From Mesaphorura yosii (taxonomy: Eukaryota > Arthropoda > Collembola > Poduromorpha > Tullbergiidae): a stretch of DNA of 64,000 nt. This document shows, piece by piece, positions 1-64,000 of this stretch; position 1 is the first letter of the stretch; each line of letters begins with the position of its first letter. Below the pieces are notes generated by a model. It was given only the letters and a program-made list of their open reading frames with translations. It had not been told where the DNA came from and ran no database searches. Where the stretch lies: contig WIXG01000083.1 of assembly GCA_009869945.1 (NCBI GenBank), forward strand, positions 186,001 to 250,000. The letters run 5' to 3'. The position numbers and the translations under genes were made by a program.

Positions 1-2
1 CG

Positions 3-593
3 GCATTCGTAGCTGGAGTCACCGTTAACTTGTATTGGAAGCGACAACGCGTCTGGAGCGAGGCAAACAAAGCTGTGGCAGCTGCCAAACTACGAAACGT
101 TTGGAATTCAGCAATATTCTTTCCGTCACGTGGCACTTGTGTCGAAGAACCCCGCTCCTCGTTGCCCAGACTCGAATCTTATATGAAATACGCCCGAACC
201 AGCACCAAGATCAGTGTGATGAACATAAATGGTCGCCATTACCGTCGCCTGATTGATCTCCTCGTCAAGAAGCATGAAGGAGTTCTGGTGAAGGTGTACA
301 CCACCACAGGAAGCGCGGTCCTGAGGAACGTGACGCGTTTGAAGAAGCATGGAATTGAAGCACGCTACAAAAGATATGCGTATTCGACAACGATTCACCA
401 CAAGTTTATCATAATTGACGACTTTTGTGTTTTCACTGGCTCACTGAACTGGACAGACGTTCCCTTCGAACACGAGAATTTGGTCATTGTGAATGACCCA
501 AGAATTGTACTAAAATACTGCGAGAGATTCGATTATTTGTGGACCATATTCGATGAACCAGCAAGTAAACCACGAATGAACGTCGAGCAATGA
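3..593 (+). CDS. PLD6: PLD6/Zucchini-type mitochondrial cardiolipin hydrolase (5' partial)
   Basis: A member of the phospholipase D superfamily, related to mitochondrial PLD6/Zucchini. In known animals this enzyme sits on the outer mitochondrial membrane and acts as a cardiolipin hydrolase or as the endonuclease of piRNA biogenesis. The frame is open to the left edge, so the start codon and probably the first residues are missing. What remains starts in a hydrophobic stretch (AFVAGVTVNLYW), consistent with the end of the N-terminal membrane anchor. It continues with the family landmark FFPS..TC, then the single HKD motif (HHKFIIIDD followed by GSLNWT, about residues 130-150 of the visible part), and ends with the usual WTIFDE-like helix. 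The zinc-finger cysteine/histidine cluster that vertebrate PLD6 carries just after FFPS is largely absent; only one Cys is seen there. One HKD per chain means the enzyme must dimerise. It converges on the PH-actin gene. The family call is secure; which of the two activities applies is not. Confidence 0.9.
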   Translation, partial: AFVAGVTVNLYWKRQRVWSEANKAVAAAKLRNVWNSAIFFPSRGTCVEEPRSSLPRLESYMKYARTSTKISVMNINGRHYRRLIDLLVKKHEGVLVKVYTTTGSAVLRNVTRLKKHGIEARYKRYAYSTTIHHKFIIIDDFCVFTGSLNWTDVPFEHENLVIVNDPRIVLKYCERFDYLWTIFDEPASKPRMNVEQ

Positions 594-713
594 ATTGATT
601 AATTCAGTTGTATGCGCATCTGCTACATCATCGAACTCTCAATCTCAACTGAGGTGACATTTTTTAATTCTCCGTAAAATGTAAATTACTGCTGCAGTGT
701 TATATTCCACATA

Positions 714-719
714 AATAAA
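714..719 (+). terminator. polyadenylation signal of the PLD6 gene
   Basis: AATAAA about 120 nt after the PLD6 stop codon, in AT-rich sequence. It is the first canonical signal downstream of that stop. Confidence 0.55.
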
Positions 720-761
720 TTTATTATAGTCTTGTATTGCAAACAAATAGCGGTCACAATG

Positions 762-767
762 TTTATT
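762..767 (-). terminator. candidate polyadenylation signal of the PH-actin gene
   Basis: AATAAA on the minus strand about 445 nt beyond the TAA at 1213-1215. No clearer canonical minus-strand signal was noticed closer to the stop. Confidence 0.4.
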
Positions 768-1212
768 TCATTTAATTGAGTTTTAAATGCTTAATAAGCT
801 TACAGACATAGTACCATTCATCATTGGAGTCGTCATGTCGCATTGAGAAAAGGCACACATAGAGGTTTCAGAGGTATCTTAAATCACTTCCCGTGGGCAG
901 CGGTTCATGAGGCACACAGACTAAAACATTTATACTGTTATCAGTCAATAAATAAAGAAGTACAATTTGGAAAAATTTCGTCCTTTAGAACGATCCCTAG
1001 ACACTAGCCTGTTGCTAAAATAGTTGAAAGTTTCTTAATCTTACTTTAAAAACAAATGAATGTATAAAATACTGAAAGTGGAATGAGTCGGATTGGCAGG
1101 TAAAGTTAACTCGAAGAATGTTGAAGATCTTACAAGCCTAACTGAAATGTGGGAACTTGAAGTACTTCGGGGTATAGTTACGAGCCAGTTGTCCATTTAA
1201 TAATTGCGACAG

Positions 1213-4200
1213 TTAAACGAGCCAATAAGTGGGCCCCGGCCCCTCCTTATAATCTGCACGCTGTAGGAGAGACTGTTCATAAGCTTCTGTTCCGGCTAAT
1301 ACTGAGGCTCCGATAAACGATGCGTGATAGCGGTAGGGCGAAACTTGAAGCTGCGAAGAAATCAACATGCAAGCATTAACTTTTAAACTTATTAAGCAAA
1401 AGAAAAGAACGAATAACCTCGTACCTTTGGCTTTAAGTGTGGAGGACATAATTTAACGAGTTCAGCTTCAAGACGTTCTGCCAATCCTGGGATCAAGGTG
1501 CATCCACCCACAAGCAAAATATTTTGAGACATCTCTTTGCGAATGTCAACCCCACAGTCCTAAGTAAAACCAGAAAATAGAGAATATTCCTGCGGCATCT
1601 CAGTTACGAGATACTTACTTGCAATGACTTGAACACGATTTTTGGAAGGCTTTCACAGTCAAGGCCGTAATAGCCTGGGTCAAAGAAACCCTCAGCCACG
1701 CCGCGAAGAATTTCTTGATTTACACCAATTAGACTGGAGAATGGTAAAATATCTCGTAAATCCATTTCCACCACAATTTCTTCAGAGTCTTGGGATCGTT
1801 TGCGTCCACCAGCACCCGGACTTATGGAAATGAAATTTTCAGAAATGTATCTGAGGACAAGGTTCTCGGCGGGAGTTGATAAGTACAGTCCATTTTCCTG
1901 CAAGGGATTTTCCTCGTGTAAACTAAAGAGTCCCTCACACTGAGCGGCCATTGAGGAAGTCATGCGTCATAGTGAAGGTATTACCTGGGGCCCAAGGCCT
2001 TGTCTCAGGCAATGCTTCAGGACGTGACCACCATACGGGGCTCTGAACCAAGAGTTGCTTATCACAAATCCTTGACTCACAGGAACAACATCACATCTTT
2101 CTCCAATGTCGCAGATGAGACCATTTTCGACAGGATACGACCAAAACGAAGCCACAGTTTGATGGCACAGTAAAACACTTCGAAACTACAAAACGCATGG
2201 AGAATATATAACAAGGGAACAAACGCAAATCCCTGAATTGAAGGGTTCTCACCTGAAGCTTATCGAACAGTAGCTCAAGAATTTTCGTTCGAGACTTATT
2301 GTCTGTTCTACGAGGAAGAGTTAAAATGAGTCTGTAATGTTCAGGTTGAACGTTCAGTTCTTTCAGAATCTTCACGATTAATCCTTCAAGCGATGCAGTA
2401 TCGATCGTGTTCTAAAAGTTGAAGATTTTGTGGAGGTTAACCATGAACGCCGGGAAACTTTTCGCTATGTTTATATTACTTACGAGACAAAGTTTTGAGG
2501 TGGCTTCAAAAGGATATCTGATTTTAGATTTCTTACGATTTTCAGGCAAGTAAACTTCATCACCATATAGTATTCGTCCTGAACCTTCGTGTTCAGAAAT
2601 GACAGCCTCAAAAAACAACGATGGCAATGTGGCTGTAATAAATCAATGACAATTCAATTTCTTGTTCTAAGTGTTTAACACAATTGGTGTAATTTACCTT
2701 GATGTGTGAGTACTCCGGCTCGAATATTCGTCGATCCCAAATCAATTGTGAGGATATCACGGAATGTGGAAGGTGATTTTGGAATAGCTGGAACAGCAAA
2801 TGATACCGAAGTACTCATTTCATGTTTCAAGCAGTTTATCCAGTGTTGAGCAGCCGAAGCACTGTCGCATTGGAAAACGAAATAGTGTCCCTTCTGTTGA
2901 AAGAAATTTTAGATTTAGTCAACTGAAATATAGAGCATATCGATCTTTTTGTCTTACCCCGTCGTCTACTCCCAGGAGTTTATTCACCAGATTCTTTCCC
3001 TGTTCACAGAAGAAAATGTTATTAAAATGCCTCAACGGTATGATAAAGAGAATCACTTGCCTTTTCGGCGCCGACGAATTCTGTCGGATCTAAAAAGTCA
3101 ACTTGTCCGCCAGTCAGACTAGTCTGCTGAATTAAATCCTTACAATCATCTTTCTGTAAATGTAACGGAATGATTGAGGATCTTTGTGTAGTACGAATCT
3201 GTAAAAAAGTGTACTGCACTTACAGAGTAGCAGGCTAGTTTCCCTCCAGCCACCACGCAATATACTTTTTTCCAAGCATTCCAGAAGGTTCCTTTCTTTC
3301 TGTTTCCGCTGAGTAGCTGCAGATTGCCTTGAACTTCCTCAGCGTGACCGTTCCCATTTTGCTGTGGTGGTTCGACAATATGATGTAAACGCTCAAGTAA
3401 TGGCGCCTGGAAAAGTATTGCACCTTTAGGTTGTATCCTTCTTCCTTAGAAAATAAAATAGATCTTGACAGCAATTTGACTATTTACCGGATCCCAATTA
3501 GAGGGAATTCTAACGTGTTTGACGATAATGTCCTCAGTGATTGATTTTGAATCCTCTACGCTTTCTAGAGTTGACAGCGTGGATGCGGAGGAGTCGCTCA
3601 TATTTCCATTACCATTCACAGTATGTTTCGACTTGTCGGAAGCACAGGGTTTCCTTTGGCGAATAGTCTCAGAACAAAATTCAGTCAAATAATCGAGTTC
3701 CTGGTCGCTGTCTGAGGAAATCTGACTCTCAGTCTCCTCGTGAATCACTTCCAATCCTAACAAGCGTGATACCATGTAGTAAGGATTTGGCTTTGATCAA
3801 CTCTGCGTTCTTTAATATTTCAAAATTACCATAATCGAATGCGTCTCTAAAGTCACCTGAAATTTCTCCCAATTCGTAGTCGGGTGAAGGAATTCTTGGT
3901 TCGTCGTCAAATTCGTCGTCTTCAATGAAACTATCGTAGAACTCGCCTTCACTCCTGTCCAGATCTACAAGATCGCTTCTGTTTTTCGGAGTTTGGGCCA
4001 AAATAAGTTTCGCTGCTTGAGGAATCAGAGAATCTACAAAATGTAGGCTTAGTTAAGAAGCTGCTTTGCCGAAACTGATTGAACGGAATCAGAAGCTGCT
4101 TACCTGCAGAGAGCACGGACGCATTTGATTTAGGCTGAGCGTAAATGCATTCATTGGATTTGGGCACGTCGTATATCGTGGAATTCTGCATATGTTCACA

Positions 4201-5797
4201 AAACAAATATTTTAATTTAAGTTCCACGTCTGTTCGACATCATTCATTCATGCTATCAAGTTACAATAATATTGTTCTTTGTCGTTAATTCTATTGAGGT
4301 TTCGCTACAGCGGAGTTGAATTTAACGCCCAAATTCGATCATTTATTATAGTATTTCGCAATTTATTTGATTGACAGTATCAAGCTTCAAACATCATGTT
4401 TGTGGCTTGTGGCTTAGTAATAAATGACACCTGCAACAGTAAATTTTTCCAGATATTTCAGAAGTAAAAAGCTCACCTGACTCGTCTTCGGCGAGGGTGG
4501 ACTGGGAGTGTTTCCATTCTCGAAAGAAGTGGATTTTTTGCTGTTTCTGTACGGAGCGGGCGTAATAAAACTTTGGTACAAATGATCTGCGGGTGAAGAG
4601 TTGCCATTTTGGTTCTTATTGAATGAGGCACTTTTTTGCAATATTTCTGAAGTCATCTCAACATCGTCCGTTTTCAGGTCTGCGGTCTCCCTGCAAGTGA
4701 AAATCCATTTTGTCAGCATCAGTATCGTGTCAAACAAAACGAGTTGCATGATTGGTATGAATGGATTCGCGGAAATGTGTCAATGCTTTGTTCACAGGCA
4801 GGCACTGCATGATTATAAGCTGCATGTCCTTGATTTCAGTGGAAAACTGCGCCGATTTTTCACAGCAAGTGATGAGAGTGAGCGAGGTAAGGTGAAATTG
4901 TTCCCTGCTTTTGATCAATTTTCAGGTCAGCCAAAGTATTTCATGTCTATCTGAAATGTTTGCAAGCTAAATTCACACCAACGTCAACCACCCTGCCTTC
5001 ATTCTCTTTCACCACAACCCCGACCGACTTAATTTATTATTTGCTTTCTCTTTTTAATGTAAGCGCATTTGCAAATAAATTACGACTCGGACTTGAGAGG
5101 TTAAAAATAATTTAATGTCATTAGTACGAATTAAGATCTGGTACTAATCTCCGTCAGAGTGAACGAACCCGAGATGCCAAATGTAAATGACTAAAACGCG
5201 TGAAAAGTAAGCGTGCAGTGCGTAGGACGAAGTTGCAGAATCTGACAAGAATGAAAACTGGCTCGAGAACACGAACAATAAAGAGAAAATCAAAATGCAG
5301 CATCTCAGGAGGTAGGCTGAGGTTTCGCTCGTGCTGTGATCAGATTACGATGAGGGCAGTAATTATAATGCTGTGAGGGAGTATAAAACATGGAAAGGAT
5401 ACAAGCAAAATATGGGAAAACATAAATGATATAAGTGACACTAAGCGATGAATACGCTTTCATCTTCGTCTTTTGCCGAGTGATAGCGAAATAGTGTGTT
5501 TTGATCTGGCTTATGACATTCTACAAAACATAACAAAATATCGTGCATCTCTGCTCTGCATCAGGCTAAATTAACAGCCATTTGCGCTTTTTCATGCCAA
5601 GTGCCAGGCAGAGATTTTGTTGCTCTGGCTGAGATGCACATGTCCAATGCCAAAACTGGTTCGCTTGCATGGCTTGAAAATAAAAACTTTGGAATTAAAA
5701 TAATTACAAGATACCTCGGCTTTCCCGCACGACCGCAGAAATCGCCAAATATAGAACATGATGTTAATTTCCCTCCATAGAAGGGGACTATATCCAT
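1213..5797 (-). CDS. PH domain-actin-like domain fusion protein
   Basis: Reconstructed as 15 exons (minus strand, 5' to 3'): 5797-5715, 4690-4477, 4185-4104, 4033-3857, 3756-3488, 3406-3224, 3153-3061, 2999-2958, 2893-2698, 2632-2484, 2411-2253, 2185-1985, 1897-1619, 1559-1425, 1350-1213. All phases match and the sum is 2400 nt (799 aa). Residues 1-310 are polar and acidic, with YDVP and YAQP tyrosine motifs near 104-117. Residues about 311-407 form a PH domain resembling that of beta-spectrin (WKKVYCVV at the start; the C-terminal helix has AAQHWINCL). Residues about 427-799 are a full-length actin fold: phosphate-1 DLGSTNIRAG, phosphate-2 CDIGERCDVVPV, adenosine motif LLVGGCTLIPG, and an actin-like C-terminus. 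The PH helix and the first actin strand share exon 2893-2698, so the fusion is genuine at DNA level. It is too divergent to assign to a named Arp class. Inferred role: a membrane- or cortex-bound actin-related protein. Exon 1 is the weakest part, since an ATG inside exon 2 is an alternative start. The acceptor at 1897 was preferred to one at 1939, which would give a 45-nt intron. Confidence 0.85.
4691..5714 (-). other. intron 1 of the PH-actin gene
   Basis: About 1 kb of non-coding sequence between the proposed first coding exon, whose donor follows an AG in phase 2, and the exon starting at 4690. No coding or RNA signal is seen. If exon 1 is wrong, this interval is 5' flank or UTR instead. 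Confidence 0.5.
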
Positions 5798-8373
5798 TTT
5801 ATTTTGAAATTAAGAATTCAAGTTGAAAGTTGAACGACATGGCACGAAATTTCGTTGGCAACATCCCTGCCGTAACATTATTTGTAAGGGAACAGATTAG
5901 ACTTATTTATTCAAATGTTGGGGTATATTATTTTTCTCCTATATTAGCTATTTTTGTTATAATATTAATTTGATTGGTTTATCCATTCGAATTTGGGGGC
6001 TAAATTTTATTTACTCATTAATTTGGCAGGGATGTTTGACATAAAATATGTTGTGTTGAGGAGATTCAGACAATTAAGAAAAGTAATCTTTCGCCCTTTG
6101 CGGTTACAAATTTTCTGCTTTTAACGCAGATGCGAGGTCTCCGGGTTGAGGTTTCCGTTCTCAACTCAGGCTTCACGTTGCAACAACACGGCACAGATTT
6201 CTGTGCGCCTGATGCAGAGAAAAAATTCAAACAGCTTCGGTATTTGACCTCGCTTTATGTGTGGTGAACTTCGAGGGAATTTATTGTTGCACAGGAATTA
6301 GGAATGCGAACATGATTATTGCCAGATGTCAGAATTTTTATGTAAGTTTAACAATTTAAACCTCCTTGGAATTTTGAACAAGAACAAGGGATTTCCAATT
6401 CATGTTCCTGCGTCACGCACACCCTGAGACTAGCAGTGAGAATGATCGACGTGCCCACTTAGCTTGTTCACTGTGGGATTCTGCATGGTTCGTTAACTTC
6501 GACCATACTTCATAATGCACATGCGATGAGTAATTCGATCTGCTTTTAGATGGGCAAGAATAAATGGAACGTGAGTGCACTTACATTATTGCCACTTGCC
6601 AGCAGTGTCAGATACTTCATTAAAAGCACGACGCAGTCAGCAACAGGTAAATTTAACTCTGCAGACGTTACATATTCACAAAGCGGAGCAGGAGGAATAT
6701 GGCGGAGTTCCTCACCAATAATTTTATTATTAATATAGAATGCTATTACCATCCCTCTGTCGTAACAGCGAAGGTGAGACTCGAAATAGGGATCGTATTT
6801 TGTACTTCCTCCTGGCCTAGGTGCTTTGTAGGCTGCAGTAATTGTGGCCTGACTCTACTCTTGTGTGCTTGACAGGCAGGGAGTTTCATTAAACTCTTCG
6901 CGCAGGTTGTGTACGAGGACGTACAAATTATCAGCATATGCAATATTAATATTTTATCATATTGTTGCCCAATTTAGCTTGCTCCCGGCTCTGTCTGTTC
7001 CCATTTACTCCTCTGCGCGAAACGGCTCACGGTTGTCTTTTGAGCCTGTTTACCGTTCAAGTGCGCATGAATCATAACACTGCAGTGCGAAATGTGTCAT
7101 ATATTCTATTTTTGCTGCGAACTATGAATGTGAGACTTCCTGAGTTAATGGCCAGGCCGGGTGCGCTCGTGATTGCATTGCCGGTGCAACAAGAGACAAT
7201 AAATAGTGACTACGATGACAAGGTTCCAACGAAGCGTCAAGGAATGCAAACGCAGCCTAAGCCCTGCTATCATGTGAAATGTTTGAAACTTTTATTTGCG
7301 ACAGAAGACAAAGGAATTGCATGTCAAATACCGGAATTTTGACAAACTCGTTTAAGTTCTCCATTGTTTATGCAGAACAGTTTCAGTTTGCTTGACCTGA
7401 CACGACATTCTCAATAAAATTGGAGGCTCAATAATATCCGCATGCTTATTATTGTTCGAGCAGATGCTCGTCGGGGGCTCCGAGGTTGAGGAACTGAACA
7501 GAAATGGTTCATGACGAGCGTGAACTATGAGAACACAAGAATTTGACAATTAATGGCTCAGGGAACTGCGAACAATCATACCATCAACTTGAATAACAGG
7601 AATTCTCTTCTTTATGCTTTATGACATGACAAGATTCAAGATCGTAAATCACAAATTATCATGATGAGATTTCGGGCTTTAGACAAAAGAATGACTTTTT
7701 AACAGGGCGAGTATTTCTCTAGAACCCCCAGTCGCCTGTTACATGCAAAGCTCGTTAACGAAATTCAAAATGAGAAGCTTTTAACCGGTGCTAGCGCAAT
7801 AGCGAATTTTGCATATTCATGGTTTCAAGGTTGGGTGAGTCTATTTGCTATTTGTTTTAGCCTCCTGCGTCGTAATTTTATGTTAAAATATGGTTTTATT
7901 ACATCCTCCCTTTAAACACTTGCGGTGGAAAAAGAGCGAATTTTGCAGATTAGATAAATTAATGTTTCATGTATAAACAGACGAGTAAAGGCATTTGGGC
8001 AATTGATATGAGCAAACTTCTTTGTATAGATTTCCGCTCCATTGTCTACTGTGAAGTCATTCCGAAAAAAAGAGCGTACGAAACGCGTATTGAGATTACA
8101 TATTGTTAGTTTTCAGGGAAAAAACCTACATCCAGGATGCGTCATCAGCGTCAGCATCGACAGTTCAGAGAGCAATCAAACCGTGGAGCAAGGTCGCACG
8201 TCGCACATCAACTGCTTCAAGTTGTAAAATCTTAAGCGTAGACGTCTCGGGCCGGAATCATGCCGTCATGCGGTCTTTGCGTTTAAAAAAATACGAGATG
8301 ATAAGATTGTGCCGACGTTTTACAATTAACGTCCGCCGTCCGCGTGCAACACGCCATACGTCGCCTTCGCGAT

Positions 8374-8428
8374 ACCCGTTCGCATTGTATCTGAGATCCT
8401 CCAGATCTCAGATACAATGCGAACGGGT
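8374..8428. repeat. perfect 25-bp inverted repeat with 5-nt spacer
   Basis: Left arm 8374-8398 and right arm 8404-8428 are exact reverse complements around the spacer CTCCA, and symmetry stops at the next base on both sides. In RNA or single-stranded DNA this would form a 25-bp perfect hairpin. No target-site duplication or longer element is evident around it. It may be a fold-back repeat, a hairpin precursor or an assembly or amplification artefact. Confidence 0.9.
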
Positions 8429-11400
8429 CTCAGCTAAAAGAACTAAAGCCGATGCTCTGAGCTTTTGGTGTCTCGCGAAGACACGTGTGACTGTGGCATG
8501 ACATACAACGATACAACAAGTGTCACAAACTTACAATTGTTGACTTGAATTTAAATGGAAATCTGACGAATTACTGCACTGATTAATAGCTAGTAGACTG
8601 ACGACAGTGGAAAGAAGGGCGGAAGTGTTTGCAGAATAGCAAACACGCATAAAATTAACATGTAAATGAAGATGACATAAGCATGAACTGCACAGACCAG
8701 AGCCGCTCACTTTAATCATAGTGCTGGCATTCAAATTAGCAATAGTAAATTACCGGAAGGCGGCTGTAAATTAAATGAACCTTTTGGGCTTAACAGTAGG
8801 CGAACAATATCGGCAGACAACAATGTATGCTTAAACGTAACACGCCATAAAACGCGCAACACATCCCGTCAGTCGTTGATCTGTCTCGTTTTGTCTTGTT
8901 CACAATGACAAGATGGCAATGCGCTACATTTTACATATGCAATTCTGTTGTTTTTTACTTACTTAATTACTGCTCTCTTCGGCTGCAGTCTCTTCTTTAT
9001 TGACTTGACTTCAAGTTTTGCAGTTTCACTTTTATTCTTGTAACTTGAGAACTCGTTTTCTTAATCAGAGTTCGCATAGAAGACCAATAAAAGCTAGATT
9101 AAATGTCTTTCTGGTTTGGTATACTTCTCACTTTCTCTGTAATGGCTTGTCAATCACTAAATGGTAACTTTGTGAAGTCGTGTGAACCGGCGGCGATTAA
9201 ATCTTTTCCAAAAATAACTTAGCAGCCAGCATTTAGCACTAATTTTGACACTTCGAATGTTCAGTACGTTGGCGCAGAATCACGTCGTTCGTTGTCTTCA
9301 GTCTCTTCCTGACCCGCAATGCAGACTCGCTCGATGCATGGCCTCGAATGACGAGTACTTGTAATTGAGTCTGTGAGCAAATGGTAACTGGATGGCTGTG
9401 CACTTTATGCAGGGGAGACGAGACAGATGTTTTCGTCTTCAGGTGTTACGTTGCAGGCAGAATTCTTATTCGTAGTGCTCTGATGCACTGACAGACTGAA
9501 TGACTGAATTGTTGTTGCACAGGAGCGAAATACAGTTACCACTTGCAGCAGAACAAAAGGGGTATGAAATAAAAATAGTGAACAGTGATCGATATTTTGT
9601 CACTACTGCACCACTGCTAACCGTACCGTCGTCAACATGACCACGCACCGCAAGAATGAGAGAGGAATTTCCGCAAACGCATTGTGAACGGCCAAATCGT
9701 GCGGATGAGATGAGAGATAACGGGAGTCTTATTTAGAAGAATTGCAATCATACGAACGAAGTGCACTGGTGGACTGGATTCCGATGTTTACTGAGATATG
9801 TGCGTTATGCTCTTTCAGTCTGAATTTTGCAGGCAATAAGTAAAGACGTTGAAAATGCTGTGATTTGAAGCACGGACTTCGTATTGGTACTGATGCCGTG
9901 TCACTTCGAGTCGCCGGATTCTGGCTGGCGGCTGGTGTTGACTTATTTCTTCGCAGGCTGCCTTTTAGATGAGGAATGAGAATTGAAGGAGGATGAACTG
10001 ACCAGAAGTAAAGTTACACGAGCCAAACACTGAAACACTCGCGGAAACACTTTTCTCACAGAGTTAAATGACTTCGTGGATGTAGGAAGAAGAGAAGAGA
10101 GAAGCTCTTGAGGACTTTTCATCCGAAACACAAAACTAACTTGATTCCTGTGCGCCGCACCGTGCTTCGTTGCGTATAAGATTGCAACAATGGCCAAACA
10201 ACAATAAACTTGACTCCTAATCTCAACAAGATTCAAGACGGCAATAAAGCGTATGAACTCTGCGAAACAGCAGACGACATGGGCAGCTGGGTTCAAGTAG
10301 TTCACTCTCTCCTTTGCATATGCACCTAGGTACAGGATGAGAACCGCTTCAGTGTAATATCGACTCGGTTGAACTTCAAGCGCTAATAAATGTTACATGT
10401 TAAGATTTTGCAACAAGTGGGATTTCGTTTATAATTCCGTTCTCATTCTCGCCTCGAAACTTCATATTTCTCACACACTCGTCATTTATGAGAATGCATT
10501 AGCATTTATTCACAAACTCTTCGCATGGTCTGCAGACTCCTCTGAGCTGGTGCCTGCGTGATTGACTTAGATTTCAAGACCATGCAGCCAGAGTCGCCAA
10601 GACGAACGCGTGCAGTTTTAATGCTGATACAAGAATCAGTTAATTATTTATTTCATGCCACGAACTCAGGTTCCATCGCGGTTCTGGAAGTGAATGCAAC
10701 ATTGTTGGGAACATCAACAGGAATCACTTGATTGACGTGTTAGATGATAGATGGGCTCCATCCTCCATTGCGCGTATGAGTTACACCATGAAAGAGTGGG
10801 CATATTGTCCACAAGAGAATAGAAGTATGAAGTATTCTGTCTAGACTGGGTCAATGGAAATTACATGCGAGCACTGCCGGCATGGTATAAAATACACGCG
10901 AAGGGTCCTCAAAACAGTTGTATCATCATGGAGGATCCAATTGCGCACTAGCGTCAACGCGCATACGTACGATTGTGGTCAGAGTCCTCGAGGTGTGCTC
11001 AGTTTGTGTGTTCATCGTCGACAACGAATCCTTTTAAACTCCCGTCAATCGCAATTGATTAGGGTGAATGTTTTAAAACAATCACTAGCTTAAGTCAATT
11101 ATAATTAGCTGTTAATCGTTCAGTACCTGGTACTGATTAGGACATTCAGTGCTGATGTAGCAAGAGTCATGTGTTCACGTGGTTTAATCCTAATTGCTCC
11201 TAATCGGTTTCGAGTACGAAAGAACAGCACTTATTTTTGGTAGACACACATTGACATAATTTAGTGTCACTAAATCCTACTACATCCTATCCTTCTTAAG
11301 ACTACATTAATATCTGTGTCCAATAGATAAATTTTAAATGAATGAATTAAATTTTAATTAAGAAATGACCGAGGTCTTTGTTCATGGTGAATTGTTGATA

Positions 11401-11682
11401 CGTGAGAAAGTACTAGCAGACTCCTCTTGTGGACGAGGAACGAAAGAAGGTGCCAGCAGCGAGAATATTCTTCATTGCCTTGGTGTATTGAACTCAACAG
11501 TAGAATATTAGCGCTGCTGACAGACGAGCGAAACAGATGTGTCGCGTAAGAGAATACATAGCCAAGGAAGCGCATAGAAAAAGTAAAGCAATCCACTCAT
11601 GCTCCGTGCAAAAGCCGACTACGCTGAATCGGATTTGCTGAATCTCACGTGGGATGGAATAAGATGGAATTATAAGAGAATA

Positions 11683-11695
11683 GTCTCGAAGTTTC
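11683..11695 (+). promoter_or_regulatory. heat-shock-element-like site upstream of Hsp110
   Basis: Three alternating 5-bp units, GTC-TC-GAA-GT-TTC, match the HSF1 site TTCnnGAAnnTTC at all but one core base. The site lies about 200 nt before the Hsp110 start codon. Heat-shock control of Hsp110 genes is established in other animals; binding here is inferred. Confidence 0.4.
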
Positions 11696-11832
11696 GCATA
11701 CTTTCAAAGTGCATTCATTTACGTGTTCTTTTCTCTCCCGTTCTCGGCAAAAGAAGGAGGACGTTTTCTCATCTGCGTACAAACCTTATTTAATTTCAGT
11801 GATTGTTTAACCAAATTTACAAGTACTCGTGA

Positions 11833-15189
<3,357 letters not shown>

Positions 15190-15455
15190 TTCATTCTCCT
15201 TATTAGAAACGTTTAAAATAGGGTCATATTAATTCCCGTCTTTACTAAGTTTACAAAATTAGGTGCGGTCATCATGCTCCCAGAATGTCGAGTCCAACTT
15301 ATCCGAAAGTGCAACAATTTCTTTTCTTAATGTTACTCCAACATTGCCACATGTAATGCTCTAAACTTCATCTTAACACCTGAAGGGACTGAAGTCGTTT
15401 CAAAATTGATTGAGTCTTACTTTTACTCTGTGAGCGTGGTCACTGGTAGCTATTA

Positions 15456-15461
15456 AATAAA
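15456..15461 (+). terminator. polyadenylation signal of Hsp110
   Basis: AATAAA about 270 nt after the TAA. A second AATAAA near 15590 could give a longer 3' UTR. Confidence 0.5.
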
Positions 15462-16441
15462 TTATTAACTCTTGTTAGAACTAATGAATTGGGCATAAGA
15501 ACACTCAAGAAACTGAAGTAAGATATCATTGCAAGTCTAATATGGTAATGTAATACGCCCTACTACTATACACTACTACTCGATATGTAATAAAGTGCAC
15601 CATTAATTAAAATTAAAGCAAATATTAATTGTATATAATACGATAACACGAATACTGTCGCAAAGGCTATAGATCCACGTTTTTGTTAAGACAGTTTTTA
15701 TTAGTTTTCTACTGTTGAGGTTCACATGACTCATTACTCAAACCCGAAGACGAATGGGTAACGAGCGAGGAGTTTTCCAGTTCATCTCTACTCTGACCTG
15801 TTGGCAATCACGAGGCAATGCTTCTTGTTATAATACTACAACTGCAATAGCCTAAAATTAATTAACTGATAGGAGTAATCCACCATAGGCAGAAGGATAA
15901 AAGTTTGCAAGGGCCGACATTTAGACTGTGAATACGTCTGTGACGTAAAGTTCGGCTTGTTTGGTCACTAGAATTGGATCGATTTAGTGGTGACATGTTT
16001 CTAATGCAGTTATTGACAAAGGCACGGTTTAGCTGACCACAGCGCTGCAGGGTAGATGGTAGCCATTACTTTCTCGGATTTTTTGACGAGTGATAGAACT
16101 AATATTCAAGTAACTCATATTTACTTAAATTATTTGGAATTTTACGTAATTTGTTCTATTCATTTCCAAAAGAACATCTTTATTTCATTGAACTGTTTTC
16201 TTTGTTGATTGATTAACAAATAAATAATTAAAGAATTTAACATGGACGTTGATGTTTGCTCTGTGCTTTTGCACAAATGATGAGTGTTTAAAGACCGATG
16301 ATCGTGTGCATTGACCAAACGCTTGATGCTCAATTTAAAGTAAAGCACCATTAGTACTGTTCATATATTTCAGCTTTCATCAGTCATTTCGGACAATATG
16401 CCACTTAATAAGTTCGGAAACGAGTGCACACTTGGACGTCC

Positions 16442-16447
16442 TTTATT
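16442..16447 (-). terminator. polyadenylation signal of glucosamine-6-phosphate isomerase
   Basis: Minus-strand AATAAA (TTTATT on +) about 130 nt beyond the TGA at 16574-16576. Confidence 0.45.
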
Positions 16448-16573
16448 TAAGGCCATTGATCTTACTTAAAATCATATCGTAATTTCGTAATATCATGTAC
16501 AGATAAGTCAGGCCAGAGCGGACATGGTCGCTAGTCATGGAATGATCCTCGCAAGTCCCCGCAGACCTCAACT

Positions 16574-18001
16574 TCAGACATTGACTGGATCCTCAATCAA
16601 CTTGGAGTGTACGCCCCACAAATCCTAAACACAGGAAGCGGAAATTAGTAACGTGCCAATTGTTAACCTTAAAACTAATACACGCAATGAAAGACTTTGC
16701 AAATCGAATCAAATGGAACATGCGTCATTTGCATGCTTAACAAAATTAATATTAAATTAAATAGGTTCAGTTAGTGCGTGCGCAAGAAGACAGATCGTGT
16801 TGGTTAACATACACCGAAGCTGACTGGAAATCACACACAATAACTTTACTGACCAGGCCATCACTAATGCTGGAAGTTATTTAATCTGGCCGGTCATTTC
16901 GTTGATTTCAGCCCCAGCCACCCCAGTTTCATTGTCATCCTCAATTAGCTTACAATGAATTGAATACAATTCCTACGGTACATTCATCATACGCCGATTC
17001 AATCTTCAATTACAAATAATTACTGTAAAAGGCGGTACTATAAGCATTGCGAATAATGAGAGTATTGCATGCTATCTTGTGGTTACCTTTACCTTAAAGT
17101 ATTTGACAGTCTTAACTTTCAACTCCAGCGTAGCGTCTTCGTCACAAAGCATGATTGTGTGCGGGTGCTGCTGAAACGCTGACACTGTCCACATGTGATT
17201 GACGCCTTCCTCGATGGCTTTGTAGAGAGCGAGTGCCTTGTGAGCTCCGGTAATCAGCACCATCACCTCGCGAGCATCCATCACAGTTCCTACTCCGACC
17301 GTCAAGGCCTGCTTCGGCACTTTGTCCATGTTATTGTCAAAGAATCTGGCGTTGGCAAGAATCGTGTCATGTGCCAATGTTTTGACACGGGTGCGTGAAA
17401 CTAGCGAAGACCCTGGCTCATTAAAGGCAATGTGCCCATCAGGTCCAATCCCACCGACGAAAAGCTCGATTCCACCGGCGGCGGTTATCTCAGCCTCGAA
17501 CTGATCACACTCCTTTTGCAAGTCAGATGCATTTCCGTTCAAAATGTGAACGTTCTCCGGCTGAATGTCAACGTGTTTGAAGAAGTTGAACCACATGTAA
17601 TGGTGATAGCTTTCCGGGTGATCTTGTGGCAGGCCTAAGGATCATGAAGAGAGCATGATGGCACACGATCTTACAACCAAAGTGACTGATGTGACTTTAC
17701 CAACGTATTCGTCCATGTTGAAGGTTTTGACATATTTGAAAGACACTTTCCCAGCCTTGTGCAATATGATTAGCTGCTTATACATTCCCAGCGGAGTTCC
17801 ACCTTGTACAAATCAAAATTAAAGTTCTGTCTCAAACGTCACAACAATTTCTCATATACTGAGTCTGTGCTACGTACCTGTGGGCAGTCCAAGAGTGAAA
17901 TATCTGTCGGGGCCCGGCTTGTAATCACGGATTCTTTTGGCGACGTACTTAGCAGCCCATTCGGCTACGTGATTAGAGTCGTTCAGAATTAACAGCCTCA
18001 T
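16574..18001 (-). CDS. GNPDA: Glucosamine-6-phosphate isomerase/deaminase
   Basis: Converts glucosamine-6-phosphate and water to fructose-6-phosphate and ammonia, in the cytosol. It links amino-sugar turnover, including chitin precursors in arthropods, to glycolysis. Four exons on the minus strand: 18001-17878, 17802-17701, 17634-17093, 16624-16574. Phases are consistent, 819 nt, 272 aa, the usual length. It starts [19 protein letters not shown] and has the phosphate loop [13 protein letters not shown]. The catalytic Asp lies in FNMDEYVGL, followed by the [11 protein letters not shown] segment. The active-site loop [18 protein letters not shown] carries the conserved Asp, His and Glu, and [13 protein letters not shown] follows. 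The last exon is only 51 nt and encodes [16 protein letters not shown]; it was placed by its in-phase acceptor and by similarity to the family C-terminus. GNPDA1 and GNPDA2 cannot be distinguished in an invertebrate. Confidence 0.96.
16625..17092 (-). other. intron 3 of glucosamine-6-phosphate isomerase
   Basis: A 468-nt phase-0 intron, longer than the other introns of this gene. Nothing recognisable inside. Confidence 0.8.
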
Positions 18002-21000
18002 AATCGCAATCAGTGCTCAGCGTGCGTCGCTTTGTTATACTTCTCAGCTCGAAACCGATATCGATTGCACTCTTTAAAACGCGGCAAAGGCACAGAAGAG
18101 TGATTAATCTAAATCTTCACAGCAATGTAAACAAGTTTTGACGGTATAAATTACCTTCAGCTGATTTCGTACCGCTGCTACGGGCTTTGAGGAACTGGAA
18201 CTCGGATGAAATGAGACTAAACCGCCTTCACTGGCAGACAGTCTGAGAATGAGCTCATGTACTCGGCTTCATCGAAGAGTTTCACGTTCGTGTGGCATGA
18301 GATCGCATCGCACGTATTCTACCGTGGAGTTAATAATAACGCCAGTATCAGCACATCTAACACGAACCAATTTATCCAGTTAACGTGTGACCCTTGACAA
18401 ACCTTGACTTCGATTGGAATCATTAAAAGAAAGTTTCCTATCGTATGCTTGTTAAATTGGTTGTCATCATGAGGCAATAATTGCTGTACGCTGCATGCAT
18501 TATGTGGGCAAGCTGTCATGCGTCTGGTCTGTGAGCAATCACGAAGTGACACCGACGACGACACTATCAGCGTGGCACGAATGATTTGAGATAAGAGAGG
18601 TCTCCAAATGAATGACAAGACCGACACATTAACCAGTCCGGCCTCTTCATCAGCGTTAGCGCCTTGTTGATGGCTTTGATTTATCTCTCATGCCTGGGTG
18701 TGATCTATCCATTCGTTCATTAAATTCAAGACAGTCACAGAGTGAGCGTTGGGGTCACTGCCTACCCAGATAAGTTTTGGGATCGGACATGAATTATGAC
18801 ATAACACCCAGCCGATACGCCTAACTGAGAAGAGCACCAGCGATTCCCTGCTCATTGAGACACCCAAATGGGTACCAGCGAGGATCGGTCCAACAGTCAC
18901 TTTGTATTTCAGTCAGCACTGGTGCCTGTTCTTTACTGGCCATACAATAAACGCTTTGGTTTACATTCGCAGCAGAACAATGTGAACTCTCGCCCATGAT
19001 AGTATTCAGTTAACTGGTATGGTTTGGGACAGGACTCCTCATTCCTGCATTTGGAATTGGGAAGTGATTGCTCCAAGAAACTCAATTTGATGGAGAACAC
19101 GTTCCATGGTAGAGTACAAATAATGAGAATTCTAGGCAACGAACACTGCGAACAGTGAACAGATTCCATTGTTCTTGTATGTGATTCAGGTTTCACTGCA
19201 CCGCAGCCGCATCCTTTCTTGTACGAACATCGCATCGTGAGGAATTCTGTTTGCCAATTGGTTGAGCATTCGAGTGTGCTTGCAAACTTTTGGTCGTGCA
19301 TTTCACAGTACGAAGGTGTAGCGTTTCCGCTCGATCATTGTTACTTACGAAGACATTCACTTGTAAAGCTACTCGCTAAACTTGCAGTGCATGCTTGTCA
19401 ATATGAAAATGAATAAAGAATGAACCTCGAAATATCATTACATGAAGATTGGACACAGTTTCGCACTTCTCAAAAACCTTTAGTCCATGCAAGTCGATCA
19501 ATCGCACGTCAACTTGTCAATACAGCTGTCTCTTAGAGAAAGGAGGGATCCCTTGTCATAACAGTGGTGACATGTCTAAGACGGCATGTGCTGCGTACAT
19601 GAATCAGTTTTCGAATATGTGTAGTATGTGGTAAATTCCAAAGTGAAATATAGCCCGTAGGTCACAAGCGTTCATGGAGTGTCATTTTCCGAGTACAAGA
19701 GAAAGCCGAGCACCTGAGCAATTCTCATAGTCAATGAAAAATAGAGATAAGATGCAATTTATGCCCGTACCCAGTACCGACATTTATCAGTTCATCATAA
19801 TATTTATGAACATGAATGATTTACTTGCTACATTTCCATGCATAGATTCGAGTCCGGTCTAGCACACTGGCGGCGCCATGCTAGTGCAGTATAGGACTCT
19901 AAAATAGATAGCATTCTACACCTGATATGATAACACTATGTTGTTGCGATACCACAATGGCTATTTTTTGCCACTTCTGTCCCTAGCAGTACTCGTAGTA
20001 CACTTTTAATAGCCTGATTAATGATTAAGTTTCATTAACTCGGCATAGTTACGCTGTGATTCGCCCACTAAAATAAATTCGCACTTGCAATCCTTACTCC
20101 AAAAGTATTGGACTGATAAGCCTCAAGCTGTGTTCTGCTCTCTGTCAGGGAATGGCGCTCATTCAGAAAGAATCGATCAGTGCAATTCAGAAGCAATATA
20201 CGAGTGTCACGCCTCATTAACTCAGACTCGAAGCCTACGTGTATTGTTGCAGTTCAAGTTGCGGATCGTAATTAACGACTTGCGTCTCAATAGCTCTCTT
20301 CGTTCACGTACACTCAAGTAAAGCGACGCAGTGAGACAAATTGCCACGAACTAGGAAGGTCAATAAGTTGGAGTTGGAATTGGCACTACGTTCAATGGAT
20401 TTTCAGTGTATACAGTCATAATGGGTCCATTTGTCACCCAATAATGTTATTTCATGGTTGAGTGATCACGCCTTCTTCGCATTTTTGTGACTCCAACAGG
20501 GCATTTTTATTTGATTTGCTCAAGTTTCGACAAATCTGTCTTATTTTCTGAAATATTTATCCTCGTCATTTGAATTCGAGATCTAAGTGTGTGTTCTCGT
20601 GTGAGTGATGAGACAACCGCGCATTCGGTGGCACTTTCGACTTTATTAGTCTCATTTTTTAGTTCTAAATTTACTAGAACACATAATACAACACTTTCAT
20701 CAAATTCATAAACGTGAAGTGTTCTGCTGCTGAGAAGATGAATTGCAAGAAGAATGTGAAAGTCTGAATTCTCCTCCGCGAGCGCATACCAGTGAAACTG
20801 AATGAAAGCTGGGAAGGAGAACTGTGCCTGCCCGATTTCCGCCACGCGTCTTATTCTAGTTCTCGCTTCGGGCTCTCAGTCAAGCGTCTGCTTCGGAAAG
20901 TGATAGATGTGTCGCGGCACGCCGCGGACGACTGTAATGATTTTCGTTCGTTTGTCTCACATTTTCCTCGAATAATTCTGTGAATTTTGCTGCTATCCGG

Positions 21001-21720
21001 TAATAGGTTTTAATTGGACTTCAACTGAGCTTCTGAGGAAAGTGTAAATGAACGAGTGCATTAAGCTAGGCTCGACATCTATTAATTAGCCAACTTAGAT
21101 AAATATTTGGAATACGCAAGTGTCGTAATTGGCAGTTTAAATGCGGCTGACGACATCATTTCATCCAGCGAGAAGCACAATGCCGTGAACAGTGCTGTGA
21201 TTGTAGATGGAAAGCGAAACAACTTTTGCTGATAATTTGAACCCCGGCTACTGTTTACTTTGCTAAATAAGTGCATGTGACGATGAGTGATCCAATGAAT
21301 GGCGATAAGTTGATGACTCAGTTCGGAGAATTGTTCGTGGATTGGAATTTTATTGATCATTAAGCCTAATCGACAGAACACACAACATTCCATTGAATTG
21401 TGCGTTTCGAAACCAAACGCTTGACGTGATACAAATTGACTGATTGCTATCGTCGCAAACAAATGAATTGATGTAATGATGTTGACAAATCTTCGCAAGC
21501 GAATATTCATGGCAGCTACTCAACAACAGCACACAGGAATGGACGAATCTGCAACCGAAGTAAATTTGTATAGTTCGTGCTGTCTCGCTGAATCAGCTAA
21601 GGTGTCGGTGTAGTGCTCTGCGAATCTCAGTCGGTGAAGCCCTAAGACATCTGAATTAGGGGATTTTGATTCTGCGAAGAGCACGAGAGGGATTTACTCG
21701 GAATAATTAGCACAGCGAGA
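18002..21720. other. intergenic region upstream of the isomerase and of cyclase cassette A
   Basis: About 3.7 kb between divergently transcribed genes, so it should contain both promoters. No recognisable coding exon; the longest open frame (18933-19301, minus) resembles no family I know. Confidence 0.55.
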
Positions 21721-24700
21721 ATGATGGCTATGAAGGGGAATAATTTTGACGGATTCAGCTGGATTAGAAGCGTGGGCAAACGCATTGACGTCTGTTCCCA
21801 GGGAGCAGCCGCGGTACAGTTCGTTCTAATATTCGCAGTGCTCCAAATTTTGAGCTCACACTCGACTGAAGCAGGCAGTACACGTTCCGAACACAGGGCA
21901 CACCGTGGGAGTAACCACACTTCAGGCCGTGCCGGCAGCTCTGACAGTTATGGGGTACGACATAATCCAGCGAATGCACTGCATGAGATTAATGTGACAG
22001 TGCTGCTTCCGTTTGACTCCAAGTACCTGGCGTCTGTGGGCCGGACTGGTCCAGCCATCATTTTGGGTTTCGAAAAAGTGAAAGAGCTGGAATGGCTTCC
22101 TAATCACAAAGCCCACCTTCACTATATTGACTCAAACTGTTCAAACATTATGGCACCTTATGAAGCCATGAGAGTCTTTGTCAACAAAGAAGTCAATGTT
22201 TTCTTTGGACCTACATGTGAACTAGCTCTGGGTGAGTTCTTCTTAACCGTCTTGAGACTTCCTTCGTGCATGTAACGCATTCATCTCGTATAAGGACATG
22301 GGTTATGAAATGAATGAGTTTAATCGTACATCCTGTGCAAGGCCGCCAAAGTCGGGTCCAACAATTTGTCGGTGTGAATCACGCCACCTTGGCTTGTTCA
22401 TTATGTCGTGTGTGAGCCAACAGGTCAGAATATGTCGCGTTAATTTGCTTACCCGAGCATTAAAAATGATGTGCCAGATGCCAGAGCTCTCACGCTCAAT
22501 TAATTAGTAATGGGATAAGCATTCCATTGAAATGATTTTGCCTGACTACCGCTGTGCTGAGATTTCGTGTTCGTGATCGATGAGCTCTTGGTCTGTGTTT
22601 CATTTTAGTTATCTCACAAGTGTGGATCCGTCATTGTCATAAATCAGTTTTAGCACTGATTGTTTAAAATCGTGCCTGCATCATGTTGCACATTTTCCAA
22701 TCCGCAAGCTTATGTTGAGCAATGGGCATAGAGCAAACAGTACTCGCGCTATTTTTAGTCCAGATCGCATGAACATGTTAAATTTTACTCTGTTTTCAGG
22801 GTTTACTCGAAGCGCGTTAATATTCACAGAGGGTAATCTCCAACCTCCGTCTGTGTAGCTTCGCCTCTAATTCGAATGGATTTAAATAACCTCATGTTGT
22901 GTTCATGAGACAGTTATTTTCTCACATGCTTCTTTCGGTTTCTTTCTAGTCGTCGTTTTTCTCTCTACACCTTACGCGCATCGACTCACTGAAATGGCAA
23001 ATTCAGCAAATTTCAAAATAATAGCCATAAAGCCCTTTTTATGCTGATTATTATTACAGAACGCTCATGGCTGCATATATATACCTCCAGAATTGTTGAA
23101 CCACGCGAGCAGACTTCGCGTTGAGAGTCTAGCCGCCCTATTCATGAAAGGAAATATATATATTTCTATGTCCCAGAAAATTATCGAATAAATTATTTCT
23201 TGATCCGGGCTGGTCTGGTGCTGCTGACGAGGTTACAGGCAGAGGCAGCAAGGCAAGGCTGCGGCTTTAAATCTTAGGATTTTCTAAAACTGTTTTGCTT
23301 TGATCTTCAATAAGCAGTTAAGAAAACAAGGAAACTATTTCTCAAATGCGGACCAACTGGGCTCAAGCTGCACTAACCGCAGGCACGAGTTATGCTTCAT
23401 CTTCACCAGACAAAGCGTCTAAGCCTTGCTTCACTTCCATGAAACTGTTTATCAAGCAACCTTTCTCAAGAAAGCCGTAACGGTGAACTCTAAGCGTATT
23501 ATGGGCTCACGATTTTGTGTGAATTTGTAATGGAAAATTACAGTTGCCACAGACTAGAAGCGAAGGCACAAGAAAAATTTGTCCCGAAATTATATTCTAA
23601 GGGAATAAGAATTATGGCCGTTTATACCGAACTTTTTTAGCACTCGAATGACGACCTGCAATTGTTCAATTTCTTATCAATTGACTGTCATTTTCAATGG
23701 GTTAACTTTTTTTCGATCATGAAAATAATTCTTTTTTTGCATAAAAGCAATTTTATGACACATATTCTTTCCATGCATGAGAATTAGTCTTTTTTTAGGA
23801 TACTCTCACATGAGAATATTCCACTTTGAATATGAATATTTTTAATTTCATAATCACAAGTTGCATGAGACACATGAAGATTTTTCTTAGGTTGTAAGGT
23901 TTCCTTTCATAGGTTGCCAATTGTAAGTAGTTAAGGAATAAAGTGCTTCTGAATCCATGAACCAAAAATTGTTACAAAATCGAGTTGGAATCTTCCGGGC
24001 TCACAGGAGTGAACGAGAATGAGAAGGACACTTCGTCTGATATTTTAGACTAGTGGCTTGATTCAAATCAGGGATGGTGCGAGGGTAATGCTTTATGCAT
24101 ATCAGTGATCGGTGAGCAAGCCACACTTGCTTACTGAAGAATCTTTAGGCAATCAGATTACATTAAAGTTTTGAATATTCTCATGGAGATTTGAATTATG
24201 TTTTAAAAAATCGATTTTATGCAAAGGTTTAATTATTTCTTATTTCAGATTGAATAATCTCATGAAAAAAGAATCATTTTTAAGAAAACGTTTTTCATGC
24301 AAAAAGGAACTATTCTCAGAATCGAAAATTGACACCCGTTTTCAATAAACGTCGATGACTCACTTTCTGAAAGCGAGAAAGCAACAACTGGCAAATTCAT
24401 TGCACGTGAGGCGCCGACTCTTGGCTGGTACTGATAAAATTTAGTGAAGATTCGTATTGAAAGTTCTGACTTTGGTGATTTTTATCTGCAACTTCCTCCG
24501 TACTCACTTTACATTCGTTGAAGCAAGATATTGATTATATGCGGACCGTGTTCAATTTTTTTACCTCCTTTCCCAAATTCGTTGGATTCGTTCAGGGAAT
24601 ATAAATTAACAACGCTAGCAAGAAGATATGATGTAAATAGTATTTGGAGACATTGGACAAGATTTGCGGTGGAATCAAAATAAGCTTACCTGTTTGGAAC

Positions 24701-27700
24701 ATGGCTTCTCGCTTACCATCGAACTAACAACTGCAACTTCTTCTTATAAGGCTCAAATTTCAATCTAATCGAATTAATCCCTGAATTCATAGGATCTTGA
24801 ATACAATACGCATTTGCTTTTAAATTTAAGAGATAGTCTTACTTACTCTTAATTATTGATGCGCGTGAAAGCGAAACCTGTCTCCTTCATTATCATTTTA
24901 TTCTCGTCTTCGTGTAATTGCAGTCGCACAACACTCAGCACCTGATGCAGTCCAACTTTATTTATAAGTAAGACGGAATATGTTCTTGAATGTTGAGGTT
25001 GACATTTTGGGTCTTATTTTGTACAGTTTGTGTCAAAAAGTCACGTAAAGTTTATCTTTTGTTTTGCGAAGTTGGACAGGTTGTCCTGCTCTCGACAACT
25101 CAATCCCCCTGCTTTTAAGTCGTAAGACAAATGTTCTATTTTGGACACAATATAAATCTTCCTGGCAGACATAGCAGAGATGACTTGTGGATTTCCAATC
25201 CGTGCACACCACGTGTGTTCTGATGACAATAAATTTTTTCCGAGAAACTTAATGATGAAAACATCCCAAGACTCTCATAAATTTATCATCGCATCCCGAA
25301 GTTCTTAATCTGAACGGGTGCTATTATAAAGCGAGAAGGAAAAAGTAATAATGAACTCAGCCACGTTATAAGTTGTAAAGATCAAACAAAGAAATGAACA
25401 AAAAGGATCCGGTTCTTCCTCACGGCAATTGTTACTTCACTGAGCACTCACTCTGCTCCTACGGTTTGTTGCAGTTTAGTTTCATGTTACATAAGAAAAG
25501 AAAGTGCTACACTTAGTGTGATATGTGATTTCTCAATTCATCTTGCAACAAGAGAATTTCGAGAAGGTTAGTCACGGGAGCAGTCAGCGGTAATGAAATT
25601 AATGGTATCTGTCCACACAACTTGCGATTTGTTTGCAAACTTTCTGCGCTTCTATCTTTGCCGAACCTTTGTCCGGCCAGGATAGCTCGGACTCGGGTTC
25701 CAATATGAATTTGTTCGTGAGACGATGACATTTGTTATAATAAAAATCGTGTTTAGTAAGGAACGTCGTCTGTTACGCGAGCTGTTGGGAGCTTCAAGCA
25801 ATCATCCACGTAATTTGTTAAGTGCAAATAAAGCGATTATTCAACCATGCCCTAACTTATTTCATGCACACGAAAAGCAGAATTTGATCACTTTCTCTCG
25901 CGCTCGTTCCTCCAAATCCAATACTTCCTAATAAATGAGTTAAGCCTTTTGAAGCACATCACATTTTCTAATGTATGAAATTTCAGCGAAACCTGAAGCT
26001 AGACGTCAAACTTCACACTTGGCTTGTGACCCGTAGGAGAGCTTCTAGACAGAACCTGTCAAACTAGACAGACAGAAGTGAACTTTAGTCCATTAGTGCT
26101 TCACGAATTGCATCGCACCTTCACGAGGAGTTTGGCCCGTGGAAGATGACTATCAAAAGGGAAAGGTGAAAGTGAATGTGTAAATTCACTTGCGGTTTAC
26201 ATTGTCAAACACTGTTATCTCTTGTCTTGCACACCCGCATGCCGCCTTCCAAGAAGCTCCGGAGGATGTTGTCTTTCTTGATGGTATCAGGACCTCATTA
26301 CTCTATTTTGTAAATCCGTGACTTGCCGTGGTTTTAATACTGTCAAAGGAAGATATTGATGAAGCTGCAGGGAGCAAGAATACCCGTCTGTCCGTAGATC
26401 CAATTTACTCAGAAAATGAGAAACACCAGTTCTGTCTACATTGTCAGATTGTCTTATGTCTCTTTACACGAAGTACGGAATTATGCCGAAGAATGACAAT
26501 GGATTGAGTTAGAATAGTAGTCGCGGTTTTGCATTTAGTCTAAGGAAAATTATCCATATATGACCAAATGAAGAACGATCAAAGTCACGTGTTCTCGCTT
26601 CACGAAGCTTCTGTATGGCATTGTTAAACCACGCCAATTATTACTTTGAAAATTTTTGGAACTTAAGGACAACAAACTAATTTTGTTCTCGTATTTACAC
26701 TTCCGTGATTATATTCGCTAAGTCCCTTAGGAAGTTTCACTTTGCAGCCGATGAAATGAAACATTCAGACGGCAAAAGTTCTTTGGAGGAAACTGGAATT
26801 CCATACATTGCTGAAAATTAATGAGTTTCGGACTGTTTGACCTTGCTTGCGTTTAATTGAGTAATTAAAATCCCATTTGATTACTGGCGCGTAGCAAACC
26901 CACACGTAAATGTTCAGAAGTTTGTCTGAACTGTGGCCTGACTCTGATCAGAATTTATTTTCTTTGGCAGCTCCTGTGGCTCGTTTCCTTCGATACTTCG
27001 AGACGCCGCTGCTCACAGCAGGTGCCCTGACAGCAGATTACACGCTCCCAAAAACTACGAAGGAATCTGAATACTTCCTCACCACAAGAACTGGGCATGG
27101 ATTCGCAGAAATGAGCCACTTTCTTATCTCCGTGTTTAACAAGTAAGCACAATTTCCTTCCAAGTACATTCTTATGCAGTTGGATGACTCTAATTCTGTT
27201 TAAAGCTGCGAAAATTTCTGAAATTCCCTCAATGCGTCGCTCTCACGTGCATTACCACAAGTCAGCACTTTTCTACTCTACATGCCCTACCCTGGCTTTT
27301 GAACACGCAGGGCATTAACTTTCGCATCCGCACACGTGGAGCTTGCTTCACGAGTTTGCCTTTCATGTTTTCTTCCGATGACAGGACAAGTGACAAAACC
27401 ACACGTTTATCGTGAGACAAAGCCACAGGTGACAAAGGTACAAATGCCAGCAAACTGTCTACGGATGATACTCAACCAGAGGCGATGTCTGAATGTACTC
27501 CATTGTAAAATAAACCTATTGCCAAGCATGAAATATCCTGCTTGTGGCAAATGCAATAGCAAATGCACTAGTAAACACATGCACTTCATGACTTTCTCGC
27601 AAACAGCACTTTCACACGGTGTCGATTACTTCAGCTACAAAATGCCTTAATTGCGTGGCTAGAGGAGCCAAAGGCTTTAAAATCGCCACTCAGGCAGCTT

Positions 27701-29860
27701 GAGCTTAGAAATAAACACCAGTTAGAGGATTTGGATAATCTCTTTGTGACAGACATAAATAGACCTGAGACAGTTTCTTCTCTCAGTGCTTTCTCTATCT
27801 GTGTCCCTGTAAATAGCAAATGTAAACAAGGGCGCAATAAATTCGAACTAAGCCAAGTCCAACCTTCCAAATCTAATTCGGAAGAGCCAAATGCTTGCCA
27901 GCCCGCAATAAACGCATGCTAGACTGATCACTTAAGCAATATCTGTGTAGTTTGCTCAATCCGTAATTGAAGATGTACTGTCTAATAAGGCAGCCCACTT
28001 ATCTTTAGAGTTGATATAATTGATAACGTGGTTGATTTGCACCAGGAGCATGTCCGTACATATGAGAGGCAATTCAAGTTTATGACCTTCGGGAATAAAT
28101 AAAGCATCCTTTTTAATAAGTTGGCGCTAAACTTCGTGATACCCCATTCCAATCATGACCACAGCTTCAGACGTCCAACCGAATCTTTTGTTATAGATTA
28201 TTTGCACTGGCTCAATTTATTATCTGTAACACAACACCATTCAGGCTGTCGTAGCCTTTTCCCGTACCGCCGGAGAGACTGAGGGGCTAGAGCGTAACGT
28301 TTCTATTATCTGTGAGGAGAGAATTCTGCGAAAGAAGCCTTGACCAAGCTACCAACTCCCGAAGTACGTAATTAGCTTCACCAAATACGATGTGACTTCA
28401 AGTCTAATCAATCTTCATTGCAATTTGATAAAAATCCTTTCATGACGGCCATCATTACGCTGGAGCGCTTGTCATCCAGTAATTGGCAAAATTCTCATTA
28501 TGATGTTTATACTGCGAAATGAACTTGCCAGCGTGAGCGTGTCACATAAATACATCAAGTATACAAGTTAGCCGCCAGAGAGCTTTCATTCCAGTGTAGC
28601 GGCGCCTCTGGCCAAGAAAGTGCAAGAAGGCTTCATAAATTACATACCTCGGAAATTAAGCAATGACACAATCACGCTAACGTGGCGGCGAAGGAAAATC
28701 ATCACAGCTTTATTTTCGCACGCACTAGAGCGATGACAAGTGTTAGTGTGTGAACGCGCGAATTCGGGACTCAGCCCATTACGAATGATTCTGCCTTAAA
28801 TGTATCTAAAGTCGCGTGTCACGGCTCCAGCTTTGAATTCATTTCTTTATGCACTGCACAGCTTCTCTTCCCAAAAAGTTGCATCAGCTACATTTCCATC
28901 GCATAAACTTTGAAACAATGCAGCGCAGTACGAAATGGTTTATCTAGGACTATCGGCTCTTGGGATCTGCTCCAGTTTTCAATTTCTACCCAAATCATGC
29001 TCAGCAGCCTGACAGCCTAGCCTCGTCTCTTGATTTCAGATCATCCCGTCACTGTTCAGAAAGTCTAGTTCGAGAATAGAGACAATAATCTAGTGACAGT
29101 GTTGAGAGAAACCGGCATGAAATATTTATTAGACCGCCACACCATTCTGTCACCTTTTTAATGCATTTTTAATATTTACACCCCAACCAAACACGTCTAC
29201 ACACTCTTATTGCAAGGCCTTCCTGGCACTAATTCAGATAGACTCGTTGGTTGGACTTGGACATGATCTTGGCTATTGAAGGAAGACCTGTATTAGAAGA
29301 TCACAATCTGTTTCAAATCAGCCGTTCAAAGTTTTATAAACATCATGTTGCACTTCAGACGTTTGACACACGTCGACTCTCAACTGCATGTTTGATGATT
29401 TCCATTTTTAGTTTCCACCATCCTCAAAATGTAATATAAACAATGAGCCTATTTTCCTATTTTTAACACATCAATTATTCCTCGTCTTAAAGTAATTTAT
29501 TTTAAGCACACGCTGCTTACGTGGCGCGCTATAAAGAGAGAGGCTTCTTTCATTAAGACACACCACCAACTGTGAACTGAAGAAGATTGGCACAAGTTGG
29601 ACATGAAGCCCACTTCTAGAATTCATTTTATTCCCAATCTCATCCTTATTGTAGGCTTAATTGGCGAAAAGTCATGCTGATGTATGAAATTGATGGGTTG
29701 GAAGAAGTCTCCGGAGCCCACACCTGCAGGTTCTTCATGACATCGCTGGTTGATTATCTGAAGAAGGGTTGGACATTTGACACATTCAATTTGAACACAA
29801 ACAGCGTGAACGCGTCCCTCACGGACGTTCTAGCCAATCACCTTGGGCTCAAGTACGGAG
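21721..29860 (+). CDS. Receptor guanylate cyclase, 5' cassette A: alternative ligand-binding half
   Basis: Three exons encode the membrane-distal half of a natriuretic-peptide-receptor-type extracellular domain (ANF_receptor family): 21721-22231, 26971-27142 and 29655-29860 (889 nt, 296 aa, ending in phase 1). The start is the first of a cluster of ATGs. A hydrophobic segment (AAAVQFVLIFAVLQILSS, about residues 28-46) would serve as signal peptide. The ligand domain begins near residue 89 with EINVTVLLPFDSKYLASVG, then VNVFFGPTCELALAPVARF, ETPLLTAGA and the strand LNWRKVMLMYEIDG. No exons for the membrane-proximal half, transmembrane segment or kinase homology domain of its own follow. The end phase instead fits the shared exon at 49582, giving [13 protein letters not shown] at the position where cassette B gives [13 protein letters not shown] therefore read it as an alternative 5' end of the downstream cyclase gene. 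The alternative is a truncated paralogue. Confidence 0.82.
22232..26970 (+). other. intron between cassette A exons 1 and 2
   Basis: 4.7 kb, phase 1. AT-rich with scattered T- and A-runs (23.6-24.3 kb); no coding or RNA gene recognised. Confidence 0.7.
27143..29654 (+). other. intron between cassette A exons 2 and 3
   Basis: 2.5 kb, phase 2. Joining across it gives ISVFNK-LNWRKVML, a normal family sequence. Nothing else recognised inside. Confidence 0.7.
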
Positions 29861-32800
29861 GTAAGTGAAGCTGTCATATTTGATTTTATCTGAATTCATG
29901 ATGTCTCTTACCGCTACCAGCACTACTGCGTCTCATACATTGCAATTGGTTCGCAAGTGTCCGGATGTTGTCAAGTAATTCTTTGATTTGCTTTGTGTAA
30001 AGAACTTAAAGGTAATTAACTCATTTGAGCCTCAAATTATTGTTCTTTCCGCTGGAGATTTTGGAAAAATACTGTTGAGTATCACCATTATTAGGTCGGA
30101 TTTAGGTCCGGAATCCGGAAGTACCTGAACTGTTAGGCAACCGCAGTGTTTAATCCGCATATGTTGATATTTCCATATTTAGACTCAACGTGGCATAATT
30201 TCCCTCCGGCTATTTGTAATCTGCTTTGTTACATTTGCATAAGAGCCGCAATATGTCTTAATTGGATCGAAACAAAATACGCTACGCTGAAACTGTCAAT
30301 GTTGCAGTGTGGTACCCTCTGGATGCGCGTCATATGTAGTTGTAAGTTCGTGCTAATTATTGACACAGAGGAGCGACTTCAATTTAGTTAACATGGTTGT
30401 TGTTGGCGGTCTTTTCATAGTCACTGGCTAGGAAAAGTGTCATTGCCAACATTGAAATGCTTGCGCCGAAACTCTGTGATGCCAATACACATAAAATTTA
30501 TATTGTACCGGAATGCGACACATTGTGTGACAGTCGTTCTGCTCCAAATATCAAGCATAAGTTTTCATGGATGCGCGTCGGACAACTTCTCGGCTGGAAG
30601 AAGAGTGAACGACTCGGACTACTTCATCGCAATATATGCAATTCGTAATTACGAAGGCGTCATGTTCTCGATAGACTCGGTCGAGATGCTTGCTCGTACG
30701 GAGCGGAAAGCGAAGAAGTACTGTTTGCTCTGCGCCGCGTCATGTTGAATAAGTTTCGTAAAGTAATTTGATCTGGCAAACACAAATGACGAGTTAAGTT
30801 GCGAGACAGGCAGACTGGCTCCTTTCAGTGCGTGCTTCTAGCGTAGAGCCAGGCGTCTTTTCTCAGTCAATGTTGAAAAGTTTTCTAAAGTTATTCCTCC
30901 ATTGTGTAACAAATTTGAGTCCGCTCAACGCACCCGGATACTTGTTTTCATTCATGGAATTCCAATTCAGGTCTGAATGAGCGAGTGTAAAGTTGTGCTG
31001 ATGTGGTAGTAAAAGCTTTCGTGAGGCAAGGGAAATAAAATTCTTGACATGACTTTTCTCTTACTCTTTTTGACTTTGACATTGGTGTCTTGTTTGTGTG
31101 GGCATAATAATTGTACCGAATTTGACAGATTAAGTCCGGATGCGTCCCGTAAATCCGAAGCACGCTGTCCTTCGAGATAGAACTCTGAGTAGTAGGCTTT
31201 CATGCGGCTTTAATGCTACAAGGGAGACTTGTTCGGTGCGGCATGAATAATCCTCCGCACATCAAATGCGAGCAGACATCCGTCATTCCGCAAAAGTTAA
31301 GTTATGACCAGGCTACTGCGCGTTCTACCATCTCCGGGCTTCTTGACTCAAGTGCAAACTGTGCCACAAGCTCTCAGATGTCTTCCGTACACAAATTTGA
31401 GTTCAATTTCCGAAAGCTGTTTCTCCCATCTGCCATCTTCATATACCCAATCAGTGCCCACGATCGCTGGGAAAGCGAAGTCGATTTGTCAAAGTCACAG
31501 ATGATTTGTACGACGAATAATTTATCATACTAACATGTCCTAAACCTGCATCAGAATTTCAATGCAGGCATGACTTTTCTTTATTTAGGCAGTTAAATTC
31601 AATTCAAGACTGATAGTGGAAGTAAGTTCATGCAATCCCTAGCGACAGTGAAAGTCCTCTTGTGGAGTGAAAGAAAACTGTGTGGCCGAGAGTTCGGCTC
31701 TTTGTGTGGAACCGGCTCAAGCGAGCGAGAAAGTTGTATGCCTCGGCGTTTGGTGTCACCTTCCTCCGTCTTTATCCGAACCGACTTCCCAAACTTGATG
31801 CTATTCCAAATGGTGCTGTGTTCGAAATTTTAGAAGAGATTCAAAAGACCTTGATTCTGTTCAGATTTTATTTAAATATTATTATCGTTGAAACTCGTGA
31901 CATTCTCAGCAAAACGTGCGGTTCTGAGACAAGCATATTTAATCGAGAAGCTGCTGTATGAAGGCTGTGATTTTATTGCACCATGCGCTGCCCTTCGCGT
32001 TTACAATTCTCATTCACATAATTTTGTAAATGTTACCTACCTTTAATGCGTTTGCATTCAACAAGCCGCTGTTCCATTTCCATAATACCTATTTTCCATC
32101 TGAGGTGAAACCCCTTCCTCGTGACGAATATTTCTTAAGAAGTAAAGTTTTTTGCGACTGTGTATAAATGATAATGGCAAAGTTTTGCTGATTTCTCCAT
32201 GAGACGTGGAGGATTATTTTGACAAAGTTGGCTGCAGCTTCGCCACAAGAAACTTGCACTTTCATATTTCGGTATGCTTATTTTCCCGTACAAGCGGCAC
32301 AACACCGTTCCTCACTCATAGAAATTAATTTGAAAAATTTCAAACTTCTACTTGCTAACAATAGTACAAAGAGCGAGGGAAAAGAGCAGGTGCGCTATAT
32401 TCGACTGTCGTCTTATTCTCCAGTATTTGTACGTCAAAGCCACATGTCAACTTTTAAGTAATACATTCATTCATTCATTTAATGAAACACAAAGCATGCA
32501 TTTCCGAAGACCATCCAAGAAGTCCCAGGGCTTCACATCAACATTTTTACATTTTAATTCTCTGTTTGCATTAAGGAAACCCTCATATTAATTGGTCGCA
32601 CCGTTGGAAGTTCCAGGCCCGTATTATCGTCAAATCTGTGTGGTTAGAATTTTCATCTAGTAATAATAATTTCATGAAAGTGTAAATCCTTTCAGATAAA
32701 TGTCTCAAAAGTAAGTAAATGTTCCATGCGGAGAATACGAACGTAAAGACGCTCGAGTGATTATCAAGTGTGTAGAGTAATTTACACCTGAATTACTTAT

Positions 32801-33434
32801 TTCGATGAAAGTCCCGAGAAAAGCCCTGGGATTAAAAAATGAATAATTACTGTTGAGACGAAAACCACACGCACGCATGCGTTTAGCCCAAAGAAAGCTT
32901 TACGATAACTGAAGCCAAGTAGTGGAGGTGGAACGGAACTCGCCTCTGTTACAGGTTTGCAAGCTGGTTTTTCACGGCAGAAAACCCGAAGAAAGTCTCG
33001 TGCGCACCACGACTCAACGCGGAGCACAACTTGACTTCATTTGGATTTTCGAGTGAGACACGAAAAGACGCGTACATTCGAAGGCTTCTACTTGTCTTCT
33101 TCTGACTGCTGATCAACATCCTTCATCAGTTTGACAACTTCCAAATTGACTTTCTGGATCTAATTACAACTATTTTTGTGGTTATTACACGTTTACCCAG
33201 TTGCAACGCTTACTGACGTGAAATCTCACAAGTATTTTCAGATTTCAAGTTTCCAGAGTGAAAGTGTCTGCTTGTACAAAAACCTGGAGTGGAGTGGCCG
33301 TGGCATGCATAAGACCACCAGCTGCGATTTCAAAGATTCGTTTATTCGAGGTTCTCACACAATTTGTAAGTTGATTTATACTCTTTCTTTGCGGAGGAAC
33401 TCGAACGCCGCGTTCCTTTCCGTGCCGCCCGCAG

Positions 33435-33677
33435 GTGGACCCAACGCTGTATTGCTTTTTACGGTTCCGAGGTTCCGACATGACACAGTTGTGGAAATGT
33501 TCAAAGTTGTAAAATCTTATCAGGAGCAGACTCAAAAGAGGAAATTAAAAACTGCAGAGCCTCTTATCTTGATCATCGTGGCTTCTTTCATGCAAAAATA
33601 TTCTAACGCTCAAGTCGGCGCAGTTTTCCAAGAAATGAGTCGTCGCAGATTTTCTACACTTCAACCAATTACTTCAA
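33435..33677 (+). other. possible extra or relic exon of the guanylate cyclase gene
   Basis: The acceptor GCCCGCAG opens an 81-codon segment in phase 1, the phase in which cassette A exon 3 ends. A possible donor at 33678 is also phase 1, so it could be a cassette exon. The start NAVLLFTVPRFRHDTVVEMF weakly follows the hydrophobic pattern of the shared exon [18 protein letters not shown]. The rest resembles nothing I know, and the gene reads better without it. Confidence 0.2.
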
Positions 33678-36600
33678 GTAATTCAGCCCAATAAATTTTA
33701 CAATGTTTCCATTATCTTCCAAATGCTAGCCGGATACTGCAGGTTCAAGGCTATTTCAGCCCTATACAGGAAAGCTTAATGGATTAACCTATTTGTTATT
33801 TAATAAAAGAGAAAGAATCTCCGGTTGCCGTTTAACTTAACAAATGGAGTCATTTTTCTTTCGTGCTCTTTAATGCTTCCTCGTTGTCTCACGTTTCCAG
33901 TCTGGTAAGACAGGTAAGAGATTGTGGAAATTGTCAGCATGTCAAGTAAAGTTATTCCGGCACAGCTTAAGCTGGAAGAGTTTTAAAGTGAAGTGAAAGT
34001 AGAGTTATGAGATGTCATACAGAACCATTTTGAAATGAAGATTTATGTTATGATTGTAGAAAAACTTGAGTCAGCAAAAAAGTATAAAATCACGACGCTA
34101 AAAGATACTAAAATTATATGAATTATGTCCACTGCATTCTTTTGCCAGTTAGTTATTATTTCAGGCCAGTGGCATGAAACTTCATACGCAATCAATGGCT
34201 TTCAACTCTCCGTGGGGAGGGAAACGAGGAAATATTGAGCGTCATACAAAAGCATTTAGCAAGATGTAAAAGTTTATTGCTAATTTGCTGTAGAGAGTTC
34301 GTTTCTATATGAAATGACTCTCTTACTTTCATGTACTTCCTCATTCGGTTTCGTGTTGGTCGAACATAAATTTAAACTGCCTTGTTTACTGAGATAGCCG
34401 TTTAAGTGGTGGCAATAATCATAAGGCGCTGCGGGAAGACTGTGCCATGAATCAGCGTGCGGTAGGGCGCACGGAAGATGAGCGAAAGAAAGGGTCAAAG
34501 TTCTTCTCTCTGCTCCATCAGACGATGGAAGAAAGTATTATTTACTTTTGCTCCCAGTCTCAATGATTCTCTGGGATAATGTCCGAACTGAGTTTGGACA
34601 CTTTCTTCTTTTGGCATGACATCACGCAAGAAGCTGACTCCGACTTTTGTGTTTCGCCAGCAATGTCAAATATTTGCATTTATCCCAATGATGTTTGACT
34701 TTCATTGCAAACCACTGGGGACGACGTGAAGTCTGGCTGTTTTGTGCTGGTCAAGCCTTATCCACTTCCACTACGCATCGCAGCACTCTTGAAATGAATT
34801 GGTAAAGTTTTCTAGTTTGAAAGATCCACAAAACGCATTCTTAAATTTTTCGTTTCTAAAGTTGTCTACATGCCCCAACTTTGTTTACTTGTGGATTTAT
34901 GGAAAATTCAATATATTTGACTAAGTGCAAAAATTACATTGGAACAAGTGCGCCAGATAAAGGGGAGCAGAAGTCCCCAAGACATTCCACCATTTAATTT
35001 ATCGGACATGGTCAGCTGGACCACTATAATTCGTGTTATCAGGATGCGATACTGCGTTAATGTATCACTGCGGCATGTTGGCTCAGGCCGCCGGATGATT
35101 GATTGATTTTGGATGTACGGCTTCCTTTGTATATTGTTCAGTCTGTGTCCCACATGTTTACGACTTTCAAGGCATGCAGCTGCTTGTTTCTTGTTCCTTT
35201 AACAATACTTTAAGAAGAGAATATTCCTGCTATCTGGAACTGTTTACACAAAATTTTCTCCTTGTCATCAACTCGATCCAATACGTGGGATGTAATTACT
35301 ACATTTCTATTCCAAACTGCTCTCCACGTCTCCTTTCTCAGACTTCTCTATTTCTGTGTTTTCTTTCTTATCTGTGCATTTATGCATTGAAGCATTACTT
35401 GGCACGCCACGCAAGAATAGACACATGGAGAATTCGTAGCAATTGTACAAGGACACTGTCCTTTGTATACTTTCGACTTCAAAGAACTTGTTGTCGCGAA
35501 TCTTTATCGGTTTATGCATTTATTCTATTTGACAATTCCTGACAAATAATTGTACTCCTTTGAAGTCCAATTTGATCCTATTACCGCAAGAAAAAAATTG
35601 CACGTGTGCATTCGCAATGAATCTGCAGTCCGTGTTTTTCAATTTTCTGCGTTATTGTGGTCTGTCATCAGACTTTGCTGTCAATACGAATATTCAAATT
35701 TTTATTGTATAGATGGCTTAGACAGAATTCATTTGGAGCACCTCACTCTATCATAATCGCATAAGCAAATATGAGATTCCCTGAATTCTAAATTGGGTCA
35801 AGAAATTATGCGCCTCCATCCAATCAAGCTGTGTTATTGTATCCAAAATTCCAGCCCGTAGGGTTCAGCTCAACTTACAGTCGGCGGGACAAAAATTAGA
35901 AATCGCTGGGTTGCGAGTAGCTTCATCCTATTTAGTGGGATGAAGATAGCGCCGTCTTAGTTTCTTGCTTGCGAAAAGTTCAGCGAGCAGAAAGTTTCAC
36001 ATTCACAGGGATTCAGATGCATGCATACTCCATGTATGCCCAAAGTTGAATTACCTTATTTTGTTTATGCAGTCGTGATTTCCATTTCTCGGGTCGTGCT
36101 TCACGACCATGCAGCTTATTACGGATGTTATTATTACCATCGTAATGTGCTTTCTCCAACCACCTTTTCCATTCCTGCCTGCCTTCAACATTATCATTCC
36201 TGATGCGTTACTGCCGCTCACATGTCTCGCTCTCTTCTGGGGACTGCGGCTAAAAGGAACACCGACTTGAGCAATTGCTTGTAGAATGTAGCCTGAAAAC
36301 TCGGGACGCTAGATTCTTGTTTTATGTGTGTAAAGAGGAAATAATAAAAATGGCACAAGGAGCGGAGACACCACATTAAAATGGAAACAAATGCGACTGT
36401 CTCGTCTCGTTCTTGTTAACCTCACTTGCACATGCATATGTAATTTAATTCTTTATGAAATAATCGTAACGAAGCACAGAAGACATAATTCGGGCCTGGC
36501 CATGTGCTCTCAATAGAAAGAATGCGGAATGGGAAATACAATAGCAGCAAGCCACTGAATAAAGGTATTTCGTAGTTGTGAATACGATGAACTAAGGCAC

Positions 36601-39600
36601 TGTTTCTAGATTTTATAAAGCAAACGCATAAAAACCGTACAATTAGCTGCTAACTGAATAGGAAGCTATCTTTCTCGTCGGATTCGGAGAGCATTCAGTT
36701 CAGCCCAACAGCGAGGCTGACTTGCTGAGTGCGAGACTCCCCTGGAAACAATAATGTTATAAAAGTAATATATTTATATTCTAGCATAATTTAATCCCTT
36801 TGCTAATAAGATCTAGTTTCATATCTAATTCCGCTTTTCAACAGCAGCACAACTGCGACGGAGAGCTAAAGTCCATTTTCCAAGTCAACTGAGCACGTGC
36901 ACACGTGTCCGGTGCAATATAAAGTCAATTACAATTGTGTTGCGAATTGCACATTTGCAAACTTTTTAAATCTATCTCTTTTAAAAATCTTCTTCCATGC
37001 GGGGCATTAACTCTCCGGCTAAACTCTTTTCCACCCCGCAGGGCTCTTGCCAACGGTAGCAGGTAACAAGCGAATTTAAAGCGCCATTCATTCCCTGAAA
37101 CCAGACTCGACGGTTGGCAAAATGGAGCATTCAGCCGTAACAGTTAATCAAGCCCGCAACTAGACTTGATACTAAACTATTTAATCTACTCACTTCCCTT
37201 CCATGAAATATTGAAGTGTTGCTCTTTGAGTGGGGGCTCAAATGTGAAACATCAAAGCAAGGGTCAACTCGATTCATTGCAACGTATTGTAATACGATTC
37301 TATTTAAGGATTATTTTGTTTCAAGTCGGGCCAATTAAATTTCATTCACAGAAATGGATTGATTCAAATTCGTGTAGGGTGAGGCCAGTTACCATTTTTC
37401 TTTGTGTCAGTTGAAAATCAAACAAATGTCTATCGTACTTGGCAGCAATTAAATTGGAGGATCAACAGGTTCATCCGTTGCGCGTGCTGCAACGGCGAAT
37501 ACGATGTGTAAGGTGCCTTTCGTGCTTCATCGATTTGTGACCTGCCGATAAATCCAGCGAGATGGCTTTTGGTAACGTGATAAGTTTGTTTACTCCAGTT
37601 AATACCTTCCACACATCTTGATTTGTAATTAGATTTTTGCTGCACTTTCCGTTATCATAAGCATATTAATTCGACCCGTGCGTCAGCACAGAGTCCCGTT
37701 CTGAGTTTCAACTTTGGGAGTGATTTAGATATCAGCGGTGTGCACTCTGTACCTGTTATTATTAGACTCATCCATTAAATCCTATGAATTCTGGAGTCAT
37801 ATCTTTCGTTCTCAGCGCAAAGTGGCTGCATGCTACTTCTTTGGCAGGCATTTGGCCTGTGACGACAGTGGCTAAGACCTGAAAAGGCTAAGGAAAAGTA
37901 ATTGAAGTTCAGTGAGACATGAAGATGAGCAAATTGTATTTTCTTTCACCCTTTCTTCTTTTCCCCAGACTTATTTGGAAAAAGAGATAGGAAATGTAAT
38001 AATGTACACAAGCAACGTGCAGCCAAGATAAATTTGCCTGCCCAAATTTTGCAGTTTTCATACTCACAAAGTATGCACGTGTGCACTCATTTTCTATTTT
38101 GGGTCTCCACTACTTTCTGCTCTTATTGGGAAACACACGGTTCTACGCAACGCAATAAAAGACCTGTCCGGGTCCTTGCGAGGGCAGACGATTTAAAGCG
38201 CAGAAATGAAATACTGCACTTAATCTTTTTCTTCACTTGGAGGCAGAACGTGTACTTTTGCTCACCATCGAGCGGCCGAGTGAGATGACTGGTAAACGAG
38301 CGAGTGCTAGTCAGTCCATTTCAGAAGCAGTCAATAAACTCCCGACACGACGGTGTCATTTGAAATGACGTCGGATAATTCATGTCGTCGGAGGCAGTCT
38401 TCACATATTTCAAAGACATCATTCTTGTGTTCGTTTCCGCTTGAATCTTAATCAACAGTTCATCATCTTCCCTCATGCTCGTTCCAGGTCAGAGTAGAGC
38501 CCAGTTCACAATTCGCATTCGAACACCAAAACTGGCTGGCATTTCGTAATTGGGAGAAAGAAGGAATTTGTGTGCGAGGAGATGAGTTCGGGACTGAATG
38601 GTAAAAGATAAAAAATTCTTTCCCTTTGATTAAACTTTTTATTACGCTAAAACTACAAATGTTCGCAATATATTGAACAAGTAGGAGTCAGTGGCAGTGC
38701 TGAAGTAGTTTCCGATTCATTTCGTGCCACTTGTCATGTACTTGTCCCACTGGAAAGACCTAAGGACTCAGTCAACATGCACTGCCGACCCGGCGTTACT
38801 TCCCCTTAGTGGCAGCCATTAGAAAATGAATGACTGACTGTATTGACTTGACTCCTTGCCATCGCACCACGGAACAGACAGGCATATAACCTGTTCAGCC
38901 GTTTGGACAGAGCGTGTGGAACGCGAGCAATGGTGAGTAATAGGGCAACAATAAAATTGTTATGGTTTCTGTGACAGATCCCCATCTCAATCAGACAGAA
39001 ACACAAACATCTCCGTTTTATGAAAAATCGATTTGGCGATACGCGCGTCTACTTATTACTTCAACTCAATTCAACGAGGTACTTTGAAACCGTCAACAGA
39101 ACAAAGAAAATAACCAATAACACTTAACTTTCAAAAGTCCACTCGGAAATGGGTTTCATTTCATAACTACGCATTTCGAACTGTAATTTTGGTTTTGGCG
39201 TAAGGTCTCCATCGTCTGTATTTATGACTGGCGAATTAGTTTATAAAGTCGAGGTCGTGCAATTTATTTTAAAATAGTGGGGCAGCCGGAACAAATTGGG
39301 ACAGTGTATGGGCTCGATAGCCATTCATCAAGTATTCACTCAATGGGCATTCGCAGCAGCAAATTTCTTCATGAATCAGTCAGCGGGTGAAAGCAAGGCA
39401 TCCGCGTATTGCGTGTCAACTTCTCTAAATTACTTTTGCTCAGAATTAGATGATCGTCACGGACAGATTGCAATCAGCAATTACATTACATGCTCGAGCT
39501 CCTTACTTTTTCAGAGGGAGTCAGAATTATGTGATTGCACAGCTTAAGTGTGTGCCTTTTCATTCCTAAGCTTGCTGCCATTCCTGGCGAAGGTATTGCA

Positions 39601-41319
39601 AATGAGGAAAGCCAGAAGGTCAACTGTAAACGACAATTTTGTTATGTCAGGCATAAAATAAGTTGAGCTGTAAGAGTGCAATAACAATAATAGCGCGAGC
39701 CCACAGCATGGGGAAGAAAACGAAAAAGACAAACTTCAGCCGAGACGAATTCACGGAAACCGAAAGTAGTAATTCAATTTGCGAAAGAGAAAGAATTTAT
39801 GATTTCCTCATGATTCGACTTTTATTGCAACAAGACTTCGGAAGCTTGCCTTCCTCATTTCATCAACTATTTTATTTCCACTAATTTTTGTAATTAAATA
39901 GAAAGCGACTCAACTTTCTCCCGCTCTTAGTACTTTCGCAGGCTTCTCAGGTAATTACAGCTGGCAGCTCCATAAGGAAACATTAAAGAGTCATTCGTAA
40001 GGACCGTCGGCCCTGCCAGCGGAAACAGAACCTCTGTCGGTTTCGGATCTGTGTCATTGATGTCCAATTTTATATCCATGATGTTCTCTGCCTTTCTGGT
40101 TCACACGCTGAATGTTCACTGCATTCACACTGCATAAAATCGGTGTAAAGTTAAGTCGACCGTAGTGTTCAAAACCCAAATCACATCAATCGTTACTTGT
40201 TCTTTGAGACGCATGTTTGGAACGAGATTTCGTGAACCCGACGTGTATTTGAAGTAGCATCAGATTCAGTTTACATGTGTCCTAGAGCATAACCTACGAC
40301 CCACGAACCTGCGCTGCAACAAGACTCTTCTGTAGTCTCAAACTGCTCCATACACCTTACTTCACTGCACGAATGAATGAATGAATACAAATGTGCATTA
40401 AGTCATTCGATTTTGTTCGTCGAATCTGTTTCATGTATGTCGTATATGTAACTAATTCGATATTACACTAGCTCATGGAAACTGTGTTTGGAAGGCTCGG
40501 TTTTTAAAAGGCGAACGGCCGCAGGGATTTAAGTTAATTGGTTTGTGAGCTATTTCGTTCGAATTGAGATATTTTTATTTGCCACTGCTATGGCTAGCTT
40601 TGCATTTGTATATATTCAAACACTACAGCCAGCACTAGCTCGGTTGCTATGTGGATAAAAGAAAAGCTTTCTCAACTTTTGCAAGTGCGTGACTACCTGC
40701 TAAGTATATATACTGACGCGGTGTACTCGGTCCAATCAGACCAAATTCTGCATCTAAGGTACTCTGTTGGTAAACATAACTACTGGCATGTAGCCCTGCT
40801 TCTTACTGACCCGAGAGATGAGGAGACCTACGTTCAACCATCAGGCGACCTCTAAAAAGTTACACGGTTCGCAGAAGGGTCAGAAATATCTAGTACGTCT
40901 CCTCAGTCTTCAGATGCCGGTTACAATTTTCGTCCTCCAAGCAGAAGTCAGCTTGCATGTCGAGAGTTCCTTGGGGAAGCTGCACATCACTTTCGTTTCT
41001 TTATTACGGTTGACAGATATTATCCTGTTGGGAGCCCCGTGCTCGGCGTGGGACAGCTTTCGTCGTTTTCGTCTCACGTGCTCCACATCGAAGGTAATGG
41101 AAAAGTTAACAGCGAACAACGCCAAACACAAGAATCCTTTCACATATTAGATTATTCATGCTTTTAAAGGATTTGCTTGCTGAGATTTATGAAGTGGAGG
41201 CTTCTGTCCAGGCGCATCTTTGCGTTTTAACTCTGAATTTTGACTGGAGACTGGAAAGTAACGACAGTCCTGGCATAAATAAGTGAACGGGTAAAGTACA
41301 CGCACTTGACAACCGTAGA

Positions 41320-41325
41320 TTTATT
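41320..41325 (-). terminator. polyadenylation signal of SNAP-25
   Basis: Minus-strand AATAAA about 45 nt beyond the SNAP-25 stop codon. Confidence 0.45.
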
Positions 41326-41369
41326 TTGGCAATATTTGAGCAGAAACTTATGGAACATTTATTAGGCAT

Positions 41370-42057
41370 TCACGCTCTGAGGATTTTCACGGCTCGTTCA
41401 TTGGCGTGCGAAATCCTAAGTTCGTTTGATTGCGCTTTCTCGTTGATCTTCTCAATTTGTCGATTCTGGCTACTAATTTCCGACCCCATGTCAATGGCCA
41501 TATTCTTAAGATTCCCAATCATCGTCGACACATTGGTCATGTTTTCCTCCATTTCGTCTTCTCGTGCATCGTTTGTGATTTTACAGACGAATCCGTGTTG
41601 TGCACCTCCGCCTTTCCTGCTGTCAATCACTGGCCGAGGTTGTGTATTAATGACCTTTCCGTCGTCGTTTTCTACCCATGTGGAAGTGTCCTCCGTGAAC
41701 TTGGACGCTTTGCCGCAGGGCAGAATGCAGACGCCACAACATTTTTCCTATGCGAGGCAATCAGTGTTTAAAGTAGACCAAAGCCGTCAGCACTTAAAGA
41801 CTTACCATTCCAGTCAAATGTTTGTCAGCCTCTTTCATGTCCGAGTTAATTTGATCCATGCCCTCCTCAATGCGGTCCAGCTGCTCACCTTGGTCGTCGA
41901 GTGCCACGAGCGTCCGAATGCCAGCCTCTTTGCTCTCCTCGCACAAAATAAACATGCGGCGCGTGCTCTCGAGCGACTCGTCAACGATTTGGTCTGATTT
42001 GTGCTGAAGAATGTGAAGCTCATGCTTCTCGTGACTGCTGACGCCTGTGACAGGCAT
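41370..42057 (-). CDS. SNAP25: SNAP-25-type t-SNARE (synaptosomal-associated protein)
   Basis: Plasma-membrane Qb/Qc SNARE that assembles with syntaxin and synaptobrevin to drive neurotransmitter vesicle fusion. Two exons on the minus strand: 42057-41806 and 41747-41370, with a 58-nt phase-0 intron; 630 nt, 209 aa, normal length. The Qb SNARE helix has [18 protein letters not shown] and [13 protein letters not shown] with the zero-layer Gln. It is followed at the exon junction by the palmitoylation cluster [11 protein letters not shown] (four Cys). The Qc helix has [29 protein letters not shown] and [14 protein letters not shown] with the second zero-layer Gln. The ATG at 42057 was chosen as start. 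The frame continues upstream to a TAG that could itself be a splice acceptor (exon start 42099), so a longer N-terminus from another exon is possible. It is nested antisense between cassettes A and B of the guanylate cyclase gene; both families function in neurons elsewhere. Confidence 0.95.
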
Positions 42058-45000
42058 CGCTAGCTCTTTTCGTTCTCCGAATTCCAAAGCCACTGGCACC
42101 TAGTCTCCGGGGAAAAAAATCTGGATGCACTTGGGTTTCTTCTAAGCAGAACTGAAAAAACGCCTAGAGTGCTTCGGTCAATGCTGTGAAGAAGCTTCGA
42201 CATTAATTAAAGCCGTTGATTAATCTGTTGCGGTCAGGGACATTTAATTATTTCCACCGCAAACGCACGCGGCACGCACACGTTTTTCCGGGTCTCAGCT
42301 CTTGTGACTTGTTATACGCACGTTTTGTTCAGCACTGAGAGACTCTTCTCGTATACGGTAAACACGCTTGCCGTTTGCGAATCCATTACGTCTTGTCAAA
42401 GCGGAGTGCACGTACAAAGTTCGATACAAGTGGAAACTTCTTTCAAGAGCACCAGAGTGGAAATTGCTTATTTTTCCTTTACCTTCGTCGCTTACTCTTC
42501 GAAACCCATAATGCGATTATACTTTGAGAACGGATTGGAAAAGTGTGAACTTGAGGTTGTGGTCAACGATTTTGTAATGCTTCCATGCACGACGCTTGGA
42601 AACAAACTCGAAAGGGAGCGGCCCATTCCATTCCAGCTGGTCTGGTACATAACCATGTAGAGTGACCACACTGATTGTGGAATTTTACGGAGTTGGAAGT
42701 TTCTCAAGAGCAAAAGTTTAATCTCATTTCGGAATGAGAACATTTATATTTAATTTAACTTTAAGGGCTTCTGTTTTGGCTAAATGCTGACTGGCCACTC
42801 CAAAAACCAAGGCTGAATACATTCGTACCACACATTACACCAATCTTTTTAGTATATTCTCATTCGTACGGGAAGCCAACTCAATTCATTCGTTCTGTTC
42901 GGAGAGGTTAGACAAGAGTCCAGTTCTTTTCTGATTTGTGAGTTTCAGCCCGAAATTTTCTTTTTGAGTTCAGAGAACACAATAATCCATTTTCTATCCT
43001 CTCTTTCTTTAAGGACTGCTGCATCGAACTGCCGCCGCCAAACGCTGATCTTATAAAAATCATAAAATCTATTGAATCCGCTTGAATGCTTTCATGATTA
43101 TTGCTTTACGGTTACAAGTCGCGAAGTTGTTGAGGAGGAAAAAGTATTTTAGTATTGAGTAAATGCCAAACTTTTCATTTACAAACCACACAATCTTAAA
43201 AAGTCTTTGACATTTTTACGGCGAAGTTGACAGTCGAAAGTGCTCTTTGGTGGCCACTTTAAAGAATTTATTCTTGTCACAGGGTAAAATTCAATCTATA
43301 TAATTATAATGGTTTGCAGAACTCTCTTGCTGCATGGCTCTGATATTTGCTGAGGACAAAGCTAATATTACAAACGTGCAATCTGTTCGAATTATGCAAT
43401 ACATGCCGACTTTGTTATATTCATGCCAAACAACCGTGCCGTAAAGACATATCACAATTGAGTTGAATTAAGCTAACACGCTTACATTTTACAGGGTGAC
43501 CATTTAGTAGACGACTAAAGAAAACAATTACAATGTATTCGACTGGCTGCTGAGGGCAGCGCACGGAGTTCGGCCCACGTACGACGTGATTAATTAAACC
43601 GAAAAGTTTGCATTTGGGAATGTCAATGTCAGCTCGTGCACTTTTCCCTGCCGTCATATTTACTTTTCTCGTTTGGAACATAACAATAAAATTACCACAC
43701 AGACATCAGCAGAGAAGCTTCTGCCTGTGATGTGTACTGCGCCTTGTATTTGAACTAGTCAGCAGCAGTTGTCATTCCACTACTTTTAATTGGAGCCTAT
43801 TTCATTTTACTATCACCACGTCCCTTCTTTGTCCTGGGGCATCATGAATTAACTGCTAAAAGGACGACGCTATTATTCTCTTATTAGGACAACGTGTAAT
43901 TTAGGAGTGACACATTTCAGGCATTGAGGCATTACGAAATGAATTCTCGACATTTACGCCTCTTACCGCATCACATTTGTGTCTCACTCCTTGTCCATGT
44001 TAGACCCTTCACATAATTAAGTCATATTTAATCACGACCCAGTACACATACCATCTATTTGTGGCACTAGAGTTATCTTGTCGCACGATACATGGAACAA
44101 GGAGCTGGATTTAAAGTGTAGCCAGACCTCAAATAGAACAAAGACACGCGAAAATATTGTGTGCCAGTGTGACACTAAAATACTAACTCAACTACAGTCC
44201 ATGTCAACCAAGGCACAAGTCCACAGTCCGCGAGGTTCTTTGTTCCAGGCTGCTGCCACGTGGTGAACTCTTAAATTTCATTTTTGTTCTTTTGTTTCTC
44301 ATGAGAAATTACAACTTTTTGTGGTGGCAGCTATTTGTCCTCACCCATAATAATGGGCTCTACAAAGTTCTGTTAATGTACGTAAGTAGGGCACAGAGTG
44401 TTTGCAGTGGTGAGTATTGATGGTGGGAGACAAGAATAGGAGATTAATTAACTGCTTTGTACCAGGAACTGCAGCAACTAGCAGTGCCACAGCCGAAAAT
44501 GCCCAGACGATCTAATGCTAATGCAGCTGTTGGAATAACAACAGAGTCTCAAGTTCTTGTTTGTGAATTGCCTTAGCGTTTTCTGCATCCAATTTTGGGC
44601 TGCAGGCCCGTCACAGGGACGGGCGTTACGTTCTTTTGGAAATTCCATCTCTATACATAATCAGTACGTGAGAATTCCATGTTTGATCATTGCCTCAATC
44701 AGCGTGAGTTGCTAATTTTCTAGAATTTATCACTTTAGAATTCAGTGCCTGTGCAGAATTCTGTTTGCGGTTCCTATCTCTGGTGTTTCTCACGAGCTCG
44801 TTTATTTTACATAAAATATCAGAGCAATCGCCAATGCCTAAAAGTTGGTAAATTTGTTTTTGAAAGTTCCGGTTTCTGAAGCTTTCACGATTTCTCACGT
44901 ATGTTTTGATTTGTGAGCATTTCCGTACGAACATTGTGTCGAAAAGTGACTTCATAGTTGCCTGCCTCATGTTTCCAATTTTAAACGATAGGTTTTAAGG

Positions 45001-47200
45001 TAGAGCTCATCGAAAAGTAACTCCCCGGTCTTTATTGAGCAGAGTGAATCTGTCCTGAATACTGTGCATTATTAATCTGTTCCCATTTATATCTAAAATT
45101 TTGTTCAAAACCCTGCAGCCTGACGTTTGAGAAACTTTGTGTATATGCGCTCTGTTCAGTTAAGCCCTATTTTGGACGAAACAAATCCATGCTTATGTGT
45201 CAGTGCCGTATTTGTGTGTTCCTGTTTTTTCTTCATTTCGTCAATCATCTCGTTCCTCCTTTTCAACTTGTCTTGCAATTCGTACGCTTCACGTATATCC
45301 TAGCATGTTGACTGTGAGAGTGAAGCGAGAGAATGTTTTGGCTTTGGCTGTCTTCAAACGGAATTGTATTTGTTATTTTCGTGATTCGTCGGATTTGTTT
45401 TCTTATACACTGCAAGTGTACTCATGTGTTCGCGTTATTCATTGCCTAAATTTGATAAATAAGTCTGATTGATGCGTGCAGCTAGAAGAAGTCCATAATA
45501 ACGAAATTAACAGGAAAATGCCCGCTAAATGCTAACTGCACTTGGCATTCGGAGAAGGAGAACGTTTCCTTCTTCAAAGGATTTGCAGACTTCAATCATG
45601 TTGATGAATTGAATTTTTATGTGTTCTCGCTATTGAAGTTGTGTGGAAAGAAAGTGTTTTCTCGTTCGAGTAGAGCGTAAGTGGAACTTGGACCGGGGAA
45701 AATTAATGCTTAGAGCAAACAAGTTGCGAGCAAGATACGTTTACATTGTACCACTCGCCTCGGCAAGCATTTTCTTTGTTTAGTTTGGTTTCTGCAAACC
45801 GCAACTACGTGTACAGGGGCACAGTGATGCCTGGCTGCGTGCATCATGCATGCTTGGTGGTGAGAAACAAATATTAATAAACTGAGCTATGCGATAGCAA
45901 TCATACGAAGATGAAGAACATGAACAGCGAAATCTTTTATGTAAACATTAATTCGCCTCAACTCTTCCACATTCGAAACAACCGCTCGTGCTGGCTCAGC
46001 GAGAAAGTGACAGACATTAAATCTTCTTTGCCCCGTATAGGTTGCGAAATTGGCGGTGTCGTATATTTGACGCGTGGCATGCGGATGACGCCCGTGGCCC
46101 AGGCGAGGCTGAATTGAGTGTGAATGATACTGCCACGCTCCATGGCTTTGTGATCTTTGCACTCTAATTTTTCGCAAATTGCGTTTCATGCGGTGAAGTT
46201 GGTTTTCTTTGCAATTTGGTTATTTATAACCAATGACAGACGAGCAATTATAGTTATATGACTTCCTCCTTCTTTTTGCGAGAAGTCGAGCTCTGTCAGG
46301 TTTAAATGGGTTTTATAGGTTTTTTATTATCGCAGCTACGCACGAAAAGAAGCCTTCGACAAGCTGTTCTGGTTAAATGACTGCGCCGGAGTTGAGTCCC
46401 ATCGCACAGCTCCAGATGTACATGAGACAAGGGATATTAAAATTCAATTTATATTCTCTTGCGCCTAGCAAGCTTATTTATATTTATGGCAATAAGGAGA
46501 CGTTTAGTGTTTATTATTCGGACTTTAAAAAGCAATGCAGTGTTTTCCAGTCGCATTCCAGTCGTGACAGATATTGCAGCAGCCAGCACCTTTCTCATGA
46601 GTTGTTACTTGTGAGACTCACGCAATACTCGAGCAGCGCTCGAGTACTTTATAAATGCTGGCGAAAATAAAAAAAATTGAATTATGATATAATTTTTCTC
46701 CCTCTTTGTACTCTATATCGAACAGAAACTGTTCATTTCACACACCTACACGGGAGCGGAGATTGTCCTATTTTGTTGACCAACTTCTCATGTGTCGTGA
46801 TCAATGTGCAATCCAAGTGCAAGAAATTGAAAGCACACAATGAAGAAAGCAGAGAAGACAAGGGCTCAGACCGCGGAATGAAAATATGCAGCATTGAAAG
46901 CTTCGTGGTGAACAGGAAATAGGATTATTCATAAACTGAGCCATAAGTGAACTCAATCTGAAATTACAAAAAGCCTACGACATTTGTCTGCCATCGCTCT
47001 CGCACGTTGAATTCTTCGCTTCATTCACGACACCGTCAAAACTGACAGGAACAAATTACGGAAACAGTGGGATAGCATTTGTCGAGCTTTCCAAAGGCAG
47101 TGTGTTGGAGTTGGAATAAAAGGGACCTAGCAAAGGAAAACACCGAACACATTTATTTGCTTAATTTCTATTGGACAAATTCGTTACAGCGAAATCGAAG
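42058..47200. other. interval between SNAP-25 and cyclase cassette B
   Basis: About 5.1 kb. The SNAP-25 promoter (minus) and the cassette B promoter (plus) should lie here. No coding exon recognised. Just before the cassette B ATG, TTCGTTACAG (ending 47189) looks like a 3' splice site, so part of this interval may be a 5' UTR intron. Confidence 0.5.
46626..46646. repeat. short palindrome with two CTCGAG motifs
   Basis: Arms TACTCGAGC and GCTCGAGTA flank AGC; each arm contains CTCGAG. It lies about 555 nt before the cassette B start codon, next to a TATAAA at 46650. It could be a small regulatory dyad, or chance. Confidence 0.3.
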
Positions 47201-50200
47201 ATGGGCGTCGGTGTCGCATTTTTGTTTTCTGTGATTTTGTTTTGTGAGAGCCACATCTTCGTAACTCGAGTCAAGTCAGTTCCTAATTTGAGGAATAGTT
47301 CCTGGAATATCGAATTACAAGCAAGCGGTCATTTTCAAGATGACCAGTTTAATCAGTACGAACTAAATCCTGATAATGAAATCCAAGTACAAAATTCGGT
47401 TGTAAGCACCTCGCCACCGCCACCACAACAGCCAAAACATCAACTCCACAGTCATCACAGGTCCGCACTCGGTCGAATTAAGAGAGAACCTCAGAGAAAG
47501 CAGAAGCAGGTCGTGCGAATCGCGGTGTTGGCACCTGCTAAGCCTGAGTACCAGTACTCGATTCAGAAAGTTCTGCCACCGACAACGATGGCCGTCAATA
47601 GCTCAAAAATTCGCAAATATCTTCCCGACTGGGACATCACCGTTGTGCATGGCGACACCGAGTGCTCATCGACCGTTGGGCCTCTGCGTGCCTTCGATTT
47701 TTACACAAATAAATCTGCTGGTAAGACACAAACGCATCTTTCGCGTGATAAACGTGACCATTCTTCTGTGCCATTCGGTGCCTGATTCTGTGCTCCTTCC
47801 ACAGATGTATTTCTGGGTCCAATGTGCGAGTACGTGATTGCTCCCGTGGCAAGATACGCCGGTCACTGGAATATTCCATTATTAACACCTGGCGCTCAAG
47901 CTGATGCATTCCGTCATAAACACCCGCATTATCCCACTCTGACGAGATTCGCGGGGTCGTACAGTCTCATCGGCGAGGCGTTCTCAGAAATTCTTGATCG
48001 CTTCGGCTGGCGGCATGTTGCACTTTTGTATCACAACTTTGCAGTCGCGTCTGGAAAAGGTCACTCATCCTGCCACTTTACTTTGGGCACTGTCTACACT
48101 GCCCTCAACAGCACACCGACGTTCCGCAGCTTTGATGAGACACGAGACCAAGTCAACTTCCATGAGACACTCACGTACATTTCCACCAAAGCAAGAAGTG
48201 AGCGGAATCCTCTCTTAATTCTGAATGCATTTTAGGATCCGTCTTGGCTAATCCCATCTTTCTTCGAAAAAGCCTCATTTCTCACTCTTTTGCAGTGCAG
48301 CACGCGATAGAAGATCTACTATTATATCTTTCACTGCTTTCAATTTTTTCCGGCTTTCTTCTTCCTGCATTTATTTATTTTTTGGCGAATTATCAAAAAG
48401 CTTCAAATACACATGTTAAATCTGATTTATTTAAAAATTACTTCTGCATGAAAAACTGAAAGTCGCTTTCTTCCTCCTTGCGTCCCACTTGCGGATGCAT
48501 TTGCAAACTTTGACTGTCATTGTAAAGTAAATCCACAGACAAGGAGAGCGTAAATTGAAAGCTAAGTGCGAGTTAACTTGGGTTGCGAGACTTCTTCAAC
48601 TATCATGCTCATAATTCCATGCAAACTTGCTCCTTATGCCGAAAATTGGCTGTCTTCTGTTTTAAGCAAGCACGTCACAGAAGTGTAAGCTAAAAATAGA
48701 GCCAGCCAGACAACATGTGGAAATGGAAATCAGAGTGAGAGGCAGTCAAATTTGAGTGGAGACTGCATCATATTTGTATGCAGAGGGAAAGTATGCATAA
48801 TTTGTGTCTCTCGCATGCACGCGCAACTGCCTGCCGTGCTCATGCCTTGCTTTCTCCAGAGGACGGTAGTCTTTGGCGAAATGGGAGCAAAAAATGTCGA
48901 ACAAGAAATTACAAGAGACAAGAGCAAAAAGTTGTGCAAGTGGCTGTGCGTACAATTGTTTGCCAGACTTTTCTTTTCGTCCCGAGCATAATCGCAAAAT
49001 GATTGCTGTAATCTACATACATTACTCACCGCTCCAGTCTTCTTTACACGCTTGTAAATCACAATCCGTGTACATAATAATATTTACAGTCTGATGCATT
49101 GCGGGCCCCGTCGACAGAATTGACTCTGTGATTTTGATGCATGGCTTCCTCGTTACAGGCATCCAGTGTCCTTGCAGCACAATTCTTCCGCTCTGATTTA
49201 TGGAGTCGAAGCCAGCATGAGAATTAGCTTACGGAATTAGAAAGCAGAAGGCAGCATAAATTATTGCGTCAGCGATGACAGGGCTAGTTAAGAAATGAAT
49301 TTATTTACTCTGGTGCGCTCCTTTCACAACTCCTCGATTCCTTCGAGTAGTGTGTTCCGAAGCAAATGAAAACAAGGTTAGTTTCGTTTAAGTAAATACA
49401 CGAAACGGATTCACGAGCACACTGCGCACATATAATGTGAGGAACAATTGCAATGTTTCTCGTTCGCGAGTCGCAGCAGTGCTGGTTGAATGCTCAAGAC
49501 ATGGATCTTTATGCAAATCTGGTCCAATCATCCATGTCATTTTACTCACAAGTACTCATTTAAATTCATTTATCACAACAGTCGTGGTTCTCTGTGCTTC
49601 ACCTCCCAAAATACGAGAGATTCTCCTGGCAGCTGAAGAATTGAAGATGGTTTCAAGTGGCGAGTACGTATTTTTCAATGTGGAACTCTTCACCAAGTAA
49701 GTTGGGTTGACAGGCGCAAGCGCTCAAAATCGCATAAAATGAATTGAATGAGCACGTCATAAAGTTTCAAATATTGTCTTTCTTGCATCATCGGCTCGAG
49801 CGCATAACACATAAATACAAGCGCAGTATGAGCAGGCCTGACGATGATGTACCAGAGACGCCAGGCGATTTTAGACACATTAGAGAGAAAGTTTGTTTGA
49901 TGCAGACAGACATTAGGCTCTTCAATTGTTTAAACTGTTCTTCAGTTTGATGGGAAAAATGGAACTCCCGAAAGGGCCTGAACGCTCTCCACTCATGTAA
50001 TTAGAGACTAATGATGTTCCTTAATTAAATAACCTCCGCCGATGTTCACCCAATTCAGTGCTCACCTCATTCGAGGGATCCGATCAAGTTGAAGAGTTTG
50101 GGATGCATTTCTCTTTCCTAATCACAGCCCGAGGAACAGTTATAAGCCGTGGTTAAGCAAGAACGACACTGAGGAGAATAACGACCGGGCCAAACGTGCG

Positions 50201-53200
50201 TACGAGGCGTTGCTGACTCTGACAGTGCGACCACCACCCAACACACCGGAGTACATGGAGTTTGACGAAAACGTGCGCAAGAAGGCCCTGGCCGAGTTCA
50301 ACTTCACATTTGGCGACGAACCCGTCAACCCCTTCGTGACGGCGTTTTATGATGCGGTGCTTCTGTACGCCATGGCCCTGAACGAGACACTACGGGATGG
50401 TGGTTCAATTTCAAATGGATCGGAAATCACTCGCCGAATGTGGGGAAAATCCTTCAAAGGTATCAAATTCCAACGTTTATTACACACACACGGGCATTAG
50501 CAGCATGGTGTATAATCATCACTTCAAAAAGAAACATGAGTGTGGTCCTGTTTAATCGCAGGCATCACCGGTAATGTTACTATCGATCACAACGGAGACC
50601 GAAATGCAGATTACTCCCTCCTGGACATGGATCCCATTACTGGCGTCTTTCACGTGAGTCGGCTCGTATTGAATTTCTAATTATGGCTCAATCTCACATC
50701 GACTGTTGCCGATCACGTACATCGTACGCGGTTCCATCAAAACATTAAAAGCGCTTCATGGTAGCCATTACCCTGAAAGCTCAAGTAATTAGCCCAGTCG
50801 TTTGAGGAAAATTTTGAAGAGCACTGATGTGAATGGCAGTGAGAGCTTGATATTGCGGAGCACTTCAGGTTTCCTAATCCAATAATAAATTAAGTTTCCC
50901 GGCTCACTTTCACCATCCAGCCGCGCAACTCTTCCGCAGTGTATCTATTCTTTCATCATGGTGTCATTAACATAAATACTTTATAAGAGGCCACAGGCTA
51001 ATGTGAATGCGAAATTTATTCTCCTCCATGCACTTGGAAAGGCTGGCGGGGATCGTCTGGAGCTTTGAGTCCTGCTTGAGAAAGTTCGGCTCGAGGATGC
51101 GAAAATAGAAGAAATGAAGCCTTATGATAATGGCCGCCTATTTACATTTGAATTTATTGTTTCTTGCTCTCACACATTCATTCCGCCATAGGTTGTGGCC
51201 CATTATTCTGGGAAAACAAAGGAAATAATTGATGAGCCCGGAACAGCAATTCACTGGGCTGGAAATCGCCAAACGTCGCCGCCTGATACGCCAATGTGTG
51301 GATTCGACGGGTCTGGCTGTCCAAGTAAGATAACAGCTTCCTCTTTCGCTCTCTTCCTCATGTACGCTCATTGTGTTCGTTTGGAATTCAGAGCAGTCCC
51401 TTGTTTAATCATAAGTTAATATGAATAGCCCTCTCAGAGGACTGCATTTATTTATAATTACCCAAAGTGACTAGTAACAGGAGCCTGGTCTATTTTAGCT
51501 CCAAAGAGAATTGGGCCGGCTTTGAGTAGCTGGACCCGAGAAGCGAGTGAGTGAATATCTCCCGTGCTGAGAAAGGATCCTGAGAGTTTTGTTGATACTG
51601 CTGCGCTCTTGAAATGCAAAATGGCAATGCGCGCGCGGAGTGAGATCATTTTTTACGTCTTGCAGCGTGGATTGAAAATAAAGCCTTCTCTGTTGTCGAT
51701 CAAGAGCAGACTTCGCTCGTAGAATATTCTTATTGAAACAATTGCTGGGATTAGAGGCAAGCTTCAAAAAGAAATGTTGAAGAAGTGGAACTCCGTCGAC
51801 TGACTGCATAAACGTGTGTATCAAACAGGCGATTGAGAACGACCGCGAGCATCGGATGAATTCCATTCCTTTCTTGGCATCAATTTTTCTATTTTCATAC
51901 CTTTTACTCTCTTTCCTTTCCAAATCCTGTCTGCGATGTGTGGTTTCTGTAACAGTCTCTCCCATTGAAGAACAGGGTTATAAAGAAAATTCCAAACCAT
52001 TTGCTCCACTTCCTTTCTCCCTCTCTGGCAGCATCAGCCCAAATGGATACTCCATTTTTGGACTCTGCACCAACTTTATGTTCTCCAAATTCCTAGTAAA
52101 CACATCGCATTCATAAAATGCTAGGAAAGAATCTATTTCGGTCACAGATATTGAGTCAGTTCCACTCCCACTCTCTGGGCTGCGTAGCGTTTTCACTGAT
52201 TCTGACGGATACAGTGCAGAAGACAGTCCACTCCGTCGTCCATGACGCGGGGTGGGACGTCGACTTGAGAGCAATCAGTCAGCACTCTGACGGATTGCAT
52301 TAGGGACAAGCGCGGATTCGGGGAATGCTGATGGATTCCGAACACTTTCTTTCATGGCGCACACCGTGCATAAGGGCCTAGCAATTCAATGAATTTATCA
52401 TAATTGCAATTTCTTGTTTGTATTCTCAGCTATGCCCCAGTACGCGATTGTCGTGATCGTCTTGAGTTCGGCGTTGGTCATCATACTTATCAGCTTCTTC
52501 TTCATCTACAGGTAAGAAGGGAGACTACTAACTCAATTCGCTCTTTTGAAACCTGAGCTGGCTAATAGCTGACGGACCTTGGGCCAAGCACGAAACGCAT
52601 TATGGAGAAACGGCAAACGGGGCTCGTGACCCGTCATGTCCCATAAATTGTCATGCTTGCGAATGTGGCTGAGAGCGTATAATTACAGTGCATTCCGTGT
52701 AAACGGTTACAAATTGAGCTTTACTGGAAGGAGACAAGTCAATAAAAGAGCGTGAGACGCCAACGAAATGGAATGAAGTTATCTTATCCTCGAGGTACGA
52801 GGTGAGTAATTGGAGTCGTGCGGCAACTTGAGTCCTGCGTCGAACACGGACGCGGCAGGGACTCATCTCGGTCCGGAGAACACAATTTATTTACGAGATC
52901 GTAATACGAGCAGTAAAAACAAAAGGGAAAAGTTTTGCAACAAGGTCTCATTCGTGAGGTGTTTTTCTTGTTCTGCGTCCATATTTTGACCATTTATTCT
53001 GCTTACTCCAATTATTTTTGTCTTTCCCGTGTCCTAATTTTTACTCGCAGGACAATAAAGTCCTGCATTAGCTTTTTATGAAGACATTCACTGGAGTTGT
53101 CCAGTTGTTTATACCTCCGCTTGCTCCCTGCCCACACTGCCTGCAACTTTTACTTTCTGTGCATAAAACTTTTGTCTGGACGTAGTGCATGATTTTTGAG

Positions 53201-56200
53201 CAGAGCATGAGAGCATGAGCTTTGCCAATATTGACGCATGGTCAGGACGTACATTTTTGTTGTGAGTTCCGACTTCATTTCTGTTTTGTTTTGATTCAAC
53301 GGCGAATGGCTAACTACATAGCAGTGCTTTCTTTTTTTGAGTAAATTGAAATGAAATAATTAACAGTCGTGGAGCCATGAACACCACTCTCGAGAACTGA
53401 CCGGCTGAGCCATGTTGCAGTGAATTCATCGTTGCTCCGATTCGACAGTCTGAGAAAAGAGGAAGCGGGAGAAGGAAAACACGAGAAGATAAATTACTTC
53501 ACTATTCATTGAAATGATAATAATATTGTACCTATTCACATTAAATTTATAATTTATCGTAGGAAAAGTCCCGAAGGCCTATGCAGTAATAATAAAATGC
53601 CTTAATACATTTGAATATTCGAGCGGGCGGCTCAAGTGTGTTGAATATGCCCAACAGCAATTCACGCACTCCACGAAGCATTTCGCGAGTTATTGTTCTC
53701 TGAGACGGTAAAAGTTTTATTCGCGTCCATTTAGTATCAATAAACGGTGAGCATGGCTCACAAGTTCACTTTAAATGAATACATAAATAAACAGCGAAGA
53801 CAAATTGCATCGAAATTTGCGCTCATAAATCTCGCAGCAGAATGTCTTGCGAATTGCATTCTGCTCAGCTGAGTTAATCCTTACAAAATTAAAGAGCGTA
53901 ACTCCTGTCCGACACGAAATGAACTGTCCATCGTTCCATCGTTCGATTCACAAAGACAATCACGCACAGTTTGTGTATGCTTGGTATACATAAATCGGCG
54001 TGAAAGTGATCAGAAAGGAGAAAAAGAAATCAAGCACTAATTTCTGACTCGAGCTTGGTTGGAAGTACGTACGTACGCATATCGTAAAGATTACTCACAC
54101 ATATCGCTTATGACTTACGAGGTATGATTGCGAATGCTGCAGGGATTCGTCAATGCATTCGTGTTCCTAATCTAATAAAGTATGAATAAGAATCGAATTA
54201 GCTCTCTCTCATATTCGCACATTCACATATGCTGTTCTACAGTGCAGTGCTCGTTCATGCGAGTATTCAGACAAGAGATGATGGATATCCTTCTGTTCCC
54301 GTGTAGAATTAGAATGGAACTCGGAATCTTATTTCCACATTCAAATTAATGCAAGCATGTTCACTGCGTTGCATTAACAAAAGTTGGAAATCAGGAAATC
54401 ACACTTTTAATGACGATTCTTTTGCAGACTGTGACTTTGAGGAAATATTTTGACGTTCACGCACGGATGACATTTTTAGAGTCTTCAAAAGTTAACACGA
54501 AGTTTTTCGCTTCTAAAATAGACTAACGCGTTTCTATTCAGAATATTTCAAAGTTGCTTTGATAGAGTGACTCGCGTAGCGCCGAGATTTAACTTCTCCT
54601 CGGTCCTCCATGGTTCTAACGAAGTTTATTACTACGTACCTGCCATTCGTGAAGACTGTGCCATTCCGAATCGAAGATGCTGGTGCCTGCACGTTGCAGC
54701 AGAACGGATGTGATAAATAACAATGCCATCAACAAGTTAGGTTCTTTAGATACTCTTTGATTCCTACTCTGTGGAGTTCACAACAGGCGACAACGAGAAT
54801 GGGGAAGTGATTATTAAATGCAAATCGTGACTATGAAGGATTCCACGACTTTCTAGAAAGGAATACATTCCCAGTTATGTTTGTTATAAATAATGCAAGA
54901 ACGGAAGAGAGCTCGTGCATTTGTCAGGATCGAATCGAATTAAAATGTGATGATTGGGTTATTTTCCCTTGACTTACGAATCATTCTGCTCCCAGTGTAG
55001 ACAGCAGTTTAAAGCCTAACATTGCACTAATTTTATCTGGGAATTACTCTTTGAGTTAACCTTTTCCATCTTAAAATTCGTCCTGACAGTTTCTATTTAT
55101 GTCTTCATTCCTAAGATTACAAACTAGTCCACCAGTGACGGTTTCGTTATACTCTTTTCGGCTTATGGAATTTGTGAAGGTTTCTTAACTCCAAGCGTGA
55201 TCCGAAGCTAGTAAGGTAAACGTCGTCAGTGAGAAGGTCAAAATTGGAGTAATGTAGTGACATTAATTTGTGAATTGAGAAAGTTCAGGCGCACGAAGGG
55301 AAGTATTCTTGTCATTTTGCCTCGCATTGATTTTAACATTCACTTGACGTTCTTTGGCCACGAAACTACGTTGTTCCCAACACGAGCATCGGGACACGTC
55401 ATAGTCAGTCGAAGGAAGGCAGGGATCAAACATTACATGACTAAGCCGAGCACATACCGCAAGTGTGCCTCTTGTAATCCGGAGCTGCACGTCGAGCCGA
55501 GATTGGATGGAGAGACGAGAGTGCAGTCTCACCGTTGATATTTTAGCAAATATTTTTTTCTAGAGCAAATATTTTGATTGAAGGCTGCTGCCTTTTAGTG
55601 AGCGTTAAAATGAACGTCAAGTTCATAATCATACCGCCATAACCATGACAAGGCAAGGTGAGCAAGTTCTCCCGGGACTCGCTTTCATTTTGAAGACTTG
55701 CTTGTTACTTTGCCTGTTTTATTAAAAGTTTCTAGAGGGAAACGATGTTTGACGATACGTGTACACCGAGGAAAACCAAGCCGAGCCGTTCGCTTCCACG
55801 GAGAATATTTGGGCAGACAAAAGTGACTTTTCTCAGGCTCCTGCCTCGTTCGTCTTTCACTCTACCTCCTCGTGCCAGACGAATCTCACATTCTTCGGTT
55901 TTAATAACATTTTTGTCACGAAGAAAAACCACAGCCGAGCTGGAGTCGTTCTGAATTCCCACTGCGAATCAATTGAAATTTCAGTTATTTCAGGCTTGAA
56001 AAATATGATCTCAATCTAAATCCGAGATTTCGTAATAACAAAAATGAAAGAGTAAAAAAAATTGGGCACTGGCATCCACGTTTCTGGCCGCTCTTGTTAA
56101 TACACTTCCCGAGTGCGATGTTATCATCATACGAATGCGACGCATCTTGCACCTGGTACCCATGTCTCGCATTTTTCAGGCAAATGTTAATGAAGTGAAT

Positions 56201-59200
56201 GAGAAGGAACACAATAGACGCATTGATGGATTCGTAATGATTTTTCACTGCTTTGATTAAAAAATGAAGCCCAAATTTCTTGTATCGCGTAAATTTGTTG
56301 CAATGACAGGTACGGAGTAGATCCCTCTTTGTTGATTTGAATTTGAGATGTCTAACCATAAGCGTATTGCTTAATGCAAACGTCAAATATGAAAAATCTA
56401 AAGAAAGCTTTACTGCTCAAGCGATGCGAGTTTATTATTGCCGCAAATAATATATGCCTGCCAGTGATCCAAAGTCCACGTCTCCTTTCTCTTTCCAGTG
56501 CCGTCCTGCTTCCGCAATTGCGGAGTACGAGAAAATAAGTGCTGTTTTAACACGGTAGGCTGTTCGACTCGAACTCGCAATAGTCACATTATGTACCATG
56601 ACATTCAATTCAGTTGTGTGGGCCAGGATACTGATGAATGCTTTGGACAGGGGAAGTATTGCTTCCGACTACCCGTCACTCTCGCTCGGTCGTAATTAGC
56701 ATTATTGTTAATGCTTGAGCTACGAAGATTGTGGAACAGAATCCACTCGAGTGTCACGACACGAATCTCCGGCACAAGACAATGAAGTTATGCATAAAAT
56801 ATTTGGGGAAAAATATATTGTACTCTGTTTCTTTGTATCTCCCTTATTATAATTTTATTATGCTCCCACTGCGTGAGTCTTTTGAGAAACGAACAGCCAT
56901 CCCCATCCACGTCGTGTCACGTCGTGGTGATCTAAAGTCGACAATAAAGGACTGACTCTCACATTTCGCAGTCTATTTGTTACATCGCATAAACTCGTCA
57001 TCTCTTGTTTGTTAGAGCATAAAGAGCATACGCTAGTAAGTGGGCCGTTCGTTTGCCTTTCTCCGACGGTGCAGACAAAAGCAGACGCCGTACTCTGTAC
57101 TTATTAATACTCTTATTCTTCAATCTTGTTTCTTTATCTCGCGTCCTTCCTTTCTCTCCCATGCATTTATGTAGACACTACAAATTGGAAGCGGAAATCG
57201 CATCAATGACATGGAAAGTGAATTGGGGTGATATGGTTACAAAGCTCGGGGAAAGCAAAGGCAAGCGCGGATCTCGCTACAGCCTCGCCAGGAATTCGCT
57301 AATGGTAAGATTTCGAGTGTTCGCGTTCCAGTCCCTTTCTCTCTCGCTCTCGCCCAAATTTTTATTCCATACAACTTAAGCTTGGACCACGTTTGCATGT
57401 TCTGTGTTTCCACATTATGAACTCGAGATATTTCGGTCAGAGTGTGCAAAGCACGAAAACCGACGAGAATGCAATAGGTACGCGTCCGCGCAGGGATTTG
57501 CAAAGGATTTCTTCATATCATGAGTATTTCATACATGTATCTTGTTGGGACCGAGCAACAAATTCAAATCCTTCGTGTAGGAGAAAACGCATCAAAATTA
57601 CAGTACATCTTTTGTGGGAAAGCTTGGATTTTAAGCACCACATACATTCTACTTTTCATCTCTGGGCACTATCCGGTAAATATCTGCGGATATCTGTGTC
57701 AAATCACGCTCCGAGAAAATTGCCACATTCTTCAGTTTGGCACACTAGCCCCCAATTTTAAATTGCCAAAATTGGTCACGAGTGACGTGTTTTTCTACTT
57801 TCGTAATATATTATTAAAAATAAATCTGATTACTGCCATCAGATGAATAGGACCATGATTAATCTTTTGGAGGGGCAGACATACGCGCATTTCCAAGCGT
57901 AGAAGGAGGGCGCTTCTGCGACTTAAGCCTCGTTTTATGAAATATGCGTTGGCAGGCAATGAATTAGCAATCGCGCGCTAGCTTTCTTGACAGAAGACTT
58001 ACCTACTTAAAAATTTCTTAAGGCAGTAGATTAATATGCAACCGAGAAACGTTTATTAGGCCGACTACCGTGCAGGCGAAGGATACGGACGTCCGTCATT
58101 TGCATGTAGAATAAGGAAATATATTCGCAGCTTCCTTCTTCCTTCATAAAACATTTGAAGGACAAGCCGGGGACATTTATGACAGACAGAAAGGACGACC
58201 CAAGTTGGAAACTTATTCAAGCCTTGTCATGTCAAACTCTTTCTGTGATTCTTTATTTCACCCTACTCATAATTCCATTAAAATCTGGCTTTCTCCGCTT
58301 TCTTCACTTAACCTTCTTCATTCCTTTAACAAGTTTCTTGAGTTGACGAAGGTGACAACGCGCTGCGCAAAGTTTTGGACTCTCAGAGGTTGGAAATGTT
58401 TCTGCAAAGTAAGCGGCGTATTTCGCTAGCCTGAACTAAATGACATCCTGCAGCTGAATGCAGCATCTGAGTCGCTTTTGACTTACTGGACTTAAAACAC
58501 TGCAATTGCTTTCATCATGCTTAGAAATATGTCTCAGTAAAAGAAAAGAAATGAGAACCTCAACACAGGCCTTGTTGACATATGGATTTGGTGATCTGAT
58601 AACAGTAATTGAATCTGCCAATGCAACCAACCATTTTTCTGTTTATCCAGACATTACCTGGCGCTACAGTTCGATTACAATGCTTGCTGCGAACTGCATA
58701 TCTTTTAGCAGGTGGCTAGAAACAAATAATTCTGCACCTGCCTGACCCTAACCTGCTCCTGACTTTGTGCCCGTTTCAACCCCTGCCCGGGATTCATTGT
58801 GCTGTAATACATGACAACTTTGACGCGCACTCACTTTCTTTTACAATTTGATTTTTGCAGAGTTCTTACTCGGCCGATTCACAATACGCAATGGCAGCCA
58901 CAAACAAGCAGCTGTTTGTCAAAACAGCCTTCTACAAAGTAAGTATATTGTTACACCTGAACCTTGTTTCACCTTCAGAGTTTCAAGCAAAAGGCCACCG
59001 GCAATACTGCATGCTATGACGGGCCACGGTGTCACCAGTTGTCATCTTTGACCAATTAGAGCAATTAATTATGAGTAACGACTTGGGCCTTGGAAGTTCC
59101 CGACTTTTTGTTGCAAAACACTCCCTTGTTCGGATTGGAAGTAACAGAAACGTTTAAGATAAGAAAGAGACTTCGCTTGTTCTCTCCGATGGGACACGCA

Positions 59201-62200
59201 GTGCCAATTAGAGCTGACATGTCCAACGCTATGAAATATGTCTTGATTGTTGTCTAATTTTCTATCTTTGTCCGCCTCCAAAAGGGCAACCTTGTAGCAC
59301 TCAAGAAGATTAACAAGAGTCGGATTGAGCTGTCGAGGCCTCTGCTACTGGAACTGAAGCGGGTAAGCAGCATTTGCGTTCATCGTAGAGTTACATGGAC
59401 TTAGCGTAGTCTTTATCGAATCAAAGTACTGCATAGCTCGTGACTACGGTTTGCAAAGACAATGAGAGGCTAACTAAGGGACGACAAGAGCAATCTTAGA
59501 GCTTTAATAATTCAATGGTGAGAAAATTACAGCCATTTGAGACGGGCCACAAAGTGAAGGCCCAGCTGTAGAAGAGGAAGGTAAAGTAAAAGTTACAAAA
59601 CTTGTTCAATGCTGGATCCACCTCTTTCTCCTTTCCATTGTAAGATATTACACGCGGCCGATACATGGCAAATACAAGGCACTATAGGCAAAGATAAAAA
59701 CACAACACAACTTTCTTCCTTTCCTTTAAGATGCAAGATTTTTTCTATGAACGTGGAGGCGTTCATTGCAAATCGACTCAGCCTCAGTATTCGATTCTGC
59801 TGCGATTCCTGTGTAGTACTCGACTGGGAGTGCGTCCCACATATCTGCCACTTGATGAGATTGCTTCTGAGTCTTAATTACTTATGTTTGGACTTAGATG
59901 AAGGATCTGCATCACGAGCACTTGGTCCGCTTCATCGGGGCTTGTGTTGATCCCCCGCATTGCTGCTTCCTAACCGAGTATTGCCCGCGCGGCAGCCTAC
60001 AAGACATTCTTGAGAACGAACAACTCAAGTTGGACTGGACATTTCGCTACAGTCTCATGCAAGATATTGTCAAGGTAAGCTGCTTTATAATTTTGAGGCC
60101 TGACTCCTTGTTCCAATGAAGTAGCCCATAACCTCAAGAGCTCTTCCTTCCTTCGTTCCGAGAACCTTCCTAAGCCCTTCTCCTTCTTTGATGGCACTCC
60201 AGGAGGATCTATTTAATGAACTCGAGTAATAAAGTAAAGCCACTTCCATGGAATCCAAGTTCAAGACTTCCACTTGCTGCTTCACCAGGAGGCTTACATG
60301 TGCGACTCATTTTCGAAATGGAAAAGGGATTTACACGTACATGGCGACGTGATTTTAAATCTAAATTTAATTAGCACTGACAAAATGACAGCGTGTTCCT
60401 CAACCTTTAGGCTAGCAATAAATTAGTTAACTTGTTGGTCGTGACATGAGAAACCGTTTGGAGCACCTCTGTACGGGCATTTTCCATTCTCCAACTTGAA
60501 CTTTTGAAATCGAAGTTCTCTTTGCGTTTGCCCAAGGACTATTATTAATGTGGCCTTTGTATCTTCGCATCGAGAAGGTAAGAATAGATTGTATTCTATT
60601 TAGTATTCCACGAGGCAGGTCCCATGTGATTAAGATCGTATTTCAGGATTAACTTCTGGAGATATTAAGGTATCACCGTATTCTCATGCGTCCGATGACA
60701 ATACAAAATACAGAAGAGAGAAGGACCACTGGGCCAGGCCCGGGTCTCGTTGCCATAAGCCTCAATGAATGGTTAGCAATTCGCTCTGCGAATTCAATGA
60801 TGGCCTATTGCATTAGTAAACCGACAGCAAAATATTGCGGAGCAGGAATGAGCCAATTGTTAGCATTCATGTCGTCTTGCAAACTGCAAGAGCTATTTAT
60901 CAATTCAAGTTAGGTGTGCGTCTGACGGAACATGGAAGTAATGATCCTGGAATGGCGATCTTCGGTGTCCTTCGTACCCAATGACAAAGGAAATGCCATC
61001 GCTCTAATCCTGCTTTCACTGTCTCTTCTGTGGCCCTTTTGTTAACTCTTGAATGTGCTATATAGCTGTATTTGTTCTGTTTCAGGCAATGCATTTTTTG
61101 CACAGCAGCGAAATTCGGTCTCATGGAAATCTCAAGTCCAGTAATTGCGTGGTTGACTCCCGATTTGTCCTCAAAGTGACAGACTTTGGGCTCCACTCTC
61201 TCCGGCTCCCCTGCGCTGACGATCCGGACGAGATCAATTCTTACGCGTACTTTCGAAGTAAGAAGAACCGTTTCACTATTGCACCTTTCTCTTCACAAAT
61301 TCTTCCCCAAACTTTCTGATAAAGGTTAATTTCTACTTTGGGGGTGATTTGGGCTTCAATTTATAGTGATTTGGGCCGAATCGATTGGGCTAGGACTCTT
61401 ACCACGTATAGTTTAAAGTTTATACTACCTAAATCCCTGAACGATAAGGCCCCTTCGAAAAGGTGTGATTTTGGATTTTTTTTAAAAAAAAAAGTGTGTT
61501 CTTCATTTAAAATGCGTGAGGAGCAATTTTGAAGACGAATTTGGCCAACTTCGGCCTGTTAAACCCGTGTGACTCGGTACTAAAATTAAAGCTCTGTTGA
61601 CGCTCTTTCAAATGACGTCAATCACCAAATTGTGCTCCTTTGAAAATCGCGACTCTTTTAGTCAGAAGGGAACGTGTCAGGAATCCTGTACATATCATAC
61701 TTGGATCCTCCAGCAGGTTGCTAGGCAACAGGGGTAGCAAACCGCCTGACTTACACGAGGCCCAGTTAGTTAACGTTAATTTGGTTAATTCAGGCCCAAG
61801 TTATCTCCAAAATATAAAACATCTTTAATCTCACGCAGCTTATTACGTTATTTTTAATTTGACTAATTCAATATTCAGAGAACATATTAGCATGCGAAAT
61901 TGGACCTGAATAACGTACAGGATGATCTCAGAGATTGCTCTCGGGTATTCTGCATGCTCGGTGAAGTCATAGTCTTGAGGTGAAGTTTTTCTTTGCTTTT
62001 TCGCTTTCACGTCGAGTGTCATCACGAACGGACAACGTGAGTTATCCGAGCTGGTGTCTTACCTTGAATCAAAATTTGCTGTGGCTGGAAGGGCTAGGAA
62101 TCTGGGCGATTACATGAACGAAAAATCATGGCTCTCCTCTTTGCATCTGGCTTTACGAATATTTTTACATCATTCGGAGCAAATCCTCGTCGCATTTCAG

Positions 62201-63557
62201 ATTGCAATATTATGACAAGTATCCTCAGGGAGTTCCTCTGCGAAGCTGAGCTCTTTCGAGCCCGTTTGTTCAACGGTTACCAATATTTAAAGTGTATTGC
62301 GATATTCATAATAATACAATCAAATTCCTTCCTACGCAATACGACATTGAGATTGGACGTCAATTTGGGAAGACAAGTCATAAGGCAAAACCTGATTCTC
62401 GGCCCCTGTCGTATTGATTGGTTTGTGGAAGATGAGAGTAGGATACAAATGTGAGTCAATACACTGGCTATTAAGGTGGGCATTGAGAAGCAAGCAACGT
62501 ATGTAATGTGATGTGGTTGCAATCAAATAAATAATGGATGGAATTCCGACATTTGTTCAGTACGAAGAAGACTCCAAGGTCCCGGATCAGTGCCTTTGGG
62601 CTCGGGGAATCAGACACGTGCGCCTGATAATGATACTTTTGGAGCAACTCGACCGCTTTCGTCTTCCATCATTATAAACCAATCTAAAGGCCAAGCACTT
62701 GTGTAGTGCATCCGCGCTTCCCGTACAAAAATGTATTGGCTTACAATAATGCATTCAACCTTCATGAATTCTTCATTCGAAGTCTGATTCCAGGATTAGG
62801 CTTTTGCGAAAACTACTTGATGTACGTTTATTTTAACCAACAAATTGACGCGATATGGTCAATTATGTAAGGACATAAGTACAACACTATTTATCACCGT
62901 AAAGCATCTTAGCCCTTTGATCATCAAGCTGTTAGCGTGACGCGCTTCAATAAATTAGTGTACTCTGGTCTGATTGAACTCTGAGGGTTCGAGGATTATT
63001 CTCCACTCCGAGAGCTGTATCTTAGTAAGGGTCAAGCCAAAGGCGTTCCCTGTGAAGCCACAGAATGAAATGCACGGAGTTCCAGTCCAAACAATGTCCT
63101 TCCTTACAGCTCAAAATGTGCATATCTTAACTGATTAATTGATTCCTGTTTTTGCCCACGCACAGGAAAATTATGGACAGCACCAGAATTGTTGAGGATG
63201 GAGAATCCATCACCCGAAGGGACGCAGAAGGGCGACGTGTACTCGTTCGCGATTATTGTGCATGAAATTGGAGCTCGACAAGGGCCGTTCTACATTTCAG
63301 ACGATAACAGCCCGGAAGGTCCGACTGCAACACGAGCACGTTGTCTCAAATAGGAGTTGGCCTGATAGTTATGCATTGCTTTTGCACTTTACAGATATTA
63401 TTACGTCCTTGAAGGCAGGCATTGTTATTCGTCCCAGTCTGGAAGATCTGGCATCAGACGATGAACTCATTGAGATGATGCAAAAATGTTGGATGGACGA
63501 TCCAGCCGACAGACCAGACTTTGGACAAATAAAACAAACTTTGAGACGTTTGAACAA
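47201..63557 (+). CDS. Receptor guanylate cyclase, natriuretic-peptide-receptor type (cassette B isoform, 3' partial)
   Basis: Single-pass receptor that makes cGMP on ligand binding. Exons: 47201-47720, 47805-48197, 49582-49696, 50128-50459, 50562-50653, 51192-51324, 52430-52511, 57175-57304, 58861-58938, 59285-59362, 59898-60074, 61086-61257, 63166-63318, 63395-63557. All phases match (2618 nt, 872 aa so far). Signal peptide [17 protein letters not shown]; a Pro/His-rich, basic linker (to about residue 102). The ligand-binding domain follows, with [46 protein letters not shown] and [15 protein letters not shown]. Cys-containing juxtamembrane segment (CGFDGSGC), transmembrane helix in exon 52430-52511 (about residues 534-554). 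The kinase homology domain shows [30 protein letters not shown] (HRD Asp absent: pseudokinase), [29 protein letters not shown] and [16 protein letters not shown]. The dimerisation and cyclase domains lie beyond the window. It resembles NPR-A/B and C. elegans GCY-28. Confidence 0.95.
48198..49581 (+). other. intron between cassette B and the first shared cyclase exon
   Basis: 1.4 kb, phase 1 on both sides. No coding content recognised. This is the point where alternative 5' cassettes would join the common part. Confidence 0.75.
49697..50127 (+). other. cyclase intron (phase 2)
   Basis: 431 nt between the LFT-N exon junctions. Nothing recognised inside. Confidence 0.75.
50654..51191 (+). other. 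cyclase intron (phase 0)
   Basis: 538 nt between the exon ending GVFH and the one beginning VVAHYSG. Nothing recognised inside. Confidence 0.75.
51325..52429 (+). other. cyclase intron before the transmembrane exon
   Basis: 1.1 kb, phase 1. An antisense open frame at 51495-51965 has no recognisable domain. Nothing else seen. Confidence 0.7.
52512..57174 (+). other. large cyclase intron after the transmembrane exon
   Basis: 4.7 kb, phase 2, separating the transmembrane exon from the intracellular exons. Contains a short GTAC tandem run near 54066. No exon, RNA gene or transposon recognised. Confidence 0.7.
57305..58860 (+). other. cyclase intron (phase 0)
   Basis: 1.6 kb after the juxtamembrane exon ending SLARNSLM, starting with a CT-rich stretch. 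Nothing recognised inside. Confidence 0.7.
58939..59284 (+). other. cyclase intron (phase 0)
   Basis: 346 nt; the acceptor CCAAAAG has only a weak pyrimidine tract. Nothing recognised inside. Confidence 0.7.
59363..59897 (+). other. cyclase intron (phase 0)
   Basis: 535 nt between kinase-homology exons ending LELKR and beginning MKDLHHEH. Nothing recognised inside. Confidence 0.7.
60075..61085 (+). other. cyclase intron (phase 0)
   Basis: 1.0 kb between MQDIVK and AMHFLHSS. Nothing recognised inside. Confidence 0.7.
61258..63165 (+). other. cyclase intron (phase 1)
   Basis: 1.9 kb. Holds a T-run followed by an A-run near 61477-61493 and a palindromic CRE-like TGACGTCA at 61613-61620. No coding content recognised. 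Confidence 0.7.
61613..61620. promoter_or_regulatory. palindromic CRE-like octamer in a cyclase intron
   Basis: Exact TGACGTCA, the consensus CREB/ATF site. Intronic position and a single copy make function uncertain. Confidence 0.2.
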
Positions 63558-64000
63558 GTAAGTGAAAGAAGAAAATTCGTTTCATTTGCACGTCCAAACA
63601 TTTTATATTGTGGTAATATTCTCGTTTCTGCCAAGTGCATTTCCCAGTAAATACTAAAATCCTTAAAAGTTCACACTTCCCTTTAATAAATGATCGTCTC
63701 CAAGTGAATTATGTCTGTCTCAAAAGAATGCGGATTCAAAGCTTTGACAGTTCAGAGTGGACGAATGAGACTGAATCTGTAGCTGGCTAGATACTGGTGA
63801 TTTTGCGCACAACTTAAAGCACTTCAACAAGCACAAATATGCGCGGCTAGGCACAGTTTGGATGTACGGGCGATTCGCGACCGAGTATATCGAGCAACGA
63901 GAAACCATTCCTGTGGAATGATGCGTATTTAGTTTCTCGTATAAATAAATTATGAGGACTCAAATTTTCATTTTTATAAAACGTGAGTGTGGCCTTGTCT
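63558..64000 (+). other. start of the next cyclase intron, running off the window
   Basis: Follows the phase-2 donor after RRLNK. No further coding exon is visible before the window ends; the coiled-coil and cyclase exons should lie to the right. Confidence 0.7.

Follow-up and report, generated by a model that had tools for sequence, protein, structure and literature searches.

Near the beginning of the window (the whole 64,000-nucleotide stretch of DNA analysed here) lies a minus-strand gene whose 14 exons, situated within 4690–1213, are joined by splice sites into a single frame of 780 residues with its stop at 1213. The first four exons of this verified chain (4690–4477, 4185–4104, 4033–3830 and 3756–3488) encode a tail, which is acidic in the first, third and fourth of them and carries the motifs YDVP and YAQP in the second. 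Exon 3406–3224 contains the end of the tail and the first strands of a PH domain that continues through 3153–3061 and the 42-base exon 2999–2958, while exon 2893–2698 holds the last PH strand and helix, a linker and the first phosphate loop of an actin fold. The rest of this fold is encoded by exons 2632–2484 (with a shortened D-loop region), 2411–2253, 2185–1985 (with the second phosphate loop, DIGERC, where actin has DSGDGV), 1897–1619, 1559–1425 (with a VGGCT loop) and the last exon with the stop codon, 1350–1213. All of these exons are backed by their splice joins and, additionally, by the codon score in the case of the first one, by alignment in the case of the D-loop, DIGERC and VGGCT exons, and by Pfam for the other exons of the two domains.

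Twelve of the 13 introns are of the GT-AG type and one, following exon 3153–3061, is GC-AG; 12 of them measure 59–87 bases and one measures 291, against a median of 82 in the 64 introns of 13 other actin-family genes of the same genome (the gene C138, described below, being left out). With a codon measure derived from these 13 genes, the model frame scored best of the three in 13 of the 14 exons, the tail exons included, with margins that are small in some of them; the exception is the last exon (−0.21 versus −0.18).

The original prediction had proposed that a PH domain and a complete actin-like protein are fused in one product and had called for a domain search, and both domains were recognised in the 780-residue product by Pfam at scores above the cut-offs used, which were the gathering scores. 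The PH family (PF00169) matches residues 283–388 (E 1.1e-7, 32.7 bits against a cut-off of 25.1, positions 5–104 of 105) and the Actin family (PF00022) matches residues 410–771 (E 7.8e-45, 153.6 bits against 27, model positions 7–399 of 410), leaving a linker of 21 residues between them; when the domains were searched separately the values were 2.8e-9 and 37.9 bits for PH and 5.3e-46 and 157.5 bits for Actin. Against a profile built from human beta-actin and 14 actin-family genes present in this genome, the actin part scored 144 bits, while 1000 shuffled versions peaked at 2.5. Conventional actins are at the top of its matches among solved structures, with the best at 4.5e-34 (among the best 60 of the 157 matches at E 0.001 or better). 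With 14 exons in one frame and both domains recognised, the fusion holds as a gene model.

The junction itself stands as it had been described: exon 2893–2698 is open on the minus strand, reads KGHYFVFQCDSASAAQHWINCLKHEMSTSVSFAVPAIPKSPSTFRDILTIDLGSTNIRAGVLTHQ and runs from the end of the PH domain into the beginning of the actin fold without interruption. We nevertheless considered whether the locus could yield two products, with early-ending transcripts for the PH part and an actin-only protein started from an internal ATG, and such an ATG is indeed found in frame at 2818, between the domains. However, a single exon of 196 bases encodes both the last PH helix and the first actin strand, and it contains no stop codon and neither AATAAA nor ATTAAA; we therefore regard this explanation as very improbable. 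The one AATAAA-type word lies at 2984, in a PH exon. Fifteen GT-AG introns of at least 45 bases would be possible inside the junction exon, of which nine would break the frame; the six that keep it would trim a domain or the linker and would still give a single product.

The start of the gene as first predicted, at 5797, and the predicted length of 799 residues were not confirmed. The putative exon 5797–5715 has a donor of 6.6 bits in the right phase and is one candidate for the start, although the join gives 808 residues; the ATG at 4656, inside exon 4690–4477, is another possible start and would give 769 residues. The strongest donor (9.6 bits) belongs to 6752–6585, which was rejected as the first coding exon on account of its wrong phase for exon 4690 and could be an untranslated exon or a part of something else. 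The open frame around it, which lies a short way upstream of the gene at 6585–6855 of the window (minus strand), comprises 90 residues, and no Pfam family matched it. On the other side, a phospholipase-D-like exon (PLDc_2, 5e-14) at 3–590 of the plus strand converges on the 3′ end of the gene. Further Pfam neighbours in the window are HSP70-type exons (12405–14819, plus strand), a glucosamine-6-phosphate isomerase exon (17075–17641, minus strand) and receptor ligand-binding (ANF_receptor) exons (47786–50497, plus strand).

The tail preceding the PH domain comprises 282 residues in the 780-residue model, has a net charge of −28 and matches nothing in Pfam. The pair of YxxP motifs involves two of its eight tyrosines; in 20,000 shuffles, two such motifs fell within 15 residues of each other in 1.3% of cases and anywhere in the tail in 10%, and since the pair was picked out after the sequence had been seen it constitutes weak evidence. 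The nearest natural chain to the PH part among the solved PH structures is the PH domain of beta-III-spectrin (E 0.2), which shares the Pfam PH family with it; a match of this strength does not allow a PH subfamily to be named. A designed repeat protein that came out as the top structural match (3.5e-8 and 3e-9) was counted as an artefact of summed repeats because its single stretches reach just E 3.8 to 20, and the matches to phage-tail and Csn2 proteins are weak and do not represent PH domains, the phage-tail chains, which likewise rank ahead of beta-III-spectrin, being counted as artefacts too. Lipid targeting, as initially proposed, may apply, but inositol lipids are bound by only a part of PH domains. 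Judged by eye, the canonical inositide-binding motif is presumably incomplete here. A likeness to AFAP would be conceivable.

The window belongs to an assembly of 93.0 Mb in 1127 contigs. At least 66 exon matches to cuticle proteins are found there, as well as arrays of TTAGG (40 exact, overlapping matches, against 0 for the reversed control), and both point to an arthropod; a query with 18S DNA gave no match. Spliced models were built for 14 other actin-family genes of this genome. They include four conventional actins and three divergent actin-like genes (C848, C182b and C182c), the best structural matches of C848 being actins. From their sequences we read C244 as Arp1, C258 as Arp2, C667 as Arp3, C63 as Arp4 and both C425 and C240 as Arp6, the latter two pairing with full support in the tree; C138 is Arp10 by its match to a solved structure (5.9e-30). 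The models of C240 and C138 are imperfect and contain in-frame stops (two in C240). Three consecutive actin-family genes, one of them a conventional actin and the other two the divergent C182b and C182c, are located at 9065–15648 of contig C182. Neither Arp5 nor Arp8 was seen among the actin-family matches, in a search that was not specific to them.

As the genome has its own actins and genes read as Arp1, 2, 3, 4, 6 and 10, the gene with the PH domain is an extra one, which supports the initial view of one protein, with a PH domain followed by a complete actin fold, existing beside the Arp classes that could be named in this genome and not replacing them. No second copy was revealed in the genome by the queries with the PH-actin part and with the tail: the former gave 25 matches, nine in the gene itself and the remaining 16 on contigs that carry other actin-family genes, and the latter gave six, five in the gene itself and one at E 0.43. 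No second pair of PH and actin domains was found either, the sole contig shared being C258, where the PH and actin places are about 90 kb apart, in match lists that work exon by exon and that missed the PH domain of our own gene, so that a split second pair could be missed too. A scan of viral contigs for relatives gave three pattern matches and none was confirmed.

Actin and the canonical Arps rank among the most conserved proteins. The actin part of our protein is identical to human beta-actin at 26.5% over 358 columns, in contrast to 361–368 of 374 residues in the four conventional actins of the genome, and it is therefore not a conventional actin. Its identity to Arp1 is 27.5%, to Arp4 24.1% and to Arp6 and Arp10 18–19%. 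A divergent actin fold that is additional to actins and canonical Arps is what characterises the non-canonical Arps, which are often expressed in the male germline, and the protein falls into this group. One of its six introns compared coincides in position and phase with an intron of Arp1 (against 67 introns in 14 genes), which chance could give.

In a tree of 16 sequences the branch of the protein is very long and its partner, with weak support (89/68), is Arp4; the pairing persists as an unrooted split when Arp6 and Arp10 are removed (86/81, 13 rows); both of these supports are under the mark set by the tool, and the tree contains no named reference rows for Arp5 or Arp8. AU tests were applied to nine other placements. 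A single one, with C182c, was rejected at the 0.05 level (p 0.0275); that with C848 scored 3.08 log units above the free tree. The protein thus leans weakly to Arp4, but with eight of the nine other placements not rejected, any assignment to a class would be tentative. It would be possible to suppose a relative of Arp4 that acts either out of the nucleus or in a chromatin complex, with its PH domain binding a protein and not a lipid. The Arp4 of this genome likewise lacks the residues of actin at positions 137 and 161 and keeps 7 of 22 nucleotide contacts; our protein, however, retains Q137, which is absent in Arp4, and the branches concerned are long, so that such an origin appears improbable to us. 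The same very long branch might mark a decaying gene or an oddity of one genome, i.e., a chance fusion with no lasting function; against this stand fourteen exons open in one frame with sound splice sites, and we find this account about equally hard to credit.

The residues that the actin fold has kept and lost, as counted in an alignment at about 26% identity on which these counts depend, suggest a protein that would probably not polymerise. Identity to actin is found at 11 of the 22 positions listed as nucleotide contacts of actin, versus 84 of the 336 other positions; D11, Q137 and D154 of actin are retained, and the column of the catalytic histidine, His161, is empty. In the stretch 35 to 57, which covers the D-loop region, there are 15 residues where actin has 23, with about 8 lost, and 7 of the 15 D-loop positions are filled. 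The shortening alone says little, as the corresponding stretch of C182c is even shorter (14 residues) and this gene nevertheless keeps 17 of the 22 nucleotide contacts. Nucleation, one of the two activities initially proposed, becomes less likely with a D-loop region so reduced and with the histidine gone. Capping, the other one, is possible, although only 2 of 11 cleft positions are identical to actin.

A more definite form of the capping activity would be that of a membrane-held pointed-end cap, which would join a filament of actin or Arp1 at its pointed end, accept the D-loop of the last subunit and, having no proper D-loop of its own, block further growth. The reduced D-loop region agrees with it, and a precedent is offered by Arp10/Arp11 of dynactin, which is described as terminating the Arp1 filament at its pointed end (PMC3583065, PMC8047447). 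The Arp10 of this genome also has a very divergent actin fold and a reduced D-loop, with 9 of the 15 positions filled; its identity to our protein is 18%. On the other hand, the cleft matches actin at just the two positions mentioned (three of 11 in Arp10), and a separate Arp10 gene is already there, which in our opinion makes such a cap unlikely, if less so than the Arp4 relative.

N-terminal parts attached to actin-fold proteins are already known from Arp53D and filactin, while a description of one protein that combines a PH domain with an actin fold was not found in the open-licence literature, as judged by titles and the opening lines of abstracts. Arp53D of Drosophila resembles our protein in that its actin fold is divergent and preceded by an N-terminal part absent from actin, and in being additional to the canonical Arps; its extension, however, is described as about 40 residues long and predicted to be mostly unstructured, and its identity to actin is about 60% (PMC8291977), whereas here 282 residues and a PH domain precede a fold of much lower identity. 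Filactin of Dictyostelium has a similarly long N-terminal part, but its actin domain is reported to be highly homologous to conventional actin (PMC2441452), unlike ours, which sets our protein apart from filactin. The main text of the latter paper contains no mention of PH or pleckstrin.

The explanation that we prefer, to which we give about an even chance, is that the gene encodes a non-canonical single-copy Arp of an arthropod-like animal in which the tail and the PH domain serve as an address and the actin fold as a non-polymerising binding module. The tail and the PH domain would bring the protein to a certain place, most likely to a membrane or an adhesion site. Any nucleotide held by the actin fold would be no more than a structural ligand; the fold would build no filaments of its own and might instead bind actin or an Arp partner. 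A more far-reaching version, in which the gene would represent a conserved but unnamed arthropod class, "PH-Arp", whose PH domain puts a non-extending actin fold at membranes where it ends or seeds filaments, is in our view possible but rather doubtful.

An Arp possessing its own domain of a membrane-docking type would connect lipid signals physically and directly to a protein with an actin fold. The protein would then represent another case of the reuse of the actin fold in animals.
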